In this document: positions 1-64,000 of the stretch, one piece after another
Layout of the letters: the number at the start of each line of letters is the position of its first letter
How positions within the stretch are numbered: the stretch's first letter is position 1
Assembly (NCBI RefSeq): GCF_014395785.1
Contig: NZ_CP060713.1
Span: 2,322,501-2,386,500 of the forward strand
DNA from: Nocardioides mesophilus
GTDB taxonomy: Bacteria; Actinomycetota; Actinomycetes; Propionibacteriales; Nocardioidaceae
Direction: 5' to 3'
Length of the DNA stretch: 64,000 bases
Notes under the pieces: model-generated
Databases searched by the model: none
Told to the model about the DNA's origin: nothing
What the model saw: only the letters and a program-made list of their open reading frames with translations
Translations under genes and position numbers: made by a program

Positions 1-1
1 C

Positions 2-322
2 GCGGTGATGTCGCTGCTCGAGGGGCACGCCGACGTCGTCATGGACGGTGTCGGCCCGGAGGTGATCCCGTCGGTGGCCGCGATCCGGCGCCGGTTCAAC
101 GAGCGGCGCAAGGGCGCCGGACCGCTGGACCGCGTGCTGCGCCGGCTGCTCGGCCTCGAGGCGAAGATGGCGCAGTACCGCAACGGCGCGGCCTTCGTCC
201 GCGGAGCCGTGGACAAGGTCGGCATGGAGGGCTTCAACGCGGTCTGGGTCGGTCCGGAGAACCTGCCGAGCCGCGACGAGATCGGCGACCCCGAGGCCTG
301 GGTGCGCCGCGTGCACGGCTAG
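2..322 (+). CDS. DUF2342-type zinc-dependent metalloprotease, C-terminal part
   Basis: Only the last 106 or so codons lie in the window; the gene begins upstream of base 1. The motif SLLEGHADVVMD near the visible start is typical of the DUF2342 family, zincin-like putative metalloproteases whose genes commonly sit directly before tilS in actinobacteria. The tail ends in an acidic and basic surface-type sequence with no membrane segment. The stop lies 4 bases before tilS, so the two are probably cotranscribed. The biological substrate of this family is not known to me. Family assignment is fairly sure; proteolytic activity is inferred from the family and the catalytic motif is not fully visible. 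Confidence 0.75.
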   Translation, partial: AVMSLLEGHADVVMDGVGPEVIPSVAAIRRRFNERRKGAGPLDRVLRRLLGLEAKMAQYRNGAAFVRGAVDKVGMEGFNAVWVGPENLPSRDEIGDPEAWVRRVHG

Positions 323-326
323 GTCC

Positions 327-1340
327 GTGAGCCTGGATCCTGCGGTCGCCGCCGTACGCCGTGCCGTCCGGTCCGCGCTGGCCGGCCTGCCCGGACCGGA
401 GGAGCCGTCGTCGGCCGGCGTCCCGCCGGTCCTGGTCGCCTGCTCCGGAGGTGCCGACTCGCTCGCGCTGCTGGCGGCCACGGTCTTCGAGGCCCGCGGG
501 TCCCGGCGCGTGGTCGGGGTCACGGTCGACCACGGCCTCCAGGAAGGTTCCGCGGGCCACACGGCCCGGGTCGTGCAGCAGATGGCGACCCTCGGCGCCG
601 ACGAGACCGTCTCGGTCCGGGTGCGGGTGGAGCCGGCCGGCCGGGGTCCGGAGGCAGCAGCCCGGGAGGCGCGCTACGCCGTCCTGGAGGAGGTCGCCGG
701 GCGCACCGGCGCGGCCGCCGTGCTCCTCGGGCACACCGCCGACGACCAGGCCGAGACGGTGCTGCTCGGGCTGACCCGCGGCTCCGGGGGCCGGTCGATC
801 GCCGGGATGCGGCGCGGCTTCGGGCCGTTCCTGCGCCCGCTGCTCGACCTGACCCGGGCGCAGACCGAGGCCGCCTGCACGGCGCAGGGGATCGGGTTCT
901 GGTCCGACCCGCACAACGACGACGACCGGTTCACGCGCAGCCGGGTCCGCCGGCACGTGCTGCCGGTCCTCGAGGCCGAGCTCGGCCCGGGCGTCGCCGC
1001 CACGCTCGCCCGCACCGCCGACCAGGTCCGGGAGGACGTCGAGGCGCTCGACGCGCTCGCCGACGCGGCCCGGCAGGAGGCCGCTGTCGCCGGCGAGCCC
1101 GGCGCCCTGGACGCCCGGGTGCTCGCCGGCCAGCTTCCGGCGCTGCGCCGTCGCGTGCTGCGACTGGCCGCACTGGCCGCCGGCTCGCCCGGCGCCGAGC
1201 TGTTCCGCGTGCACGTGCTGGCGATGGACGCCCTGGTGACCGACTGGCACGGCCAGCGCGAGGTGCAGCTGCCCGGGCACGTGTCGGTGCGGCGCAGCGG
1301 GGGCGTGCTGCGGTTCGCCCGCGGGCCTGTGGCAGGCTGA
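327..1340 (+). CDS. tilS: tRNA(Ile)-lysidine synthase TilS
   Basis: Ligates lysine to C34 of the CAU-anticodon tRNA-Ile in an ATP-dependent reaction, converting the decoded codon from AUG to AUA; cytoplasmic and normally essential. The N-terminal PP-loop motif SGGADS is at residues 40-45, followed by the typical VTVDHGLQ and LLGHTADDQAETVLLGLTRGSG segments. At 337 residues it is of normal length for actinobacterial TilS, with a short C-terminal domain. The GTG start at 327 is 4 bases after the upstream stop. hpt follows after 5 bases, the classical tilS-hpt-ftsH order. Confidence 0.95.
   Translation: MSLDPAVAAVRRAVRSALAGLPGPEEPSSAGVPPVLVACSGGADSLALLAATVFEARGSRRVVGVTVDHGLQEGSAGHTARVVQQMATLGADETVSVRVRVEPAGRGPEAAAREARYAVLEEVAGRTGAAAVLLGHTADDQAETVLLGLTRGSGGRSIAGMRRGFGPFLRPLLDLTRAQTEAACTAQGIGFWSDPHNDDDRFTRSRVRRHVLPVLEAELGPGVAATLARTADQVREDVEALDALADAARQEAAVAGEPGALDARVLAGQLPALRRRVLRLAALAAGSPGAELFRVHVLAMDALVTDWHGQREVQLPGHVSVRRSGGVLRFARGPVAG
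1333..1338 (+). promoter_or_regulatory. Candidate -10 hexamer for hpt (leaderless)
   Basis: CAGGCT at the end of tilS, 7 bases before the hpt ATG. It matches the TANNNT-like spacing seen before many starts in this window, so hpt could be transcribed as a leaderless mRNA in addition to read-through from tilS. The first base deviates from T. Confidence 0.35.
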
Positions 1341-1345
1341 GCCGC

Positions 1346-1897
1346 ATGGACGAGAAGGACATCGAGGGCGACCTGGTCAGCGTCCTCTACACCGAGGCCG
1401 ACATCCAGCAGCGGCTCGGTGAGCTCGCCGCCGCGATCGAGAAGGACTACGAGGGCAAGGAGATCCTGCTCGTCGGCGTCCTCAAGGGCGCGGTCATGGT
1501 GATGGCCGACCTGGCCCGGCACTTCGGCCGGCACGTCGAGATGGACTGGATGGCGATCTCGTCGTACGGCTCGGGGACCAAGTCCTCCGGCGTCGTCCGG
1601 ATCCTCAAGGACCTCGACACCGACATCAGCGGCCGCCACGTCCTGGTGGTCGAGGACATCATCGACACCGGGCTGACGCTCTCCTGGCTGATCTCCAACC
1701 TGGCCTCGCGCGGTCCGGCCTCGGTCGAGATCTGCACGCTGCTTCGCAAGCCCGAGGCCCAGCAGATGAGCGTGGACGTGAAGTACGTCGGCTACGACAT
1801 CCCCAACGAGTTCGTGGTCGGCTACGGCCTCGACTACGCCGAGAAGTACCGCAACCTGCGCTCGATCGGCACCCTCGCCCCGCACGTCTACTCCTGA
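1346..1897 (+). CDS. hpt: Hypoxanthine-guanine phosphoribosyltransferase
   Basis: Purine salvage: transfers phosphoribose from PRPP to hypoxanthine or guanine, giving IMP or GMP. The PRPP-binding signature VVEDIIDTG is at residues 101-109, the flexible-loop region SSYGSGTKSSG lies before it, and LLVGVLKGAVMVMADLAR is the usual N-terminal phosphate-binding segment. At 183 residues it matches the family length. It lies 5 bases after tilS and shares the conserved tilS-hpt-ftsH arrangement. No unusual features. Confidence 0.96.
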   Translation: MDEKDIEGDLVSVLYTEADIQQRLGELAAAIEKDYEGKEILLVGVLKGAVMVMADLARHFGRHVEMDWMAISSYGSGTKSSGVVRILKDLDTDISGRHVLVVEDIIDTGLTLSWLISNLASRGPASVEICTLLRKPEAQQMSVDVKYVGYDIPNEFVVGYGLDYAEKYRNLRSIGTLAPHVYS

Positions 1898-1957
1898 CCG
1901 CCGGGGCCGCCGGAGCGCTCGGGCCCGGTCCGTCCCGCGCCGGGGCAGACCGCCGGG

Positions 1958-1987
1958 TTGGGTATTCGGCCTCCGAGACGGGACAAT
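1958..1987 (+). promoter_or_regulatory. Candidate ftsH promoter
   Basis: TTGGGT (1958-1963) and GACAAT (1982-1987) are separated by 18 bases, an acceptable vegetative sigma spacing, and lie about 100 bases upstream of ftsH. This is pattern matching only. A short GC hairpin (GGGGC-CCGA-GCCCC) lies immediately before the ftsH start codon and could affect initiation. Confidence 0.3.
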
Positions 1988-2087
1988 GGGGAGGTCGGCG
2001 GACCAACGGTCGTCGTTGGCGCTCGCGTGTACTTTCGTTACGCGGATCAGTTGACCTGGCAGGAGGGCGGGGCCCGAGCCCCGGGAC

Positions 2088-4081
<1,994 letters not shown>

Positions 4082-4085
<4 letters not shown>

Positions 4086-4699
4086 CCACCCTCGACCCGA
4101 TCACCCAGGCGCCGCGCGAGACGATCCCCGACTTCGACCAGGCGCGTGCCGAGGCCGCGGTGCGCGAGCTGCTCATCGCGGTCGGCGAGGACCCGGACCG
4201 CGAGGGACTGCTCGACACCCCCGCCCGGGTGGCCCGGGCCTACAAGGAGCTGCTCGCCGGCATGCACCTGAGCGCCGAGGAGGTGCTCACCACCACCTTC
4301 GACCTCGGGCACGACGAGCTGATCCTGGTCCGCGACATCGAGCTCTGGTCGATGTGCGAGCACCACCTGGTGCCGTTCACGGGCGTGGCGCACATCGCCT
4401 ACATCCCCAACGAGAACGGCCGGATCACCGGGCTCTCCAAGCTGGCCCGGCTGGTGGACGTCTTCGCGAAGCGCCCCCAGGTGCAGGAGCGGTTGACCAC
4501 CCAGGTGGCCGACTCGCTGATGCGGATCCTGGAGGCGCGGGGGGCGTTGGTCGTCATCGAGGCCGAGCACCTGTGCATGACGATGCGCGGGGTGAAGAAG
4601 CCCGGGTCCAAGACGATCACCTCGGCCGTCCGCGGCTCGCTGCGGAACCCGGCGACCCGCGCCGAGGCGATGAGCCTGATCACCGCCCGGCGGCACTGA
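4082..4699 (+). CDS. folE: GTP cyclohydrolase I
   Basis: First step of folate biosynthesis: GTP to 7,8-dihydroneopterin triphosphate. Zinc and substrate motifs are intact: [19 protein letters not shown], with the Cys and His ligands, and [11 protein letters not shown] carrying the second Cys ligand. 205 residues is the family norm. The GTG start overlaps the ftsH stop in a GTGA, implying translational coupling. Its 3' end runs 20 bases into the end of the convergent glycosyltransferase gene. The remaining folate genes resume at 6985, so the two reverse-strand genes in between look like an insertion into an ancestral folE-folP cluster. Confidence 0.97.
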
Positions 4700-5978
4700 C
4701 TCCCGTCTGGGTCTCGCCGCGGTCGCTGTTCTCGCCGGTCCCGCCGCCTTCGGTGTGGTCGCCGGTCTCGCCCCGGTCGGCGTGGTCGCCGGTCTTACCG
4801 TGGTCGCGGCGCCCGCCGCCGTGCGGTGGCCGGGCGACCACCCGTCCCTCGACGTGCCACTGGGTCTCCGGCTCGGTGCCGGCCCGCTCCAGACCGTGTG
4901 ACAGGCGCTGTGCCGGCCCGGGTTCCCCCTCGCCGAGCTCCTCGCGCAACGACCGCAGCAGCGGCGCCGGGTGCAGGGAGTAGCCCGGGAATCCGAAGTG
5001 CCTCTTGTCTGCGCCCGCGAGCAGTTCGAGCAGCGTCCGCACCTCGGCGAGCTCGGTGCTGTCGAAGCCGGAGGGCCGGTAGCCGTGCCGCTGCGCCGGC
5101 GGCGTCATGAGGAAGCCGAGCTCCTCCAGGGTCTCGGCGTCGTCCTGGACGAGCCGGCGGTAGACCTCCATCAGCAGCTCGCGCTTGCGCTCCTCGCCGA
5201 GGTGGTCCTTGGCCAGGATCGACCGGACGCAGGCGCGGATGCGGCTCTTGCGCGGCTGGAAGCTCGAGGGCGATCCGCTGGAGAGGTGCGCCAGCCACTT
5301 GCGGACGAACTCCTCGCCCGAGTAAGACTCGTAGTGGAGCAGCCGCAGGTCCTCGGAGCGCAGCGGCTTCACGCTGTGCCCCTCGTGGTCGACCACCCGG
5401 TGGATGCCCAGCCTCCGGTCGAGCGTCGGTCGCAGGCCGGGCTTGCCGCTGGTGTGTCCGTTGAAGTAGTCGCTCATCCGCGGTCGGCGTACGACCTCGA
5501 ACGTGCTCAGCAGCCAGAGGTCGTCGCGGGACAGGGGGAACTTGAACCGGTCCACCGGGCCGTCCCACCGCGGCCGGCTGAGCGCCTCGAGCGTCTGCAG
5601 GCCCACCGCGGTCACGTCGTCGGGCAGCGACAGCAGCGACGCCTTGTCCACGTCGAGGCACTCGTCGCCGTCGAGGTGGACGAGCCACGCGACCCGGTCG
5701 AAGCAGCTGAGCACGGTATTGACCAGGTTCGCGTTCACGAACTGCCGGGTGTTCAGCTCGGAGGGGCGCTGGTCGGCCCAGTAGCCGGGGCCGGTCGGCA
5801 CCGAGGTGACGTGCGGGGTCGCCGACAGCAGCGCCTGCACCTCCGGGTCCGCGTCGTCGACGAAGACGAACAGGTGGTCGGCGCCTGCCGCCAGGTTGCG
5901 CTCCACGAACGCCCCGACGTTCTCGGGGGAGTCCCTGACGGTGCTCACCGTGCAGACCAGCCCGGCGTGCACGCTCAC
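4680..5978 (-). CDS. Glycosyltransferase family 2-like protein
   Basis: Probable sugar transferase, 432 residues. The N-terminus ([21 protein letters not shown]) resembles the Rossmann-like start of family 2 glycosyltransferases, [11 protein letters not shown] follows, and HLDGDECL with the acidic cluster DGDE at 103-106 is the expected nucleotide-sugar/metal site. The GTG start overlaps the upstream FkbM methyltransferase stop by GTGA. The last 50 or so residues are a hydrophilic low-complexity tail built from near-repeats of TGDH and DRGETG, encoded by a degenerate repeat at 4706-4806, and they overlap the folE 3' end. Acceptor and sugar are unknown. It probably acts with its partner on a surface glycan. 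Confidence 0.78.
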
Positions 5979-6943
5979 TCCTTGCTCGGCCGCGCCGGCG
6001 CACGCGTGAGGGCTTCGGCGCGCACCATGACCATGTCGAACTCGATGACGCGCAGCGTCGCCGCGTGCCGCGAGACCGGGTACATGCCGGTGATCTCGAA
6101 GCCCTGCCGCTCGTACTCGCTGAGCTGTTCGGGTAGCCGGGGCATCCCGTCGTAGATCGGCACGCAGGCAACCTCGGACTGCATCGCGAGCACCTCGCCG
6201 ATCCGATCGCCGGCGCCCCGGAACGTCTGCAGGTCGTAGCCCTGCGTGTCCATCTTGAGGTAGACCCGCGGCTGCGACAGCCCGGCTACGACCTCGTCGA
6301 GGACCCCGTCCAGACGGCGGATCTCGATCGTCTCCGGGGTAGGTGCCGTGAGCTGCTCGGTGAAGACCTTGCGGCCGAAGTCGCTGGCGGGCAGCAGCGA
6401 GCTCAGCCGCTTGCCGGGGGTGGTGTTGATCTGGGCGGTCGTGTTCGAGTCCCCCAGCGCATAGGGCAGCACCCGCCACTCCGGGTCGTCGGCCGCTGCG
6501 GCCTCGAGCAGCTCGACGAACTCCGCGACCGGCTCGAAGGAGACGATGCGGCCGGTGTAGCCGGCCGTTCGCAGGCGGCGGGCGTACTGACCGGCGTTGG
6601 CGCCGACGTCGAGGACACAGTTGATCCGCGCCTCCCGCAGCACGTGGGCGACGTGTTCCTCGGCAAGCCAGTTCCCCAGCCCCCGCTGGACCGCGCCCAT
6701 GTGCGCGCGGGCCGCAGCCAGGTCCACCAGCAGCCCGGACCGGGCCTCGGGAGGGCCGACGCGGTGCCACTGGCGTCGCGGACCTTGCTGCACGAGCCAG
6801 GCGTCGTCGTCGAGGCGGCGCAGCCGCTGCCGGGTGTCGGTCCAGGGTGCCTGCACGAGCCAGGCGCCCAGGCCGATCGGGCGCACCGGGGTGCGTCCGC
6901 GGAGGCCGGACTTGCGCAGGAGGCCACTCAGTCTGTGAGGCAT
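5975..6943 (-). CDS. FkbM family methyltransferase
   Basis: SAM-dependent O-methyltransferase of the FkbM type, 322 residues. SAM-binding motif I is VLDVGANAG at about 110-118, followed by IVSFEPV (acidic end of strand 2) and, later, VYLKMDTQGYDLQTFRGA, the signature FkbM segment. The ATG at 6943 is preferred over a TTG three codons upstream because a -10 hexamer lies 7 bases before it. Coupled by GTGA overlap to the glycosyltransferase, suggesting methylation of the sugar that enzyme adds. FkbM proteins also occur in antibiotic pathways, but nothing else here suggests secondary metabolism. Confidence 0.85.
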   Translation of the reverse strand: MPHRLSGLLRKSGLRGRTPVRPIGLGAWLVQAPWTDTRQRLRRLDDDAWLVQQGPRRQWHRVGPPEARSGLLVDLAAARAHMGAVQRGLGNWLAEEHVAHVLREARINCVLDVGANAGQYARRLRTAGYTGRIVSFEPVAEFVELLEAAAADDPEWRVLPYALGDSNTTAQINTTPGKRLSSLLPASDFGRKVFTEQLTAPTPETIEIRRLDGVLDEVVAGLSQPRVYLKMDTQGYDLQTFRGAGDRIGEVLAMQSEVACVPIYDGMPRLPEQLSEYERQGFEITGMYPVSRHAATLRVIEFDMVMVRAEALTRAPARPSKE

Positions 6944-6950
6944 GCGCGTC

Positions 6951-6956
6951 AATCTA
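6951..6956 (-). promoter_or_regulatory. -10 hexamer of the FkbM/glycosyltransferase operon
   Basis: Reverse strand TAGATT followed by 7 bases and the ATG at 6943, a leaderless arrangement. It sits back to back with the folP -10 at 6973. Confidence 0.55.
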
Positions 6957-6972
6957 CGGGAGGCCGGCCGGA

Positions 6973-6978
6973 TAGGCT
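6973..6978 (+). promoter_or_regulatory. -10 hexamer of folP (leaderless)
   Basis: TAGGCT followed by 6 bases and the folP ATG at 6985, so transcription should start at or next to the initiation codon. No Shine-Dalgarno sequence is visible, consistent with a leaderless mRNA. Confidence 0.6.
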
Positions 6979-6984
6979 CGGCCC

Positions 6985-7845
6985 ATGTTCGAGCGCCCGC
7001 CTCGGTACGTCGACGGCCTGCCGCGGCCCGACCGCTGCCTGGTGATGGGCGTGCTCAACGTGACCCCGGACTCCTTCTCCGACGGGGGCCAGTTCCTGGA
7101 CCGGTCCCGGGCCGTCGAGCACGGGCTCGGGCTGGCCGCCGAGGGCGCCGACCTCGTGGACGTCGGCGGGGAGTCCACGCGCCCGGGCGCGGTCCGGCCC
7201 GGCCCGCAGGAGGAGCTCGAGCGGGTTGTCCCGGTGGTCGAGGCGCTGGCGTCGCAGGGCGTGCAGGTCTCCGTCGACACGATGCGTGCCTCGGTGGCCG
7301 AGGCGGCGGTCGAGGCGGGTGCGGTGCTGGTCAACGACGTCTCCGGCGGCCTCGCCGACCCCGAGATGTTCGGCACCGTCGCGCGGCTGCGGGCGGCGTA
7401 CGTCCTGATGCACTGGCGGGCGCACTCGGCCACCATGCAGCAGCACGCGACGTACGCCGACGTGGTCGGCGACGTGGCCGAGGAGCTCCGCGGCCAGCTC
7501 GACAAGGCCGTGGCCGCCGGGATGGACCCGGCCCGGATCGCGCTGGACCCGGGGATCGGCTTCTCCAAGACCGGCGCGCAGAACTGGGAGGTGCTGGCCG
7601 GCCTGGGCAGGCTCCACGAGCTCGGGCTCCCGATCCTGGTCGCCACCAGCCGCAAACGGTTCCTCGGCACGCTGCTCGCCGGCGCGGACGGCGAGCCGCG
7701 CCCGCCGCTGCAGCGCGAGGACGCCACCACGGCCACCTCGGCGCTGGCCGCGGCGGCCGGAGCATGGTGCGTGCGCGCGCACCGGGTGCGGGCCACCCTG
7801 GACGCGGTCCGGGTGGCCGGCCGCTGGGCAGGCGCGGCCTCGTGA
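6985..7845 (+). CDS. folP: Dihydropteroate synthase
   Basis: Condenses p-aminobenzoate with dihydropterin pyrophosphate to 7,8-dihydropteroate; the sulfonamide target. Signature one MGVLNVTPDSFSDGG lies close to the N-terminus, signature two VDVGGESTRPGA follows, and the C-terminal TSRKRFLG loop contacts pterin phosphate. 286 residues is normal for actinobacterial FolP. It heads the folP-NTF2-folB-folK-DUF3180 operon, in which every junction overlaps. The GTGA overlap with the next gene indicates coupling. Confidence 0.96.
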   Translation: MFERPPRYVDGLPRPDRCLVMGVLNVTPDSFSDGGQFLDRSRAVEHGLGLAAEGADLVDVGGESTRPGAVRPGPQEELERVVPVVEALASQGVQVSVDTMRASVAEAAVEAGAVLVNDVSGGLADPEMFGTVARLRAAYVLMHWRAHSATMQQHATYADVVGDVAEELRGQLDKAVAAGMDPARIALDPGIGFSKTGAQNWEVLAGLGRLHELGLPILVATSRKRFLGTLLAGADGEPRPPLQREDATTATSALAAAAGAWCVRAHRVRATLDAVRVAGRWAGAAS

Positions 7846-8291
7846 GCTCCGCGGAGGTCCACGCCGAGGTGGAGCAGGCGAACGCCGCGTTCTACGCCGC
7901 GTTCGAGAACGCCGACCTCGACGCGATGCGGGACCTGTGGCTGGAGGACCCGGAGACGCTGTGCGTGCACCCGGGCGCGATGCCGGTGCGCGGCACCCCC
8001 GCGATCAGCCGCTCCTGGGCGCTGATCATGGCCAACACCCCCTACATCCAGTTCTTCCTCACCGACGTCGAGGTCAGCGTGCTCGGCGGCGCACCCGCGG
8101 GCGGCCGCGCCGTGGCCTCGGTGACCTGCACCGAGAACGTCCTGACCGGCGACGAACGCGCTGGCACCGACGTGTTCGGCGGCGCGAAGGCAGTCGCGAC
8201 CAACGTGTTCGTGCACGCTGAGGACGGCTGGCGGTTGTGGATCCACCACGCGTCACCGGTACTGTCGAGGGAGAACGATGACGACGCATGA
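7842..8291 (+). CDS. NTF2/SnoaL-like small protein in the folate operon
   Basis: 149 residues with the fold pattern of the nuclear transport factor 2 / SnoaL-like / DUF4440 superfamily: an N-terminal helical stretch NAAFYAAFENADLDAMRDLWLEDP, then VHPGAMPVRGTPAI and alternating beta strands ending in DGWRLWIHHASPV. A homologue in the same slot between folP and folB is common in Streptomyces and relatives, so a conserved auxiliary role in pterin metabolism is possible but undemonstrated. The GTG start overlaps the folP stop and the stop lies inside folB. No catalytic residues can be assigned. Confidence 0.8.
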   Translation: MSSAEVHAEVEQANAAFYAAFENADLDAMRDLWLEDPETLCVHPGAMPVRGTPAISRSWALIMANTPYIQFFLTDVEVSVLGGAPAGGRAVASVTCTENVLTGDERAGTDVFGGAKAVATNVFVHAEDGWRLWIHHASPVLSRENDDDA

Positions 8292-8679
8292 CAACCTCCG
8301 GGACGGCGGCACCGGTCACCCGGACCGGCTCTCCGTCCTCGGGATCGAAGCCGTCGGGCACCACGGAGTCTTCGACTTCGAGCGGCGCGACGGTCAGGTC
8401 TTCAAGGTCGACCTGACGCTCGGGATGGACACCCGCCCCGCAGCGCTCAGCGACGACTTGCAGGACACCGTCGACTACGGAAGCCTCGTGTCGGCAGTGA
8501 AGCAGGCGATCGAGAACGACCCGGTCGACCTGATCGAGACGCTGGCCCAACGCATCGCCGACGTCTGCCTCTCCGACCGGAGGGTGGGCTGGACCACGGT
8601 GACCGTGCACAAGCCGGATGCGCCCATCCAGGCGACGTTCTCGGACGTCGCACTGACGATCCATCGGAGCCGACAGTGA
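8278..8679 (+). CDS. folB: Dihydroneopterin aldolase
   Basis: Cleaves 7,8-dihydroneopterin to 6-hydroxymethyl-7,8-dihydropterin and glycolaldehyde. Typical elements are GIEAVGHHGVFDFERRDGQVFKVDL with the substrate-binding Glu, TVDYGSL, and IETLAQRIAD followed by VTVHKPDAPI with the catalytic Lys. 133 residues, slightly longer than average because of about 15 extra N-terminal residues. The ATG at 8278 has a good Shine-Dalgarno (GAGGGAG) inside the preceding gene, which it overlaps by 14 bases. Confidence 0.94.
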   Translation: MTTHDNLRDGGTGHPDRLSVLGIEAVGHHGVFDFERRDGQVFKVDLTLGMDTRPAALSDDLQDTVDYGSLVSAVKQAIENDPVDLIETLAQRIADVCLSDRRVGWTTVTVHKPDAPIQATFSDVALTIHRSRQ

Positions 8680-9245
8680 CAGAGACCCCCAACCCGCACA
8701 TCGTCGACACCGACACCCTGACCGGGGAGATGCACCCGATCCGGCGCTGCGTGATCGCGATCGGCTCCAACCTCGGCGAGCGGCTGAACAACCTCCAGGG
8801 CGCTGTCGACTCGCTGGCCGACACCCCGGAGGTCTGGGTGACCTCGGTGTCCCCGGTCTACGAGACCACGCCGCTGGACGCCCCCGAGGGCTCCGCGGAG
8901 TTCCTCAACGCGGTCCTCCTCGCCGACACCACGCTCTCCGCCCGCACCTTGCTCGAGCGGGCGCTGGCGGTGGAAGACGCCTTCGGCCGGGAGCGCACCG
9001 GCGAGTACGGCGCCCCGCGGACCCTCGACGTCGACTTGATCGTCGTCGGCGACCGGCGCGCCCACGACGACGACCTGGTGCTGCCGCACCCGCGGGCGCA
9101 CGAGCGCGCCTTCGTGCTGGCGCCGTGGAACGACGTCGAGCCCGACGCCGAGCTCATCGACCACGGACCGGTGGCGGAGCTGCTGGCGAAGGCCGGCGCG
9201 GACGGCGTCTCCCGGAGAGACGACCTGGAGCTCTCCCTGCAGTGA
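8676..9245 (+). CDS. folK: 2-amino-4-hydroxy-6-hydroxymethyldihydropteridine diphosphokinase
   Basis: Transfers pyrophosphate from ATP to 6-hydroxymethyl-7,8-dihydropterin, supplying the FolP substrate. The HPPK fold is clear from IAIGSNLGERLNNLQGAV, VSPVYETTPLD, the metal-binding pair in RTLDVDLIVV, and LPHPRAHERAFVLAPW. 189 residues, with about 24 extra residues at the N-terminus before the first strand. The GTG start overlaps the folB stop by GTGA and its own stop overlaps the next gene the same way. Confidence 0.96.
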   Translation: MTETPNPHIVDTDTLTGEMHPIRRCVIAIGSNLGERLNNLQGAVDSLADTPEVWVTSVSPVYETTPLDAPEGSAEFLNAVLLADTTLSARTLLERALAVEDAFGRERTGEYGAPRTLDVDLIVVGDRRAHDDDLVLPHPRAHERAFVLAPWNDVEPDAELIDHGPVAELLAKAGADGVSRRDDLELSLQ

Positions 9246-9760
9246 GCCGCCAGACGGACCCCGAGGACGAGCCGGTCCCCGAACCCCCGGGTCCCGCCGG
9301 CCGGGTCGGCCCCACGCCACCGGGCCTGCTCCTGGGGCTCGCCCTCGCCGGCCTGGTGCTCGGCTGGCTGGTCCGACCGGCCTGCGTGCGCCTCGGCGTG
9401 CCCGCACCCCGGGTCAGCTGGCTGCCGGTGCTCGCCCTGCTGCTGGTCGCGCTCATCCTCGGCGCGGTCGCCTGGTCGACGTACCGCTCCCTGCAGAAGC
9501 GGGGTGAGCGTCTGGAGCCGCACCGCGCCGTCAACCGGTTGGTGCTGGCCAAGGCGTGCGCGCTGACCGGCGCGGTGGTGGCCGGCGGCTACCTCGGCTA
9601 CGCGCTCAGCTGGGTGGGGCTGACCGACGCCGAGCTGGGTCAGCAGCGGCTCGTCCGGTCGCTGGTCGCCGGGCTGGCCGGTGTGGCGATCGTCGCGTCA
9701 TCGCTGGTGCTGGAGCGAGCGTGTCGCATCCGTGACGGCGGTGACGAGAACCTACGCTGA
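9242..9760 (+). CDS. DUF3180 membrane protein
   Basis: 172-residue integral membrane protein with four predicted helices, at about residues 27-50, 61-84, 100-120 and 135-156, and a Pro-rich cytoplasmic N-terminus. This matches DUF3180, whose gene almost always follows folK in actinobacteria. Function unknown. The GTG start overlaps the folK stop by GTGA, so it is the last gene of the coupled folate operon. Conserved linkage hints at a role tied to folate metabolism, but the sequence shows no transporter signature. Confidence 0.85.
   Translation: MSRQTDPEDEPVPEPPGPAGRVGPTPPGLLLGLALAGLVLGWLVRPACVRLGVPAPRVSWLPVLALLLVALILGAVAWSTYRSLQKRGERLEPHRAVNRLVLAKACALTGAVVAGGYLGYALSWVGLTDAELGQQRLVRSLVAGLAGVAIVASSLVLERACRIRDGGDENLR
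9753..9758 (+). promoter_or_regulatory. -10 hexamer before the coiled-coil membrane gene
   Basis: TACGCT at the end of the DUF3180 gene, followed by 6 bases and the ATG at 9765. Suggests a separate leaderless transcript starting there. Confidence 0.5.
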
Positions 9761-9764
9761 GCGC

Positions 9765-10406
9765 ATGGCCAGTCCTTCCCCGCACGACCTGCCGGCCCGG
9801 CCGCACCGTCGACGTCAGCGCAGCGTCCGCGTCACCGTCGCCGTCGCCCTCCTCAGCCTGGCCACCGCCGTCGTGGTCGTGGCCGTCCCCACCCAGTCGG
9901 TGCTCTGGCTGACCGTCGCCTCGGTCCTGGCGCTGGCGTGCGGCTGGGCGGCCGCCCGGATCGTCTACACCGAGCTCGTGCAGAGCCGTCGCGACGCCGC
10001 CACCGACCGCGCGGCGCAGGCGCAGGCCTACCGCAGCATGTTCGCCGAGCGGGCCACCGAGCACGCCGAGTTCACCACGGGGATGACCGACCGGCTGTCG
10101 CTGCGGGAGCGTGAGATCGCCGAGCTGACCTCCACGGTGGTCGCCGCCGAGATGCGAGCCGTCGAGGCCGAGTCCCGGGTCCAGCGCGAGGCCCGCCGCG
10201 CCAACGAGGCGTCCGAGCGTGCGAGCGAGGCGCAGTCGCGCGTCCACGAGCTCGAGAAGCTGGTCGAGGAGCTCGAGGTCCACCGGGCCGAGCAGTTCGA
10301 CCAGCTCGCCTCCTGGGAGGGCTTCGAGACCGTCGTGGACCTGATGGCCTGGGAGCAGAAGGTCACCGCGGCCCAGCACGCGGAGCCGCAGCAGAAGCAG
10401 GCCTGA
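9765..10406 (+). CDS. Two-helix membrane protein with C-terminal coiled coil
   Basis: 213 residues, not assigned to a named family. An Arg-rich N-terminus is followed by two adjacent hydrophobic helices (about 24-43 and 48-66). Residues 70-185 are almost entirely charged and Ala-rich with heptad character, for example EIAELTSTVVAAEMRAVEAES and SERASEAQSRVHELEKLVEELEV, predicting a long cytoplasmic coiled coil. Mycobacteria carry an Ala/Arg-rich membrane protein at about the same place after the folate operon, so it may be the equivalent. A scaffolding or cell-envelope role is conceivable, but no function can be read from the sequence. Confidence 0.7.
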   Translation: MASPSPHDLPARPHRRRQRSVRVTVAVALLSLATAVVVVAVPTQSVLWLTVASVLALACGWAAARIVYTELVQSRRDAATDRAAQAQAYRSMFAERATEHAEFTTGMTDRLSLREREIAELTSTVVAAEMRAVEAESRVQREARRANEASERASEAQSRVHELEKLVEELEVHRAEQFDQLASWEGFETVVDLMAWEQKVTAAQHAEPQQKQA

Positions 10407-10467
10407 GCCCGCGGTCCACCCGGGACCCGCTGTCCGGAAGTCAGCCCGGTACGGAAGACTGGCTCGG

Positions 10468-11562
10468 GTGATGCCGACGAGCGACGCCCACGCCAGCGAC
10501 CACCACGAACCGCAGAACCCCCGGCTGTTCCTGCCGGAGAGCACGCGGGCCCAGCTCCCCGAGGGATGGCGCGCCGACGCCCCCGACGAGCGCGACGTGC
10601 CCGAGCTGACCGCGCTGGCTCGGCGCCACGAGACGCGGGCCCGTGGCTGGGCGAGCTCCTCCGAGGAGGACCTGCTCATCGAGGTGTCGGAGCGGGGCTA
10701 CCTGAACCGCGAGAACCTCGTCTTGCGCGACGCGGCCGGTGAGCTCCGTGGGTTCGCCAGCGCCCACGACCGGGCTGCGGGCCGGATGCTGCTGACCGTC
10801 ACCGTGGACGACCGGATCGGCCCGGAGCTCGAGGACCGCGCCGCCGAGGCGCTCTTCGCGTGGGCCGACGAGGCCGCGAGGAGGATCGGCGCGGAGCGGG
10901 GCCTGGAGGTCCAGCAGATCGACTCGGGAGCCTTCGCCGACGACGATCGGCAGCACCGGTGGCTGCAGACGGCCGGCTTCGAGAAGGTCCGGACCTGGTG
11001 GCAGATGAGCCGGCCGGTGACGCCCGACGAGGCCGACCTTGACTCGGAGATCGGTCACGGTGTCCGGATCCGCCAGGTCGAGCGGCAGGGCACCGGGATG
11101 CCCTCCGAGGAGGACCTGCGGATCGTCCACGACGTCCTCGAGAGCGCCTTCGAGGACCACTTCAACTCCCACGAAGAGACCTTCGACGAGTTCGTCTTCC
11201 GGCTGCGCGAGGACCCCGGCCACCGCTGGGACCACTGGTGGATCGCCGAGGTCGTCCCGGACCCCGACGACCCCTCCTCCGAGCCCGAGCCGGCCGGGGC
11301 GCTGGTCGGCGTGGTCGCCGACGGCGAGCCCGCCGGGAGCTACGTGGAGTACATCGGGGTGCTCGCCAACGCCCGCGGCCGCGGGGTGGCGAAATCGCTG
11401 CTGCGCACGGTGATCGCCGACGCCGCGACCCGGGGACGCGACCGGGTCGGCCTCGAGGTCGACGCGAGCAGCCCCACCGGAGCCGAGGGGCTCTACGTGT
11501 CGATGGGCTGGACGACGAAGTACACGACCGAGTCCTGGCACAAGGACGTCCCGGTCACCTGA
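10468..11562 (+). CDS. GNAT-family N-acetyltransferase, two-domain
   Basis: 364-residue protein built like tandem GNAT acyltransferases such as the mycothiol-synthase type. The N-terminal half is degenerate (RDAAGELRGFASAHDRAAGRMLLTV). The C-terminal half carries the acetyl-CoA loop: EYIGVLANARGRGVAKSLLRTVI, with the R/Q-x-x-G-x-G/A-type segment ARGRGVAKSL, then VGLEVDASSPTGAEGLYVSMGW. GTG at 10468 and ATG at 10471 are both possible starts; AAGACT at 10455-10460 would make the GTG leaderless. Substrate unknown. It is followed directly by the inverted repeat array. Confidence 0.78.
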   Translation: MMPTSDAHASDHHEPQNPRLFLPESTRAQLPEGWRADAPDERDVPELTALARRHETRARGWASSSEEDLLIEVSERGYLNRENLVLRDAAGELRGFASAHDRAAGRMLLTVTVDDRIGPELEDRAAEALFAWADEAARRIGAERGLEVQQIDSGAFADDDRQHRWLQTAGFEKVRTWWQMSRPVTPDEADLDSEIGHGVRIRQVERQGTGMPSEEDLRIVHDVLESAFEDHFNSHEETFDEFVFRLREDPGHRWDHWWIAEVVPDPDDPSSEPEPAGALVGVVADGEPAGSYVEYIGVLANARGRGVAKSLLRTVIADAATRGRDRVGLEVDASSPTGAEGLYVSMGWTTKYTTESWHKDVPVT

Positions 11563-11597
11563 CCCCCTCCACCCCGCCCCTGCCCCACCCACCCCCT

Positions 11598-11715
11598 GCC
11601 GAGTCGGCGCATCTGCAGCGTTGAACCCTGTCGAGTCGGCGCATCTGCAGCGTTGGACCCTGCCGAGTCGGCGCATCTGCAGCGCTGGACCCGGCCGAGT
11701 CGGCGCGTCTGCAGC
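11598..11715. repeat. Left arm: four direct copies of a 22-bp motif, period 32 bp
   Basis: Copies start at 11598, 11630, 11662 and 11694, exactly 32 bases apart. Each is GCCGAGTCGGC, itself an 11-base palindrome around a central G, followed by GCATCTGCAGC with a PstI-type CTGCAG. Copy 2 has T at its second base and copy 4 has G in place of A in GCATC. The 10-base linkers (GTTGAACCCT, GTTGGACCCT, GCTGGACCCG) are conserved too, so the real unit is 32 bp. No reading frame of interest crosses it. Confidence 0.95.
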
Positions 11716-11810
11716 AGCGATCTCCTGGTGCCGGGCGCCAGAGCTGAGGTCACGCCCTTTTAAATGTCGTCCGCGAATGCGGAGAGCCGCACACGTCAGG
11801 CTCCGGTTGC
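11716..11810. other. Spacer between the two repeat arms
   Basis: About 95 bases of locally lower GC, with CCCTTTTAAATG near the middle. The symmetry axis of the repeat arms (about 11763) falls within 2 bases of the TTTAAA. No gene, RBS or promoter is recognisable here. Confidence 0.5.
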
Positions 11811-11929
11811 GCTGCAGTTGCGCCGACTCGGCGGGTTCTTGGGGTGCAGATGCGCCGACTCGGCCGGTTTTTTGGGCTGCAGTTGCGCCGACTCGGCGGG
11901 TTTTTGGGGTGCAGTTGCGCCGACTCGGC
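11811..11929. repeat. Right arm: four inverted copies of the same 22-bp motif
   Basis: Copies begin at 11811, 11843, 11876 and 11908 (spacing 32, 33, 32) and read GCTGCAGTTGC/GGTGCAGATGC followed by GCCGACTCGGC, the reverse complement of the left arm with small changes. Linkers are T-rich (GGGTTCTTGG, GGTTTTTTGG, GGGTTTTTGG). Each copy pairs in register with its partner across the axis. The arms lie between the ends of two convergent genes (stops at 11562 and 11945). Confidence 0.95.
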
Positions 11930-11944
11930 GGGTTTGGGGGTCGG

Positions 11945-12937
11945 TCAGGGGGTGGCGGGGTCGACGGCCACGGAGCGGCGCAGCGCGCGGTGCACGGCCG
12001 TGGGGGTGAGCACCCCGATCGGCTGCCCGTCGCGGGTCACGGCGATCCGGTCCTCGTCCTGGCGCAGCAGGGTGGCCAGGGCGTCCTCGAGGGAGTCGGT
12101 GACGGCGACCGAGTGGGTCGGTGACGACCCGTCGAGCGGCTCGAGGTCGGCGGTGTCGATCGGCGTGACCGCCAGGCGCCGCAGGCCGCGGGAGGCCCCC
12201 ACGAAGTCGGCCACGAAGTCGTCGGCGGGGGCCCCGAGCAGGTGCGCCGGCTCGGCGTACTGCGCGAGACGGCCGCCGGCGGCGAACACCGCCACCATGT
12301 CGCCCATCCGAACCGCCTCGTCGATGTCGTGGGTGACCATCACGACGGTCTTGCCGAGGTCCCGCTGGAGCCGGAGGAACTCGTCCTGCAACCGGGTGCG
12401 CACCAGCGGGTCGACGGCGCCGAACGGCTCGTCCATCAGCAGCACGGGCGGGTCGGCGGCCAGGGCCCGGGCCACGCCCACCCGCTGCCGCTGCCCTCCG
12501 GAGAGCTGGTGGGGGTAGCGGCCGCCGTACTGCTGCGGGTCGAGCCCGACCAGCTCGAGCAGCTCGTCGGCCCGCGCCTTGGCCCGCGACCGGTCCCAGC
12601 CCAGCAGCGTCGGCACGGTCGCCACGTTTGCGCGCACGCTCTGGTGCGGGAACAGCCCGGTCTGCTGGATGACGTAGCCGATCCGGCGCCGCAGAGCCAC
12701 CGGGTCGGAGTCGGTGATGTCCTCGCCGTCGATCAGGATCCGGCCGGCGGTCGGCTCGATGAGCCGGTTGATCATCTTCAGCGTCGTCGACTTGCCGCAG
12801 CCGGACGGTCCGACCAGCACGACGAGCGCGCCGGGGGGCACGTCGAGGTCGAGCTCCTGGACCGCCACCGTCCCGTCGGCATAGGTCTTGCCCACGCCGA
12901 CGAGCCGGATCATCGGCTGTTCGCTACGGTCACTCAT
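11945..12937 (-). CDS. Glycine betaine/choline-type ABC transporter ATP-binding protein
   Basis: 330-residue ATPase of an osmoprotectant importer (OpuA/OpuC or ProV type). Walker A GPSGCGKST, Q-loop IQQTGLFPHQSV, signature LSGGQRQRVGVARAL, Walker B VLLMDEPF and the switch-His motif VMVTHDIDEA are all present. The C-terminal part (HSVAVTDSLEDALATLLRQDEDRIAVTRDGQPIGVLT) is a CBS-type regulatory domain as in OpuCA. The ATG at 12937 has a GGGAG Shine-Dalgarno 4-5 bases upstream. It is divergent from, and directly abuts, the first permease gene, which is unusual since the subunits normally share one operon. Confidence 0.92.
   Translation of the reverse strand: MSDRSEQPMIRLVGVGKTYADGTVAVQELDLDVPPGALVVLVGPSGCGKSTTLKMINRLIEPTAGRILIDGEDITDSDPVALRRRIGYVIQQTGLFPHQSVRANVATVPTLLGWDRSRAKARADELLELVGLDPQQYGGRYPHQLSGGQRQRVGVARALAADPPVLLMDEPFGAVDPLVRTRLQDEFLRLQRDLGKTVVMVTHDIDEAVRMGDMVAVFAAGGRLAQYAEPAHLLGAPADDFVADFVGASRGLRRLAVTPIDTADLEPLDGSSPTHSVAVTDSLEDALATLLRQDEDRIAVTRDGQPIGVLTPTAVHRALRRSVAVDPATP
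12925..12930 (+). promoter_or_regulatory. -10 hexamer of the osmoprotectant permease operon
   Basis: TACGGT followed by 7 bases and GTG at 12938. It lies inside the first codons of the divergent ATPase gene and supports a leaderless start at 12938. Confidence 0.5.
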
Positions 12938-13678
12938 GTGGCTCCCTCGTCGAGCGTCCTGACGTTCGTGCACGGCACTCTCGCCGGCACGGACGCGCCC
13001 GCCGTGGCCGACAACTGCCTGGTGCGCAACGACTGGGTGTGCGGGGAGTACCTCCGCTCCCGCGCACCGCAGATCACCGACGCACTGGTGCAGCACATCT
13101 GGATCACCGTCGTCTCCGTGCTCCTGGGCCTGCTGGTCGCGTTCCCGCTGGCGCTTCTGGCCCGACGCTACCGAAGGCTCGAAGGCTTCGTGGTCGGGGC
13201 CACGACCGCGATCTACACGATCCCGTCGCTGGCGCTGTTCGCGCTGCTGCTGCCGTTCACCGGGCTGACCGCGACGACGGTGATCCTCGGCCTCGCGCTG
13301 TACTCCCTCACGATCCTGGTCCGCAACGTCATCGAGGGCCTCAAGGGCGTTCCCGAGGACGTCCGGGAGTCGGCGCTCGGCATGGGCTACGGCCGCCGCC
13401 GGATGCTGCTCGCCGTCGAGGTGCCGCTGGCGCTGCCGACGATCATCGCGGGGGTCCGGGTGGCCGCGGTGTCCACGGTCGCCCTGACCACAGTCGGTGC
13501 GATCGTCGGGTACGGCGGCCTTGGCAACCTGCTGCTGGAGGCCGTCGACAGCCGCTTCAAGGCCCAGGTCCTGACCGCCGCGGTGCTGTGCGTAGCGCTC
13601 GCGGTCGCCTTCGACCTGGTGCTCGTCGGGGTGCAGCGGGTGCTCACTCCGTGGGCGCGGACGAGGAGGGCCGGCTGA
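12938..13678 (+). CDS. Glycine betaine/choline-type ABC transporter permease 1
   Basis: 246-residue inner-membrane permease of the OpuCB/ProW type. After an extracytoplasmic N-terminus (about 40 residues with two Cys, DNCLVRNDWVCGEYL) come about six helices. The EAA-type loop ESALGMGYGRRRMLLAVEVPLALPTIIAG contacts the ATPase. The GTG at 12938 is favoured by the -10 hexamer 7 bases upstream; a downstream GTG at 12968 is an alternative. The stop overlaps the next permease gene by TGATG. Together with the ATPase, second permease and lipoprotein this forms a complete importer. Confidence 0.9.
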   Translation: MAPSSSVLTFVHGTLAGTDAPAVADNCLVRNDWVCGEYLRSRAPQITDALVQHIWITVVSVLLGLLVAFPLALLARRYRRLEGFVVGATTAIYTIPSLALFALLLPFTGLTATTVILGLALYSLTILVRNVIEGLKGVPEDVRESALGMGYGRRRMLLAVEVPLALPTIIAGVRVAAVSTVALTTVGAIVGYGGLGNLLLEAVDSRFKAQVLTAAVLCVALAVAFDLVLVGVQRVLTPWARTRRAG

Positions 13679-14409
13679 TGCTCCAGAGCGTCCTGGACTG
13701 GCTCGCCGACCCAGCCACCTGGCAGGGGGAGAACGGCATCCCGAACCGGCTCCTCGAGCACGGTCTGCTCACGGTCACCGCGACGCTCGCCGCGGCCGCA
13801 CTGGGTCTGCCGCTGGCGGTCTGGCTCGGCCACAAGGGGCGCGGCGGCACCCTGGCGATCAACATCTCCAACGTCGGGCGGGCGGTGCCGACCTTCGCCG
13901 TGCTGCTGCTCCTCGCCCTCGGACCGGTCGGCACGGAGTACTTCGGGGCCTACGGTCGCGCCGGGCTGTCCACGCTGGTGGCCCTGGTGCTCTTCGCGCT
14001 GCCGCCGATCATCACCAACACCTACGTCGGGATGCAGGGCGTCGACCGGGACACCGTGGAGGCCGCGCGGGGGATGGGCATGACCTCGACCCAGCTGCTC
14101 CGGTCGGTGGAGGTGCCGCTGGCGCTGCCGCTGATCCTGACCGGGCTGCGGCTGGCGATCGTCCAGGTGTGGGCCACCGCCACCATCGCCGCCCTGGTGG
14201 CCGGGCCGGGGCTGGGCCGGATCGTCACGCTCGGCTTCGTCCGCCAGGACACCGGGCAGGTCGTCGGCGGCGCGCTGGTGATCGCCGTCATCGCGCTGCT
14301 CCTCGAGGTGGGCATGGTGGCCCTGCAGAGGGTGCTCGACCCGGTCGCCCGGGCCCGTCGTACGACGGCCGCAGCGGCGGCCCTGGGTTCTGTCGGCTCC
14401 CGCCCGTAG
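13678..14409 (+). CDS. Glycine betaine/choline-type ABC transporter permease 2
   Basis: 243-residue permease of the OpuCD type with about six membrane helices and the EAA loop EAARGMGMTSTQLLRSVEVPLALPLILTG. Paralogous to the upstream permease, as usual for Opu systems with two heterologous permeases. Its ATG overlaps the preceding stop (TGATG), indicating translational coupling. TAGGCT at 14407-14412 overlaps its TAG stop and may be the -10 of a promoter for the binding-protein gene. Confidence 0.92.
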   Translation: MLQSVLDWLADPATWQGENGIPNRLLEHGLLTVTATLAAAALGLPLAVWLGHKGRGGTLAINISNVGRAVPTFAVLLLLALGPVGTEYFGAYGRAGLSTLVALVLFALPPIITNTYVGMQGVDRDTVEAARGMGMTSTQLLRSVEVPLALPLILTGLRLAIVQVWATATIAALVAGPGLGRIVTLGFVRQDTGQVVGGALVIAVIALLLEVGMVALQRVLDPVARARRTTAAAAALGSVGSRP

Positions 14410-14412
14410 GCT
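14407..14412 (+). promoter_or_regulatory. Candidate -10 hexamer for the binding-protein gene
   Basis: TAGGCT overlapping the permease stop codon, with predicted transcription start near 14419-14420 and a leader of about 91 bases before the binding-protein ATG, which has its own Shine-Dalgarno (AGGTGGGAG). Confidence 0.4.
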
Positions 14413-14510
14413 GTTCGCCGTGGGTGCCGCCGCCCGGGATCGACCCGGTCGGCGAAGTGCCCTCCGGACACGCGCGGCACGCCGCGGGACACAGAAGGTG
14501 GGAGCACCCC

Positions 14511-15491
14511 ATGAGCATGAACACGCCTGTCGGTCGACGCCTCGGACGCCTCGCGGCGGTGATGGCGATCGCGCCGCTCGCCCTGCTCGGCGCCTGCGCC
14601 GGTGAGGACGCCCTGAACGCCGACTCCGGCAGCAGCGGCAGCAGCGGCGGCAGTGGCGGCGGCGAGGTCGTGGTCGCCGGCCAGAACTTCAGCGAGATGC
14701 AGATCATGACCGAGATGTACGCCGCCCTGCTCAGGGACGCCGGCTACGACGTCACGGTGAAGCTGGTGGAGAGCCGGGACGTCTACGCCCCGCAGATGGA
14801 GAAGGGCGCGGTCGACGTGTCCGCGGACTACCTCTCCTCGATGACGGAGTACCTCAACAAGCAGGAGAACGGACCGGACGCCCCGGTGGTGGCCTCGCCG
14901 GACACCGACGCCACCCTCGCCAAGCTCAAGGAGCTCGCGGCGCCGCGCGGGATCGAGCCCCTGCAGCCGGCCGAGGCCGAGGACGCCAACGCCTTCGCGG
15001 TCACCAAGGAGTTCGCGGAGAAGAACGACCTGAAGACCCTCAGCGACCTCGCCGCGCTCAACCAGCCGGTGACGCTGGCGGCGGCCGAGGACTGCTCGCA
15101 GCGCACCGACTGCGAGATCGGGCTGGAGAAGACCTACGGCCTCGACATCACCAAGGTGGTCCCGTTGGGCTTCGGCACCACAGGCACCAAGGACGCGCTC
15201 GCCAAGGGCGAGGTCGACCTCGGCCAGGTCGGCACCAGCGACGCGACGCTGGACCAGCTCGGTCTGGTGATCCTCGAGGACGACCAGAACCTCCAGAACG
15301 CCGAGAACCTCGTGCCGATGGTGAACAGCGACTTCCTCAAGGCCCACCCGGACGTCGCCGACGTGCTGAACGAGATGTCCTCGCAGCTGACCACCGAGGA
15401 CCTGGCGACCATGATCGGCAAGGTCGACCTCGAGCGGCAGCTGCCCGAGGACGTGGCCACCAGCTACCTCCAGGACCAGGGTCTGCTGTAG
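14511..15491 (+). CDS. Osmoprotectant ABC transporter substrate-binding lipoprotein (OpuAC/ProX-like)
   Basis: 326-residue secreted lipoprotein. The signal peptide ends in a lipobox LLGAC with Cys29; a Gly/Ser linker (residues 36-50) tethers the domain. The body (VVVAGQNFSEMQIMTEMYAALLRDAGYDV, then DVSADYLSSMTEYLN) matches the OpuAC-type periplasmic-binding family for glycine betaine, choline or related compounds. It contains a Cys pair (EDCSQRTDCEIG) likely forming a disulfide. A good Shine-Dalgarno precedes the ATG. Exact ligand cannot be assigned from sequence. Confidence 0.9.
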   Translation: MSMNTPVGRRLGRLAAVMAIAPLALLGACAGEDALNADSGSSGSSGGSGGGEVVVAGQNFSEMQIMTEMYAALLRDAGYDVTVKLVESRDVYAPQMEKGAVDVSADYLSSMTEYLNKQENGPDAPVVASPDTDATLAKLKELAAPRGIEPLQPAEAEDANAFAVTKEFAEKNDLKTLSDLAALNQPVTLAAAEDCSQRTDCEIGLEKTYGLDITKVVPLGFGTTGTKDALAKGEVDLGQVGTSDATLDQLGLVILEDDQNLQNAENLVPMVNSDFLKAHPDVADVLNEMSSQLTTEDLATMIGKVDLERQLPEDVATSYLQDQGLL

Positions 15492-15561
15492 CCAGCGGGG
15501 GCATGGCGACCGGATCGCCCTGCTGCGGTTATCCTGAGGCCTGCTGCGCCGGTCCACGCGA

Positions 15562-15601
15562 GTACGTCGACGTACGGCTGCCGGCGCCGTTGCAGCCGTA
15601 C
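15562..15601. terminator. Nested palindromes after the osmoprotectant operon
   Basis: GTACGTCGACGTAC (15562-15575) is a perfect 14-base palindrome. Overlapping it, GTACGGCTG (15572-15580) pairs with CAGCCGTAC (15593-15601) around a 12-base loop that itself contains CGGCGCCG. The second hairpin may end transcription of the importer or act in the leader of the sulfotransferase gene, which starts 27 bases later. No U-tract follows. Confidence 0.45.
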
Positions 15602-15628
15602 GCCCCGCAACTGTGGAGGACCTGACCA

Positions 15629-16759
15629 GTGTCACAGCCCGCCCAGGACCTACCCCCCGAGGTAGCCCTCACGCTCGAGGACCTCGAGGTGGCGCGGATT
15701 CCCGAGGACGTCTCGGCCGACCGACGGATCGTCCTGGTGGCCGGCTCCGGCCGCAGTGGCACCAGCCTGATGTCGGGCATCCTGAAGAGCATCGGGCTGC
15801 ACGTGCCCGAGCCGGAGGTGGTGGCCGACAGCACCAACCCGAAGGGGTTCGGCGAGCCGCAGTGGGTGGTGGACTTCCACGACCTGCTGCTCCGGCGCGC
15901 GATCGTGCACCCCTCCGACGCCCGCCCGGGCGCCTGGTTCGACGCCGGTCGGGTCTCCGGCCGGGAGGCCTTCCGCGCGGACCTGACCACGTGGCTCGAG
16001 GAGCAGTTCGCGGTCGCCGACCAGCTGGTCATCAAGGACCCGCGGCTGGCCTGGTTCCTGAGCCTGTGGCGCGTGGCCGCCGTGCGGGCCGGTGCGTCCA
16101 CCTCGATCGTCACGATGCTGCGGCCGCCGGCCGAGGTCGTGGCGAGCAAGAACAAGTACTACGGCGGGCGGCTGGGCGACATCAGCCGGTTGGCCGGCTG
16201 GACCAACATGATGCTCTACACCGAGCGGGCCACCCGGGGCTCCCGGCGGACCTTCGTGCGCTACCACGACCTCCTCGACGACTGGACGAGCACGATCGTG
16301 CGGGCGGGGGAGGAGATCGAGCTCGACTCGATCACCCACGCCGGCATCGACCGGATGAAGGAGGTCCACAACTTCGTCGACCCGGCGCTGCACCGCGTCC
16401 GGTCCGGCTGGGAGGACCTCTCGGTGCCGCAGCCGCTGCAGGAGGTCGCGGAGGCGACCTGGCAGCAGCTGAACAAGCTCGCCGAGCCCGGAGGCGACAC
16501 CCCGGACGTGCGGGAGGAGCTCGACGGGCTCCGCCGCGTCTACGGCGACCTGTACGCCGAGGCCGAGGCGCTGACCAGCTCCACGGCCGAGGCCGCCGGC
16601 CCGACCTTCCTGCGCTCGGTGCGTCGGGCGCGGGAGCAACGCGCGGCCGAGGCCGTCGCGGCCGAGCTCGCCGAGGCCAGCGCGGCCCGCAGGGCGGCCG
16701 TCCGGGCGCGCGGGATCGCCGGGCGCGCCAAGCGCCGGCTCCAGGGCCAGGGCGGCTGA
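15629..16759 (+). CDS. Sulfotransferase-family protein
   Basis: 376 residues. The N-terminal P-loop-like motif VAGSGRSGTSLMSG (residues 37-50) is the 5'-phosphosulfate-binding signature of PAPS-dependent sulfotransferases, and KDPRLAWFLSLW and TMLRPPAEVVASKNKYY correspond to later conserved segments around the 3'-phosphate site. The last 60 residues are Ala/Arg-rich and probably helical. Its stop overlaps the start of a glycosyltransferase (TGATG), so the two likely act on one glycan or glycolipid. The acceptor is unknown; a role in surface sulfation is inference. Confidence 0.8.
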   Translation: MSQPAQDLPPEVALTLEDLEVARIPEDVSADRRIVLVAGSGRSGTSLMSGILKSIGLHVPEPEVVADSTNPKGFGEPQWVVDFHDLLLRRAIVHPSDARPGAWFDAGRVSGREAFRADLTTWLEEQFAVADQLVIKDPRLAWFLSLWRVAAVRAGASTSIVTMLRPPAEVVASKNKYYGGRLGDISRLAGWTNMMLYTERATRGSRRTFVRYHDLLDDWTSTIVRAGEEIELDSITHAGIDRMKEVHNFVDPALHRVRSGWEDLSVPQPLQEVAEATWQQLNKLAEPGGDTPDVREELDGLRRVYGDLYAEAEALTSSTAEAAGPTFLRSVRRAREQRAAEAVAAELAEASAARRAAVRARGIAGRAKRRLQGQGG

Positions 16760-17751
16760 TGGGCCAGCGCGACAACCTCCGGGTCCTGCACAACCTGGAG
16801 GGCAGGTCCGACTTCGACGTCGCCTGGCCGCGGGACCACCGCCGCCTCGAACCCGGCCTCACCTCGGTGCTCCGGGTGAAGAACGAGGCCCGGAGCCTCC
16901 CCTGGGTGCTGCCGCCGCTCTTCCGGGCCGTGCAGCAGGTCGTGATCGTGGACAACCAGTCCGACGACGGCACGCCCGAGGTGGCGCGGTCGGTGGCGGC
17001 TGCCTGTGGCGCCGCGGACCGGCTCACCGTGACGGAGTACCCCTTCGACGTCAGCCGCTGCGGCGCCGAGCACCTCGGCACCCCGGAGATGTCGGTCCAC
17101 AACCTGGCCTACTTCTACAACTGGTCCTTCTCGCACGTGCACACGGCCTACTCGATGAAGTGGGACGGCGACATGGTGCTGACCGCCGAGGGCGTGGACA
17201 CGATCGCCGACCTCGCCTGGCAGCTGGAGAACGTCGAGGCGGTCGTCTCGATGCCGCGGCACCCGCTGTTCGTGGAGAGCGACCAGGTCGCCTACCTCGA
17301 CGTCTACATGATCAACGTCGAGGACTACGTCTTCCCGATGGGCGACGACTACCGCCACCACAAGGCCTACGAGTGGGAGATCCGGATGGTGCCGCGGCAC
17401 GCCCGCCGGATGCGCCTGCCACAGGGCCTGTGCGTCGAGCTGAAGTACCTCGACAGCGACGAGTTCGACCACTGGGTCAGCCCGGAGGCGTTCGGCACCA
17501 GCTCCCGGACCATGCGCAAGCTGCGGGAGTGGGACGTCTTCCACGCGCTGCGCGAGGGCCGGGCCGACGAGGTCGAGGGGATCGTCCGCATCGTCGCCCC
17601 CGAAGGCGTGCACGTCATCGACCACGTCACCTCGACCTGGCTGCCCCGCCACGAGCGACCGATCGTGGTCCCGCTCGAGGAGCGGCCCGACAACGCGGAG
17701 TACGGCTCCGAGGACGACGCCGTCGGCGACGAGGACAACAGCCGCTCCTGA
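16759..17751 (+). CDS. Glycosyltransferase family 2-like protein
   Basis: 330 residues. LTSVLRVKNEARSLPWVLPP and VVIVDNQSDDGTPEVARS form the nucleotide-binding half of a GT-A fold, and SMKWDGDMVL places the metal-binding DGD at 136-138. The C-terminal tail is acidic (GSEDDAVGDEDNSRS). The ATG overlaps the sulfotransferase stop, indicating coupling. No membrane helices are evident, so it probably acts at the cytoplasmic face before export of its product. Donor and acceptor unknown. Confidence 0.82.
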   Translation: MGQRDNLRVLHNLEGRSDFDVAWPRDHRRLEPGLTSVLRVKNEARSLPWVLPPLFRAVQQVVIVDNQSDDGTPEVARSVAAACGAADRLTVTEYPFDVSRCGAEHLGTPEMSVHNLAYFYNWSFSHVHTAYSMKWDGDMVLTAEGVDTIADLAWQLENVEAVVSMPRHPLFVESDQVAYLDVYMINVEDYVFPMGDDYRHHKAYEWEIRMVPRHARRMRLPQGLCVELKYLDSDEFDHWVSPEAFGTSSRTMRKLREWDVFHALREGRADEVEGIVRIVAPEGVHVIDHVTSTWLPRHERPIVVPLEERPDNAEYGSEDDAVGDEDNSRS

Positions 17752-17807
17752 CCGGGCCCCGCGGGCCGGAGGCGAGCGGTCAGCAGAGCGGAGGAGCGGA
17801 CCGGCGC

Positions 17808-18690
17808 TCAGGCCTGCGCCGGCACGACCTTCGCGGCGAAGCGGGCCGCCAACGCGTCGGGGTCCAGGGTGCCCGCGACCAGCTGCTGGGTCGGCCAGTG
17901 CGAGACGTCGAGCCCGGACAGCTCCTTGAACCGCTCGAAGTCCTCGCGGTAGAGCTTCAGCAGCCCCTCGATGTCCGCTCCGGTCGGCGCAGTGCCCGGG
18001 ACCAGCGGCTTGTTCTGCATGCCGTGGGGCAGCTCCGGCACCTCCCCGAAGCGGTCGAGCTCCAAGAAGTCGGTCAGCCGGTTCATCGCGCCCTCGTGGT
18101 CGGCCAGGAACGCCTTGAACTCCAGCACGTGCCACTGCTCGCGGTCGAACAACGAGAAGCCCCGCTCCAGCTGGGCGCCGTAGTAGCCGCGCACCACCCC
18201 CGAGCGCAGCCGGAAGCCGCCGACGTGCGCGCCCTCGGGATCTGCTCCTGCAGGCCGGGGGACGGTACTGGGTGAGGAACTCGGGCCAATCCGGCGCCGC
18301 CTTCGGCCAGCGGTCGACGACCATCATCCACTGCGAGAACAGCCGCTCCAGCGGGTCGCGGAAGATCGCGACCAGCTTCAGGTCCGGGTCGTAGCGTCGC
18401 ATCCGCTCCAGGGCCTGCGGCCACCACAGGTACACCGGGGTCGCGTCCCCCAGCAGCCGCTGCCGACGGCTACGCCGCGGCGCCACGTAGTCGGAGAAGT
18501 CCGGGTTCGCCCAGTCCTTCGCCTCGTCGTCGAAGTAGTGCAGCTCCTTGCGCGGTGCCCGCAGCACCTGCGGGTGCCGGCTCAGCAGCCCGGACAGCGA
18601 CGTCGTCCCGGACTTCTGGGTGCCCACGATCGAGAAGCCGTAGCGGAGCACGCCGAGCTCCCCCGACCGCTGAGACTGCTCGGGCTCCAT
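17808..18690 (-). pseudogene. Sulfotransferase gene with apparent frameshift
   Basis: Two adjacent frames together encode a typical 290-residue sulfotransferase. The first part starts at the ATG at 18690 (Shine-Dalgarno GGGAGGAAG) and has the PAPS 5'-site GTQKSGTTS at 23-31 and the 3'-site LVAIFRDPLERLFSQW. Near 18257-18261, a run of five G on the plus strand, the frame is lost. Coding resumes one frame over at PAGADPEGAHVGGF and continues through LEFKAFLADHEGAMNRLTDFLEL to the stop at 17808. Removing one base in the run restores a continuous reading frame. Either a recent inactivation or a sequencing/assembly error; the intact downstream sequence favours an error or a very recent event. Confidence 0.8.
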
Positions 18691-18772
18691 CCGACTTCCT
18701 CCCTGCGCCTGCATCGGTGCCGGCACCCTGCACCGACATCGAGCGAGAGGTTACACGGGGCCGCTCAGGTCC

Positions 18773-19999
18773 TCACTTGTCGACGTCGCCTACGACGAAG
18801 AACATCGAACCGAGGATCGCCACCATGTCCGCCACCACGCAGCCCTCGAGCACCTCGGGCAGCACCGCGATGTTGTTGAACGACGCGGTGCGCAGCTTTA
18901 TCCGCCACGGGGTCTTCTCCCCGCGCGAGACCAGGTAGTAGCCGTTGATCCCGAGCGGGTTCTCCGTCCAGGCGTACGTCGACCCCTCCGGCGCCTTGAG
19001 GATCTTGGGCAGCCGGACGTTCACGGGGCCGGCGGCGATCGAGCGCAGCCGGTCCACGCACGCCTCGACGAGGTCCAGCGAGACCTGCACCTGGTCCAGC
19101 AGCATCTCGAAGCGGGTATAGCAGTCCCCGTCCTCCCCGGTGACCACCTGGAGCACGCCGTCGGCGCGGAGCTGGTCGTAGGCGAGGTACGGCTCGTCGC
19201 GGCGCAGGTCGAAGTCCACGCCGGCGGCCCGGGCGATCGGGCCGGAGACGCCGTACGCCTCGATCAGCGCCGGTGAGATCACCCCCACCCCGCGGGTGCG
19301 CGCCCGGAAGATCTCGTTGCCGAAGATCAGGTCCTTGATCTGCGGCATCCGCGAGCGGACCGCGGCGGTCGCCTGGTCGACCCGGTCCAGCCAGCCGGCC
19401 GGCACGTCCTCCTTGAGGCCGCCGACCCGGTTGAACATGTAGTGCATCCGGCCGCCGGAGACCTCCTCCATGACCGCCTGCAGCGTCTCCCGCTCGCGGA
19501 ACGCGTAGAAGATCGGGGTGATCGCGCCCAGCTCGATGGGGTAGGAGCCCAGGAACATCAGGTGGTTGAGCACCCGGTTCAGCTCGGCCAGCATCGTGCG
19601 CAGCCACACCGCACGCTGCGGCACCTCCATGCCGAGCATCCGCTCGACGGCCAGCACCACGCCCAGCTCGTTGGAGAACGCCGAGAGCCAGTCGTGCCGG
19701 TTCGACAGCACGATGATCTGCCGGTAGTCGCGGACCTCGAACAGCTTCTCCGCGCCCCGGTGCATGTAGCCGACCACCGGCTCGCAGGCGGCGATCCGCT
19801 CGCCGTCGAGGGTCAGCCGCAGCCGGAGCACGCCGTGCGTCGCAGGGTGCTGCGGGCCGATGTTGAGCACCATGTCCTGCGTGGCCAGTCCGGGGCCGCC
19901 GCCGCGCTCGTGGCCCCCGAAGGAGTCGGAGAAGCCTGCGGCGCCGGCACCGATGCCGACCACCAGCTCCTCGCGTCCTTGACGGCTCACGCGGCTCAT
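18773..19999 (-). CDS. nuoD: NADH-quinone oxidoreductase subunit D-like protein (orphan)
   Basis: 408 residues closely resembling the 49-kDa/NuoD subunit of complex [36 protein letters not shown]-type region [23 protein letters not shown] and the C-terminal [13 protein letters not shown] are all recognisable. NuoD normally lies inside a nuoA-N operon; here it stands alone between a sulfotransferase and PH-domain genes. The start MSRVSRQG has AAGG just before the ATG. The first 35 residues are divergent. It may be a second copy feeding complex I or a related hydrogenase-type complex; neighbours give no help. Confidence 0.85.
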
Positions 20000-20008
20000 C
20001 CTTGCACG

Positions 20009-20014
20009 TACGCT
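20009..20014 (+). promoter_or_regulatory. -10 hexamer of the PH-domain gene pair (leaderless)
   Basis: TACGCT followed by 6 bases and GTG at 20021. Only 21 bases separate this start from the divergent nuoD start. Confidence 0.5.
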
Positions 20015-20020
20015 CGGGTC

Positions 20021-20512
20021 GTGGACGACCTCTTCGCGCCGCCCGGCACGCCATGGCGCCGTGTGTCCCCGGCGCTCGGCCGGGTGCGCAGGATCGTGCT
20101 CGCCGGCGTCGTCGGCGGTCTCGCCGTGGCGGTGCTGCTGCTGGGCTGGCTGGGGCCGCTGCCGGGGCTGGTCACGTGGCCGGTGCTCGGGCTGCTGGTG
20201 CTGGTGCTGGTCGGCGGCTGGGTGTTCGTCGGCCGCAGCGTGGCGCGCTGGGGCTACGCCGAGCGCGACGAGGACCTCTACATCACCCACGGCGCCTGGG
20301 TCCGGAGGCTGGTCGTGGTGCCCTACGGGCGGATGCAGTACGTCGACGTGCACGCCGGCCCGCTCGACCGGGCCTTCGGCGTGGCCACCGTGCGGCTGCA
20401 CACCGCCAGCCCGGCGACCTCCGCGCACGTCCCCGGGCTGCCCGCCGACGAGGCGGCGCGGCTGCGGGACCGGCTGACCTCGCTGGGCGAGGCGCAGGCG
20501 GCCGGGCTGTGA
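20021..20512 (+). CDS. PH domain-containing membrane protein (YdbS-like, bPH2)
   Basis: 163 residues: two close hydrophobic helices (about 23-43 and 47-67) followed by a small bacterial PH-like domain (DUF304/bPH2), with [45 protein letters not shown] as the diagnostic strand pattern. This is the YdbS type, usually paired with a larger YdbT-type partner, as here. The GTG start is supported by the adjacent -10. The GTGA overlap with the next gene indicates coupling. Function is poorly known; Bacillus homologues have been linked to resistance to foreign bacteriocins. Confidence 0.85.
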
Positions 20513-21915
20513 GCGAGCCGGAGCCGGTGGCCCCCGCGGCGGCGCCGGTCGGGCACGAGCCACGCCGACTCTCGCCGATGACCCCGCTGGTCCGCGGCGG
20601 GATCTACCTGGTCGCGCTGGTCGCCACCACCTGGGACGACCTGCTCGCCGGCCGGCTCGGCCCGATCGCGCTGACCCTGATCGCGGTGCTGGCCGCCGGG
20701 ATGGTCGCCGGCTACGCGTCCTGGCTGCGCACGAAGTACTGGATCGAGGACGACGAGCTCCGCATCGACACCGGGGTGATCTCCCACCAGTCCCGGCGGA
20801 TCCGGGTCGACCGGCTGCAGGGCATCGACATCGTCCAGCCGTTCCTGGCCCGGCTGTTCGGGCTGGCCGAGCTCAAGATGGACACCGCCGGCGGCAGCCG
20901 CGAGGGCTCGCTGGCCTTCCTGCCGCTGGCCGAGGCGCACCAGGTGCGCGAGTCGCTGCTGGCCCGCCGCGACGCCGTACGCCGGGCCGCGCCGGCCGGG
21001 ACGGAGCCGCCGGTGCCCGGTGCGCTGCCGGCCGCGCAGCGGGGCTGGCAGCCACCCGACCACGACATCGCGGCCCTGGACCTGCGCACCTTGGTGCTGA
21101 GCAGCCTGCTCTCGCTGGGCACGATCGCGGCGGTGGCCGGCGCGGCGTTGCTCGGGGTCGCCTTCGCGTTCCAGGGCATGGCCGTGGTCGCGCCGATGGT
21201 CCCGGTGGTGGTCGGCTTCGTGCTGGTGCAGCTGCGCCGGCTCTCGGGCTACCACGGCTTCACGGTGTCGCAGACCAGCGCCGGCCTGCAGGTGCGCCGC
21301 GGACTGTTCGAGCGGACCACGCAGACCATCACCCTGGCGCGGGTGCAGGGGGTCGTGGTCAGCGAGCCGCTGCTGTGGCGGCGGCTCGGCTGGGCGAAGC
21401 TCGACGTGTCGGTGGCCGGCTACGGCGGCGGGGCGGAGGCCGAGGGCGGCCCGTCGGCCACCACGGTGATGCCGGTGGCCCCGCGGGCGGTGGTGCTCGA
21501 GCTGGCGCGGCACCTGCTGCGCGGCCGGCCCACGCTGCCGGTCGACGACGAGCAGGGCTCGCTGCAGGTCGACCCCGACGCCGTACCGCTCACGTCGCCG
21601 CCGCGACGGGCGCGGTGGCTGGACCCGGTCGGCCGGCGGTTCCTGGCCGCGGGCATGGGCGCGGACCTGGTCGTCTCCCGGGGCGGCTGGCTCGTGCGGC
21701 GAACCCACGCCGTGCGGCACGCCCGGGTGCAGTCGCTGCGGATCCGGCAGGGCCCGGTGCAGCGCCGGCTCGGACTGGCCGACCTGGTCCTCGACAGCCC
21801 GCCGGGGCCGGTGTCCGTGCGGCTGCAGCACCGGACGCAGGCCGAGACCCGCGAGCTGCTGGAGGCGGCGGTCGTGCTCGGCAGGAAGGCGCGCTTGGCC
21901 GCTCTGGAAGGGTGA
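20509..21915 (+). CDS. PH domain-containing membrane protein (YdbT-like)
   Basis: 468 residues with repeated bPH2 domains: [51 protein letters not shown] in the first third, [26 protein letters not shown] in the middle and a third, weaker copy near [25 protein letters not shown]. Hydrophobic helices lie at about 29-65 and 177-220. This is the three-domain YdbT architecture, partner of the preceding YdbS-like protein, to which it is coupled by GTGA overlap. The two probably form one membrane complex; the role is unknown. Confidence 0.85.
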
Positions 21916-21920
21916 ACGCC

Positions 21921-23060
21921 ATGAGCGCGCCCCGACCCCTGACGAGCCGGATCGCCCACGACTACCCGGTGGTCGCACCGGTGCTCGGCGTCGTCGTGCT
22001 GCTGCTCACCTGGGGCCGCGACCTCGGCGCCGTGCCGGTGGCCGTGGTCGCCGTGGTCCTGGTGACCGTGGTGCTCGCGGCCGTCCACCACGCCGAGGTG
22101 ATCGCCCACCGGGTCGGCGAGCCGTTCGGCTCGCTGGTGCTCGCGGTCGCGGTCACCGTCATCGAGGTCGGCCTGATCCTGACCCTCATGGTCTCCGGCG
22201 GCGACAAGACCGCGACGCTGGCGCGGGACACGGTGTTCGCCGCGGCGATGATCACCATGAACGGCATCGTCGGGCTGTCCCTGGTCGCCGGTGCCCTGCG
22301 CCACGGCGTGCCCCGGTTCAACGCGGAGGGGGCGGGCTCCGCGCTGGCGACGGTGCTCTCGGTCGCCACGCTGAGCCTGGTGCTGCCGAACTTCACCACC
22401 AGCTCGCCCGGGGCCCAGTTCTCCGGCCCCCAGCTGGCCTTCGCCGCCGTCGGGTCCGCCGCGCTGTGGCTGATATTCGTGCTCACCCAAACCGGCCGGC
22501 ACCGCGAGTTCTTCCTGCCGGTCACCGACGACCTCGACCCTCCCGGGCTCGGGCCCGACCTGCAGGACGAGCTGGCCGCAGCCGAGGAGGCGGGCACCCC
22601 GACCCGGCGGCGGGCCCTGGTGAGCCTCTGGCTGCTGCTGCTCGCGCTGGTCGCCGTGGTCGGGCTCGCCAAGGTGGAGTCCCCGGCGATCGAGGACGGC
22701 GTCGCGGCGGCCGGCTTCCCACAGTCCTTCGTGGGGGTCGTGATCGCGCTGGTGGTGCTGCTGCCCGAGACGCTGGCCTCGGTGCGGGCGGCCCGCCGGA
22801 ACCTGATGCAGACCAGCCTGAACCTGGCCTACGGCTCCGCGATGGCCAGCATCGGGCTGACGGTGCCCGCGATCGCGGTGGCCTCGATCTGGCTCGAGGG
22901 GCCGCTGGTGCTCGGCCTCGGCCCGGTGCAGATGGTGCTGCTGCTGCTCACCGCGGTGGTGAGCGTGCTGACCCTGGTGCCCGGTCGCGCGACCCGGCTG
23001 GAGGGGGCCGTGCACCTGACGCTGTTCGCCGCGTTCGTGTTCCTCTCGATCAACCCGTGA
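21921..23060 (+). CDS. Ca2+/H+ antiporter-like ion exchanger
   Basis: 379-residue integral membrane protein of the CaCA/ChaA type with about eleven helices. The two alpha repeats carry the conserved acidic positions: VAVTVIEVGLILTLMVSGG in the first half and VVIALVVLLPETLASVRAARRN in the second. The hydrophilic loop PVTDDLDPPGLGPDLQDELAAAEEAG separates the halves. A GTG at 21912 overlaps the upstream stop, but the ATG at 21921 has the better-placed Shine-Dalgarno (GGAAGGG). It converges on the methyltransferase gene with an 11-base overlap of the coding ends. Whether it carries Ca2+, Na+ or K+ is not evident. Confidence 0.88.
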   Translation: MSAPRPLTSRIAHDYPVVAPVLGVVVLLLTWGRDLGAVPVAVVAVVLVTVVLAAVHHAEVIAHRVGEPFGSLVLAVAVTVIEVGLILTLMVSGGDKTATLARDTVFAAAMITMNGIVGLSLVAGALRHGVPRFNAEGAGSALATVLSVATLSLVLPNFTTSSPGAQFSGPQLAFAAVGSAALWLIFVLTQTGRHREFFLPVTDDLDPPGLGPDLQDELAAAEEAGTPTRRRALVSLWLLLLALVAVVGLAKVESPAIEDGVAAAGFPQSFVGVVIALVVLLPETLASVRAARRNLMQTSLNLAYGSAMASIGLTVPAIAVASIWLEGPLVLGLGPVQMVLLLLTAVVSVLTLVPGRATRLEGAVHLTLFAAFVFLSINP

Positions 23061-24066
23061 ACGGCGCGGCGACGTCACCGACCGCGGTGACGATCCAGCT
23101 GAAGTCGCCGAGGCCGCCGGCCGCGGTCAGCTCGGCCGCCTCGCCGGCCCGGGAGAGCGCCCGGACGTAGCCGGCCGGGTCCTCGGTCGCCGTCGCCAGG
23201 TCGGGCCGGGCGCCCGAGACCCCGAGGGCGCGCAGCGCCTCCCGCTGCGGCAGCACCGTGGCGCCGACCAGGTCCGCGACCGCGTCGACCGCCACGTGCG
23301 CGGTGACGTCGCGGGAGCCGTCGGGCAGCACCTGCGCCTCGCGCCCGTCGCGGTAGGAGCGCAGCGAGCCCAGCGGCGGCCGGGTGTCGCGGGTGTGGCC
23401 GTAGTCGACGGCGACGGCGAGGCCGCGCGTCACCCGGCGTACGACGTCGGCCCAGGCCGCGTCCCGCGTGGTGCCGACCTCCGCGCGGGTGCCCGGTGCG
23501 GCGGGGGACAGCGGCCACCAGCGCTCGCACCAGGCGGCCAGCGAGGCGGGGACGGAGTCGTGGTCGAGCGGTCGGCCGAGGGACTCCTCGCCGGTGCGCG
23601 GGTCGACGTGCACCACGTGCGCCCGGCCCGAGGGGGCCATCTCCACGACGTGGCAGGGAATGTTGTCCAGCCACTCGTTGGCGATCATCAGCCCGTCCAC
23701 GGACTCCGGCAGCGCGGTCGTCCAGGCCACCGCGTCGGGCAGCCCTGCGGGTCGGCGGGCGACCTCGACGCCGAGCAGCTCCAGGTCCGGGGCGAGCGCG
23801 TGCACGGCGGCCAGCAGCTCGCCCCGGCCGGCGCCGATGTCGACCACCGTGTCCAGGCCGGCGTCGCGCACCAGCCGCACCACCGCCTCGGCGAACCGGT
23901 TGGAGGTGTGCACGGAGGTCCGGAAGTGCGCTGCCGGCGACTCCCGCCGGAAGAACCCGTCGGGACCGTAGAGCGCCGCGTCCCAGGCGGTCTTCCAGGT
24001 CGGGGCGTCGGTCGGAGGTGGCTCGGGGCGCATCCCAGGCATGCCGAGCGGGGTGAGGCTGCTCAT
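23050..24066 (-). CDS. SAM-dependent methyltransferase, MidA/DUF185-like
   Basis: 338 residues. FFRRESPAAHFRTSVHTSNRFAEAVV, VVDIGAGRGELLAAV (SAM motif I) and MIANEWLDNIPCHVVEM correspond to the conserved blocks of the MidA/NDUFAF7 (DUF185) family. Later GLAVAVDYGHTRDTRPPLGSLRSYRDG is also characteristic. Mitochondrial members methylate an arginine of the complex I 49-kDa subunit, the NuoD homologue; an orphan nuoD lies 3 kb away, so a functional link is possible but speculative. The ATG at 24066 is 7 bases after a reverse-strand TAGCCT, favouring a leaderless start there. Confidence 0.8.
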   Translation of the reverse strand: MSSLTPLGMPGMRPEPPPTDAPTWKTAWDAALYGPDGFFRRESPAAHFRTSVHTSNRFAEAVVRLVRDAGLDTVVDIGAGRGELLAAVHALAPDLELLGVEVARRPAGLPDAVAWTTALPESVDGLMIANEWLDNIPCHVVEMAPSGRAHVVHVDPRTGEESLGRPLDHDSVPASLAAWCERWWPLSPAAPGTRAEVGTTRDAAWADVVRRVTRGLAVAVDYGHTRDTRPPLGSLRSYRDGREAQVLPDGSRDVTAHVAVDAVADLVGATVLPQREALRALGVSGARPDLATATEDPAGYVRALSRAGEAAELTAAGGLGDFSWIVTAVGDVAAPFTG

Positions 24067-24073
24067 TCCCGCC

Positions 24074-24079
24074 AGGCTA
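24074..24079 (-). promoter_or_regulatory. -10 hexamer of the MidA-like gene
   Basis: Reverse-strand TAGCCT with 7 bases to the ATG at 24066, implying a leaderless transcript. Confidence 0.5.
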
Positions 24080-24189
24080 CGACCCCGCGACCGGCCGGCC
24101 CGCGGCCCGCCGTACGACGGACGCGCCGGGGGCCGCCTTGTGACGCACGCCACCGGCCCGGGGGTCTACCTGTCCGATATGAACCGACG

Positions 24190-24195
24190 TAGGCT
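24190..24195 (+). promoter_or_regulatory. Candidate -10 hexamer for the DUF2520-panC operon
   Basis: TAGGCT about 72 bases before the DUF2520 start, predicting a leader of about 65 bases. The gene has a purine-rich GAACGAAAGG upstream of the start as a ribosome site. Confidence 0.35.
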
Positions 24196-24266
24196 CGAGG
24201 GGCACACAACAGTCCAACGTCCGGTACCCGAACCCGCAAGGGAGGGACTGGAACGAAAGGCCCGTG

Positions 24267-25166
24267 ATGATGCAGTCCCCCACGACCCGTGTCGGCGTCG
24301 TCGGAGCCGGTCGAGTCGGCGCCGTCCTCGCGGCGGCCCTGCGCGAGAGCGGTCACGAGATCGTCTCCGTCGCCGGGGAGTCCGCCGCCTCCCGCACCCG
24401 CATCGAGACCCTGCTGCCCGGCGTCCGGGTGGACAAGCCCAGCGCGGTGGCCCGCTCGTGCGACCTGCTGCTGCTGACCGTGCCCGACGACATGCTCGGC
24501 AACGTGGTCAGCATGCTGGCCGCGTCCGGGGCGCTGCGGGCCGGGCAGTACGTCGTGCACACCTCCGGCAAGCACGGGCTGGGCGTGCTGCGACCGGCGG
24601 CCGACCTGGGCGCGCACGTGCTCGCGATGCACCCGGCGATGACGTTCACCGGCACCGACGTGGACCTCGACCGGCTGCCCGGCTGCCGGTACGGCGTCAC
24701 CGCCGCCCCGGACACCCGGGTGCTGGCCGAGGCGCTCGTCGCCGACCTCGCCGGCCAGGTGGTCTGGGTGGCCGAGGAGCACCGGGTGCTCTACCACGCC
24801 GGTCTCGCCCACGGCGCGAACCACCTCGTCACGCTGGTCAGCCAGGCGATGGACCTGCTGCGCGACTCCGGTGCCGAGGACCCGGCCGGCACCCTGCGGC
24901 CGCTGCTGACCGCGGCCCTCGACAACGCGCTCTCCTACGGCGACGCCGCGCTCACCGGTCCGATCGTGCGAGGTGACGTGGAGACCGTGCGGGCCCACCT
25001 CGCCGACCTGGCGAGCACCCGCCCGGACACGCTCCCGTCGTACGTCGCCATGGCCCGCGCCACCGCGGACCGGGCCGTCGCCGACGGGCGGCTGCTGCCG
25101 ATCCGGGCCGCGAAGCTCGCCCGGATCCTCGACGACGCGCTGGTGCGCGCCGGGACCCGCGGGTGA
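24267..25166 (+). CDS. Rossmann-fold plus DUF2520 protein
   Basis: 299 residues. The N-terminal dinucleotide-binding domain begins [22 protein letters not shown], and the C-terminal helical DUF2520 domain contains HPAMTFTG and [24 protein letters not shown]. In actinobacteria this gene almost always precedes panC, as here, and the pair is coupled by GTGA overlap. The overall architecture resembles ketopantoate reductase/6-phosphogluconate dehydrogenase-type oxidoreductases, and a ketopantoate reductase-like role in pantothenate synthesis is an attractive guess. The start could be GTG 24264, ATG 24267 or ATG 24270; the middle one is chosen. Confidence 0.82.
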
Positions 25167-26040
25167 CCCTCCGGCTGGTCCGCACCCGCTCCGAGCTCGA
25201 CGAGGCGCTGGCCGGCCCCCGCGCCGGCGGCGGCCGGGTCGCCCTGGTCCCCACGATGGGCGCGCTGCACGCCGGGCACGCGGCGCTGATGGCGCAGGCC
25301 CGGGAGCGGACCGGACCCGACGACGTGCGGGTGGTCTCGATCTTCGTGAACCCGCTGCAGTTCGCGCCCGGGGAGGACCTCGACCGGTACCCCCGCACCC
25401 TGGAGGCCGACCTCGAGGTCTGCCGGGCCGAAGGCGTGGACGTGGTGTTCGCACCGTCAGTGCAGGAGGTCTATCCCGGCGGCGAGCCGCAGGTCACCGT
25501 GGACCCCGGGCCGCTCGGCTCGGTGCTCGAGGGCCGCAGCCGGCCCACCCACTTCCGCGGCGTGCTGACCGTGGTGGCCAAGCTCTTCGGCCTGGTCCGG
25601 CCCGACCGCGCGGTGTTCGGTCAGAAGGACTACCAGCAGCTGGTGCTGATCCGCCGGATGGCCGCCGACCTGTGCCTGGGCGTCGACGTCGTCGGTGCGC
25701 CGACGGTCCGCGAGGCCGACGGCCTCGCGCTCTCCTCCCGCAACCGCTTCCTCGACGCCGGGCAGCACCAGGTTGCCCTCGCCCTGTCGGGCGCCCTGGA
25801 GGCGGCGGTCCGGGCCGCCCCGCGCGGCGCCGTCGCGGCGCTGACCGCCGCCCGTGCGGTGCTCGACGACTGCCCCGGGATCGCGCTGGACTACGTCGAG
25901 GTCACCGGCGCCGACCTCGGTCCGGCGCCGGCGACCGGGAGGGCCGGGCGCTGGTCGCCGCCCGGGTCGGCACCACGCGCCTGATCGACAACGTGCCCCT
26001 GCACCTCGGCGCCGCCCCGGGTGACCAGGCCCGCCCCTGA
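25163..26040 (+). CDS. panC: Pantothenate synthetase, with apparent frameshift near the 3' end
   Basis: Condenses pantoate and beta-alanine using ATP. The adenylate-site motif [11 protein letters not shown] (HxGH), [33 protein letters not shown] and [10 protein letters not shown] are intact. As written, the frame runs to a stop at 25984 and ends in an unrelated tail ([15 protein letters not shown]). The normal ending, [21 protein letters not shown], is encoded one frame over and stops at 26040. One missing G in the run at 25937-25939 explains this; the repaired protein is 292 residues, the usual length. An essential gene, so a sequencing error is likely. panD, often next to panC, is not present here. 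Confidence 0.9.
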
Positions 26041-26137
26041 TGCTGTGCGCGGGGCTCTCCGGGGTGACGCAGCGGGCTGCCGGGCACCGGACCGGCCCGG
26101 GGATGGCGCTCCCACCCCTGCGGTGCCCGCGGCTCAG

Positions 26138-26143
26138 TAGTCT
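26138..26143 (+). promoter_or_regulatory. -10 hexamer of nadB (leaderless)
   Basis: TAGTCT followed by 6 bases and the nadB GTG at 26150; no Shine-Dalgarno is present. Confidence 0.55.
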
Positions 26144-26149
26144 CCTCGG

Positions 26150-27820
26150 GTGAGCACCCTTCCGTCCCGGCTCGCCGCCCCGCGGCCCGGCTGGACGACG
26201 TACGCCGACGTCGTCGTCATCGGCTCCGGGATCGCCGGCCTGACCGCGGCCCTGCAGGCCCGTGCCGCGGGGTCGGTGATGGTGGTGACCAAGGACCTGC
26301 TGTCGGCCGGCTCCACCCAATGGGCGCAGGGCGGCATCGCGGCGGCGCTCGGCCCGGGGGACACCCCCGAGCAGCACCTGCACGACACGCTGGTGGCCGG
26401 CGCGGGGCTGTGCGACGAGGACGCGGTGCGGGTGCTGGTCACCGAGGGGCCGGAGGCGGTGCACGCGCTGATCGCGCTCGGCACCCAGTTCGACCACACC
26501 GCCGCCGGGGAGCTGTCGCTGACCCGCGAGGGCGGCCACCTGCGCGACCGGATCGCTCACGCCGGCGGCGACGCGACCGGGGCCGAGATCCAGCGGGCGC
26601 TGGTCGCCGCGGTGCACGCCGCCCCGGACATCGAGGTCATCGAGCACGCCCTGGTCCTGGACCTGATCCCCGGCGTCGGCGGCGGGGTGGCCGGGGTGAC
26701 CCTGCACGTGATGGGCGAGGGGCAGCGCGACGGCGTCGGGGCGGTGCTCTGCCGCGCGGTGGTGCTCGCCTCCGGTGGCCTGGGGCAGGTCTACTCGGCG
26801 ACCACCAACCCGCCGGTGGCCACCGGCGACGGGATGGCGCTCGCGCTGCGCGGCGGCGCGGTGCTGCGCGACCTGGAGTTCGTCCAGTTCCACCCCACCG
26901 TGATGTGGCTGGGGGCGGAGTCGGTCGGCCAGCAGCCGTTGATCTCCGAGGCGGTGCGCGGCGAGGGCGCGTTCCTCGTCGACGACGCCGGCACCCGCTT
27001 CATGACCGGCCAGCACCCGCTGGCCGACCTCGCCCCGCGGGACGTGGTGGCCAAGGCGATCATGCGCCGGATGCGCGAGAGCGGCGCCGAGCACCTGTGG
27101 CTGGACGCCCGGCACTTCGGCGCCGAGAAGTGGCAGCGCCGGTTCCCCACGATCCTGGCCACCTGCCGCTCCCACGGGGTGGACCCGGTCACCGACCTGA
27201 TCCCGGTCGCCCCGGCGTGCCACTACGCCTCCGGGGGCGTCGCGACCGACCTGCACGGGCAGAGCTCGGTGCCGGGGCTGTTCGCCTGCGGCGAGGTCGC
27301 CTGCTCCGGGGTGCACGGCGCCAACCGGCTGGCCTCCAACTCGCTGCTCGAGGGCCTGGTGTTCTCCCGGCGGATCGCGCTGCAGCTGCTGGAGGGGCTG
27401 CCGCCACGCCGCGAGCCGGCCGCCGACCCGCGGGTCGAGGGGCTGGTCCCCGGGTCGCTGCGCAGCGACCTGCAGCAGGTGATGACCGAGCGCGCCGGCG
27501 TGCTCCGCTCCCGCGACGGCCTGGCCGACGGGGCCGAGGCGCTCGACCTGCTGGCGGGGAAGGTCGCCGACGAGGCCGGGGTGGACGCCTGGGAGACCAC
27601 GAACCTGCTCACGGTGAGCCGGGCCCTGGTCGCCGCCGCCGGCGCCCGCGAGGAGACCCGCGGCTCGCACTGGCGCGAGGACTTCCCCGAGACCGACGAC
27701 GTCGCCTGGTCGCGGCACCTCGACGTCACGCTGGTCGAGGGCGTCCCCCGGCTGGCCGGCAGCCCGCTGCGACCTGACCGCACCGACCGCACCGACCGCA
27801 CCGCAGGAGGCACCCCGTGA
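26150..27820 (+). CDS. nadB: L-aspartate oxidase
   Basis: First step of de novo NAD synthesis: FAD-dependent oxidation of aspartate to iminoaspartate. FAD-binding VIGSGIAGLTAAL (glycines at 25-30), STQWAQGGIAAAL, EFVQFHPTV, FACGEVACSGVHGANRLASNSLLEGLVFS and the HYASGG catalytic segment are all present. 556 residues is normal. The last codons contain a 9-base tandem repeat giving DRTDRTDRT. The GTGA overlap couples it to nadC; quinolinate synthase nadA is not in the window. Confidence 0.95.
   Translation: MSTLPSRLAAPRPGWTTYADVVVIGSGIAGLTAALQARAAGSVMVVTKDLLSAGSTQWAQGGIAAALGPGDTPEQHLHDTLVAGAGLCDEDAVRVLVTEGPEAVHALIALGTQFDHTAAGELSLTREGGHLRDRIAHAGGDATGAEIQRALVAAVHAAPDIEVIEHALVLDLIPGVGGGVAGVTLHVMGEGQRDGVGAVLCRAVVLASGGLGQVYSATTNPPVATGDGMALALRGGAVLRDLEFVQFHPTVMWLGAESVGQQPLISEAVRGEGAFLVDDAGTRFMTGQHPLADLAPRDVVAKAIMRRMRESGAEHLWLDARHFGAEKWQRRFPTILATCRSHGVDPVTDLIPVAPACHYASGGVATDLHGQSSVPGLFACGEVACSGVHGANRLASNSLLEGLVFSRRIALQLLEGLPPRREPAADPRVEGLVPGSLRSDLQQVMTERAGVLRSRDGLADGAEALDLLAGKVADEAGVDAWETTNLLTVSRALVAAAGAREETRGSHWREDFPETDDVAWSRHLDVTLVEGVPRLAGSPLRPDRTDRTDRTAGGTP
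27776..27803 (+). repeat. 9-bp tandem repeat at the end of nadB
   Basis: Three units of GACCGCACC (first copy starting CTGACCGCACC), encoding DRT three times just before the nadB stop. Units are a multiple of three, so copy-number change would not shift the frame. Confidence 0.7.
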
Positions 27821-28725
27821 CCGCTCCGGTCCGCACCCCGTTCGAGTCGCTGCCTCCGGCGCTGGTGGAGGTTCTCGCGGCCGCCGGGCTGGACCCGGCC
27901 GCCGTCTACGCCGGCGTGGTGGCGGCGGTCGCGGAGGACCTGCCCGGCGAGGACGTCACCAGCGAGGCGACGATCCCCGCCGACGCGGTCGCGAACGCCG
28001 ACCTGGTGGCGCGCGCCGACGGCGTGGTGAGCGGCCTGGCGGTGGCGGAGCTGGTGTTCGTCCACGTGGTCGGTCCGCGGGTCCGGCTGACCCCCCACGT
28101 CGAGGACGGCGACGCCGTACGACGTGGCGACGTGCTGCTCACCGTCCAGGGCCCGGTCGGCCAGCTGCTCACCGCCGAGCGGACCGCGCTGAACTTCCTC
28201 TGCCACCTCTCCGGGGTCGCCACCACCACCGCGCGCTGGGTGGCCGCCGTCGAGGGCACCGGCGCCAAGGTCCGCGACACCCGCAAGACCACGCCGCACT
28301 TCCGGGCGCTGGAGAAGTACGCCGTGCGCTGCGGCGGCGGCGTGAACCACCGCGGCAGCCTCTCCGACCAGGCGCTGGTCAAGGACAACCACGTGCTCGC
28401 CGCCGGCGGGGTGGTGCCGGCGTACCGCGCGGTCCGCCAGCGCTACCCCGACCTGCCCGTCCAGGTGGAGGTGACCACCCTCGAGCAGCTGCGCGAGCTG
28501 CTCGAGCAGGGCGTGCAGCAGATCCTGCTCGACAACATGAGCACCGAGCAGACGCTCGAGGCGGTCCGGATGACCGCGGGGCGCGCCACGCTGGAGGCCT
28601 CCGGCGGGCTCGGCATCGACCGGGCCCGCGAGGTCGCCGCGACCGGTGTCGACTTCCTCGCGGTCGGGGCGCTGACCCACTCCGCCCCGGTCCTCGACGT
28701 GGCGATGGACCTGCGGGACGCCTGA
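27817..28725 (+). CDS. nadC: Nicotinate-nucleotide pyrophosphorylase (quinolinate phosphoribosyltransferase)
   Basis: Converts quinolinate and PRPP to nicotinate mononucleotide with decarboxylation. The signature DTRKTTPHFRALEKYAVRCGGGVNHR and the following LSDQALVKDNH carry the substrate-binding basic residues; EASGGLGIDRAREVAATGVDFLAVGALTHS is the phosphate-binding end of the barrel. 302 residues, with a somewhat longer N-terminus than average. It overlaps nadB by GTGA and coaX by TGATG, forming a tightly coupled nadB-nadC-coaX cluster. Confidence 0.96.
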   Translation: MTAPVRTPFESLPPALVEVLAAAGLDPAAVYAGVVAAVAEDLPGEDVTSEATIPADAVANADLVARADGVVSGLAVAELVFVHVVGPRVRLTPHVEDGDAVRRGDVLLTVQGPVGQLLTAERTALNFLCHLSGVATTTARWVAAVEGTGAKVRDTRKTTPHFRALEKYAVRCGGGVNHRGSLSDQALVKDNHVLAAGGVVPAYRAVRQRYPDLPVQVEVTTLEQLRELLEQGVQQILLDNMSTEQTLEAVRMTAGRATLEASGGLGIDRAREVAATGVDFLAVGALTHSAPVLDVAMDLRDA

Positions 28726-29497
28726 TGCTGCTCTGTGCCGACATCGGCAACAGCCACACCACGCTCGGCCTCCTCGATGACGGCGACGTCGTGGACCACT
28801 GGCGGGTGGCCACCGACGAGCGGCGCACCGCCGACGAGTGGGGGGTGCTGCTCCGGGCGCTGCTGGGCGACTCCCCGGTCGGTGAGCCGGTGCGCGGCGT
28901 CGCGGTCTGCTCGACGGTGCCCGCGGTTCTGCACGAGTGGCGCGAGATGCTGCGCACCTACTACGGCGACGTGCGCAACGTCGTCGTGGAGCCCGGGGTG
29001 CGCACCGGGGTGCCGGTGCTGATGGACAACCCCCGCGAGGTCGGCTCGGACCGGATCGTCAACGCGCTCGCCGCCGCGCAGCTCTACGACGGTCCCTCGA
29101 TCGTCGTCGACTTCGGCACCGCGACCACCTTCGACGTGGTCAGCCCCCGCGGGGAGTACGTCGGCGGCGCGATCGCCCCGGGCATCGACATCTCCCTCGA
29201 GGCGCTCGGCCGGCGGGGAGCGCAGCTGCGCAAGGTCGAGCTGATGCGGCCGCGGTCGGTGATCGCGAAGAACACCGTCGAGGCGCTGCAGTCGGGCATG
29301 CTCTACGGCTTCGCCAGCCAGGTCGACGGCCTGGTCGCCCGGATGCTCGCCGAGCTCCGCCTCGCGCCGGGTGACGCCAACGTGATCGCCACCGGGGGCT
29401 GGCTCCGCTGGTGGTCGAGGAGTGCAGCGTCTTCACCGCCCACCAGCCGTGGCTGACCCTGCTCGGGCTGGAGATCGTGCACGGTCGCAACGCCTGA
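28725..29497 (+). CDS. coaX: Type III pantothenate kinase, with apparent frameshift near the 3' end
   Basis: Phosphorylates pantothenate, first step of CoA synthesis. The acetate-kinase-fold motifs are present: ADIGNSHTTLGLLDDG, DNPREVGSDRIVNALAA, VVDFGTATTFDVVSP and GAIAPGIDISLEALGRRGAQL. As written, the frame stops at 29456 after an aberrant tail (GWLRWWSRSAASS). One C missing beside 29399 would restore the family ending, GLAPLVVEECSVFTAHQPWL..., to a stop at 29497 and give 257 residues, the normal size. With panC this is the second pantothenate gene carrying such a break; both lie next to G/C runs. Confidence 0.9.
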
Positions 29498-29565
29498 GCG
29501 CGTCCCGGGAGGTCGTCCGGCGCGGGACCGTCGACCGTCGGCTGTGGGAGGGCGCGCGGGGTCGT

Positions 29566-29571
29566 TAGGCT
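29566..29571 (+). promoter_or_regulatory. -10 hexamer of lysS (leaderless)
   Basis: TAGGCT followed by 8 bases and the lysS ATG at 29580, with no Shine-Dalgarno. Confidence 0.5.
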
Positions 29572-29579
29572 GGTCCGTC

Positions 29580-31091
29580 ATGAGCGTCCAGCCGACCAGC
29601 CCTGCCCCCGCGGAGGACGACCTCCCCGAGCAGATGCGGGTGCGTCGCGAGAAGCGTGAGCGGTTGATCGGCGCCGGCACAGCGGCGTACCCGGTCACCG
29701 TCGAGCGCACCCACACCCTCGCCGAGATCCGCGACCGCTACGACGCGGCCGGCCTCGAGCCGGACACGCACACCGGCGAGCAGGTCGCGGTGGTGGGCCG
29801 GGTGATCTTCCTGCGCAACACCGGCAAGCTCTGCTTCGTCCGGCTGCGCGAGGGCGACGGCACCGAGCTGCAGGTGATGCTGTCCCTGGCAGACGTCGGC
29901 CAGGAGGCGCTCGACGAGTTCAAGGCGATGGTCGACCTCGGCGACCTGCTCGCGGTCCGCGGCGAGGTGATCACCAGCCGGCGCGGCGAGCTGTCGGTGC
30001 AGGCAGCGTCGTGGTCGATGGCGGCCAAGACGCTGCGCCCGCTGCCCAACGAGCACAAGCCGCTCTCCGACGAGGCCCGGGTGCGGCTGCGCTACGTCGA
30101 CATGATCGTGCGCCAGGAGGCCCGCGACATGGTCCGCGCCAAGGCGTCGGTGCTCCGCTCGCTGCGCGCGACGCTGGACGGTCGCGGGTACGTCGAGGTG
30201 GAGACCCCGATCCTGCAGATCACCAACGGCGGCGCGGCCGCCCGGCCCTTCCGCACCCACCTCAACGCGCTGGACCAGGAGATGCTGCTGCGCATCGCGC
30301 TGGAGCTGGACCTGAAGAAGGCGATGATCGGCGGGGTCGACCGGGTCTACGAGATCGGCCGGACGTTCCGCAACGAGGGGCTGGACTCCACCCACGCCGC
30401 CGAGTTCTCGATGCTCGAGGCCTACGAGGCCTACGGCGACCAGCACACCATGATCGAGCTCGCCAAGGAGATGGTGCGCAACGCCCACCGGGCGCTCGGC
30501 AGTCCCGAGATCACCGCCCGCGACGGCAGCGTCATCGACCTCGAGGGTGAGTGGCGCGAGGCGCCGATCCACGAGCTGGTGTCCGAGGCGCTCGGCGCGC
30601 AGGTCGACGCGCACACCGACGCCGAGACGCTGCGCGGCCACGCCGACAAGCACGAGGTCGAGCTGCAGGACTCGTGGGGCGCTCCGGAGATCGTCGTGGA
30701 GCTGTTCGAGCAGCTCGTCGAGGACTCGCTGATCCAGCCGACCTTCGTGATGGACTACCCCGCGGCGGGCAAGCCGCTGGCGAAGCCGCACCGCGACGTG
30801 CCCGAGCTCAACGAGGCCTGGGACCTGATCATCAACGGCGTCGAGCTGGGCGCCGCCTACTCCGAGCTCAACGACCCGGTGATCCAGCGCGAGCGCCTGG
30901 TCCAGCAGTCGCTGATGGCCGCGCAGGGGGACCCGGAGGCGATGGACCTCGACGAGGCCTTCCTCAAGGCCATGGAGTACGGCATGCCGCCGGCCGGCGG
31001 CATCGGCATCGGCGTCGACCGGCTCCTGATGCTGATCACCGGCGCCAGCATCCGGGAGACCATTCTCTTCCCGCTGGTCCGCCCCGAGTAG
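29580..31091 (+). CDS. lysS: Lysyl-tRNA synthetase, class II
   Basis: Charges tRNA-Lys. The N-terminal OB-fold anticodon domain (VAVVGRVIFLRNTGKLCFVRLREGDG) precedes the class II catalytic domain: motif 1 around YVEVETPILQ, motif 2 YEIGRTFRNEGLDSTHAAEFSMLEAY and motif 3 GIGIGVDRLLMLITG. 503 residues is normal. The ATG at 29580 is preferred because of the adjacent -10 hexamer. It stands between coaX and lsr2, the same order as in mycobacteria. Confidence 0.96.
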   Translation: MSVQPTSPAPAEDDLPEQMRVRREKRERLIGAGTAAYPVTVERTHTLAEIRDRYDAAGLEPDTHTGEQVAVVGRVIFLRNTGKLCFVRLREGDGTELQVMLSLADVGQEALDEFKAMVDLGDLLAVRGEVITSRRGELSVQAASWSMAAKTLRPLPNEHKPLSDEARVRLRYVDMIVRQEARDMVRAKASVLRSLRATLDGRGYVEVETPILQITNGGAAARPFRTHLNALDQEMLLRIALELDLKKAMIGGVDRVYEIGRTFRNEGLDSTHAAEFSMLEAYEAYGDQHTMIELAKEMVRNAHRALGSPEITARDGSVIDLEGEWREAPIHELVSEALGAQVDAHTDAETLRGHADKHEVELQDSWGAPEIVVELFEQLVEDSLIQPTFVMDYPAAGKPLAKPHRDVPELNEAWDLIINGVELGAAYSELNDPVIQRERLVQQSLMAAQGDPEAMDLDEAFLKAMEYGMPPAGGIGIGVDRLLMLITGASIRETILFPLVRPE

Positions 31092-31320
31092 GACCCGCGA
31101 AAAAGAGGCGCAAAGTCTCTTGCCGATTCGCTGTCCTGGTGCCGCTGGGTTATCCCGCACCACCCGATGGGATGATTATTTCTCCCTTTTTCCACAGAAG
31201 CGGTAATGCGGCCCGAACTAATGCTGGTGAAAGGTGTTGCATGCGCTAGGGTCATTAGCAACCCATTGATATTGCCGGTGGTGCGGGGAATCGGCGGATA
31301 ACCGAAGGACATCTCTTCTT
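31092..31320. promoter_or_regulatory. AT-rich lsr2 upstream region
   Basis: 229 bases clearly lower in GC than the surroundings, with tracts such as GATTATTTCTCCCTTTTTCC and ATTGATATTG. TAGGGT at 31247-31252 is a possible -10, giving a leader of about 60 bases; GAAGGAC before the ATG is the ribosome site. Lsr2 binds AT-rich DNA, so autoregulation here is a reasonable inference. Confidence 0.5.
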
Positions 31321-31662
31321 ATGGCACAGCGTGTGAATGTCGTCCTCGTCGACGACCTCGACGGCGGCGACGCCACCGAGACCGTCTCCTTCGCCCTCGA
31401 CGGCGTCGACTACGAGATCGACCTGAGCGACCAGCACGCCACCGAGCTGCGCGACGCGCTCGCGGTCTACGTCGGCCACGGCCGCCGCACCGGCGGCCGG
31501 CGACGCAAGGGGCAGGCGGCGCCCGCCCGGTCGACCGGCGGCTCGGACGGCGGCGCGAGCGCCGCGGAGATCCGCGAGTGGGCCAAGGCCAACGGCTGGG
31601 ACGTGCCGGAGCGCGGCCGGGTCTCGGCAGAGGTGCGCTCGGCGTACGACGCCGCCCACTGA
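31321..31662 (+). CDS. lsr2: Lsr2 nucleoid-associated protein
   Basis: 113-residue xenogeneic silencer and DNA-bridging protein. The N-terminal oligomerisation domain (VNVVLVDDLDGGDATETVSFALDGVDYEIDLS) and the C-terminal DNA-binding domain with the AT-hook-like RGR at 98-100 (WDVPERGRVSAEV) are both typical, joined by a Gly/Arg/Lys-rich linker at 54-80. It binds AT-rich DNA through the minor groove. It lies between lysS and clpC as in mycobacteria. The low-GC upstream region suggests negative autoregulation. Confidence 0.96.
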   Translation: MAQRVNVVLVDDLDGGDATETVSFALDGVDYEIDLSDQHATELRDALAVYVGHGRRTGGRRRKGQAAPARSTGGSDGGASAAEIREWAKANGWDVPERGRVSAEVRSAYDAAH

Positions 31663-31683
31663 CGCTCGCACGGTGGCCGCACC

Positions 31684-31710
31684 CCGGCCGCGGCGCAAGG
31701 TCGCGGCCGG
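31684..31710 (+). terminator. Hairpin after lsr2
   Basis: CCGGCCGCG (31684-31692) pairs perfectly with CGCGGCCGG (31702-31710) around a 9-base loop, 21 bases after the lsr2 stop. No U-tract, as is common in high-GC actinobacteria. Confidence 0.6.
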
Positions 31711-31724
31711 TGGAGCGGACCGCT

Positions 31725-31742
31725 TGTTCGCTGAGGGCGAAG
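31725..31742. promoter_or_regulatory. Candidate ClgR operator upstream of clpC
   Basis: TGTTCGCTGAGGGCGAAG contains the inverted repeat TTCGC-N5-GCGAA and agrees with the ClgR-type CGC-N5-GCG consensus described for corynebacteria and Streptomyces as I remember it. Its centre is about 48 bases before the start predicted from the TAGGCT -10 at 31770, a normal activator position. Confidence 0.6.
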
Positions 31743-31769
31743 GCGTTACCGGGGTCCCGCCGGAACACG

Positions 31770-31775
31770 TAGGCT
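31770..31775 (+). promoter_or_regulatory. Candidate -10 hexamer for clpC
   Basis: TAGGCT, 27 bases downstream of the ClgR-like site. Predicted transcription start near 31782 leaves a leader of about 120 bases before clpC. AAGGAG precedes the start codon. Confidence 0.45.
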
Positions 31776-31904
31776 GACGAGCGGGTTGAGTCTCTTGTGA
31801 CCGGCGCATGACGGCCGGCACGGAGGGCACCCTCGTGACGCGGGGCGGTTCTCCCCGGACAACAGCTTCGCCCCAGGCGGGGCAGGGCAAGGAGCGATGC
31901 AGAC

Positions 31905-34415
31905 ATGTTCGAGCGGTTCACAGACCGGGCGCGCCGGGTGGTCGTCCTGGCACAAGAAGAAGCCCGCATGCTCAGCCACAACTACATCGGCACCGAGCAC
32001 ATCCTCCTCGGCCTGATCCACGAGGGTGAAGGCGTGGCCGCCAAGGCTCTGGAGAGCCTGGGCATCTCCCTGGAGGCCGTGCGCGCCCAGGTCGAGGAGA
32101 TCATCGGCCAGGGCCAGCAGGCTCCGAGCGGGCACATCCCGTTCACGCCGCGCGCCAAGAAGGTCCTCGAGCTGTCGCTGCGCGAGGCGCTGCAGCTCGG
32201 CCACAACTACATCGGCACCGAGCACATCCTGCTCGGCCTCATCCGTGAGGGCGAGGGCGTGGCGGCCCAGGTGCTCGTCAAGCTCGGCGCCGACCTGAAC
32301 CGGGTCCGCCAGCAGGTCATCCAGCTGCTCTCGGGCTTCCAGGGCAAGGAGACCGCCACCGCCGGCGCTCCCCAGGAGGGCGCTCCGTCGTCCTCCCTGG
32401 TCCTCGACCAGTTCGGCCGCAACTACACGCAGGCCGCTCGCGAGGGCAAGCTCGACCCGGTCATCGGGCGCGAGAAGGAGATCGAGCGCGTGATGCAGGT
32501 GCTCTCCCGACGCACCAAGAACAACCCGGTGCTCATCGGAGAGCCCGGAGTGGGCAAGACCGCCTGCGTGGAGGGCCTTGCCCAGGCGATCGTCCGCGGC
32601 GACGTGCCCGAGACGCTCAAGGACAAGCAGATCTACAGCCTCGACCTCGGTTCCCTGGTCGCCGGCTCCCGCTACCGCGGTGACTTCGAGGAGCGCCTGA
32701 AGAAGGTGCTCAAGGAGATCAAGACCCGCGGCGACATCATCTTGTTCATCGACGAGCTGCACACGCTCGTCGGTGCGGGTGCCGCCGAGGGCGCCATCGA
32801 CGCGGCGAGCATCCTCAAGCCGATGCTGGCCCGCGGCGAGCTGCAGACCATCGGTGCCACCACGCTCGACGAGTACCGCAAGCACCTCGAGAAGGACGCC
32901 GCGCTCGAGCGCCGGTTCCAGCCGATCCAGGTCCAGGAGCCGTCGATCGCGCACACGATCGAGATCCTCAAGGGTCTGCGCGACCGCTACGAGGCGCACC
33001 ACCGGGTGACGATCACCGACGAGGCGCTGGTCTCGGCCGCGACGCTGGCCGACCGCTACGTCTCCGACCGGTTCCTGCCGGACAAGGCCATCGACCTGAT
33101 CGACGAGGCCGGCTCCCGGTTGCGGATCCGCCGGATGACCGCTCCGCCGGACCTGCGCGAGTTCGACGACAAGATCGCGGACGTGCGCCGGCGCAAGGAA
33201 GGCGCCATCGACAGCCAGGACTTCGAGCTGGCCGCGTCGCTGCGTGACGAGGAGAAGAAGCTGATCCTCGCCAAGGGCGAGCGGGAGAAGCAGTGGAAGG
33301 CCGGCGACATGGACGTCGTCGCCGAGGTCGACGAGGAGCTCATCGCCGAGGTCCTCGCCGTCGCCACCGGCATCCCGATCGTGAAGCTGTCCGAGGAGGA
33401 GTCCACGCGGCTGCTCAAGATGGAGGACGAGCTCCACAAGCGGGTCATCGGCCAGGAGGAGGCCGTCAAGGCGCTCAGCCGGGCGATCCGCCGTACCCGT
33501 GCGGGTCTGAAGGACCCGAAGCGTCCCGGTGGTTCGTTCATCTTCGCCGGCCCGTCCGGCGTCGGCAAGACGTGGCTGTCCAAGACGCTGGCGGAGTTCC
33601 TGTTCGGCGACGAGGACGCGCTGATCCAGCTCGACATGAGCGAGTTCAGCGAGAAGCACACCGTCTCGCGGCTGTTCGGCTCGCCTCCCGGCTACGTCGG
33701 CTACGAAGAGGGCGGCCAGCTCACCGAGAAGGTGCGCCGCAAGCCGTTCTCGGTCGTGCTGTTCGACGAGGTCGAGAAGGCCCACCCGGATATCTTCAAC
33801 TCGTTGCTGCAGATCCTGGAGGAAGGTCGCCTGACCGATTCCCAGGGCCGGGTCGTGGACTTCAAGAACACCGTCATCATCATGACCACGAACCTCGGTA
33901 CCCGCGACATCTCCAAGGGCGTCAACCTCGGTTTCCAGCAGGGCAGCGACGTCCAGGGTTCTTACGACCGGATGAAGCAGAAGGTCTCCGAGGAGCTCAA
34001 GCAGCACTTCCGTCCGGAGTTCCTCAACCGCGTCGACGAGATCGTGGTCTTCCCGCCGCTGACCAAGCAGCAGATCATCTCCATGGTCGACAACATGATC
34101 GCCGGCGTGGAGAAGCGTCTGAAGGACCGCGACATGTCCATCGAGCTGACCCAGCCCGCCAAGGACCTGCTCGCGACCCGCGGGTTCGACCCGGTGCTGG
34201 GCGCCCGCCCGCTGCGCCGGACCGTGCAGCGCGAGATCGAGGACACCCTGGCCGAGAAGATGCTCTACGGCGAGGTCGGCCCCGGCCAGATCGTGCTGGT
34301 CGGCGTCGAGGGCGAGGGCGTCGAGGCGAAGTTCACCTTCCAGGGCAACCAGAAGAGCGAGCTTCCCGACCTGCCCCCGATCGAGGAGCCGGCGGCGACC
34401 GGCGAGACCGAGTAG
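31905..34415 (+). CDS. clpC: ATP-dependent Clp protease ATP-binding subunit ClpC
   Basis: Hsp100 unfoldase that feeds ClpP. Two N-terminal Clp repeats (residues 1-145, each with [14 protein letters not shown]), then AAA domain 1 with Walker A GEPGVGKT at 212-219, a UVR-containing middle region ([14 protein letters not shown]), and AAA domain 2 with Walker A GPSGVGKT at 549-556. The ClpP loop is expected between. 836 residues is typical. Residue 557 is Trp (GKTWLSK), whereas the homologues I know have Glu at this place. Probably essential in actinobacteria and regulated by ClgR; a ClgR-like operator lies upstream. Confidence 0.97.
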
Positions 34416-34447
34416 CAGCAACGGCCCGAGAGGCCGAGCGCCAGCGG

Positions 34448-34477
34448 CGAGGGCGTCCCCTGCGGGGGGCGCCCTCG
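34448..34477 (+). terminator. Terminator hairpin after clpC
   Basis: 13-base stem (34448-34460 with 34465-34477, one G-T pair) around the loop TGCG, 32 bases after the clpC stop and 22 bases before the end of the convergent efflux gene. Likely works in both directions. Confidence 0.75.
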
Positions 34478-34499
34478 TCGTATGTCTGCCCGGCCGCCG

Positions 34500-34826
34500 T
34501 CAGCGCGCGGCGTGCAGGTTCAGGATGACGACCCCGCCGATGATCATCGTCAGCGCGGCGGCCTTGAGCAGGTCCATCCGCTCGTCGAGCAGCAGCACCC
34601 CGATGACCGCGATCCCGGCGGTGCCGAGCCCGGACCAGACGGCGTAGGTGACCGATACCGGGATGTGCCGGATCACCAGGGCGAGCAACCAGATCGACAG
34701 GGCGTAGCCGGCCAGCACCAGCGCTGTCCATCCGGGGTCGCGGAACCCGTGGCTTCGCGGAAGTGCGGAGGTGGCGGCCACCTCCACCCCGATGGCGGCG
34801 AGCAGCAGCAGCCAGGCGCCCAACAT
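34500..34826 (-). CDS. Small multidrug resistance (SMR) family transporter
   Basis: 108 residues in four helices, the standard SMR size. WLLLLAAIGVEVAATSALPRSHGF contains the essential Glu of helix 1, and the later YAVWSGLGTAGIAVIGVLLLDERMDLLKA is the signature helix 3 block. Such proteins export cationic drugs or guanidinium compounds in exchange for protons as antiparallel dimers. It is divergent from a TetR regulator gene with an operator between them, so expression is probably inducible. The ligand cannot be predicted; EmrE-like and Gdx-like subtypes are not separable with certainty here. Confidence 0.9.
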   Translation of the reverse strand: MLGAWLLLLAAIGVEVAATSALPRSHGFRDPGWTALVLAGYALSIWLLALVIRHIPVSVTYAVWSGLGTAGIAVIGVLLLDERMDLLKAAALTMIIGGVVILNLHAAR

Positions 34827-34876
34827 GAGTCCGTCCCTGAGTCGTGGTGGGTCGACGCGGGTCGACGCAACACCGA

Positions 34877-34914
34877 TGTAGTGAGTGCTACAGAGGACTG
34901 TAGCACCCGCTACA
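34877..34914. promoter_or_regulatory. TetR-type operator between the SMR and regulator genes
   Basis: TGTAGTGAGTGCTACAG (34877-34893) and CTGTAGCACCCGCTACA (34898-34914) are inverted repeats with 15 of 17 matches, separated by AGGA. The right edge overlaps TACACT (34911-34916), the likely -10 of the tetR gene, so binding would block that promoter and probably the divergent one. Confidence 0.8.
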
Positions 34915-34943
34915 CTGGTGGAGTCCGCGACCTGAGGAGGGCC

Positions 34944-35510
34944 ATGCCCCGCGAGAGCGCCCGCCGCGACGAGATCGTCGAGGCCGCCACCGACTACGTG
35001 CTCGCGCAGGGTCTGATCGGGCTGAGCCTGCGGCCGCTCGCGGCCGCGCTCGGCACCAGCGACCGGATGCTGCTCTACCACTTCACCAGCAAGGACGACC
35101 TGGTCGCCGCGGTGCTCCGGGCGTCCAACGACCGCTCCGTCGCGCAGATCCGGGCCCTGCCGGCCTCGTCCGACGTGCGCTCGGCGGTGCGCCGGCTCTG
35201 GGAGGCGATGTGCACCACCCAGCTGCTCGGCTGCCAGCGGGCGTACGTCGAGGCCGCCGCGCTGGGGCTGTTCGGCCAGGAGCCCTACGCGAGCGTGGTC
35301 CGCGAGGCCAACGAGGTGTGGGTCGCCGCCCTGGCCGAGCACCTGGTCTCCTCCGGGGCGCCGTCCGCCCGGGCCCGGCGCGCGACCGCCCTGCTCGACG
35401 CGGCCTTCACCGGCTTCCTGCTCGACCTGCCGCTCGACGAGGGCGACCCGGCGCAGCAGCAGGCGGTCCGGGACCTCGCCGACGCGGTGGCGGCCATCGC
35501 CGCAGCCTGA
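34944..35510 (+). CDS. TetR family transcriptional regulator
   Basis: 188 residues. The N-terminal HTH (DEIVEAATDYVLAQGLIGLSLRPLAAALGTSDRMLLYHFTSKDDLVAAVL) is a standard TetR DNA-binding domain; the C-terminal helical domain would bind the inducer. GAGGAGG precedes the ATG. Divergent arrangement with the SMR gene and the palindromic operator between them indicate that it represses both itself and the transporter. Confidence 0.93.
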   Translation: MPRESARRDEIVEAATDYVLAQGLIGLSLRPLAAALGTSDRMLLYHFTSKDDLVAAVLRASNDRSVAQIRALPASSDVRSAVRRLWEAMCTTQLLGCQRAYVEAAALGLFGQEPYASVVREANEVWVAALAEHLVSSGAPSARARRATALLDAAFTGFLLDLPLDEGDPAQQQAVRDLADAVAAIAAA

Positions 35511-35547
35511 CAGCGGGCCCCGCCGCCGCGCGTCCGGCTAACAGGCG

Positions 35548-35703
35548 TCAGCGCTGGTTCGCGTCGTCGAGACGCTGGTGCAGACGCGCCCGGACCTCGT
35601 CCGGCGTCAGCTGCGCCCTTTGCCGCTGCTCACGGGCGATGATGACCCCGGTGGCCGCGACACCGGCGAGCCCGGCGAGGCCGAGCACCTTCCAGAGCTT
35701 CAT
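35548..35703 (-). CDS. Small membrane-anchored protein, 51 aa
   Basis: MKLWKVLGLAGLAGVAATG is an N-terminal hydrophobic segment, followed by a charged tail IIAREQRQRAQLTPDEVRARLHQRLDD. GGAAGG lies about 12 bases before the ATG. Its start codon overlaps the ATG of a possible longer start for the divergent papain-like gene. Similar tiny proteins occur in related actinobacteria, but no function is known to me. Genuine status is supported by the sensible membrane-plus-tail layout rather than by a recognised family. Confidence 0.6.
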   Translation of the reverse strand: MKLWKVLGLAGLAGVAATGVIIAREQRQRAQLTPDEVRARLHQRLDDANQR

Positions 35704-35719
35704 GACGAGGAGACCTTCC

Positions 35720-36511
35720 GTGGAGGACGCGGTGCTGAGCCTAGACGCAGCCGTCGAGCTGACCCGCACCGGCGACCTGTGGCTCTTCCGCGGCAGGTCC
35801 GCGGCGGACCAGGCGATCCGGGCGGTCACCAACGCGCCGGTGAACCACGTCGGGATGGCGGTGGTGCTCGACGACCTGCCGCCGCTGATGTGGCACGCCG
35901 AGCTCGGCAAGGGGCTGCTCGACGTGTGGAGCGGCAGCCACCACCGCGGCGTCCAGCTGCACGACCTCCGCGCCGCCGTCGAGCAGTGGTCGCACCGCTA
36001 CGAGCAGCGCACCTGGCTGCGCCAGCTGCTGACCCCGGTCACCACGGAGATGGAGGACGCGCTGCTGCGCACGATCTCCCGGATGGACGGCACGCCGTTC
36101 CCGGCGACCGCCGCGCTGGCCGGACGCTGGGTGCGCGGACGGCTGCGGCGGCCGGCCCCGGTGGAGTCGACCTACTGCGCCGAGGTGGTGGCCGGCACCT
36201 ACCAGGCGATGGGGCTGCTCGGGGCCGAGCTGCCGACCAACTACTACGACCCGGGCACCTTCTGGTCCGGAGACCGGCTCGAGCTGCACGACGGCGCACG
36301 GCTGGGGGAGGAGGTCCGGGTCCTGGTGCCTCCCGGCGGGGCGGACCCGGCGACGGGCCCGGTCAGCCAGGTGTCTGGTGCGACTCGTGCCTGGTCTCCT
36401 CGGGGTGCTCGGTCCGCTCGTCGGACTCCTCGAGGATGGCCCGGGCCTGCTCGGTGGGGTCGTCGCTCCCGGCCGAGCTCTCCTCGGGAAGCAGGTCGGA
36501 TCGACGGCTGA
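35720..36511 (+). CDS. Permuted papain-like (YiiX/NlpC-P60-type) cysteine peptidase or amidase
   Basis: 263 residues. GDLWLFRGRSAADQAIRAVTNAPVNHVGMAVVLDDL supplies the catalytic His43, and ESTYCAEVVAGTYQAMGLL supplies Cys153, in the His-before-Cys order of circularly permuted NlpC/P60 enzymes such as YiiX. No signal peptide is evident, so it may act in the cytoplasm. The GTG at 35720 has AGGAG upstream; an ATG at 35702 is possible. After about residue 215 the sequence becomes an Arg/Trp-rich tail that overlaps 149 bases of an antisense small gene and looks unconserved. Substrate unknown. Confidence 0.72.
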   Translation: MEDAVLSLDAAVELTRTGDLWLFRGRSAADQAIRAVTNAPVNHVGMAVVLDDLPPLMWHAELGKGLLDVWSGSHHRGVQLHDLRAAVEQWSHRYEQRTWLRQLLTPVTTEMEDALLRTISRMDGTPFPATAALAGRWVRGRLRRPAPVESTYCAEVVAGTYQAMGLLGAELPTNYYDPGTFWSGDRLELHDGARLGEEVRVLVPPGGADPATGPVSQVSGATRAWSPRGARSARRTPRGWPGPARWGRRSRPSSPREAGRIDG

Positions 36512-36536
36512 CGCGGTCCTCGTCGGGTTCGCTCAC
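36363..36536 (-). CDS. Small acidic protein, 57 aa
   Basis: Very hydrophilic and acidic: RRSDLLPEESSAGSDDPTEQ, then ARAILEESDERTEHPEE. The LLPEE...GSDDP...QA.AILEESE pattern recurs in many actinobacterial proteins of about this size, so I believe the gene is real; function unknown. The GTG start at 36536 is chosen because the conserved part begins there. It overlaps the 3' 149 bases of the opposite-strand papain-like gene. Confidence 0.65.
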   Translation of the reverse strand: MSEPDEDRVSRRSDLLPEESSAGSDDPTEQARAILEESDERTEHPEETRHESHQTPG

Positions 36537-36691
36537 GCCCCGGCCGTACCCACACCGGCCTCTGCCGACGCCCGTCGAGTCCACGCCGTCCCCGGGCCGC
36601 AGCCCGCGGGGACGGCCGGACCCGCGGCGCATGTGACCCATCTGGCAGCCGGACCCGGAACACCAGGCGGCGCCAGGGTGCTCCACCTGAT

Positions 36692-37543
36692 GTGAACCTT
36701 TCAGGACAGAACCGCGCAACCCGTCGTTCCCTCGGTCTGGCCGCCACGCTCGCGGCCCTGGTGCTCACCGCCTCCGCGTGCGGCAGCGTCACCTCTGGCA
36801 GCGCAGGCAGCGCCGCGACCGGTGAGCAGGAGAAGGGCAGCACGCTCGCGGAGATCCAGGAGGCCGGCGTGATCACCGTCGGCACCGAGGGGACCTACCG
36901 CCCGTTCACCTTCCACGAGAACGGCAGCGGGGACCTCACCGGCTACGACGTCGAGGTGATGCGGGCCGTCGCCGACGAGCTCGGAGTCGACGTGAAGTTC
37001 GAGGAGACCCAGTGGGACGCCATCTTCGCCGGTCTCGACGCTGGCCGCTTCGACGCGATCGCCAACCAGGTCTCGATCACCGACGAGCGCAAGGCCGACT
37101 ACGACTTCTCGACCCCCTACACCGTCAGCCCGGGGGTGGTCGTGGTCAGGGACGGCGAGGACAGCATCAGCTCGCTGGCCGACCTGGACGGCCGCACCAC
37201 CGCGCAGTCGCTCACCAGCAACTGGTACGAGCTCGCTGAGCAGAACGGCGCCAAGATCCAGAACGTGGAGGGCTGGGCGCAGGCCGTGACGCTGCTCAAG
37301 CAGGGACGGGTCGACGCCACCGTCAACGACAAGCTGACCTTCCTCGACTATGAGAACACCGAGGGGGACACCGGCCTGGCGATCGCGGCCGAGACCGAGG
37401 ACGAGGCCCACAACGCGCTGGCGTTCCGCAAGGACAGCGACTCTCTGGTGAAGGCCGTCGACCAGGCGCTCGCGGACCTGCAGGCCGACGGCACCCTCGC
37501 GAAGATCTCGTCGAAGTACTTCGGCGAGGACGTCTCGCGCTGA
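36692..37543 (+). CDS. Polar amino-acid ABC transporter substrate-binding lipoprotein
   Basis: 283-residue secreted lipoprotein with lipobox LTASAC (Cys30). The SBP_bac_3 domain shows VITVGTEGTYRPFTFHENGSGDLTGYDVEVMRAVADELG and FDAIANQVSITDERKADYDFSTPY, typical of cystine/amino-acid binding proteins such as TcyA/FliY. The predicted signal peptide is Arg-rich. Its GTG start has no strong Shine-Dalgarno. The permease and ATPase follow immediately, so the operon is complete. Confidence 0.9.
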   Translation: MNLSGQNRATRRSLGLAATLAALVLTASACGSVTSGSAGSAATGEQEKGSTLAEIQEAGVITVGTEGTYRPFTFHENGSGDLTGYDVEVMRAVADELGVDVKFEETQWDAIFAGLDAGRFDAIANQVSITDERKADYDFSTPYTVSPGVVVVRDGEDSISSLADLDGRTTAQSLTSNWYELAEQNGAKIQNVEGWAQAVTLLKQGRVDATVNDKLTFLDYENTEGDTGLAIAAETEDEAHNALAFRKDSDSLVKAVDQALADLQADGTLAKISSKYFGEDVSR

Positions 37544-37551
37544 GCACCGCT

Positions 37552-38211
37552 GTGGACTGGGAGCTCGTCACCACCTCGCTCTGGCCGATCGTCCGGGGCG
37601 CGCTGACGGGGACCATCCCGCTGGCGCTGGCCTCGTTCGTCCTCGGCCTGGTGATCGCGCTGGCGGTCGCGCTGATGCGGCTGAGCCGGTTCCGGACGGT
37701 GGCCGCGCTGGCCCGCGTCTACATCTCGGTGGTGCGGGGGACGCCGCTGCTGGTGCAGCTGTTCGTGATCTTCTACGGGCTGCCCTCGATCGGGCTGACC
37801 ATCAACCCGTGGCCCAGCGCGATCATCGCCTTCTCGCTCAACGTCGGAGGGTACGGCGCCGAGGTGATCCGCGCCGCCATCCTCTCGGTCCCCAAGGGCC
37901 AGTGGGAGGCGGCGCACATGATCGGGATGTCGCGCGGGCTCGCGCTGCGGCGGATCATCCTGCCGCAGGCGGTCCGGGTCTCGGTCCCGCCGCTGTCGAA
38001 CACCTTCATCAGCCTGGTGAAGGACACCTCGCTGGCCTCGCTGATCCTGGTCACCGAGCTGTTCCGGCAGGCCCAGGAGATCGCGGCGTTCAGCCAGGAG
38101 TTCATGGCGCTCTACCTTGAGGCCGCGGTGGTCTACTGGGTGGTCTGCCTGTTCCTCTCCGGCGGCCAGACCGCCCTGGAACGGAGGTTCGACCGCTATG
38201 TCGCCCAATGA
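37552..38211 (+). CDS. Polar amino-acid ABC transporter permease
   Basis: 219 residues with about five helices, a HisM/TcyB-type permease. [22 protein letters not shown] is the conserved N-terminal block and [34 protein letters not shown] the EAA loop that docks with the ATPase. It begins 8 bases after the binding-protein stop and its end overlaps the ATPase start by 14 bases, indicating coupled expression. Confidence 0.93.
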
Positions 38212-38965
38212 CGCCCCGCTGCTGCGGGTGAGCGGACTGCGCAAGGCGTTCGGCGAGCACGAGGTGCTGCGCTCGATCGACCTCGAGGTGGTCCAGGGCC
38301 AGGTGCTCACCCTGATCGGTCCCTCGGGGTCGGGCAAGACCACCGCGCTCCGCTCGCTGAACGGGCTGGAGATCCCCGACGCCGGTCGGGTCGAGGTGGC
38401 CCCGGACCTCTCCGTCGACTTCGCGGCGCCGGTCGCCAAGCGCGACCTGGCCCGGCTGCGGGACTGCAGCGCGATGGTCTTCCAGCACTACAACCTGTTC
38501 CCGCACATGAGCGTGCTGGCGAACGTCGTCGAGGGCCCGGTCCGGGTCCGCAACCGGCCGCGGGACGAGGCTGTCGCCGAGGCGGAGCGGCTGCTCGAGC
38601 GGGTGGGGCTCAGCGACAAGCGCGACAGCTTCCCGCACCAGCTCTCCGGCGGCCAGCAGCAGCGGGTCGGCATCGTCCGGGCCCTGGCGATGCGGCCGCG
38701 GGTGCTGCTCTTCGACGAGCCGACGTCCGCCCTGGACCCGGAGCTGGTCGGCGACGTGCTGGGCGTCATCCGCGAGCTGGCCGAGGAGGGCTGGACGATG
38801 GTGGTGGTCACCCACGAGCTGGCTTTCGCGCAGGAGGTGGCCGACCAGGTCGTCTTCATGGACCAGGGCGTGGTCGTCGAGCACGGCGCCCCCGAGGCGG
38901 TGCTCACCGCACCCCGTGAGGAGCGCACCCGCCAGTTCGTGCGGCGGCTGCAGAACCGCTTCTGA
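38198..38965 (+). CDS. Polar amino-acid ABC transporter ATP-binding protein
   Basis: 255 residues. Walker [10 protein letters not shown]-loop [13 protein letters not shown], signature [16 protein letters not shown], Walker [13 protein letters not shown] and switch His [12 protein letters not shown] are all intact. It is of the GlnQ/HisP type. The ATG at 38198 lies inside the permease end. A complete importer with the two preceding genes. Confidence 0.94.
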
Positions 38966-39040
38966 CGCCGCGGCTGCTCGGCGCCACGGTCGGGTGAGCC
39001 CGCGGCAGGCCCCTGCGGCCCGGCCCACGCGCCAGCCGGG

Positions 39041-39907
39041 TCAGGGCAGGGCGAACGTGTCCGCGGAGAGCCGGGCGACCAGACCGTCGTCGACCAGCCA
39101 GTCCAGGCACCGGTCGCGCTGCCCCGCGGGGGACCAGGCCTGCTCCAGCGTGCTGCGGTGGACCGGCCCGTCGCTGTCGCGCAGCACCGCCAGCAGCCGG
39201 CCCCGACACTGCCGGTCGGTGCCGGCGTAGGTCTGTCCCCGCCGCGGCGGACCGTCGTACGCCGGGTAGCCCGCCGCGCGCCAGGCGCACAGGTCCGCGA
39301 CCGGGCAGGCGCCGCAGCGCGGCGCGGCCGCCGTGCAGACCACCGCGCCGAGCTCCATCGTGGCGACGGCCCAGGTGGCGGCGACGGCGTCGGCGTCCGG
39401 GAGCAGGCCGGTGGCGAGGTCGCGCTCGGCGCGGGTCACCGCGGTGGCCGGGAACTCGACGCCCGCCACCGCGCGGCCCAGCACCCGGCGCACGTTGGTG
39501 TCCAGCACGACGTGGCGCCGGCCGAACGCGAACGACGCGATCGCGGCGGCGGTGTAGTCGCCGATCCCGGGCAGCGCGAGCAGGTCGTCGTAGGAGGAGG
39601 GCACCTCGCCGCCGTGCCGCTCGACGATCCCGGTGGCCGCGCCGTGCAGCCGCAGTGCCCGGCGGGGGTAACCGAGCCGGCCCCAGGCGCGCACCGCCTC
39701 GCCGGTGCTCACCGCGGCGAGGTCGGCCGGCCGCGGCCAGGCCTCCAGCCACCGCTCGTAGACCGGCAGCACCCGCGCCACCGGCGTCTGCTGGAGCATG
39801 AACTCGCTGACCATCACGCCCCACGGCGTGGCGTCGGGCGCCCTCCAGGGCAGCTCGCGGGCGTTCTCGGCGTACCAGTCCAGGACGCGCTCGTGCAGGT
39901 CGCTCAT
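39041..39907 (-). CDS. mutY: A/G-specific adenine DNA glycosylase
   Basis: Removes adenine mispaired with 8-oxoguanine. 288 residues: the helix-hairpin-helix LLALPGIGDYTAAAIASFAFG, catalytic Asp segment VVLDTNVRRVLGR, MLQQTPVARV with the catalytic Glu region, and the iron-sulfur Cys cluster CTAAAPRCGACPVADLC. The C-terminal NUDIX-like domain found in E. coli MutY is absent; actinobacterial members are often this short. Its stop is convergent with the amino-acid ABC operon. Confidence 0.92.
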   Translation of the reverse strand: MSDLHERVLDWYAENARELPWRAPDATPWGVMVSEFMLQQTPVARVLPVYERWLEAWPRPADLAAVSTGEAVRAWGRLGYPRRALRLHGAATGIVERHGGEVPSSYDDLLALPGIGDYTAAAIASFAFGRRHVVLDTNVRRVLGRAVAGVEFPATAVTRAERDLATGLLPDADAVAATWAVATMELGAVVCTAAAPRCGACPVADLCAWRAAGYPAYDGPPRRGQTYAGTDRQCRGRLLAVLRDSDGPVHRSTLEQAWSPAGQRDRCLDWLVDDGLVARLSADTFALP

Positions 39908-39917
39908 GGTGCGGCCC

Positions 39918-39923
39918 AGGCTA
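39918..39923 (-). promoter_or_regulatory. Candidate -10 hexamer for mutY
   Basis: Reverse-strand TAGCCT with 10 bases to the mutY ATG, predicting at most a very short leader. Confidence 0.35.
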
Positions 39924-39983
39924 TCCGGGTCGCTGCCGGCCGCCGGCGCGGAGTGGCACCACGAGCAGGCCGGTCGGTCCGGT

Positions 39984-39989
39984 TAGCGT
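39984..39989 (+). promoter_or_regulatory. -10 hexamer before the gene at 39997 (leaderless)
   Basis: TAGCGT followed by 7 bases and the ATG at 39997. Confidence 0.5.
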
Positions 39990-39996
39990 TTCCCGC

Positions 39997-40770
39997 ATGA
40001 GCGCGATGGCACCCCGAGGACCCCTGCCGACGCGCGTGTACTGGGTGCGCCGCCTGCTGGTGCTCGGGGTCGCCCTGGCAATGGTGTTCGGGCTGGCGCA
40101 GCTGCTGGGCGCCGGCCGCGGGCAGGAGCCGGAGCGCGCCCAGGTGATCGTCGGGCTGCCCAGCCAGAGCAGCGGGACCCCGCAGGCGACCCCGACCGCC
40201 GCGCCGGGTCACCGGAAGAAGGGCGCGAAGGCCAAGGCCGGTTCGCCGAAGCCGACCCCGCTGGCGGAGCCCTCGGGTCCGTGCGAGCGCAGCGACATCG
40301 TGGCCACCCCGGACGTCGTGGGCACGCCGTACGCCGGCCGCCCGGTCCGGTTCCGGGTCGCGCTGACCACCCGGTCGACCCCCGCCTGCACCTGGACCGC
40401 GTCCGCCACCTCGATGGTGGTGAAGGTGACCTCGGGCGACGACCGGATCTGGTCGAGCCAGGACTGCCCGGAGGCGGTGCCCTCCAAGCCGGTCGTGGTG
40501 CGCCAGGAGGTGCCGGCCAAGGTCACCGTGGTCTGGCGCGGCCAGCGCTCCGACGACACCTGCTCGCGGCAGCCCGCCTGGGCCCAGCCGGGGTGGTACC
40601 ACGTCGAGGCCGCGGCCTTCGGCGGCGACCCGACCGACCTGCAGTTCAAGCTCGAGCTGCCGGTGGCGCGGACGGTGACCGCCAGCCCGAAGCCGGAGAA
40701 GCCGCAGCCGGAGGACACGACCTTGGCGAGCACCGAACCGGCGCCCGAGGCGTCCGCCTCCGTCGACTGA
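39997..40770 (+). CDS. Secreted or membrane-anchored protein of unknown function
   Basis: 257 residues, not recognised. A basic N-terminus and one hydrophobic helix (about 20-38) form a signal anchor. Residues 45-95 are a Pro/Thr/Ser/Lys-rich linker, the middle (about 95-215) is a beta-rich domain with three cysteines, and the C-terminus is again Pro/Glu-rich (SPKPEKPQPEDTTLASTEP). The layout resembles extracellular actinobacterial lipoprotein-like domains, but no lipobox is present. It converges on disA across a small hairpin. Confidence 0.6.
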   Translation: MSAMAPRGPLPTRVYWVRRLLVLGVALAMVFGLAQLLGAGRGQEPERAQVIVGLPSQSSGTPQATPTAAPGHRKKGAKAKAGSPKPTPLAEPSGPCERSDIVATPDVVGTPYAGRPVRFRVALTTRSTPACTWTASATSMVVKVTSGDDRIWSSQDCPEAVPSKPVVVRQEVPAKVTVVWRGQRSDDTCSRQPAWAQPGWYHVEAAAFGGDPTDLQFKLELPVARTVTASPKPEKPQPEDTTLASTEPAPEASASVD

Positions 40771-40771
40771 A

Positions 40772-40806
40772 ACGGCGCCGGCCTCCACGGACTGGAGCGT
40801 CGCCGT
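40772..40806. terminator. Bidirectional hairpin between convergent genes
   Basis: ACGGCG (40772-40777) pairs with CGCCGT (40801-40806), with an inner stem CTCCA (40783-40787)/TGGAG (40793-40797). It fills the gap between the gene ending at 40770 and disA ending at 40813. Confidence 0.5.
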
Positions 40807-40812
40807 CCCCGG

Positions 40813-41910
40813 TCAGACGTAGCGCTCGAGGATGCTGGACTCGGCCAGCCGGGAGAGGCCCTCGCGGACGCTGCGGGCCCGCAGCTCGCCGACCCCGTCG
40901 ACGATCTGCAGGTCGTCGATGCTCGCCGAGAGCAGCTTCTGCAGGCTGCCGAAGTGGTCCACCAGCCGGTCCACGACGGTGCCGGGGAGTCGGGGGACCT
41001 TGGCCAGCAGCCGGTAGCCGCGCGGCGTGACGGCACCGTCGAGGTGCTCGCTGGCGCCGAGCCCGAGGGCCCGGGCGACCGCGGCGACGTCGACCAGCTC
41101 GGTGGGCCCGAGGCCCTCGAGCGCGGTCAGCACGTCCTGCGCGGTGCGGCGTCGCCGGCTGTGCGGCAGGTAGTCCCGGATCACCAGCTCGCGCTCCAGG
41201 TCCACACCCGTGATGAGCTCGTCGAGCTGCAGCGAGAGCAGCCGGCCGTCGGTGCCGAGCTCGAGCACGTAGTCCACGATCTCGCGGGCGATGCGGGTGA
41301 CCATCTCCAGGCGCTGGGCGACCACGGCCACGTCACGGACGGTGACCAGGTCCTCGATCTCGAGCGCGGACAGCGTGCTGGAGACCTCGTCGAGCCGCAG
41401 CTTGTAGCGCTCCAGGGTCGCCAGCGCCTGGTTCGCGCGGGACAGGATCTGCCCGGAGTCCTCGAGGACGTAGCGGATCTCGCCGACGTAGACGGCGATG
41501 ATCTGCATCGACTGCGAGACCGAGATGACCGGGAAGCCGGTCTGCCGGGCGACGCGGTCGGCGGTCCGGTGCCGGGTGCCGGTCTCGGTGGAGAGAATCG
41601 ACGGGTCCGGCATCAGGTGGACCGCGGCGCGCAGGATCCGGCTGGCGTCGCGGTCGAGGATGATCGCGCCGTCCATCTTCGCCAGCTCACGCAGACCGGT
41701 GGCGGTGAACGGGACGTCGAGGGTGAAGCCGCCGGTCGAGATCGACTCCACGACCTTGTCCGAGCCCAGCACCAGCAGCGCGCCGGTGCGGCCCCGGAGG
41801 ATCCGCTCGAGGCCGTCGCGGAGGTCGGTGCCGGGCGCGATGCCGGCCAGCGTGGTGCGCAGACGCTGAATCTCGTCCGAGCGCTCGATCTGTGCCACCG
41901 TGCTCCCCAT
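40813..41910 (-). CDS. disA: DNA integrity scanning diadenylate cyclase DisA
   Basis: Makes c-di-AMP from two ATP and scans DNA, stalling at branched structures. 365 residues: the DAC domain has DGA at 80-82 and RHR at 113-115; the C-terminal helix-hairpin-helix region includes [23 protein letters not shown]. As in most actinobacteria, radA lies directly upstream (starting 43462) and in the same direction. The ATG at 41910 is about 40 bases after a possible reverse-strand TAGACT, giving a short leader. Confidence 0.96.
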
Positions 41911-42013
41911 GTCCCGTGCCGGCCAGAGAAGCCGAGCGTCCTGCCACGCGCCAGTCTAGGGGACCGGATCGGGTCGGGGCGCCGCAGACGGCCGCGGCCT
42001 CGCCGGCCGCGTC

Positions 42014-43462
42014 TCAGACCAGCCCGAGGGCGGGCCGGACCAGGTGCGGCTCGCGGGTCCGGAACAGCGGGGTCGTGTCGGTGCGGGCCAGATCGAAGAC
42101 CCGCAGCGCGGCCTCGAGGTCGGGCACCTCGACCACCTTCATCCCGTCGACGTCGCGGACGGAGGTGGGCGCCCCGCCGGCCTCCATCGGCACGATCACC
42201 CCGCGGAAGCCGAGCCGGGCCGCCTCGGCGATCCGCTGCGGCATGTCCCGCACCCGGCGCAGCTCGCCGGCCAGGCCGATCTCGCCGATCGCGGCGACGT
42301 CGGTGGGCACCTCGCGGTTCTTCCACGCCGAGGCCACCGCCACCGCCGTGGCGAGGTCGGCGGAGGTGTCCTGGATCCGGACCCCGCCGACCGTCGAGGC
42401 GAACACGTCGTGGCTGGCCAGCGAGATCCGGCACCGCTGGTGCAGCACCGCGACCAGCATCGCGGCCCGGGAGCCGTCGAGCCCGGAGGTGGTGCGCCGG
42501 GGGCGCTCCGCCGAGGAGGGGCTGACCAGCGCCTGCACCTCGACCAGGATCGGTCGGCGCCCCTCCAGCACCACCGAGATGCAGGTGCCGGCGACCGGCT
42601 GGTGGTGGCGCGCGACGAACAGTCCGGTGGCGTCGGTGACCGCGACGATCCCCTCGCTGGACAGGTCGAAGCAGCCGACCTCGTCGACCGGCCCGAACCG
42701 GTTCTTCACCGCGCGGAGCATCCGCAGCCGGGAGCTGCGCTCGCCCTCGAACTGCAGCACCACGTCGACGAGGTGCTCGAGCACCCGGGGGCCGGCGATC
42801 GTGCCGTCCTTCGTCACGTGGCCGACCATCACGGTCGCGATGTTCTGCGTCTTGGCGACCCGGACCAGGGCGGCCGCGACCTCCTTGACCTGCGTGACGC
42901 CGCCGGGGGCGCCGTCGACGTCGGCCGCGCCGATCGTCTGCACCGAGTCGATCACGAGCAGCTGCGGGCGCACCTGCTCGATGTGGCCGAGGACCGCCGC
43001 GAGGTCGGTCTCGGCGGCCAGGTAGAGCTCGGGGTGCACGCCGCCGGTCCGGTCGGCCCGCAACCGGACCTGGGAGGCCGACTCCTCGCCGCTGACGTAG
43101 AGGGTGCGCAGCCCGCTGCGGGCCGTCTGCGCCGCCACCTCGAGCAGCAGCGTCGACTTGCCGACGCCCGGCTCGCCGGCGAGCAGCACGGCGGCGCCGG
43201 GGACCATGCCGCCGCCGAGGACCCGGTCGAGCTCGGGGATGCCGCTGGTCCGGGCCCTCGAGTCCTCCACCGGCACGTCGCCGATCGGCACCGCCGGGGA
43301 GGTGACCGGCCCCGCCGCCGTACGGCCGGTGGGGGCGCCGACCTCCACGACGCTGCCCCAGGCCTGGCACTCGCCGCAGCGGCCCATCCACTTCGCCGCC
43401 TCCCAGCCGCACTCCGTGCAGCGGTAGGCAGGGCGGGGACGCGGCTTGGCTCGGCTGGTCAT
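42014..43462 (-). CDS. radA: DNA repair protein RadA
   Basis: RecA-like ATPase with branch-migration activity in recombination. 482 residues: N-terminal zinc finger with Cys15, 18, 29 and 32; Walker A GEPGVGKST at about 96-104; the RadA-specific KNRFG motif (VKNRFGPVDEVG); and a C-terminal Lon-protease-like domain (LAGELRRVRDMPQRIAEA). The ATG is 6 bases after a reverse-strand TACGGT. disA follows in the same direction; the pair is a conserved DNA-integrity unit, and DisA and RadA are known to interact in Bacillus. Confidence 0.96.
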   Translation of the reverse strand: MTSRAKPRPRPAYRCTECGWEAAKWMGRCGECQAWGSVVEVGAPTGRTAAGPVTSPAVPIGDVPVEDSRARTSGIPELDRVLGGGMVPGAAVLLAGEPGVGKSTLLLEVAAQTARSGLRTLYVSGEESASQVRLRADRTGGVHPELYLAAETDLAAVLGHIEQVRPQLLVIDSVQTIGAADVDGAPGGVTQVKEVAAALVRVAKTQNIATVMVGHVTKDGTIAGPRVLEHLVDVVLQFEGERSSRLRMLRAVKNRFGPVDEVGCFDLSSEGIVAVTDATGLFVARHHQPVAGTCISVVLEGRRPILVEVQALVSPSSAERPRRTTSGLDGSRAAMLVAVLHQRCRISLASHDVFASTVGGVRIQDTSADLATAVAVASAWKNREVPTDVAAIGEIGLAGELRRVRDMPQRIAEAARLGFRGVIVPMEAGGAPTSVRDVDGMKVVEVPDLEAALRVFDLARTDTTPLFRTREPHLVRPALGLV

Positions 43463-43468
43463 GGGGTG

Positions 43469-43474
43469 ACCGTA
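43469..43474 (-). promoter_or_regulatory. -10 hexamer of radA (leaderless)
   Basis: Reverse-strand TACGGT with 6 bases to the ATG at 43462. Confidence 0.5.
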
Positions 43475-43535
43475 GGCCAGGCCACCGACAGTGGCGCGCA
43501 GGCGCGGCGCACGCGGCCCGGTCCCGGCGACAGGT

Positions 43536-43553
43536 TACGATTGGATCGTTCAA
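43536..43553 (+). promoter_or_regulatory. Promoter and possible operator of the LacI-type gene
   Basis: TACGAT at 43536-43541 is a candidate -10, and TTGGATCGTTCAA (43541-43553) is an imperfect palindrome of the kind LacI-family proteins bind (consensus near TTGAACGTTCAA), overlapping the predicted transcription start. Suggests negative autoregulation. Confidence 0.4.
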
Positions 43554-43579
43554 CCAAGTGATGACCTGGGGGTTTGCCG

Positions 43580-44632
43580 ATGTCGCGACTCGAGAGCGCG
43601 CCGACGCTCGCCACCGTGGCGGCCGAGGCCGGGGTCTCGCGCCAGACCGTGTCCAACGCGCTCAACAGCCCCGAGCTGCTCCGTCCGGAGACTCTCGAGC
43701 GCGTCCAGGAGGCGATCGGCCGGCTGGGCTACTCCCCGAACCGGGCCGCCCGCAACCTGCGTACCCGCACCTCCCACCTGATCGGCCTGCGGATCGAGCC
43801 GGCGGTCGAGGACAGCGCCAACGCGCTGATGGACCGGTTCCTGCACTCGCTGGTCGAGAGCACCCGCGACGCCGGCTACCACCTGCTGCTGTTCACCGGC
43901 ACCGAGACCGGCTCCGACGTCAGCAGCGGCGACGCCCGCCCGCTCGACGCGGTCGACGGCTACGACGAGCTGCTCCGCTCGGCCGCGGTGGACGCCTTCG
44001 TGGTCACCGACACCTACCGCGGCAACCCGCAGGCCGCCTTCCTGGAGGAGCGCGGCGTGCCGTTCGTGGCCTTCGGCCGGCCCTGGGCCGAGCCGCACGC
44101 GCGGCACCCCTGGGTCGACGTCGACGGCCGGGCCGGCGTGCAGCTCGCCGTGGACCACCTCGTCGAGCGCGGCCACCAGCGGGTCGCCTGGGTCGGCTGG
44201 CAGAAGGGCTCGTTCATCGGCGAGGACCGGCGCAGCGGCTGGGCCGACCGCATGCACGACCACACCCTGTCCACCTCCCGGCTCAGCGCCCGCGGCGACG
44301 ACACCCTCGACTTCGGCCGGCGGGCCGCGCACGCGCTGCTCGACAGCGAGCACCCCACGGCGTTCGTCTGCGCGAGCGACACGCTGGCGATGGGAGTGCT
44401 GCGGGCCCTCGACGAGCGCGGGCTGCGCCCAGGACGCGACGTCGCGGTGGTCGGCTTCGACGACTCGCTGGCCGCCCAGGTCTGCACCCCCGGGCTGACC
44501 TCGGTGCGCCAACCTCTGGAGCAGGCGGCCGTCGAGATCGTGCGGCTGCTCGGCGACCTGCTCGGGCACCGCGAGGTCGAGCACCGCGGGCTCACCCTGA
44601 CCCCGACCCTGTCGGTGCGCGCCTCCTCCTAG
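43580..44632 (+). CDS. LacI family transcriptional regulator
   Basis: 350 residues. The HTH TLATVAAEAGVSRQTVSNALNSPELLRPETLERV and hinge segment LGYSPNRAARNLRTR are canonical; the C-terminal domain is a periplasmic-binding fold (HLIGLRIEP, VAVVGFDDSLAAQVCTPGLTSVRQP). The ATG at 43580 is preferred to a TTG two codons earlier. No sugar catabolic genes adjoin it, so its targets are elsewhere or it controls the neighbouring genes; the inducer is unknown. Confidence 0.92.
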   Translation: MSRLESAPTLATVAAEAGVSRQTVSNALNSPELLRPETLERVQEAIGRLGYSPNRAARNLRTRTSHLIGLRIEPAVEDSANALMDRFLHSLVESTRDAGYHLLLFTGTETGSDVSSGDARPLDAVDGYDELLRSAAVDAFVVTDTYRGNPQAAFLEERGVPFVAFGRPWAEPHARHPWVDVDGRAGVQLAVDHLVERGHQRVAWVGWQKGSFIGEDRRSGWADRMHDHTLSTSRLSARGDDTLDFGRRAAHALLDSEHPTAFVCASDTLAMGVLRALDERGLRPGRDVAVVGFDDSLAAQVCTPGLTSVRQPLEQAAVEIVRLLGDLLGHREVEHRGLTLTPTLSVRASS

Positions 44633-44659
44633 GCCCGACCGCGCGGCGGCGGGTGCACG

Positions 44660-45370
44660 CTAGAAGCGTCGCCACCACAGGTTGACGGCGTAGTCGACCT
44701 CCGCGCCGTCGTGGGCGGCGAGCGCGGCGTCGGCGACGGCCCCCGGCAGCTCGATGCGCACCACCGCCTCCAGGTCCTCGCGGCTGCGGCAGCGCAGCAC
44801 GATGTCGACCGGGATGCGCTGCCAGCCGTGCCGCGACCAGAAGCGCTCGACGGCGTCCGGGTCGAGCGCCGGGTAGCCGCGCCGGAACCACCCGCCGAAG
44901 GTCGAGCGGCGGGCGTCGTTGTCGATCACGAACGCCGTACCCCCGGGCCGGACCACCCGGTCCAGCTCGGCCAGCCCGGGCTCGCAGCCGGGACCGAAGA
45001 AGTAGGCCCACCTGGCCTGCGCCACGTCGACGGAGCGGTCCGGGAGCGGCACGGCCTGGGCGGTGCCGCTCAGCACGGTCACCGCCGGGATCCGGGCGGT
45101 ACGGCGGCGCGCCGCCGCCGCCAGGTCCGGGTGCGGCTCCACGCCGGTCACCGTCCGCGCATCGGCGGCCCAGCGCGGCAGGTGGAAGCCGGTGCCGCAG
45201 CCGAGGTCGAGGACGTCGCGGCCGGCCCAGGTGTCCACCGAGCGCATCGCCTGCTCGATCCGGCCGTCCGGGTCGAGGGCGCGGTTCTCGGTCTCGTAGA
45301 CCTGCGGGTGCCCCCAGATGTTCGGGCTCGGCACCGCGCCGGGCAGCGGGCCGGGGTCGAGACGGGGCAC
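44660..45370 (-). CDS. Class I SAM-dependent methyltransferase
   Basis: 236 residues. Motif I is VLDLGCGTGFHLPRW, motif II region TVTGVEPHPDLAAAA and motif III VRPGGTAFVIDND, a Methyltransf_11-like small-molecule methyltransferase. It begins 4 bases after the end of the VOC gene and likely shares its transcript. The GTG at 45370 is chosen because the sequence upstream is the neighbour's coding region. Substrate unknown. Confidence 0.8.
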   Translation of the reverse strand: MPRLDPGPLPGAVPSPNIWGHPQVYETENRALDPDGRIEQAMRSVDTWAGRDVLDLGCGTGFHLPRWAADARTVTGVEPHPDLAAAARRRTARIPAVTVLSGTAQAVPLPDRSVDVAQARWAYFFGPGCEPGLAELDRVVRPGGTAFVIDNDARRSTFGGWFRRGYPALDPDAVERFWSRHGWQRIPVDIVLRCRSREDLEAVVRIELPGAVADAALAAHDGAEVDYAVNLWWRRF

Positions 45371-45374
45371 CGGG

Positions 45375-46013
45375 CTAGATGCGGACCAGGCCCGAGGGGG
45401 TGGAGAACTGGGCCGCGACGAGGCCGGGGCTGTGGTCCGGCAGCACCCACTCGACCTGCACGTCGTCGAGCGGGTCGACGTCGGGGTCCCCGAGCCACTC
45501 GTTGACCCGCGCGGGGTCACCGGCGATCTCCAGGGTGTCGAGGTGGATCGCGCCGGAGGCGCCGGTGGAGGGGTGCAGGTCGGGCCCGACCTCCCACTGC
45601 ACGAAGAACGGCAGCTGGGGGTCGGCCTGCAGACCGGTCACACCGAGCTGCTTCCAGCGCAGCTCGACGCCGTCGGGACGGTGCCGGTTGCCCTGCACCG
45701 GGTCGCGGCCGAGCCGGCGGCCCACCTTGTCGATGTCGTCGACGCAGACGACCCAGCCGAGCCAGCCGCCGCCGGCCTCGGAGCGGGCCCGGACGGCCTG
45801 ACCGAACGGGGCCTTGTCGGAGGCGGGGTGGTCGAGCACCTCCACGACCTCGAGGTAGGTCCCCTGGCTGAGCGGGAGCACCATGTTGCGGGTCCCGAAG
45901 CGTGGGTGGATCCCCCCGTCGCGGAACTCCTCGCCGAGCAGCTCGCCGATCCGGTGAGCAGTGCCGGCGAGCCCGTCGGGTCCAGCGGCGTACGAGAGAT
46001 GGTCCAAGCGCAT
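45375..46013 (-). CDS. VOC/glyoxalase-like domain protein
   Basis: 212 residues. RLDHLSYAAGPDGLAGTAHRIGELLG and NMVLPLSQGTYLEVVEVLDH resemble the two-strand modules of the vicinal-oxygen-chelate superfamily (Glyoxalase_3-like). Family members include dioxygenases, lyases and resistance proteins; metal ligands cannot be fixed from sequence alone. ATG at 46013 is preferred because a reverse-strand GACAAT lies 7 bases upstream; an ATG at 46022 would add three residues. It appears to be in an operon with the methyltransferase. Confidence 0.75.
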   Translation of the reverse strand: MRLDHLSYAAGPDGLAGTAHRIGELLGEEFRDGGIHPRFGTRNMVLPLSQGTYLEVVEVLDHPASDKAPFGQAVRARSEAGGGWLGWVVCVDDIDKVGRRLGRDPVQGNRHRPDGVELRWKQLGVTGLQADPQLPFFVQWEVGPDLHPSTGASGAIHLDTLEIAGDPARVNEWLGDPDVDPLDDVQVEWVLPDHSPGLVAAQFSTPSGLVRI

Positions 46014-46020
46014 ACGGAGC

Positions 46021-46026
46021 ATTGTC
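46021..46026 (-). promoter_or_regulatory. -10 hexamer of the VOC/methyltransferase operon
   Basis: Reverse-strand GACAAT with 7 bases to the ATG at 46013, a leaderless arrangement. First base deviates from T. Confidence 0.4.
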
Positions 46027-46129
46027 ACCACAGCGGCGGCCCGCGCGAACACGGGGGTGCCGATCGCCCCTTGTCACCCGAGGACCACCGGGTGAACAGT
46101 GGCGTCCTGGACCTCGACGAGGAGGAGAT

Positions 46130-48238
46130 GTGGCAGGACGAGCGCCGGCGGGCCCCGCAGGCAGGGGTGGGAAGGACGGTGGCCCGGTCGCGGACCGGGC
46201 CGATGCGATCCGCAACGTGGTCCTGGTGGGCCCTGCGGGATCGGGGAAGACGACACTGGTCGAGACGCTTCTGGTCTCGGCCGGTGTGCTGAACAGGCCC
46301 GGCAGCGTCGTCGACGGGACCACGGTCTGCGACTTCGACGACGCCGAGCACCGCCAGCAGCGCTCCACCGGGCTCGCGCTGGCGCCGCTGGTGCACCGCG
46401 GGGTGAAGGTGAACCTGATCGACACCCCCGGGTACGTCGACTTCGTCGGGGAGCTCCGCGCCGGCCTGCGTGCCGCCGACTGCGCGCTGTTCGTGCTGGC
46501 CGCCAACGAGGGCGTGGACGCACCGACCCGGGCGCTGTGGCGTGAGTGCGCGGAGGTGTCGATGCCGCGGGTGGTGGTGGTCACCAAGCTCGACCACGCC
46601 CGGGCCGACTGCGACGGGGTGATCGCCGCGGCGCGGGCGGCGTTCGGCGACAAGGTGGTGCCGGTCTACCTCCGCGAGGGCGAGCGCCTGGTCGGCCTGC
46701 TCGGCGACGACCACGCCCACGACGAGCAGCGCGGGAACCTGATCGAGGCGGTCATCGAGGAGTCCGAGGACGAGACGCTGATGGAGCGCTACCTCGGCGG
46801 CGAGGAGATCGACCGCGACCTGCTGGTCACCGACCTCGAGCGGGCGGTGGCACGCGGCTCGTTCCACCCGGTGCTGCCCGTCGACTCCTCCGGCGGCGTC
46901 GGCGCCACCGAGCTGCTGGACCTGATCGTGTCCGGCTTCCCCTCGCCGCCGGAGCACCCGGTCCCCGAGGTGTTCACCCCGGAGGGCCGGCCGGGGCCGG
47001 TGCTCTCCTGCGACCCCGACGGTCCGCTCGTCGCCGAGGTGGTCAAGACGACCTCGGACCCGTACGTCGGCCGGGTCAGCCTGGTCCGGGTGTTCTCCGG
47101 GACGATCCGCCCGGACGCGACCGTGCACGTGTCGGGCCACTTCTCCTCGTTCTTCGGCGGCGGCCCGGGCGCCGACCCGGCCCCGGGTAGCCACGAGGAC
47201 CACGACGAGGACGAGCGGATCGGCGCCCTGTCGGTCCCGCTCGGCGGCACCCAGCGGCCGGTGGACCTCGCGGTGGCCGGCGACCTGTGCGCGATCGGCC
47301 GGCTCAGCCGGGCCGAGACCGGCGACACCCTCTCCGACAAGGACCGGCCGCTGGTGCTCAAGCCGTGGTCGATGCCCGAGCCGCTGCTGCCGCTGGCGAT
47401 CCAGGCCCGCGCCAAGGGTGACGAGGACAGGCTCGGCCAGGGCCTGCAGCGGCTCGCCGCCGAGGACCCGACGCTGCGCGTGGAGCACAACCCCGAGACC
47501 CACCAGATCGTGCTGTGGTGCATGGGCGAGGCGCACGCCGACGTGGTGCTGGACCGGCTCGAGAACCGGCACGGCGCCGCGGTGGACCAGGTCGAGCTGC
47601 GGGTGCCGCTGCGCGAGACGTTCGCCGCCACCGGCCACGGGCACGGCCGCCACGTGAAGCAGTCCGGCGGGCACGGGCAGTACGCCGTCTGCGACCTCAC
47701 CGTCGAGCCGCTGCCCCAGGGGGCCGGCTTCGAGTTCGTCGACAAGGTGGTCGGCGGCGCCGTACCCCGGCAGTTCATCCCGTCCGTGGAGAAGGGGGTC
47801 CGGTCCCAGATGGAGAAGGGCGTCGTCGCCGGCTACCCCGTCGTCGACATCCGGGTGACGCTCACCGACGGCAAGGCGCACAGCGTGGACTCCTCGGACA
47901 TGGCGTTCCAGACGGCCGGGGCGCTGGCCCTGCGCGAGGCCGCCGCGGCAGCGCGTACGTCGTTGCTGGAGCCGGTCGACGAGGTGGCGGTGCTGGTCCC
48001 CGACGACCTGGTCGGCACCGTGATGAGCGACCTGTCCGGACGTCGTGGCCGGGTGCTCGGCAGCGAGCCGGTCGGCGAGGACCGCACGCTGGTGCGGGCG
48101 GAGGTGCCGCAGACGGAGATCGGCCGCTACGCGATCGACCTGCGGGCGTTCTCGCACGGCGGGGCGTCGTTCACCCGCACGTTCGCGCGCTACGAGCCGA
48201 TGCCGGACAACCTCGCCGCGAAGTTCAAGCAGGGCTGA
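46130..48238 (+). CDS. EF-G-like translational GTPase (EF-G2 type)
   Basis: 702 residues with the domain order of elongation factor G. P-loop GPAGSGKT is at 34-41. The canonical G2 ERGITI is replaced by RQQRSTGLAL, and G3 is DTPGYVDF instead of DTPGHVDF, so the catalytic His is lost; G4 reads VVVTKLDHA. These changes mark the EF-G-like (EF-G2) paralogues of actinobacteria, which do not support normal translocation. Domain IV (GHGRHVKQSGGHGQYAVCDL) and domain V are present. The GTG at 46130 follows a strong GGAGGAGAT ribosome site. Confidence 0.9.
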   Translation: MAGRAPAGPAGRGGKDGGPVADRADAIRNVVLVGPAGSGKTTLVETLLVSAGVLNRPGSVVDGTTVCDFDDAEHRQQRSTGLALAPLVHRGVKVNLIDTPGYVDFVGELRAGLRAADCALFVLAANEGVDAPTRALWRECAEVSMPRVVVVTKLDHARADCDGVIAAARAAFGDKVVPVYLREGERLVGLLGDDHAHDEQRGNLIEAVIEESEDETLMERYLGGEEIDRDLLVTDLERAVARGSFHPVLPVDSSGGVGATELLDLIVSGFPSPPEHPVPEVFTPEGRPGPVLSCDPDGPLVAEVVKTTSDPYVGRVSLVRVFSGTIRPDATVHVSGHFSSFFGGGPGADPAPGSHEDHDEDERIGALSVPLGGTQRPVDLAVAGDLCAIGRLSRAETGDTLSDKDRPLVLKPWSMPEPLLPLAIQARAKGDEDRLGQGLQRLAAEDPTLRVEHNPETHQIVLWCMGEAHADVVLDRLENRHGAAVDQVELRVPLRETFAATGHGHGRHVKQSGGHGQYAVCDLTVEPLPQGAGFEFVDKVVGGAVPRQFIPSVEKGVRSQMEKGVVAGYPVVDIRVTLTDGKAHSVDSSDMAFQTAGALALREAAAAARTSLLEPVDEVAVLVPDDLVGTVMSDLSGRRGRVLGSEPVGEDRTLVRAEVPQTEIGRYAIDLRAFSHGGASFTRTFARYEPMPDNLAAKFKQG

Positions 48239-48242
48239 CGGC

Positions 48243-48989
48243 TCAGGCCTGCGGGTCGGCGGGGTGCACCGCCAGCGCGGAGCGGGAGGCCAGGTGCCGC
48301 TCGCAGTGCTCGACGAGCTCGTCGTAGCCCGCCTGCCCCATCAGCTCGACCAGCTCGCGGGCGTTGGAGACGAAGACCGGCTCCATCCCGACGTGCGCCT
48401 CGGTGTTGCCCGAGCAGTACCAGTCGAGGTCGTGGCCGCCCGCGCCCCAGCCGCGCCGGTCGTACTCCGCGATCGAGACCTCGGTGTACTCGGTGCCGTC
48501 GGGCAGCTCGACGTCGCGGAAGCTGCGCCGGATCGGCAGCTGCCAGCAGACGTCCGGCTTGGTCTCCACGAAGTGCCGGCCGGTCCGCAGCGCGAGGCCG
48601 TGCAGCGCGCAGCCCTCACCGCCGGGGAAACCGGGCCGGTTCAAGAAGATGCAGGCGCCGTCGACCACGGCGGTCTTCCGGTCGCCCTCGTCGTCGGTCT
48701 CCACCCAGCGCGACCCGCGGCCGGCGGCGTGGTGCTGCCAGGTCTGCGGGGTCAGCTCCTTCATCTGGGCGCGGACCCGCAGCTCGTCGTCCTTGTCGGA
48801 GAAGTGCGCGCCCAGCGTGCAGCAGCCGTCGTCGGGACGGCCGGCGTAGATCCCCTGGCAGCCGGCGCCGAAGATGCAGGTCCACCGGGAGGTGAGCCAG
48901 GTCAGGTCGCAGCGGAACATCTGGTTCTCGTCGGCCGGGTCGCGGAACTCGACCCAGGCGCGAGGGAAGACGAGGTCGACTTCGGGCAC
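48243..48989 (-). CDS. Conserved cysteine-rich protein of unknown function
   Basis: 248 residues with ten cysteines, several clustered: [21 protein letters not shown] near the N-terminus, then ACIF, GCALHG, VCWQLP, YCSG and EHCERH. Such a pattern suggests metal or iron-sulfur binding. A conserved gene of similar size stands divergently next to the ppx gene in mycobacteria (the Rv0495c position, from memory). The second GTG at 48989 is favoured over 48995 because a reverse-strand TAGGGT ends 6 bases before it. No catalytic assignment is possible. Confidence 0.72.
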
Positions 48990-48995
48990 GGGCAC

Positions 48996-49001
48996 ACCCT
49001 A
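48996..49001 (-). promoter_or_regulatory. -10 hexamer of the cysteine-rich gene (leaderless)
   Basis: Reverse-strand TAGGGT, 6 bases before GTG at 48989; only 9 bases from the divergent ppx -10. Confidence 0.5.
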
Positions 49002-49010
49002 CGTCGGGGG

Positions 49011-49016
49011 TAGCCT
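49011..49016 (+). promoter_or_regulatory. -10 hexamer of the ppx gene (leaderless)
   Basis: TAGCCT followed by 6 bases and ATG at 49023. Confidence 0.55.
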
Positions 49017-49022
49017 CTCGCC

Positions 49023-49976
49023 ATGAGGCTGGGCGTGCTGGACATCGGGTCGAACACCGGCCACCTGCTGGTGGTCGACGCACACGGAGGCGCGGCGCCG
49101 CTGCCGGCGTTCTCGTTCAAGGAGCCGCTGCGGCTCGCCGAGCACCTCGACCCCTCGGGCGCGGTCACCGAGCGCGGCATCGAGGCCCTCACCAGCTTCG
49201 TGGGCGACGCGCTCGTCGTGGCCGGCGACAAGGGCTGCGAGGAGATGCTCGGCTTCGCCACCTCCGCGATCCGGGACGCGACCAACTCCGAGGACGTGCT
49301 CGGCCACGTGCGCAAGCAGACCGGGGTGGACATCGAGGTGCTCCCCGGGGAGGACGAGGCCCGGCTCACCTTCCTCGCCGTCCGTCGCTGGTTCGGCTGG
49401 TCCTCGGGCCGGCTCGCGGTCTTCGACATCGGCGGTGGGTCGCTGGAGATCGCGGTCGGCTCCGACGAGGCCCCCGACGGGGCGCAGTCGCTGCCGCTCG
49501 GGGCGGGCCGGCTCACCCGGGACTGGCTGGCGGACGGCCGCACCGAGGAGTCCGCCCGGGAGCTTCGGCTGAAGATCCGCGCCGACATCGCCCGTGACGC
49601 CGGCGCGCTGCTGCGTGGCGGCACCCTGGACCATCCGTGCGCGACCTCGAAGACCTTCCGCTCGCTGGCCCGGATCTGCGGGGCCCCGTCCTCCTCCGAG
49701 GGCCCGCTGGTGCGCCGGGTGCTGCCGGCGCACGTGCTGGCCGGCAAGATCCCGGCGCTGCTGCGGATGGACGACGAGCAGCTCGCCGACCTGCCGGGCG
49801 TCTCGACCGGCCGCGCGCACCAGCTGGTGGCCGGCGCGCTGGTGGCGGACGCGGTCATGGACATCTTCGACCTGCCGGAGCTCGAGATCTGCCCGTGGGC
49901 GCTGCGCGAGGGGATCATCCTCGAGCGTCTCGACCAGATCGGCATCGTCCGGGGACGGGCGAGCACCGCTCGGTAG
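49023..49976 (+). CDS. Ppx/GppA family phosphatase
   Basis: 317 residues of the actin-like ASKHA fold: N-terminal phosphate loop [36 protein letters not shown] and the second loop [15 protein letters not shown]. Family members hydrolyse polyphosphate or the 5'-phosphate of pppGpp. It corresponds in position and size to the short mycobacterial exopolyphosphatase PPX1 (Rv0496). The next gene starts 10 bases after its stop. Confidence 0.9.
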
Positions 49977-49979
49977 TCT
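49974..49979 (+). promoter_or_regulatory. -10 hexamer of the TIM-barrel gene (leaderless)
   Basis: TAGTCT overlapping the ppx stop codon, then 7 bases and GTG at 49987. Confidence 0.5.
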
Positions 49980-49986
49980 CGACAGG

Positions 49987-50772
49987 GTGATCGCGCTCTC
50001 GACCGCCTCGGTCTATCCCGAGACCACGGCCCAGGGCTTCGAGCTCGCGGCCCGGCTCGGGTACGACGCGGTCGAGGTGATGGTCGGCATCGACCCGATC
50101 AGCCAGGAGGTCGACGCGGTCCGGCACCTCGCCGACTACCACCAGCTCCCGGTCGCGGCCGTGCACGCGCCCTGCCTGCTGATCACCCAGCGGGTCTGGG
50201 GCGTCGAGCCGTGGGGCAAGCTCGAGAAGAGCGCCGAGATGGCGCACGCGGTGGGCGCCGACGTGGTGGTCGTGCACCCGCCGTTCCGCTGGCAGCGCGA
50301 CTACGCCCGCGGGTTCGTGGAGGGCATCGCCGAGCTCGAGGAGCGCACCGGCATCGCGTTCGCGGTCGAGAACATGTACCCCTGGCGCGCGTCCAAGCGG
50401 CAGATGGAGGTCTACGTCCCCGGGTGGGACCCCTCCGCGCACGACTACTCCAACACCACGATCGACCTCTCGCACTCCTCGACGTCGCGCTCGGACCCGG
50501 TCGCGATGGCGCGCCGCCTCGGCGAGCGGCTGCGGCACATCCACCTCACCGACGGCACCGGCTCGGCCAAGGACGAGCACCTCGTGCCCGGCCGCGGGAA
50601 CCAGCCGGTGGCCGAGCTGCTCGAGCACCTGGCCGGCGTCGCCTTCGACGGGCACATCGTGGTGGAGATCAACACCCGCCGCGCCGGCACCCGGGAGGCG
50701 CGCGAGCTCGACCTGATGGAGTCGCTGGCCTTCGCGCGGCTCAACTTCGCCACCGCCCCCGAGCCGGGCTGA
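49987..50772 (+). CDS. Sugar phosphate isomerase/epimerase-like TIM-barrel protein
   Basis: 261 residues of the xylose-isomerase-like (AP endonuclease 2) superfamily: [63 protein letters not shown] and [24 protein letters not shown] carry the expected His, Glu and Asp metal ligands. It follows the ppx gene as in mycobacteria (the Rv0498 position). The biological substrate is unknown. Confidence 0.85.
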
Positions 50773-50800
50773 ACCAGCCACCCGGACCCGGTCCGGCGCC

Positions 50801-50806
50801 CATAAT
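50801..50806 (+). promoter_or_regulatory. -10 hexamer of the ABC exporter operon (leaderless)
   Basis: CATAAT, close to TATAAT, then 6 bases and ATG at 50813. The clearest leaderless-type promoter core in the window. Confidence 0.6.
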
Positions 50807-50812
50807 GCGGTC

Positions 50813-51532
50813 ATGGGCCAGCCGGCGGTCGTGGAGGTGCGGGACCTGCACGTCGTGCGCGGCAGCACCCGGGCCGTCGACGGGGTCAGCTTCAGCACCG
50901 AGCCCGGGCAGGTGACCGGGCTGCTCGGCCCCTCCGGCTGCGGCAAGACCACGCTGATGCGCTCGCTGATGGGGGTGCAGATCGTGCAGGGCGGGACGGT
51001 GACGGTGCTCGGCCGACCGGCCGGCCACCGCGACCTGCGCGACCGGATCGGCTACGTGACCCAGGACCCGAGCGTCTACGGCGACCTCACCGTCGCGGAG
51101 AACCTCCGCTTCTTCGGCCGGGTGCTCGGCGTCGACGGCGGCGAGGTCGACCGGTGCATCACCGCCGTGGACCTCGGCGAGCGCCGCGACGCGGTGGTGG
51201 ACCGGCTCTCCGGCGGCCAGCGGTCCCGCGCCTCCCTGGCGGTCGCCCTGCTCGGCCGGCCCGAGCTGCTGGTCCTCGACGAGCCCACCGTCGGTCTCGA
51301 CCCGGTCCTGCGGCGCGACCTGTGGGCGATGTTCCACGCACTGGCCGACCAGGGCACCACGGTGCTGGTCTCCAGCCACGTGATGGACGAGGCGGAGCGT
51401 TGCGACCGGCTGCTGCTGATGCGCGACGGCCGGCTGCTCGCCGACGACACCCCCGCCGGCCTGCTGGCGGCGACCGGCGCGGACGAGATCGAGGGCGCGT
51501 TCCTGCGGCTGGTCGAGGACGGCGCGGCATGA
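50813..51532 (+). CDS. ABC-2 type exporter ATP-binding protein
   Basis: 239 residues. Walker A GPSGCGKTT, Q-loop YVTQDPSVYGDLTV, signature LSGGQRSRASLAVALLG, Walker B LLVLDEPTVGLDP and switch His VLVSSHVMDEAE are intact. It is typical of two-gene ABC-2 exporters for drugs or lipids. The ATG follows a -10 by 6 bases. GTGA-like coupling (ATGA) to the permease gene. Confidence 0.92.
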   Translation: MGQPAVVEVRDLHVVRGSTRAVDGVSFSTEPGQVTGLLGPSGCGKTTLMRSLMGVQIVQGGTVTVLGRPAGHRDLRDRIGYVTQDPSVYGDLTVAENLRFFGRVLGVDGGEVDRCITAVDLGERRDAVVDRLSGGQRSRASLAVALLGRPELLVLDEPTVGLDPVLRRDLWAMFHALADQGTTVLVSSHVMDEAERCDRLLLMRDGRLLADDTPAGLLAATGADEIEGAFLRLVEDGAA

Positions 51533-52290
51533 CGCCGCGGATCACCTTCGCGGTCGCCGCCCGGGTGCTCACCCAGCTGCTGCGCGACCACCGCACGCTG
51601 GCGATGCTGCTGGTGCTGCCGTGCCTGATCCTCGCCCTGCTCTGGTGGATGTTCGACGACCTGCCCGCCGCGGCCACCGGCTTCAGCTCGCTGGGGCCGC
51701 CGCTGCTGGCGCTGATCCCGTTCATCGTGATGTTCCTGGTCACCTCGGTGACCACGCTGCGCGAGCGCTCCTCCGGCACCCTCGAACGGCTGCTGACGAT
51801 GCCGATGGGCAAGGTCGACCTGCTGCTCGGCTACGCGCTCACCTTCGGCCTGGTCGCCGCGGTGCAGTCCACGCTCGCCGTGCTGCTCTCGGTGACGCTG
51901 CTCGGCCTCGACGTCGCCGCCGACGTGTGGATGCTGGTGGTCGTGGCGATCGCCGACGCCGTCCTCGGCACCGCACTGGGGCTGTTCGTCTCCGCCTTCG
52001 CCCGCACCGAGTTCCAGGCGGTGCAGTTCATGCCTGCGGTGGTGATCCCGCAGATCCTGCTCTGTGGGCTGTTCGTGCCCCGCGACGCGATGCCCCCGGT
52101 GCTCGGGGCGATCTCCGACGTGCTGCCGCTCTCCTACGCCGTGGACGCCATGAGCAGCGTTGCCGGCACGACCGGCCCCGCGCTGGGATCGGTGGAGACG
52201 GCCGTGTGGGGCGACATCGCCGTCATCGTCGGCTTCGCGGTGGCCGGCCTGGTGCTCGGCGCGACGACGCTGCGCCGGCGTACTGCCTGA
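51529..52290 (+). CDS. ABC-2 type exporter permease
   Basis: 253 residues with six predicted helices. LRERSSGTLERLLTMPMGKVDLLLGYAL is the conserved cytoplasmic ABC-2 coupling block and LLCGLFVPRDAMPPVLGAISDVLPLSYAVDAM the periplasmic-side signature. The ATG overlaps the ATPase stop by four bases. Substrate unknown; DrrB-like drug or lipid export is one possibility. Confidence 0.9.
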   Translation: MTPRITFAVAARVLTQLLRDHRTLAMLLVLPCLILALLWWMFDDLPAAATGFSSLGPPLLALIPFIVMFLVTSVTTLRERSSGTLERLLTMPMGKVDLLLGYALTFGLVAAVQSTLAVLLSVTLLGLDVAADVWMLVVVAIADAVLGTALGLFVSAFARTEFQAVQFMPAVVIPQILLCGLFVPRDAMPPVLGAISDVLPLSYAVDAMSSVAGTTGPALGSVETAVWGDIAVIVGFAVAGLVLGATTLRRRTA

Positions 52291-52438
52291 CAGGTGCGGA
52301 TGCGCCGGCCGTCTGACCGGGTCGCGGATGCACCGGCCCGGGCCCGCCGGCGGCCGCGCCCGGCGTACCCTTGCCGAGTCCGCCTTGGCAGAGCCAGACA
52401 CCCCCCGGCGGTCCCGCACGAGCCTTCGGAGGAGAACG
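52291..52438. promoter_or_regulatory. Proline dehydrogenase upstream region
   Basis: 148 bases. Two direct repeats of GCGGATGC-(G/A)-CCGGCC lie at about 52296 and 52325. TACCCT near 52366 is a candidate -10 with a leader of about 60 bases, and GGAGGA at 52428-52433 is the ribosome site. Nothing else is evident. Confidence 0.4.
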
Positions 52439-53368
52439 GTGTTACGGCAGCCCCTGCTGATGCTCTCGCGCAGCGAGATGGTGAAGGACCTGGTCACCGC
52501 GATGCCGGTGTCGAGCGGCATCGTGTCGCGCTACGTGCCGGGGGAGGCCACGGAGTCCGCCGTCGAGGCGACCCGCGGTCTGATCGCCGACGGCCTGCAC
52601 GTCACCCTGGACTTCCTCGGCGAGGACACCGTGGACCGGGCGCAGGCCGACGCCACCGTGGCGGCGTACACCGGGCTGCTGACGGCACTCACCGACGAGG
52701 GGCTCTCCCGCAACGCCGAGGTGTCGGTCAAGCTCTCGGCCATCGGCCAGGCGCTGCCCGACCGGGGAGAGAAGGTCGCCCTCGACAACGCGCGGGTGAT
52801 CTGCCAGGCGGCCCGCAACGCCGGCACCACGGTCACCCTCGACATGGAGGACCACACCACCACCGACTCCACCCTGAGCACCCTGCGCGAGCTGCGCAAG
52901 GACTTCCCGGAGACCGGCGCGGTCGTCCAGGCCTACCTGCACCGCACCGAGGCGGACTGCCGCGACCTCGCCTACGAAGGTTCCCGGGTGCGGCTGTGCA
53001 AGGGCGCCTACAACGAGCCGGAGTCGGTGGCGTTCCAGGACAAGCACGAGGTCGACAAGTCCTACGTGCGCTGCCTCAAGGTGCTGATGGCCGGCCAGGG
53101 CTACCCGATGGTCGCCACCCACGACCCGCGGATGGTGGACATCGGCGGCGCGCTGGCCACCCGCAACGACCGCGCGCAGGGCAGCTACGAGTTCCAGATG
53201 CTCTTCGGGATCCGTCCCGACGAGCAGCGCCGCCTGGCCGAGGCCGGTGAGAAGGTCCGCGTCTACGTGCCCTACGGCGAGGAGTGGTACGGCTACCTGA
53301 TGAGACGCCTCGCCGAGCGCCCGAGCAACCTGACATTCTTCCTGAGGTCCTTGATCTCCAAGAAGTGA
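52439..53368 (+). CDS. Proline dehydrogenase
   Basis: 309-residue monofunctional FAD-dependent enzyme oxidising proline to pyrroline-5-carboxylate. Conserved barrel blocks: HVTLDFLGEDT, VSVKLSAIG, TVTLDMEDHT, VRLCKGAYNEP, VATHDPRM and FQMLFGIRPDEQRRLAEAGEKVRVYVPYGEEWYGYLMRRLAERPSNL. The GTG at 52439 has a GGAGGA ribosome site. Adjacent proC catalyses the reverse arm of proline metabolism; the pair may allow a proline-P5C redox cycle. Confidence 0.93.
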   Translation: MLRQPLLMLSRSEMVKDLVTAMPVSSGIVSRYVPGEATESAVEATRGLIADGLHVTLDFLGEDTVDRAQADATVAAYTGLLTALTDEGLSRNAEVSVKLSAIGQALPDRGEKVALDNARVICQAARNAGTTVTLDMEDHTTTDSTLSTLRELRKDFPETGAVVQAYLHRTEADCRDLAYEGSRVRLCKGAYNEPESVAFQDKHEVDKSYVRCLKVLMAGQGYPMVATHDPRMVDIGGALATRNDRAQGSYEFQMLFGIRPDEQRRLAEAGEKVRVYVPYGEEWYGYLMRRLAERPSNLTFFLRSLISKK

Positions 53369-53379
53369 GGCGCCGAGCC

Positions 53380-54195
53380 ATGTCCGCAGACTCCCGGACC
53401 GCCATCCTGGGCGCCGGCGTGATGGGGGAGACCCTGCTCTCCGGGCTGATCCGCGCCGGCCGCCGCGTCGAGGACCTGCTCGTCGGCGAGAAGCGTCGCG
53501 AGCGCGGCGAGGAGCTGCAGGAGCGGTACGGCGTCACCGTGCTCGGCAACGTCGAGGCCGCCCGCACCGCCGAGACCATCGTGATCGTGGTCAAGCCGCA
53601 GGACATGGACGACCTGCTGGCCGAGATCGCCCCCGTGGTCCGGCCCGGCCAGCTCGTCGTCTCGCTCGCCGCCGGGATCACCACCGCCCTGATCGAATCC
53701 CGGCTGCCCGAGGGGGTCGCGGTCGTCCGGGTCATGCCGAACACGCCAGCCCTCGTCGACGAGGGGATGGCGGCGATCTCGCGGGGCTCGCACTGCGACG
53801 AGTCGCACCTGCTCGAGGCCGAGGAGCTGATGGCCTCGGTCGGCCGCGTGCTGCGGGTCCCGGAGAAGCAGCAGGACGCCGTCACCGCGGTCAGCGGCTC
53901 CGGTCCCGCCTACATCTTCTTCGTCGTCGAGGCCATGATCGAGGCCGGCGTCCACCTCGGCCTGCCCCGCTCCACCGCCTCCGAGCTGGTCGTCCAGACC
54001 GTGGTCGGCTCGGCCAAGCTGCTGCGCGAGACCGGCGAGCACCCGGTGGTGCTCCGCGAGCGGGTCACCTCGCCGGCCGGCACCACCGCCGCGGCCGTCC
54101 GCGAGCTCGAGGACCACAAGGTCCGTGCCGCGTTCCTGACCGCGCTCGAGGCCGCCCGGGACCGCTCCCGGGCGCTCGCCGAGGGCAGCTCCTGA
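53380..54195 (+). CDS. proC: Pyrroline-5-carboxylate reductase
   Basis: Final step of proline synthesis. 271 residues: Rossmann start TAILGAGVMGETLLSGLIRAG, MPNTPALVDEGMAAIS, and the signature VSGSGPAYIFFVVEAMIEAGVHLGLP with later RERVTSPAGTTAAAVRELE. It begins 11 bases after the proline dehydrogenase stop. Conserved synteny with the mycobacterial proC-HTH-bS22-galE-acyltransferase block, here interrupted by trpS and acuC. Confidence 0.95.
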   Translation: MSADSRTAILGAGVMGETLLSGLIRAGRRVEDLLVGEKRRERGEELQERYGVTVLGNVEAARTAETIVIVVKPQDMDDLLAEIAPVVRPGQLVVSLAAGITTALIESRLPEGVAVVRVMPNTPALVDEGMAAISRGSHCDESHLLEAEELMASVGRVLRVPEKQQDAVTAVSGSGPAYIFFVVEAMIEAGVHLGLPRSTASELVVQTVVGSAKLLRETGEHPVVLRERVTSPAGTTAAAVRELEDHKVRAAFLTALEAARDRSRALAEGSS

Positions 54196-54218
54196 CCCAG
54201 CCCCGGGCGGCCGCCGGA

Positions 54219-55262
54219 TCAGCCGAGGCCGATCGCGGCACGGGCGGCGTAGAGCACCGGACCGGTCTCCTCGACGCAGCGGCGCGCCCCGGCGGCGTAC
54301 ACTTCCTCCACCGCGCCCGGGTCCCGGGCCAGCTCGCCGTACCGCCGCTGCACCGGCTCCAGCACGGAGACCACCGCGTCCGTGGCCAGCTTCTTCAGGG
54401 CGCCGTACGTCGGTGCGCCGCCCGCGACCGCCTCGGGTGAGCTGCCGGTGCAGGCCGCCACCAGCTCCAGCAGGTTGCTGACGCCCGGCTTGGCGACCGG
54501 GTCGTGCCGGACCGCGTCCGGGCCGGTGTCGGAGTCGGTCACCGCACGGCCGATCTTGCGGCGCACGGTCGCCGGATCGTCGAGCAGCCGGATCACCCCG
54601 GCGTCGGAGACCGCGGACTTGCTCATCTTGCGGGTCGGGTCGGCCAGGTCCCGCAGCCGGGCGGCGACCGGCGGCACCTCGATCTCCGGGACCGTGAAGA
54701 CCGGGCCGTAGCTGCGGTTGAACCGGAGCGCGAGGTCCCGGGTCAGCTCCACGTGCTGGCGCTGGTCGTCGCCGACCGGGACCGCCTCGGGCCGGTAGAG
54801 CAGGATGTCGGCGGCCATCAGCACCGGGTAGGTGAACAGCGAGGCGCGGGCCCCGGTCGCGCCGCCGGCCTGCCTGCGCTTCTCCTTGAACTGGATCATC
54901 CGGCTGAGCTCGCCGGTGAGCGCGGTGCACTCCAGCAGGTAGGCGAGCCCGGTGTGCGCGGGCACCTCGCTCTGCCGGAACAGCGTGGCCCGCTCCGGGT
55001 CGAGGCCGCAGGCCAGCATCAGCGTCGCCACCTCACGGCTGCGCTCACGCAGCTCGGCCGGGTCGTGGGCGGTGGTCATCGCGTGCAGGTCCGAGACCCC
55101 GAAGAAGCAGGTGGCGTGGTCCTGCGCGGCCACCATGCCGCGCAGCGCGCCGAGGTGGTTGCCGAGGGTGAGCCGGCCGCTGGGGGTGATCAGGCTCAGC
55201 TTCCGGGGCGGGCGCCCGCCCGGCGTCTGGTGCCGCGACGGGTGCTCTGGCTGGTGCTGCAT
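54219..55262 (-). CDS. trpS: Tryptophanyl-tRNA synthetase
   Basis: Charges tRNA-Trp. 347 residues, class I: the HIGH-type motif TLGNHLGAL at 32-40 and KMSKS at 212-216. The ATG at 55262 has AGGAGG 6 bases upstream, and an upstream in-frame extension is not used. Its 166-base leader encodes a peptide with two adjacent Trp codons and forms mutually exclusive hairpins, so expression should rise when charged tRNA-Trp is scarce. The enzyme may be one of two TrpRS in the genome; only this one is in the window. Confidence 0.95.
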   Translation of the reverse strand: MQHQPEHPSRHQTPGGRPPRKLSLITPSGRLTLGNHLGALRGMVAAQDHATCFFGVSDLHAMTTAHDPAELRERSREVATLMLACGLDPERATLFRQSEVPAHTGLAYLLECTALTGELSRMIQFKEKRRQAGGATGARASLFTYPVLMAADILLYRPEAVPVGDDQRQHVELTRDLALRFNRSYGPVFTVPEIEVPPVAARLRDLADPTRKMSKSAVSDAGVIRLLDDPATVRRKIGRAVTDSDTGPDAVRHDPVAKPGVSNLLELVAACTGSSPEAVAGGAPTYGALKKLATDAVVSVLEPVQRRYGELARDPGAVEEVYAAGARRCVEETGPVLYAARAAIGLG

Positions 55263-55318
55263 GGGACTCCTCCTGGGAAGGGGCCGTCCAGGAGGTCGTC
55301 GCACGTGCAGGGAGCAAG

Positions 55319-55340
55319 ACGGCCGCCCGGAGGCGGCCGT
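55319..55340 (-). terminator. Attenuator terminator (segments 3:4) of the trpS leader
   Basis: On the reverse strand, ACGGCCGCC and GGCGGCCGT form a perfect 9-base stem around TCCG, followed by CTTGCTCCC. The 5' arm (segment 3) contains CCGCC, which can alternatively pair with GGCGG right after the leader-peptide stop. Confidence 0.75.
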
Positions 55341-55368
55341 GGGTCAGGTGCGTGGGTGTGCGCGCTGA

Positions 55369-55397
55369 GTGGTCCGCCTAGAGGGCGGGCCACCACT
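55369..55397 (-). promoter_or_regulatory. Segments 1 and 2 of the trpS attenuator
   Basis: Reverse-strand AGTGGT and CCGCC, spanning the two Trp codons, pair with GGCGG and ACCACT just after the leader stop (55378). Ribosome stalling on the Trp codons would mask segment 1, freeing segment 2 to pair with segment 3 and prevent the terminator. Confidence 0.7.
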
Positions 55398-55428
55398 GGG
55401 GGCAACCGTGGTTGCGGGTCGTGTGCAC
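55378..55428 (-). CDS. trpL: trpS leader peptide
   Basis: 16-residue leader peptide MHTTRNHGCPQWWPAL, from GTG at 55428 to TAG, with adjacent Trp codons TGG TGG at residues 12-13. A reverse-strand TATGCT lies 6 bases before the GTG, so the transcript probably begins at the start codon. Too short for ordinary gene finders; its role is to sense charged tRNA-Trp, not to act as a protein. The symbol is assigned by analogy to other trp leaders. Confidence 0.75.
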   Translation of the reverse strand: MHTTRNHGCPQWWPAL

Positions 55429-55434
55429 GGGCCC

Positions 55435-55440
55435 AGCATA
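55435..55440 (-). promoter_or_regulatory. -10 hexamer of the trpS leader
   Basis: Reverse-strand TATGCT, 6 bases before the leader-peptide GTG; 7 bases separate it from the divergent acuC -10. Confidence 0.6.
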
Positions 55441-55447
55441 GCCGGGC

Positions 55448-55453
55448 TACTCT
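55448..55453 (+). promoter_or_regulatory. -10 hexamer of the acuC gene (leaderless)
   Basis: TACTCT followed by 7 bases and ATG at 55461. Confidence 0.5.
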
Positions 55454-55460
55454 CCGTCGC

Positions 55461-56642
55461 ATGTCAGGAAACGCGTGCGTGGTCTTCGACCCGTCCCTGA
55501 CCGACTACGACTTCGGAGCCGGCCACCCGATGGCGCCGATCCGCGTCGACCTGACGATGCGGCTGGCCACCGACCTCGGCCTGGTCGGCGGCTCCGCGCT
55601 CGCGACGGTGCCGGCGCCGATGGCCTCCGACGAGCTGCTCGCCACCGTGCACGACCCGGCGTACCTGGCCGCGGTCGAGGAGATCGGCAAGGACCCCTAC
55701 CGGGTCGACGAGGAGCACGGCCTGGGCACCGCGGACAACCCGACGTTCGAGGGCATGCACCAGGCCTCGGCCCACATCGTCGGGGCCACCGTCGAGGCGG
55801 CCCGCCGGGTCTGGACCGGCGAGGCCCTGCACGCGGCCAACGTCTCCGGCGGGCTGCACCACGCGATGCCGGGCAAGGCCAGCGGCTTCTGCGTCTACAA
55901 CGACGTCGCGGTCGGGATCCGCTGGCTGCTCGACCACGGCGCGCAGCGGGTGGCGTACGTCGACGTGGACGTCCACCACGGCGACGGCGTCGAGCGGATC
56001 TTCTACGACGACCCGCGGGTGCTCACGATCAGCCTGCACGAGACCGGGCAGATGCTCTTCCCGGGGACCGGCTTCCCCAAGGACGTCGGCGGCCCGGGCG
56101 CGGAGGGCAGCGCGGTCAACGTCGCGCTGCCGCCGGGCACCTCCGACGCCGGCTGGCTGCGGGCCTTCCACGCCGTGGTGCCGCCGTTGCTGCGCGAGTT
56201 CGCCCCGGACATCCTCGTCACCCAGCAGGGATGCGACTCCCACATCGAGGACCCGCTGGCCCATCTCATGCTCACCGTGGACGGCCAGCGCGCGTCGTAC
56301 CTCGCCCTGCACGACCTGGCCCACGAGCTGTGCGGCGGCCGGTGGCTGGCCACCGGCGGTGGCGGCTACGCGGTGGTGGACGTGGTGCCGCGGGCCTGGG
56401 CGCACCTGCTCGGCATCGTCGGCGGGATGCCGGTGGACCCGCTCACCCCGACGCCGGAGGGGTGGCGCGAGCACATCCGCAGCCTGCTCGGGCGGACGGC
56501 GCCGATGCGGATGACCGACGGCCGGCTCCCGGCGTACCGTGACTGGAGTGAGGGCTACGACCCCTCGGTGTGGCTAGACCGGGCGATCCACGCGACCCGC
56601 GAGGCGGTCTTCCCGCTCAACGGTCTCGACCCGATGCCCTGA
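55461..56642 (+). CDS. acuC: Acetoin utilization protein AcuC / histone deacetylase-family
   Basis: 393 residues of the class I HDAC-like zinc hydrolases. YVDVDVHHGDGVERIFYDD carries the metal-binding Asp and His, GGLHHAMPGKASGFCVYND the catalytic His pair, and LVTQQGCDSHIEDPLAHL and ATGGGGYAV complete the site. Bacterial members deacetylate lysines, for instance on acetyl-CoA synthetase. Well-conserved active site, so activity is likely; the target protein is unknown. Confidence 0.9.
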   Translation: MSGNACVVFDPSLTDYDFGAGHPMAPIRVDLTMRLATDLGLVGGSALATVPAPMASDELLATVHDPAYLAAVEEIGKDPYRVDEEHGLGTADNPTFEGMHQASAHIVGATVEAARRVWTGEALHAANVSGGLHHAMPGKASGFCVYNDVAVGIRWLLDHGAQRVAYVDVDVHHGDGVERIFYDDPRVLTISLHETGQMLFPGTGFPKDVGGPGAEGSAVNVALPPGTSDAGWLRAFHAVVPPLLREFAPDILVTQQGCDSHIEDPLAHLMLTVDGQRASYLALHDLAHELCGGRWLATGGGGYAVVDVVPRAWAHLLGIVGGMPVDPLTPTPEGWREHIRSLLGRTAPMRMTDGRLPAYRDWSEGYDPSVWLDRAIHATREAVFPLNGLDPMP

Positions 56643-56750
56643 GCGAGTCCAGCCGACACGCCGGTGGCAGGGTAAAATCGAAGGGCAAAGTCACCCCTTC
56701 CCCACTTGTCACTCTAGGCTCTACTCTCACGACAAGCACATACGCTTTTC

Positions 56751-56772
56751 CCTCCGGCGGGGAAGCCGGAGG
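56751..56772 (+). promoter_or_regulatory. Hairpin in the leader of the HTH gene
   Basis: CCTCCGGC (56751-56758) pairs perfectly with GCCGGAGG (56765-56772) around GGGGAA, 26 bases before the HTH start. Upstream, TTGTCA and TACTCT/TAGGCT elements mark a promoter zone at 56700-56730. The hairpin is placed to influence translation or transcript stability. Confidence 0.4.
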
Positions 56773-56798
56773 CGGAATGTGCTGCGAGAAAGCGGTGC

Positions 56799-57008
56799 AT
56801 GATGGCGTCTCACAGCTCCGGAGACATCTCCGAGGTGAAGTTCCTGACCGTGGCCGAGGTGGCTGCCGTCATGAGGGTGTCGAAAATGACGGTCTACCGC
56901 CTGGTCCACTCGGGCGAGCTCGACGCGGTCCGGGTGGGGCGTTCGTTCCGGGTTCCGGAGGACGCCGTCAACGACTACCTGCGCAAGAGCTTCTTCCAGA
57001 CCGGCTGA
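56799..57008 (+). CDS. Excisionase/MerR-type helix-turn-helix protein
   Basis: 69 residues, almost all one winged HTH: VKFLTVAEVAAVMRVSKMTVYRLVHSGELDAVRVGRSFRVPEDAVNDYLRK. It matches the small excisionase-family regulator encoded next to proC and bS22 in mycobacteria (Rv0500A position). ATGs at 56799 and 56802 are both possible. Its conservation outside mobile elements suggests a housekeeping regulatory role rather than prophage excision. Target unknown. Confidence 0.88.
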   Translation: MMASHSSGDISEVKFLTVAEVAAVMRVSKMTVYRLVHSGELDAVRVGRSFRVPEDAVNDYLRKSFFQTG

Positions 57009-57024
57009 GCAGGTCCCACGACGC

Positions 57025-57057
57025 CGAAGGAGCCGCCCCGTCCGGGCGGCTCCTTCG
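57025..57057. terminator. Bidirectional terminator after the HTH gene
   Basis: Perfect 14-base stem (57025-57038 with 57044-57057) around the loop CGTCC, between the HTH gene (stop 57008) and the convergent CAP gene (stop 57072). Confidence 0.85.
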
Positions 57058-57071
57058 CGTCTGCGGACGTG

Positions 57072-57614
57072 TCAGCCGAAGCGCGTGAAGTCCGCCGCGG
57101 TCACCCAGCGGCCGGCGCCGTCGAGGTAGGACCCGATCCCGATCCGACGCGGGGACCTGCTGAGCAGGACCGCCCGGTGCCCGGGGGAGTGCATCCACAT
57201 GCTCACCAGGCGCCGCGGTGACATCGTGCCCTTGCCGAGCGTCTCACCGGCGTACGTCGCCCCGCAGCCGCCCATCAGCGTGCCGAGGTCCTGGTGGTAG
57301 AAGTCGCCGCTCCGGGCGAGCTTGCGAGCCCACGACTCGGCCGCGCCGTCGGTGCAGCTCTGCAGCCTCAGTCGGCGCAGGCCGTGCTCGGCACGCCTGC
57401 GGTTGACCCACCGCTGGACCTTCTCCTCGTACGTGCTGCTGCTCATCGACGTGGCCGCCCGCGGCGCCAGCCGCGCCGCGGAGCCCGGTCCCGAGCCGCC
57501 CGGGGGCCAGGCGGCCACCGTCGCGGCAAGCACCAGGGCCAGCCCCAGCACGAACAACCTGATGATCGAGCCCGCGTCCACAGTTCGTGCACGGGCGTGA
57601 CTTCGCAAGCGCAT
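57072..57614 (-). CDS. CAP (SCP/PR1) domain secreted protein
   Basis: 180 residues. The N-terminus is basic with one hydrophobic segment (IIRLFVLGLALVLAATVAAW), a signal peptide or anchor. The CAP domain shows the expected elements: VQRWVNRRRAEHGLRRL, SWARKLARSGDFYHQDLG with the first His, YAGETLG with the Glu, and MWMHSPGHRAVLLS with the second His. The ATG at 57614 has GGGAGGG just upstream. Extracellular role unknown. Confidence 0.85.
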   Translation of the reverse strand: MRLRSHARARTVDAGSIIRLFVLGLALVLAATVAAWPPGGSGPGSAARLAPRAATSMSSSTYEEKVQRWVNRRRAEHGLRRLRLQSCTDGAAESWARKLARSGDFYHQDLGTLMGGCGATYAGETLGKGTMSPRRLVSMWMHSPGHRAVLLSRSPRRIGIGSYLDGAGRWVTAADFTRFG

Positions 57615-57812
57615 GACCCTCCCAAGATCAGCTCCGAGGTGCGAAGGGTTGACTGTGCCATCTTCCCCGAAACGCCCCAACTGGGGGTTATCTCTGGTCT
57701 ATGCACCCGCGGTTCGCTCCACGCGGTGGCTGCGGATACGCTGTCCCTTCCGTGCTGCGCACGCACCATGCTGCGCAGCCTCGTCGCGTCCACCAGGCAG
57801 AGAAGGTCCGTA

Positions 57813-57914
57813 GTGGGTTCCGTCATCAAGAAGCGTCGCAAGAGAATGGCCAAGAAGAAGCACCGCAAGCTGCTCAAGAAGACGCGCATCCAGCGTCGTC
57901 GTCAGGGCAAGTAA
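57813..57914 (+). CDS. Small ribosomal protein bS22 (AURKAIP1/COX24 domain)
   Basis: 33 residues, almost all Lys and Arg (GSVIKKRRKRMAKKKHRKLLK then KTRIQRRRQGK). It matches the mycobacterial 30S protein bS22 (Rv0500B position), which binds near the decoding region. Easily missed by gene finders because of its size. The GTG at 57813 follows AGAAGG. It lies 42 bases upstream of the galE-like gene as in mycobacteria. Confidence 0.85.
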   Translation: MGSVIKKRRKRMAKKKHRKLLKKTRIQRRRQGK

Positions 57915-57955
57915 GTCCGGTAGTCCTCAGAGCTCCCGATCGCGGAGGTTCGCCC

Positions 57956-58966
57956 GTGGGTCGCACCGTGCTCGTCACCGGGGTCTCCCTCGACCTCGGC
58001 GGACGTCTGGCGCGCCTGCTCGCGTCCGACCCGGCGCAGCGGGTGATCGGCGTCGACGTCGTACCACCTCGCCGTGACCTCGGCGTCGTGGAGTTCGTGC
58101 GCGCCGACATCCGCAACCCGGTCATCGCCAAGGTGATCGCGGCGCAGGGTGTCGACACGGTCGTGCACATGAGCGTCTCGCCGTTCGGGCACGCCGGCGG
58201 TCGCACCTCGGTGAAGGAGCACAACGTCATCGGGACGATGCAGCTCCTCGCCGCGTGCCAGAAGGCGCCCAGCCTGGAGCGGCTGGTGGTGCGCTCGGCC
58301 TCCGAGGTCTACGGCTCCTCGAGCCGCGACCCGGCGATGTTCACCGAGGACCAGGCCGCCAAGCGGCTGCCGGGGTCCGGTTTCGGCAAGGACGTGCTGG
58401 AGGTCGAGGGGTACGTCCGCGGGTTCGCCCGCCGGCGTCCCGACGTGGCGGTGACGATGATGCGTGCGGCGCCGCTGATCGGCCCGCGGGTGCGCTCGCC
58501 GCTCACCGACTACTTCCGGCTGCCGGTGGTGCCGACCCCGCTCGGGTTCGACGCCCGGCTGCAGTTCGTCCACGAGGACGACCTGCTGGCCGCGCTGCGG
58601 CACGCCACGCTGGGCGGGGTGCACGGCACCTTCAACGTCGCCGGTGACGGCGTGCTGATGCTGTCCCAGGCGGTCCGCCGGCTCGGCCGGCCCAGCGTCC
58701 AGCTGCCCGCCTTCGCGCTGGACAACCTCGGCACGCTGCTGAAGCGGGTCGGGGTGCGCGGCCCCGACCGCGAGCTGGTCAGCTACCTGACCTTCGGTCG
58801 CGGGCTCGACACCCAGCGCCTCCGCGACGTCCTCGGCTTCACGCCCGAGCACGACACCGCCTCCGCGTTCGCGGACTTCGCCGGTGCCGTCACCCCCGGC
58901 ATGGTGCCGCCGACCCAGCTCGCTGCCGGCGTGCTCACCGCCGCCACGGAGGCCCGCCATGGCTGA
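57956..58966 (+). CDS. NAD-dependent epimerase/dehydratase (GalE-like)
   Basis: 336-residue extended SDR: TVLVTGVSLDLGGRLARLLASDP is a slightly divergent TGxxGxxG-type NAD loop, and LVVRSASEVYGSSSRDPAMF stands where the catalytic YxxxK is expected; the usual YGxxK is not obvious, so activity as a true UDP-galactose epimerase is uncertain. It corresponds to mycobacterial galE2 (Rv0501). Strong GGAGG before the GTG. It overlaps the acyltransferase start by 8 bases. Confidence 0.82.
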   Translation: MGRTVLVTGVSLDLGGRLARLLASDPAQRVIGVDVVPPRRDLGVVEFVRADIRNPVIAKVIAAQGVDTVVHMSVSPFGHAGGRTSVKEHNVIGTMQLLAACQKAPSLERLVVRSASEVYGSSSRDPAMFTEDQAAKRLPGSGFGKDVLEVEGYVRGFARRRPDVAVTMMRAAPLIGPRVRSPLTDYFRLPVVPTPLGFDARLQFVHEDDLLAALRHATLGGVHGTFNVAGDGVLMLSQAVRRLGRPSVQLPAFALDNLGTLLKRVGVRGPDRELVSYLTFGRGLDTQRLRDVLGFTPEHDTASAFADFAGAVTPGMVPPTQLAAGVLTAATEARHG

Positions 58967-60290
58967 CGCAGAGATCATCCCGCTGGGCACCCGCGGCCGG
59001 CCGGGTCGCGGCAGCGGCAACGCCAAGCCGTCGTCGGCCGCGCGCACGCTGGCCGGGTCCAAGCCCGGTCCCGGGTCCGCCGGATCCGCCGCCACCGGGT
59101 CCGCCACCGGGTCCGCGACCGACCGGTCCCCGGCCGACCCGCCCGGCGAGTTCTCCGGCGGCGGCGCGAGCGGTTCGCCACGACGACGTACCAGCCGGGC
59201 GCCGGACCCCGAGACCGGCGCGAGCACCACGGACTCCGCCGCGCCGGGCGGTGCCGCCGGCCCGACGAAGGGGAGGCCGACGGGGACGCCGCGTGCGACG
59301 GGCAGCGCCGGGAGTGGTCCCGCCGCCGCGCAGGCCCCGGAAAGCAGCGACCCCGACCGGCCGCCGGTGACGACCTCCGAGCAGGAGCCGGACACCGGCA
59401 TCCCGGTGGCCGACTGGTTGGAGGCGCTCGCGAGCGCCGGACGCGAGGTGTTCGGCGAGGGCTGGGAGCGCCGGACCGCCGAGCTGCTGGCCTTCCTGCG
59501 GCGGCGGGTGACCGGCGACTACTCGGTGGACGCCTACGGCTTCGACCCGGAGGTCACCGAGCGGTTCTTCCTGGCAGCGGTCCGGCCGCTCAAGGAGAAG
59601 TGGTTCCGGGTGGAGGTCCGGGGCGCCGAGAACATCCCCGCTGAGGGCGGGGCGTTGCTGGTCTCCAACCACTCGGGCACGGTTCCGGTCGACGGCCTGA
59701 TGACGATGGTGTCGGTGCACGACCACACCGGCCGCAACCTCCGTCCGCTCGGGGCCGACCTGGTCTTCCGGCTGCCGGTCTTCGGCGAGCTGGCCCGCAA
59801 GGCGGGCGCCACGCTGGCCTGCAACGAGGACGCCGAGCGCATGCTGCGCGGCGGCGAGCTGGTCGGGGTCTGGCCGGAGGGGTTCAAGGGCATCGGCAAG
59901 CCCTACTCCGAGCGCTACAAGCTCCAGCGCTTCGGCCGCGGCGGCTTCGTCTCCGCCGCGCTGCGCACCGGTGTGCCGATCATCCCGTGCTCGGTGGTCG
60001 GTGCGGAGGAGATCTACCCGCTGGTCGGCAACCTGCCCTCGCTGGCGCGGCTGCTGGGCGTGCCCTACATCCCGATCACGCCGTTCTTCCCGCTGCTCGG
60101 GCCGCTCGGGCTGGTGCCGCTGCCCTCCAAGTGGCTGATCGAGTTCGGCGAGCCGATCCGCACCGACTCCTACGACGAGGGCGCTGCGGACGACCCGATG
60201 CTGGTGTTCAACGTGACCGACCAGGTCCGGGAGACCATCCAGCAGACGCTGTACACCCTGCTCATGCAGCGGCGTTCCGTCTTCCACTGA
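58959..60290 (+). CDS. PlsC-like lysophospholipid acyltransferase
   Basis: 443 residues in two parts. Residues about 10-135 are Gly/Ala/Ser/Thr/Pro-rich and probably disordered (GSAATGSATGSATDRS). The rest is a PlsC domain: LLVSNHSGTVPVDGLM (acyltransferase His-Asp motif), GVWPEGFKGIGKPYSERYKLQRFGRGGF, VPIIPCSVVGAEEIYP. Equivalent to mycobacterial Rv0502. It is translationally coupled to the GalE-like gene. Probably acylates a lipid at the inner membrane; the exact acceptor is unknown. Confidence 0.85.
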   Translation: MADAEIIPLGTRGRPGRGSGNAKPSSAARTLAGSKPGPGSAGSAATGSATGSATDRSPADPPGEFSGGGASGSPRRRTSRAPDPETGASTTDSAAPGGAAGPTKGRPTGTPRATGSAGSGPAAAQAPESSDPDRPPVTTSEQEPDTGIPVADWLEALASAGREVFGEGWERRTAELLAFLRRRVTGDYSVDAYGFDPEVTERFFLAAVRPLKEKWFRVEVRGAENIPAEGGALLVSNHSGTVPVDGLMTMVSVHDHTGRNLRPLGADLVFRLPVFGELARKAGATLACNEDAERMLRGGELVGVWPEGFKGIGKPYSERYKLQRFGRGGFVSAALRTGVPIIPCSVVGAEEIYPLVGNLPSLARLLGVPYIPITPFFPLLGPLGLVPLPSKWLIEFGEPIRTDSYDEGAADDPMLVFNVTDQVRETIQQTLYTLLMQRRSVFH

Positions 60291-60372
60291 CCCCGCGACC
60301 GTATCCGCGCACAGCCGTCGTTGTGGGCGCGCGGGGGTCGGTGGACGCGACCGGTTTCGCGCACCGGCGGGG

Positions 60373-61566
60373 TCAGGGCAGCAGGTCGCCGGTGCCGGGG
60401 TCGGGCAGCAACGTCGCGGTGGCGTCGCCGAGACCGGAGGTCACGTCCCCGACCACGCCGCCGACCCCGTCCACGGTGTCGTCCACGGTGTCCTCGACGG
60501 TCTTCTTCACCTTGGTGACCGGGTCGTCACCGGCCTTGGAGACGTCGGTGTCGCCGGAGAGCGCGCCGCCGGACGAGGTGTCGCCTCCGGAGCCCGCGGT
60601 CGACCCCTGGGGTGCGGTGGCGGCGTCGGTGCCACCGGCGGCACCTGTCGCGGGAGCATCCGGTTCGGTGGTGCCGGTGTGCCCGCGCTGGACGACGACC
60701 GGGTGGCTGTTGTCGAGGCCGGCGAGGTCCGTCGGGCTCAGCCGCGCCAGCGTGCGGTCCACGTCGGCGGCGGCCCGGAACATCGGAGGCACCTGCAGCT
60801 CGGGCAGGTCCGCACAGCCGGAGCAGGCCTGGACCGCCCGGGCGTCGATGTCGCCGAGGGCCAGCGCTGCCGCGGCGAGCTCGTCCTGCGCCTCGGGCGG
60901 GGCGGTCTCGGACAGCTGCTCGAGCATGGTGATGCCGTCGGCGGCGAAGGTCCGGACCGCTGCGACGCTGGCCGGGTCGCGGGTCTCCGCGTAGGAGCCG
61001 AGCAGCAGGTCTGCTCCTTCGCCGGCCTGCGCGGTGAAGTCCTCGAGGACACCCGGGATCTGCGGTGCGGAGGTGGGATCGTCCTGCGCCAGCAGCCCCT
61101 CGACCTCGTCGAGGCGGTCGCCCGCGGCGCTCAGCAGGTCGCGGCCCTTGCCGGCGGGGCTCGTCGAAAGGCCCGCCTGGGCCTGCTCGATGCCTCGTTT
61201 GACCGGGTAGAGCGCGTCGCCGGGCAGCGCGCTCTGCGCCGCCACGGCCACTCCGGCGGTGCTGCCGAGCACGATCACGACGGAGGCCGCCGCGGCCAGT
61301 CGGCGCTCGCGCGGTCGTTGCCGGACCGGAAGCACCAGGGCGGCGCCGGGCACCAGTACCTCGTCGGCCTCGAGGAGCAGCCGGGCCCGGAGGTCGGCGA
61401 CCAGGTCGGCCCGCGGGGCGGCTGGTGCCTGGGAGCGCAGCGCGGTGGCCACCGCGAGCAACGGCTGGAGGCCTGGGTCGGGCTCGACGGCAGGACGGAG
61501 GACGACGCCGTCCACGGCCCGGGCGAACTCCTCGGCACGTCTGCGCGTGCTGAACAAGGAGGTCAT
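60373..61566 (-). CDS. Membrane protein, DUF5667/RsbN-like, putative anti-sigma factor
   Basis: 397 residues. N-terminal cytoplasmic part (STRRRAEEFARAVDG...), one transmembrane helix at about 90-111 (AAAASVVIVLGSTAGVAVAA), an extracytoplasmic DUF5667-type region with QSALPGDALYPVKRGIEQAQ, and a long Gly/Thr/Asp-rich low-complexity tail. It follows the BldN-like sigma gene in the same direction. In Streptomyces the gene after bldN encodes RsbN, its membrane anti-sigma factor, so this is a good candidate for that role. Not tested here. Confidence 0.7.
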   Translation of the reverse strand: MTSLFSTRRRAEEFARAVDGVVLRPAVEPDPGLQPLLAVATALRSQAPAAPRADLVADLRARLLLEADEVLVPGAALVLPVRQRPRERRLAAAASVVIVLGSTAGVAVAAQSALPGDALYPVKRGIEQAQAGLSTSPAGKGRDLLSAAGDRLDEVEGLLAQDDPTSAPQIPGVLEDFTAQAGEGADLLLGSYAETRDPASVAAVRTFAADGITMLEQLSETAPPEAQDELAAAALALGDIDARAVQACSGCADLPELQVPPMFRAAADVDRTLARLSPTDLAGLDNSHPVVVQRGHTGTTEPDAPATGAAGGTDAATAPQGSTAGSGGDTSSGGALSGDTDVSKAGDDPVTKVKKTVEDTVDDTVDGVGGVVGDVTSGLGDATATLLPDPGTGDLLP

Positions 61567-61702
61567 CGCGGTCGTCCTGTCTGTGCGAGGGAGGTCCAGG
61601 CGCCGGACCCGAGCGGCCGGTGCCCCATCACCTCGCTCAACGAGGGACCGGCGCCGGAGGTTACGGGCGTCCCGCGGTGCCGCGCACCACAGCCGGTCGC
61701 AC

Positions 61703-62500
61703 TCATCGCAGCCCCTCGGGGAGCAGCTTGGCCAGGTTGCGGACCCCGCGCAGCTGCAGCTGCTTGACCGCGCCGTCACTGCGACCGAGCACCCGGGCGG
61801 TCTCGGCGATGGAGAGGCCCTGGAGGAACCGCATGATCAGGCACTCCTGCTGCTCGGACGGCAGCTCCTTGAGCGCGGCGAGCAGGGCCTCGTTGGTCAG
61901 TGCGGCGAGGACGCTGGTCTCCGGCCCCTCGGTCACGTCGTCGTGCGCCGACATGTCCTCGGTGGTCATCTCCAGGCGGGTCCGTCCGGCCTTGAAGTGG
62001 TCGGTCGCGAGGTTCCGGGCGATCGTCATCAGCCAGGCGCCGAAGTCCTTGCCCTGCCAGCGGAACGAGCCCATGCCGCGCAACGCCCGGAAGAACGTCT
62101 CGGACATCAGGTCCTCGGCGAGCGCCACCGAACCCACGCGGTAGTAGAGGAACCGGTAGACCGCCGTGTGGTAGTGGTCGAAGAGCATCCCGAACGCCTC
62201 GGAGTCGCCGCCGCGGGCCAGCTCGACCAGCGCGATCAGCCGGCTCGCCTCCGCCTCGTCGGCCTCGGAGGAGGCGGCCAGTGCGGCGTCGGTGAAATCA
62301 CGGTCCGGCCCCGCCGGCTGCAGCTCCACCGCCTCGGAGAGCAGCCACGCCGAGCGTGCGCCACGGCCGGCGCGGGGACCGGCAGCCCCACCACTGGCGG
62401 GGACACCGGCGGCGAGCATCGGGGCCGGGTCCAGGGCGGCGGCGAGCGCGCGCCGGAGGGCCTGCAGCCCGCCGTCGAGCTCCGCCTCGCGTGTGAACAC
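61703..62500 (-). CDS. ECF sigma factor, BldN-like
   Basis: 265 residues. Region 2 (LARGGDSEAFGMLFDHYHTAVYRFLYYRVGS...LAEDLMSETFFRALRGMGSF) is at about 97-170 and region 4 (LPSEQQECLIMRFLQGLSIAETARVLGRSDGAVKQLQLRGVRNL) at about 205-258. About 95 residues precede region 2, as in Streptomyces BldN, whose N-terminal extension is removed by proteolysis. The GTG at 62500 follows GGGAG. A promoter with an overlapping inverted repeat lies upstream. A role in development or envelope stress is inferred from the BldN family. Confidence 0.82.
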   Translation of the reverse strand: MFTREAELDGGLQALRRALAAALDPAPMLAAGVPASGGAAGPRAGRGARSAWLLSEAVELQPAGPDRDFTDAALAASSEADEAEASRLIALVELARGGDSEAFGMLFDHYHTAVYRFLYYRVGSVALAEDLMSETFFRALRGMGSFRWQGKDFGAWLMTIARNLATDHFKAGRTRLEMTTEDMSAHDDVTEGPETSVLAALTNEALLAALKELPSEQQECLIMRFLQGLSIAETARVLGRSDGAVKQLQLRGVRNLAKLLPEGLR

Positions 62501-62556
62501 CGAGATCTCCCTTCCCGGCGCGCGCCGGGCCCTCATTCCCCAGGGTCAATCGGTCC

Positions 62557-62591
62557 AGAGTAGGTCGGTTCGACTGCTTTGTGAACCGATC
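62557..62591 (-). promoter_or_regulatory. Promoter and operator of the sigma-factor gene
   Basis: Reverse-strand TTCACA (62585-62580) and TACTCT (62562-62557) are separated by exactly 17 bases. GGTCGGTTC (62563-62571) and GAACCGATC (62583-62591) form an 8-of-9 inverted repeat spanning the -35 and spacer, a likely repressor or activator site. Predicted leader about 50 bases. Confidence 0.5.
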
Positions 62592-62783
62592 GGTAACCAG
62601 GAGCCGCACCTCGCCCCTGTGGCGCCGCTCACATCGGGGATACCCCGGGACAGGTCACCGCAATCCCCGCCGAACCTCGGACGTGTACGGTCCGCCTGAG
62701 CACCCCCAGCGGTCGGCACCTCCGGTTCCTGGCCGAACGGCTCCGTCACCGACTGCTGGGCCCACGACGAGGTTGCGACTGCC

Positions 62784-63710
62784 ATGACCGACCCGCAGCA
62801 CTCCGCCGGCGGCGGCACTGCTGATCCCGGCCGGCCCGACACGGCCGGGTTGGCCGGCCGTGCCGCGGAGCTGCTGCAAGCCCCGCTCGCGGCGGCGGTG
62901 TTCGTGCTCGCCCACCGGCACGGGCTGCTCGCCGACGCACTCGCCGAACCCGCCACGGCCACCGCCCTGGCCGCCGCCGCCGCGGACGCCCTCGATCCCT
63001 GGAACGGCGCGGAGCCGGCAGCGCATGCGCGACGCCGGTTCGTCGACCAGGCCGCCGAGCTCCACGGCCTCGTGAACGCCGTGCTGAGCGACCCTCGCAC
63101 CGGCTGGTGGGCGGCGCCCCTGGACCGCGACCACCAGCTGCTGCTCAGCGAACCCGACACCGCGCCAGCACCGACCGCGGCATCGGCTCGCTGGCAGACC
63201 TACGCCCAGCAGCCCGCGCAGGGGTTGATCACCTCCACCGAGCTGCCGGTGCCGCAGGAACAGCCGATCCGGTCCGGCGCACACGCCGCCCTGGCCTCCG
63301 GCCGCGGCGACTGGACCCCCACCTACCCGCTGGTGCAGGCCCGGGTGCGGGTGGCACCTCGCGCGCGCATCTTCGAGATCGCCGGGCCTGCTGACTGGCA
63401 CCGGCTCGTCACCAGGTACGGCGACCCGGCCGGCTACGCCGGACCCGACCGCAACCTGCTCGAGGCGGCCGACATCGACCACGGACCCGCCCCGGTGTGG
63501 GACGCGGCGGCTGCCGACTTCGACGGCGTCCACCTGACCTTCGTCGGGCTGCTCTCCGCGCTCTTCGTCCCCTGGTCCCAGTCCGGTGTCACCACGACCT
63601 TGTGGTCCTGGGAGTGGGAGCGGACGTTGTGGCTGCGACCCGCGTTCGCCGACCGCACCGCGCTGCCCGACCTCGTCGAGCAGCCGACCGCGGCACCCTT
63701 CCGGCCGTAG
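62784..63710 (+). CDS. Hypothetical protein, 308 aa
   Basis: Not recognised. Ala-rich N-terminal third (residues 20-90) without a clear membrane helix, then a compact region with many Trp residues: GDWTPTYPLVQARVRVAPRARIFEIAGPADWHRLVTRYGDP and HLTFVGLLSALFVPWSQSG, TLWSWEWERTLWL. No signal peptide. The ATG follows TGCGACTGCC without an obvious Shine-Dalgarno. It lies divergent from the sigma-factor gene. The conserved-looking Trp/Arg-rich centre suggests a folded enzyme or effector, but I cannot name a family. Confidence 0.65.
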   Translation: MTDPQHSAGGGTADPGRPDTAGLAGRAAELLQAPLAAAVFVLAHRHGLLADALAEPATATALAAAAADALDPWNGAEPAAHARRRFVDQAAELHGLVNAVLSDPRTGWWAAPLDRDHQLLLSEPDTAPAPTAASARWQTYAQQPAQGLITSTELPVPQEQPIRSGAHAALASGRGDWTPTYPLVQARVRVAPRARIFEIAGPADWHRLVTRYGDPAGYAGPDRNLLEAADIDHGPAPVWDAAAADFDGVHLTFVGLLSALFVPWSQSGVTTTLWSWEWERTLWLRPAFADRTALPDLVEQPTAAPFRP

Positions 63711-63753
63711 CTCATCCACCCAGCGCTGTCGGCGAGCGGAGAGCGCGCCTCGG

Positions 63754-64000
63754 TCAGAGCACGTGGCGCCGGATCGCCACGGCCGCGGCGGCGCTGCCGG
63801 CCACCGCGCCCGCTGCACCGGCGGCGAACAGCCCGGCCCGCGCGGCCTTGCGGCCGGTGCGGTAGTCGCGAACCCGCCAGCCGTGCGCCTTGGCGTGGTC
63901 GCGGAGTTTGGCGTCGGGGTTGATCGCGCACGGGTCACCGACGAGGGTCAGCATCGGCAGGTCGTTGAAGGAGTCGGAGTACGCCGAGCAGCGGGCGAGG
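63754..64000 (-). CDS. HAD-superfamily (SerB-like) phosphatase, C-terminal part
   Basis: The gene continues beyond the window. The last 81 residues show the HAD motif IV region [40 protein letters not shown], typical of HAD-IB phosphatases related to SerB1. It ends in a hydrophobic helix ([22 protein letters not shown]) that may anchor it to the membrane. Mycobacteria have serB1 (Rv0505c) near the same block. Substrate may be phosphoserine or a phospholipid intermediate. Confidence 0.82.

Follow-up and report, generated by a model that had tools for sequence, protein, structure and literature searches.

The window, i.e., the whole stretch of 64,000 nucleotides of Nocardioides mesophilus DNA that was analysed, contains an array of eight repeat units, which is probably a dispersed, non-autonomous member of a nuclease–repeat system whose nuclease recognises the units and helps to spread them. 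This system appears to be undescribed, and to be built on the gene for a DNA-binding nuclease that is wrapped in its own repeats, recognises them, and probably spreads them. The interpretation given in the initial annotation of this DNA was partly supported as a whole. Of the alternatives it offered, the REP/BIME-like mobile repeat and the protein-binding array pointed in the right direction; the key element outside its view is the nuclease gene located between arrays of its own motif.

The array occupies positions 11598–11929 and comprises four units per strand, all pointing outward from a 97-bp spacer. It is organised, together with its neighbouring genes, as follows:

10468..11562, plus strand: left convergent gene encoding a GNAT-domain protein, with 35 bp between its stop codon and the array
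11598..11714, minus strand: left arm; four CTGCAGATGCGCCGACTCGGC units starting at 11598, 11630, 11662, and 11694, with a 32-bp period
11715..11811, no strand: central spacer of 97 bp; TTTTAAA at 11758
11812..11929, plus strand: right arm; four units starting at 11812, 11844, 11877, and 11909, with gaps of 32, 33, and 32 bp
11945..12913, minus strand: right convergent gene encoding an ABC transporter ATPase, with 15 bp between its stop codon and the array

Four copies facing four had been described before, and we found the same arrangement (gaps of 32, 32, and 32 bp on the minus strand; 32, 33, and 32 bp on the plus strand), with the GNAT gene (+) and the ABC ATPase gene (−) converging on it and the TTTTAAA lying a few bp from the symmetry axis, which had been placed near TTTAAA. 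The 14-mer starts of the right arm are 11819, 11851, 11884, and 11916 (+), and those of the left arm are identical to its unit starts (−). Each unit was said to hold an 11-bp palindrome plus CTGCAG; the palindrome is present in seven of the eight units and altered at 11630 (GTCGAGTCGGC), and CTGCAG is present in six, with GTGCAG at 11851 and 11916. Allowing up to two mismatches, TGCGCCGACTCGGC matched the window 18 times compared to 5.2 expected matches, a count reached by 0 of 100 shuffles, and eight of the 18 matches come from the array. The central spacer (11715..11811) yielded zero tblastn matches to nuclease proteins and had no 13-mer in common with 14 other spacers, and an Rfam search of window positions 10000–14000 returned nothing up to E = 1.

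Uniqueness of the unit to this locus, one of several observations that the initial annotation named as jointly speaking against it, does not apply, as about 25 arrays are distributed along the N. mesophilus chromosome. In the 4.49-Mb genome, GCCGACTCGGC occurs 142 times versus 37 times for the reversed pattern, and TGCGCCGACTCGGCGGG (≤1 mismatch) gave 100 matches versus 0 for its reversed pattern. With ≤4 mismatches to the 21-mer allowed, 22 stretches drawn around motif matches plus the window yielded 148 units in 36 arms of at least two units; 105 of 112 gaps within arms measured 32 bp, and the remainder 30, 31, 33, or 52 bp. Two-armed loci start with a minus arm followed by a plus arm, and the units therefore point outward from the centre; deviating orders were found at L096 (− + − +), L095 (− + +), and L100 (− − +). 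The 32-bp unit and its period are also present in named Nocardioides species, and viral contigs held no exact match to TGCAGNTGCGCCGACTCGGC. DNA-uptake sequences were considered and rejected by reasoning alone, given the arrangement of the units in spaced arrays. About ten of the roughly 25 array loci, the nuclease locus included, fall within 0.37 Mb of the genome (1.57–1.94 Mb). At L110 (3662–3786), three units of this family are 52 bp apart, i.e., about five helical turns, versus the usual 32 bp.

In one rival explanation, the arrays are bidirectional terminators or 3′-end RNA hairpins composed of RNA elements, and transcripts running toward each other would be stopped or protected there. 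The outer gene ends toward the arm in 26 of 36 arms, with its stop codon between 2 bp inside and 43 bp outside the array end according to the approximate gene calls of a home-made codon-usage script; the other ten arms do not lie behind a stop codon. An intrinsic terminator combines a stem-loop with a U run at the end of the transcript, and T runs follow some right-arm units. A ~72-bp core palindrome with matching arms, found in N. luteus, YR527, and MAG-46, agrees with this reading, as does the folding of the whole array. The very long hairpin that had been proposed is indeed predicted, the paired fold of the whole 383-nt stretch reaching z = −13.2 because the arms are inverted; the four single-arm strands folded with z-values of −0.5, −0.5, −1.3, and −5.0, three of them resembling shuffles. 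However, the hairpin is not supported as a unifying explanation. Arms also occur singly, without an opposite arm. Contrary to the earlier statement that linkers are conserved between arms, those of the two window arms are 44% alike, and opposite arms of 12 two-armed loci (49%) are no more alike than arms of different loci (55%); L102 is exceptional with 87% between its opposite arms. Linker likeness within an arm amounts to 85%, and this combination of high within-arm and low between-arm likeness fits local arm lengthening by tandem duplication. Distances between repeated 10-mers, counts of which are not independent within a locus, rank 32 >> 64 > 21 > 33 > 42 > 63 > 31 bp. Although arrays with 33–34 bp are more than 1 base off whole helical turns, the spacing is mostly near them, which would be expected for proteins aligned along double-stranded DNA rather than for RNA hairpins. 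Termination also leaves unexplained the gene between arrays, the lineage-specific motifs, and the protein–motif co-variation described below, and we regard it as quite unlikely.

As a separate observation, N. luteus, MAG-46, and Nocardioides sp. YR527 carry the core as a palindrome of ~72 bp around a GCGAAGCGAGCG-type loop, which can have either orientation. The arms of such palindromes (L033, L037, L038, L048, L077, L041, L056, and L079) pair AAC/GTT or ATC/GAT.

The nuclease gene was found at positions 1,679,648–1,681,049 of the same genome, where two arms ~1 kb apart flank a gene for a 324-aa protein. In Pfam, this protein matched AbiEi_4 (E 4.9e-7) and, below the cut-off, the Vsr-type nuclease domain MTES_1575 (E 4.6e-5). 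Among 12 homologues scanned, all matched the AbiEi winged helix PF13338, eight of them over the cut-off, and 11 matched MTES_1575 at 17.9–31.2 bits, all below the Pfam gathering score of 38.2; L164 alone had no MTES_1575 match. PADLOC AbiEi models matched three of three proteins (best E 3.3e-14). Residues of catalytic type (E212, D246, H264, and D273) are present in 51 of 51 sequences, in which one gene is counted twice, and E257 in 50 of 51. A profile search against the PDB returned no solved nuclease and three winged-helix chains (best E 0.32), and NCBIfam had no model for three family members. AlphaFold, run on the L080 protein alone, gave a mean pLDDT of 35.5, and the prediction was set aside. 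At L080 (N. gansuensis), the gene between the arms is a homologue with 43% identity to the 324-aa protein. Ten genes in or beside arrays were scanned, and the AbiEi/nuclease gene was the sole one recurring between arms in two species; most of the scanned genes belonged to ordinary families (DNA polymerase IV, GNAT, acylphosphatase, amylase, or RDD) or were unmatched. Homologues with E ≤ 1e-40 occur in 199 of 294 Nocardioidaceae genomes. Across 296 genomes of the wider phylum, this threshold was reached in the own genome only, and E ≤ 1e-10 in 29. A tblastn search (1e-3) of an early set of loci gave no sign of nuclease relics in gene-less arrays, its only matches being two distant paralogues, L080, and the known gene.

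The association between gene and arrays was recorded at 51 loci, comprising 30 returned by the search, 20 picked from the match list, and L080, which is the same gene as L169, leaving 50 distinct genes. The gene was enclosed by two outward-pointing phased arrays at 45 of the 51 loci (44 of the 50 genes), whereas random placements, drawn from the window and 40 other loci of mixed origin, gave 0 of 184, under a criterion fixed after the first loci had been seen (at least one unit per side, at least three in total, one near-helical gap, ≤600 bp away). With 800-bp flanks and the phasing condition dropped, the numbers were 45 of 50 versus 1 of 31 nadA/ATPase control loci. A cruder earlier test of 30 loci gave direct repeats in 29 (controls: 7 of 141), inverted sharing in 26 (6 of 141), and both together in 25 (0 of 141). 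Six loci failed the array test: L162 and L170 have an array on one side only, L172 is cut by a contig end, the second array of L135 lies farther out, and L166 (G002) and L167 (G001) form a pair with common neighbours in which the residues of catalytic type are kept and no arrays are present. Arrays are therefore not obligatory. Inward-pointing matches were seen at four of 51 loci (L146, L158, L171, and L181). Neighbouring genes converge on the nuclease gene in 46 of 49 cases on the left and 43 of 48 on the right. For distant homologues, the association is suggestive only: of 29 loci, 26 were long enough, and six of these had at least three units with both sides represented, compared to 1 of 31 controls that all belong to one family.

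Units share their 3′ half (consensus GCGCCGRSTCGGC) and vary in their 5′ half. Furthermore, repeat abundance follows the cognate gene for the G048 and G002 motifs: GTGCAGACGCGACAGCTCG has 40 copies in G048 and 0 in 32 other genomes, and CCAGACGCGCCGGGTCGGC has 15 in G002, 14 in G004, 9 in G006, and 0 in the 30 other genomes. A second G004 homologue, fetched after the CCAGACGCGCCGGGTCGGC genome search, carries four units per side with ≤3 mismatches to CCAGACGCGCCGGGTCAGCG. G006 is a partial exception, since it holds its nine copies of the G002 motif, yet the unit of its second homologue is related but different. TGCANNNGCGCCGACTCGGC was found in 28 of 294 genomes, with at least eight copies in seven. 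For five of these seven (G000, G060, G092, G262, and G128), a nuclease gene with matching flanking units was identified, in G128 on one side only; the G005 nuclease gene is truncated at a contig end, and the units of the one G221 homologue examined, out of two, do not match. The other exception is G001 (L253–L261), whose dispersed family AGGGCAAGATGCGCCGACTCGGC matches neither of the two nuclease homologues found there; it may be the remains left by a lost nuclease.

We further compared units and proteins at 42 loci, the 51 aligned sequences being reduced by six without a usable motif and by L169, L171, and L182, which were removed because of duplication or poor motif register. With the remainder of the protein partialled out, and with label permutations that ignore phylogeny, the 3′ half of the unit co-varied with protein window 109–132 (partial r = 0.45; 0 of 1000 permutations) and the variable 5′ half with window 25–48 in the winged helix (partial r = 0.21; 1 of 1000 permutations). 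Window 229–252 gave a further, weaker signal. Where the motif has AC at −7/−6, residue 116 is glycine in 16 of 16 proteins, compared to 2 of the 26 others. Correlation between whole-protein and motif similarity was weak (rho 0.14 and 0.24). In these alignments, the winged helix co-varies with the 5′ half and residues ~97–132 co-vary with the 3′ half. At the sequence level, recognition of the units by the nuclease protein is well supported. For AbiEi, PMC7319586 reports that positively charged residues of both domains matter for DNA binding.

Arrays and nuclease genes seem to differ in how they are inherited. Between the convergent genes nadA and pspAB, the own genome has a gap of 206 bp that holds two plus three units. 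Nine relatives with convergent nadA/pspAB have gaps of −4, 4, 12, 15, 21, 27, 41, 71, and 73 bp and zero units, and five of them (G001, G002, G053, G060, and G097) have nuclease-linked arrays elsewhere. The other 20 of the 29 relative loci comprise six with larger gaps (684–1340 bp), each of which contains a further predicted gene and shows no trace of an array (0–5 repeated 10-mers per whole locus), 13 without pspAB there, and one with pspAB on the same strand. At this one site tested, comparison of relatives shows the array as extra DNA between two stop codons. A tblastn search (1e-20) with the 50 proteins that flank 25 array loci gave a single match, with 30% identity, in 40 stretches from G006, G001, G005, and G004, picked by motif matches from fragmented assemblies and partly located at contig ends; in the sets compared, array positions are thus not shared with congeners. 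At the site of the window's array, G001 has one additional predicted gene separating the ATPase gene from the GNAT gene, and its own motif forms no array there. The unit-free relatives and the unshared positions suggest rapid gain and loss of arrays. Unlike the arrays, the nuclease gene stays at its site, as judged from 13 loci at which both neighbour genes are common and motifs mostly differ; among these, L080 and L168 nearly share a motif, and L170 is without a consensus.

The conserved site of the gene, kept across many species, would also suit a host-serving binding array, in which the protein is mainly a DNA-binding regulator or chromosome organiser, the arrays are its operators or anchors, and the nuclease fold is kept for some other reason. 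One array lies upstream of the nuclease gene, and AbiEi proteins act as autoregulators and bind to inverted repeats, cooperatively in one case (PMC7319586). We nevertheless consider this explanation unlikely, given that array positions are unshared with congeners in the sets compared, that arrays are mostly found at 3′ ends and not at promoters, and that the residues of catalytic type are nearly invariant. Even less probable is a role in defence or self-marking, where a nuclease directed against incoming DNA would be bound, held back, or licensed by the arrays. This would account for the fast change in specificity, and both the fusion of an AbiEi-like domain (PADLOC) to a restriction-type nuclease domain and the motif turnover at one site are in line with it; however, defence does not need dispersed arrays, and the protein is hardly found on mobile DNA (one match in plasmid records with 35% coverage, none in phage records). 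No nuclease relative was confirmed in viral contigs.

RAYT genes are vertically inherited, and their systems process single-stranded repeat DNA. They belong to the RAYT/TnpA-REP systems with their REP, REPIN, and BIME repeats (REPtrons; PMC2817692, PMC8266576, PMC3116915, and PMC3733652). According to PMC2817692, RAYT genes always lie between two inverted REPs, with which they co-evolve, REP repeats are dispersed and species-specific, and their abundance correlates with the cognate gene; a REP unit is a palindrome that can fold into a stem-loop and is tagged with GTAG or CGTC at one of its ends (PMC3733652). The system described here resembles them in that the gene is flanked by inverted cognate repeats (44 of 50 genes), and in that the repeats are dispersed, lineage-specific, co-vary with the protein, and are tied in abundance to the cognate gene. 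Unlike RAYT, the protein has AbiEi_4 and MTES_1575-type matches and no IS200/IS605-like Y1/HUH transposase domain, no Y1/HUH family having been detected by Pfam in 12 homologues. Unlike REPs, the repeats form direct tandem arrays near helical phase and are not tagged stem-loops: the CTGCAGATGCGCCGACTCGGC consensus, which includes an 11-bp pseudo-palindrome, contains neither GTAG nor CGTC on either strand, and among 45 consensus units, either strand and any position considered, GTAG occurs in one and CGTC in 11. Since it departs from RAYT/REP in both the defining enzyme and the repeat type, the system is likely a new kind, REPtron-like in logic, with an unrelated protein and a different repeat. 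More tentatively, it may constitute a new self-propagating nuclease–repeat class, convergent with REPtrons, in which protein and repeat re-code their specificity per lineage.

Other known systems share some features. In AbiE type IV systems, an AbiEii nucleotidyltransferase toxin is encoded next to the AbiEi antitoxin. AbiEi antitoxins of type IV toxin–antitoxin systems combine a winged helix with a second domain, residues of both domains are needed for DNA binding, and repeated sites are bound (PMC7319586); they differ from the present protein, which has a C-terminal nuclease-like domain and phased arrays on both sides and genome-wide. The C-terminal E, D, E-Y-D-G, H, D pattern resembles the Vsr-type REase MTES_1575 (PF18741), which PMC3710099 describes as one domain of a protein of >2,100 residues, compared to ~320 aa here. 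The sub-threshold Pfam scores and the linkage to repeats further set our protein apart. Tn7-type transposon ends carry several transposase sites per end, inverted between ends, which is reminiscent of the arrays; unlike Tn7-type ends, these vary in length, have no fixed terminus that we could recognise, and include gene-less copies with unrelated linkers. In open-licence literature, titles and abstracts among the matches listed contained no link of AbiEi, DUF559, or MTES_1575 to repeat arrays.

For the preferred reading, a nuclease that recognises and spreads its repeats, we propose the following mechanism. The autonomous locus would consist of the ~320-aa gene (AbiEi-like winged helix, middle region, and Vsr/PD-(D/E)XK-like domain) between outward-pointing cognate arrays, usually at a convergent intergenic site; the nuclease would be inherited vertically, and the arrays would be non-autonomous. 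The protein would bind the units as double-stranded DNA, aligned along one helix face, and presumably nick or cut at or beside the arrays. Repair of the break could then copy units into new intergenic sites and lengthen arrays by 32-bp steps, and sites just behind stop codons would be those where additions are tolerated. If true, this would explain what an uncharacterised nuclease family, widespread in Nocardioidaceae, does, and would provide a second, unrelated route to dispersed intergenic repeats in bacterial genomes; the 44 natural protein–target pairs would also allow a bipartite DNA-recognition code to be read.

In the self-propagating reading, which we rate slightly below an even chance, N. 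mesophilus would harbour more than one such system, a 32-bp and a 51-bp family, the second being nested in spacers of the first. L134 (own genome 1470268–1471050) encodes a distant nuclease paralogue with 32% identity, around which palindromic units are spaced 51 and 81 bp apart. Sequence related to L134 was found in five of 15 central spacers of 32-bp-family loci (L096, L097, L100, L104, and L107), and a scan of own-genome stretches for the L134 unit (≤3 mismatches, without a chance estimate) returned, outside L134, only L096, L100, and L104. At L133 (own genome 320563–321354), which encodes another distant paralogue, three units at 52-bp spacing are present on the left flank only.
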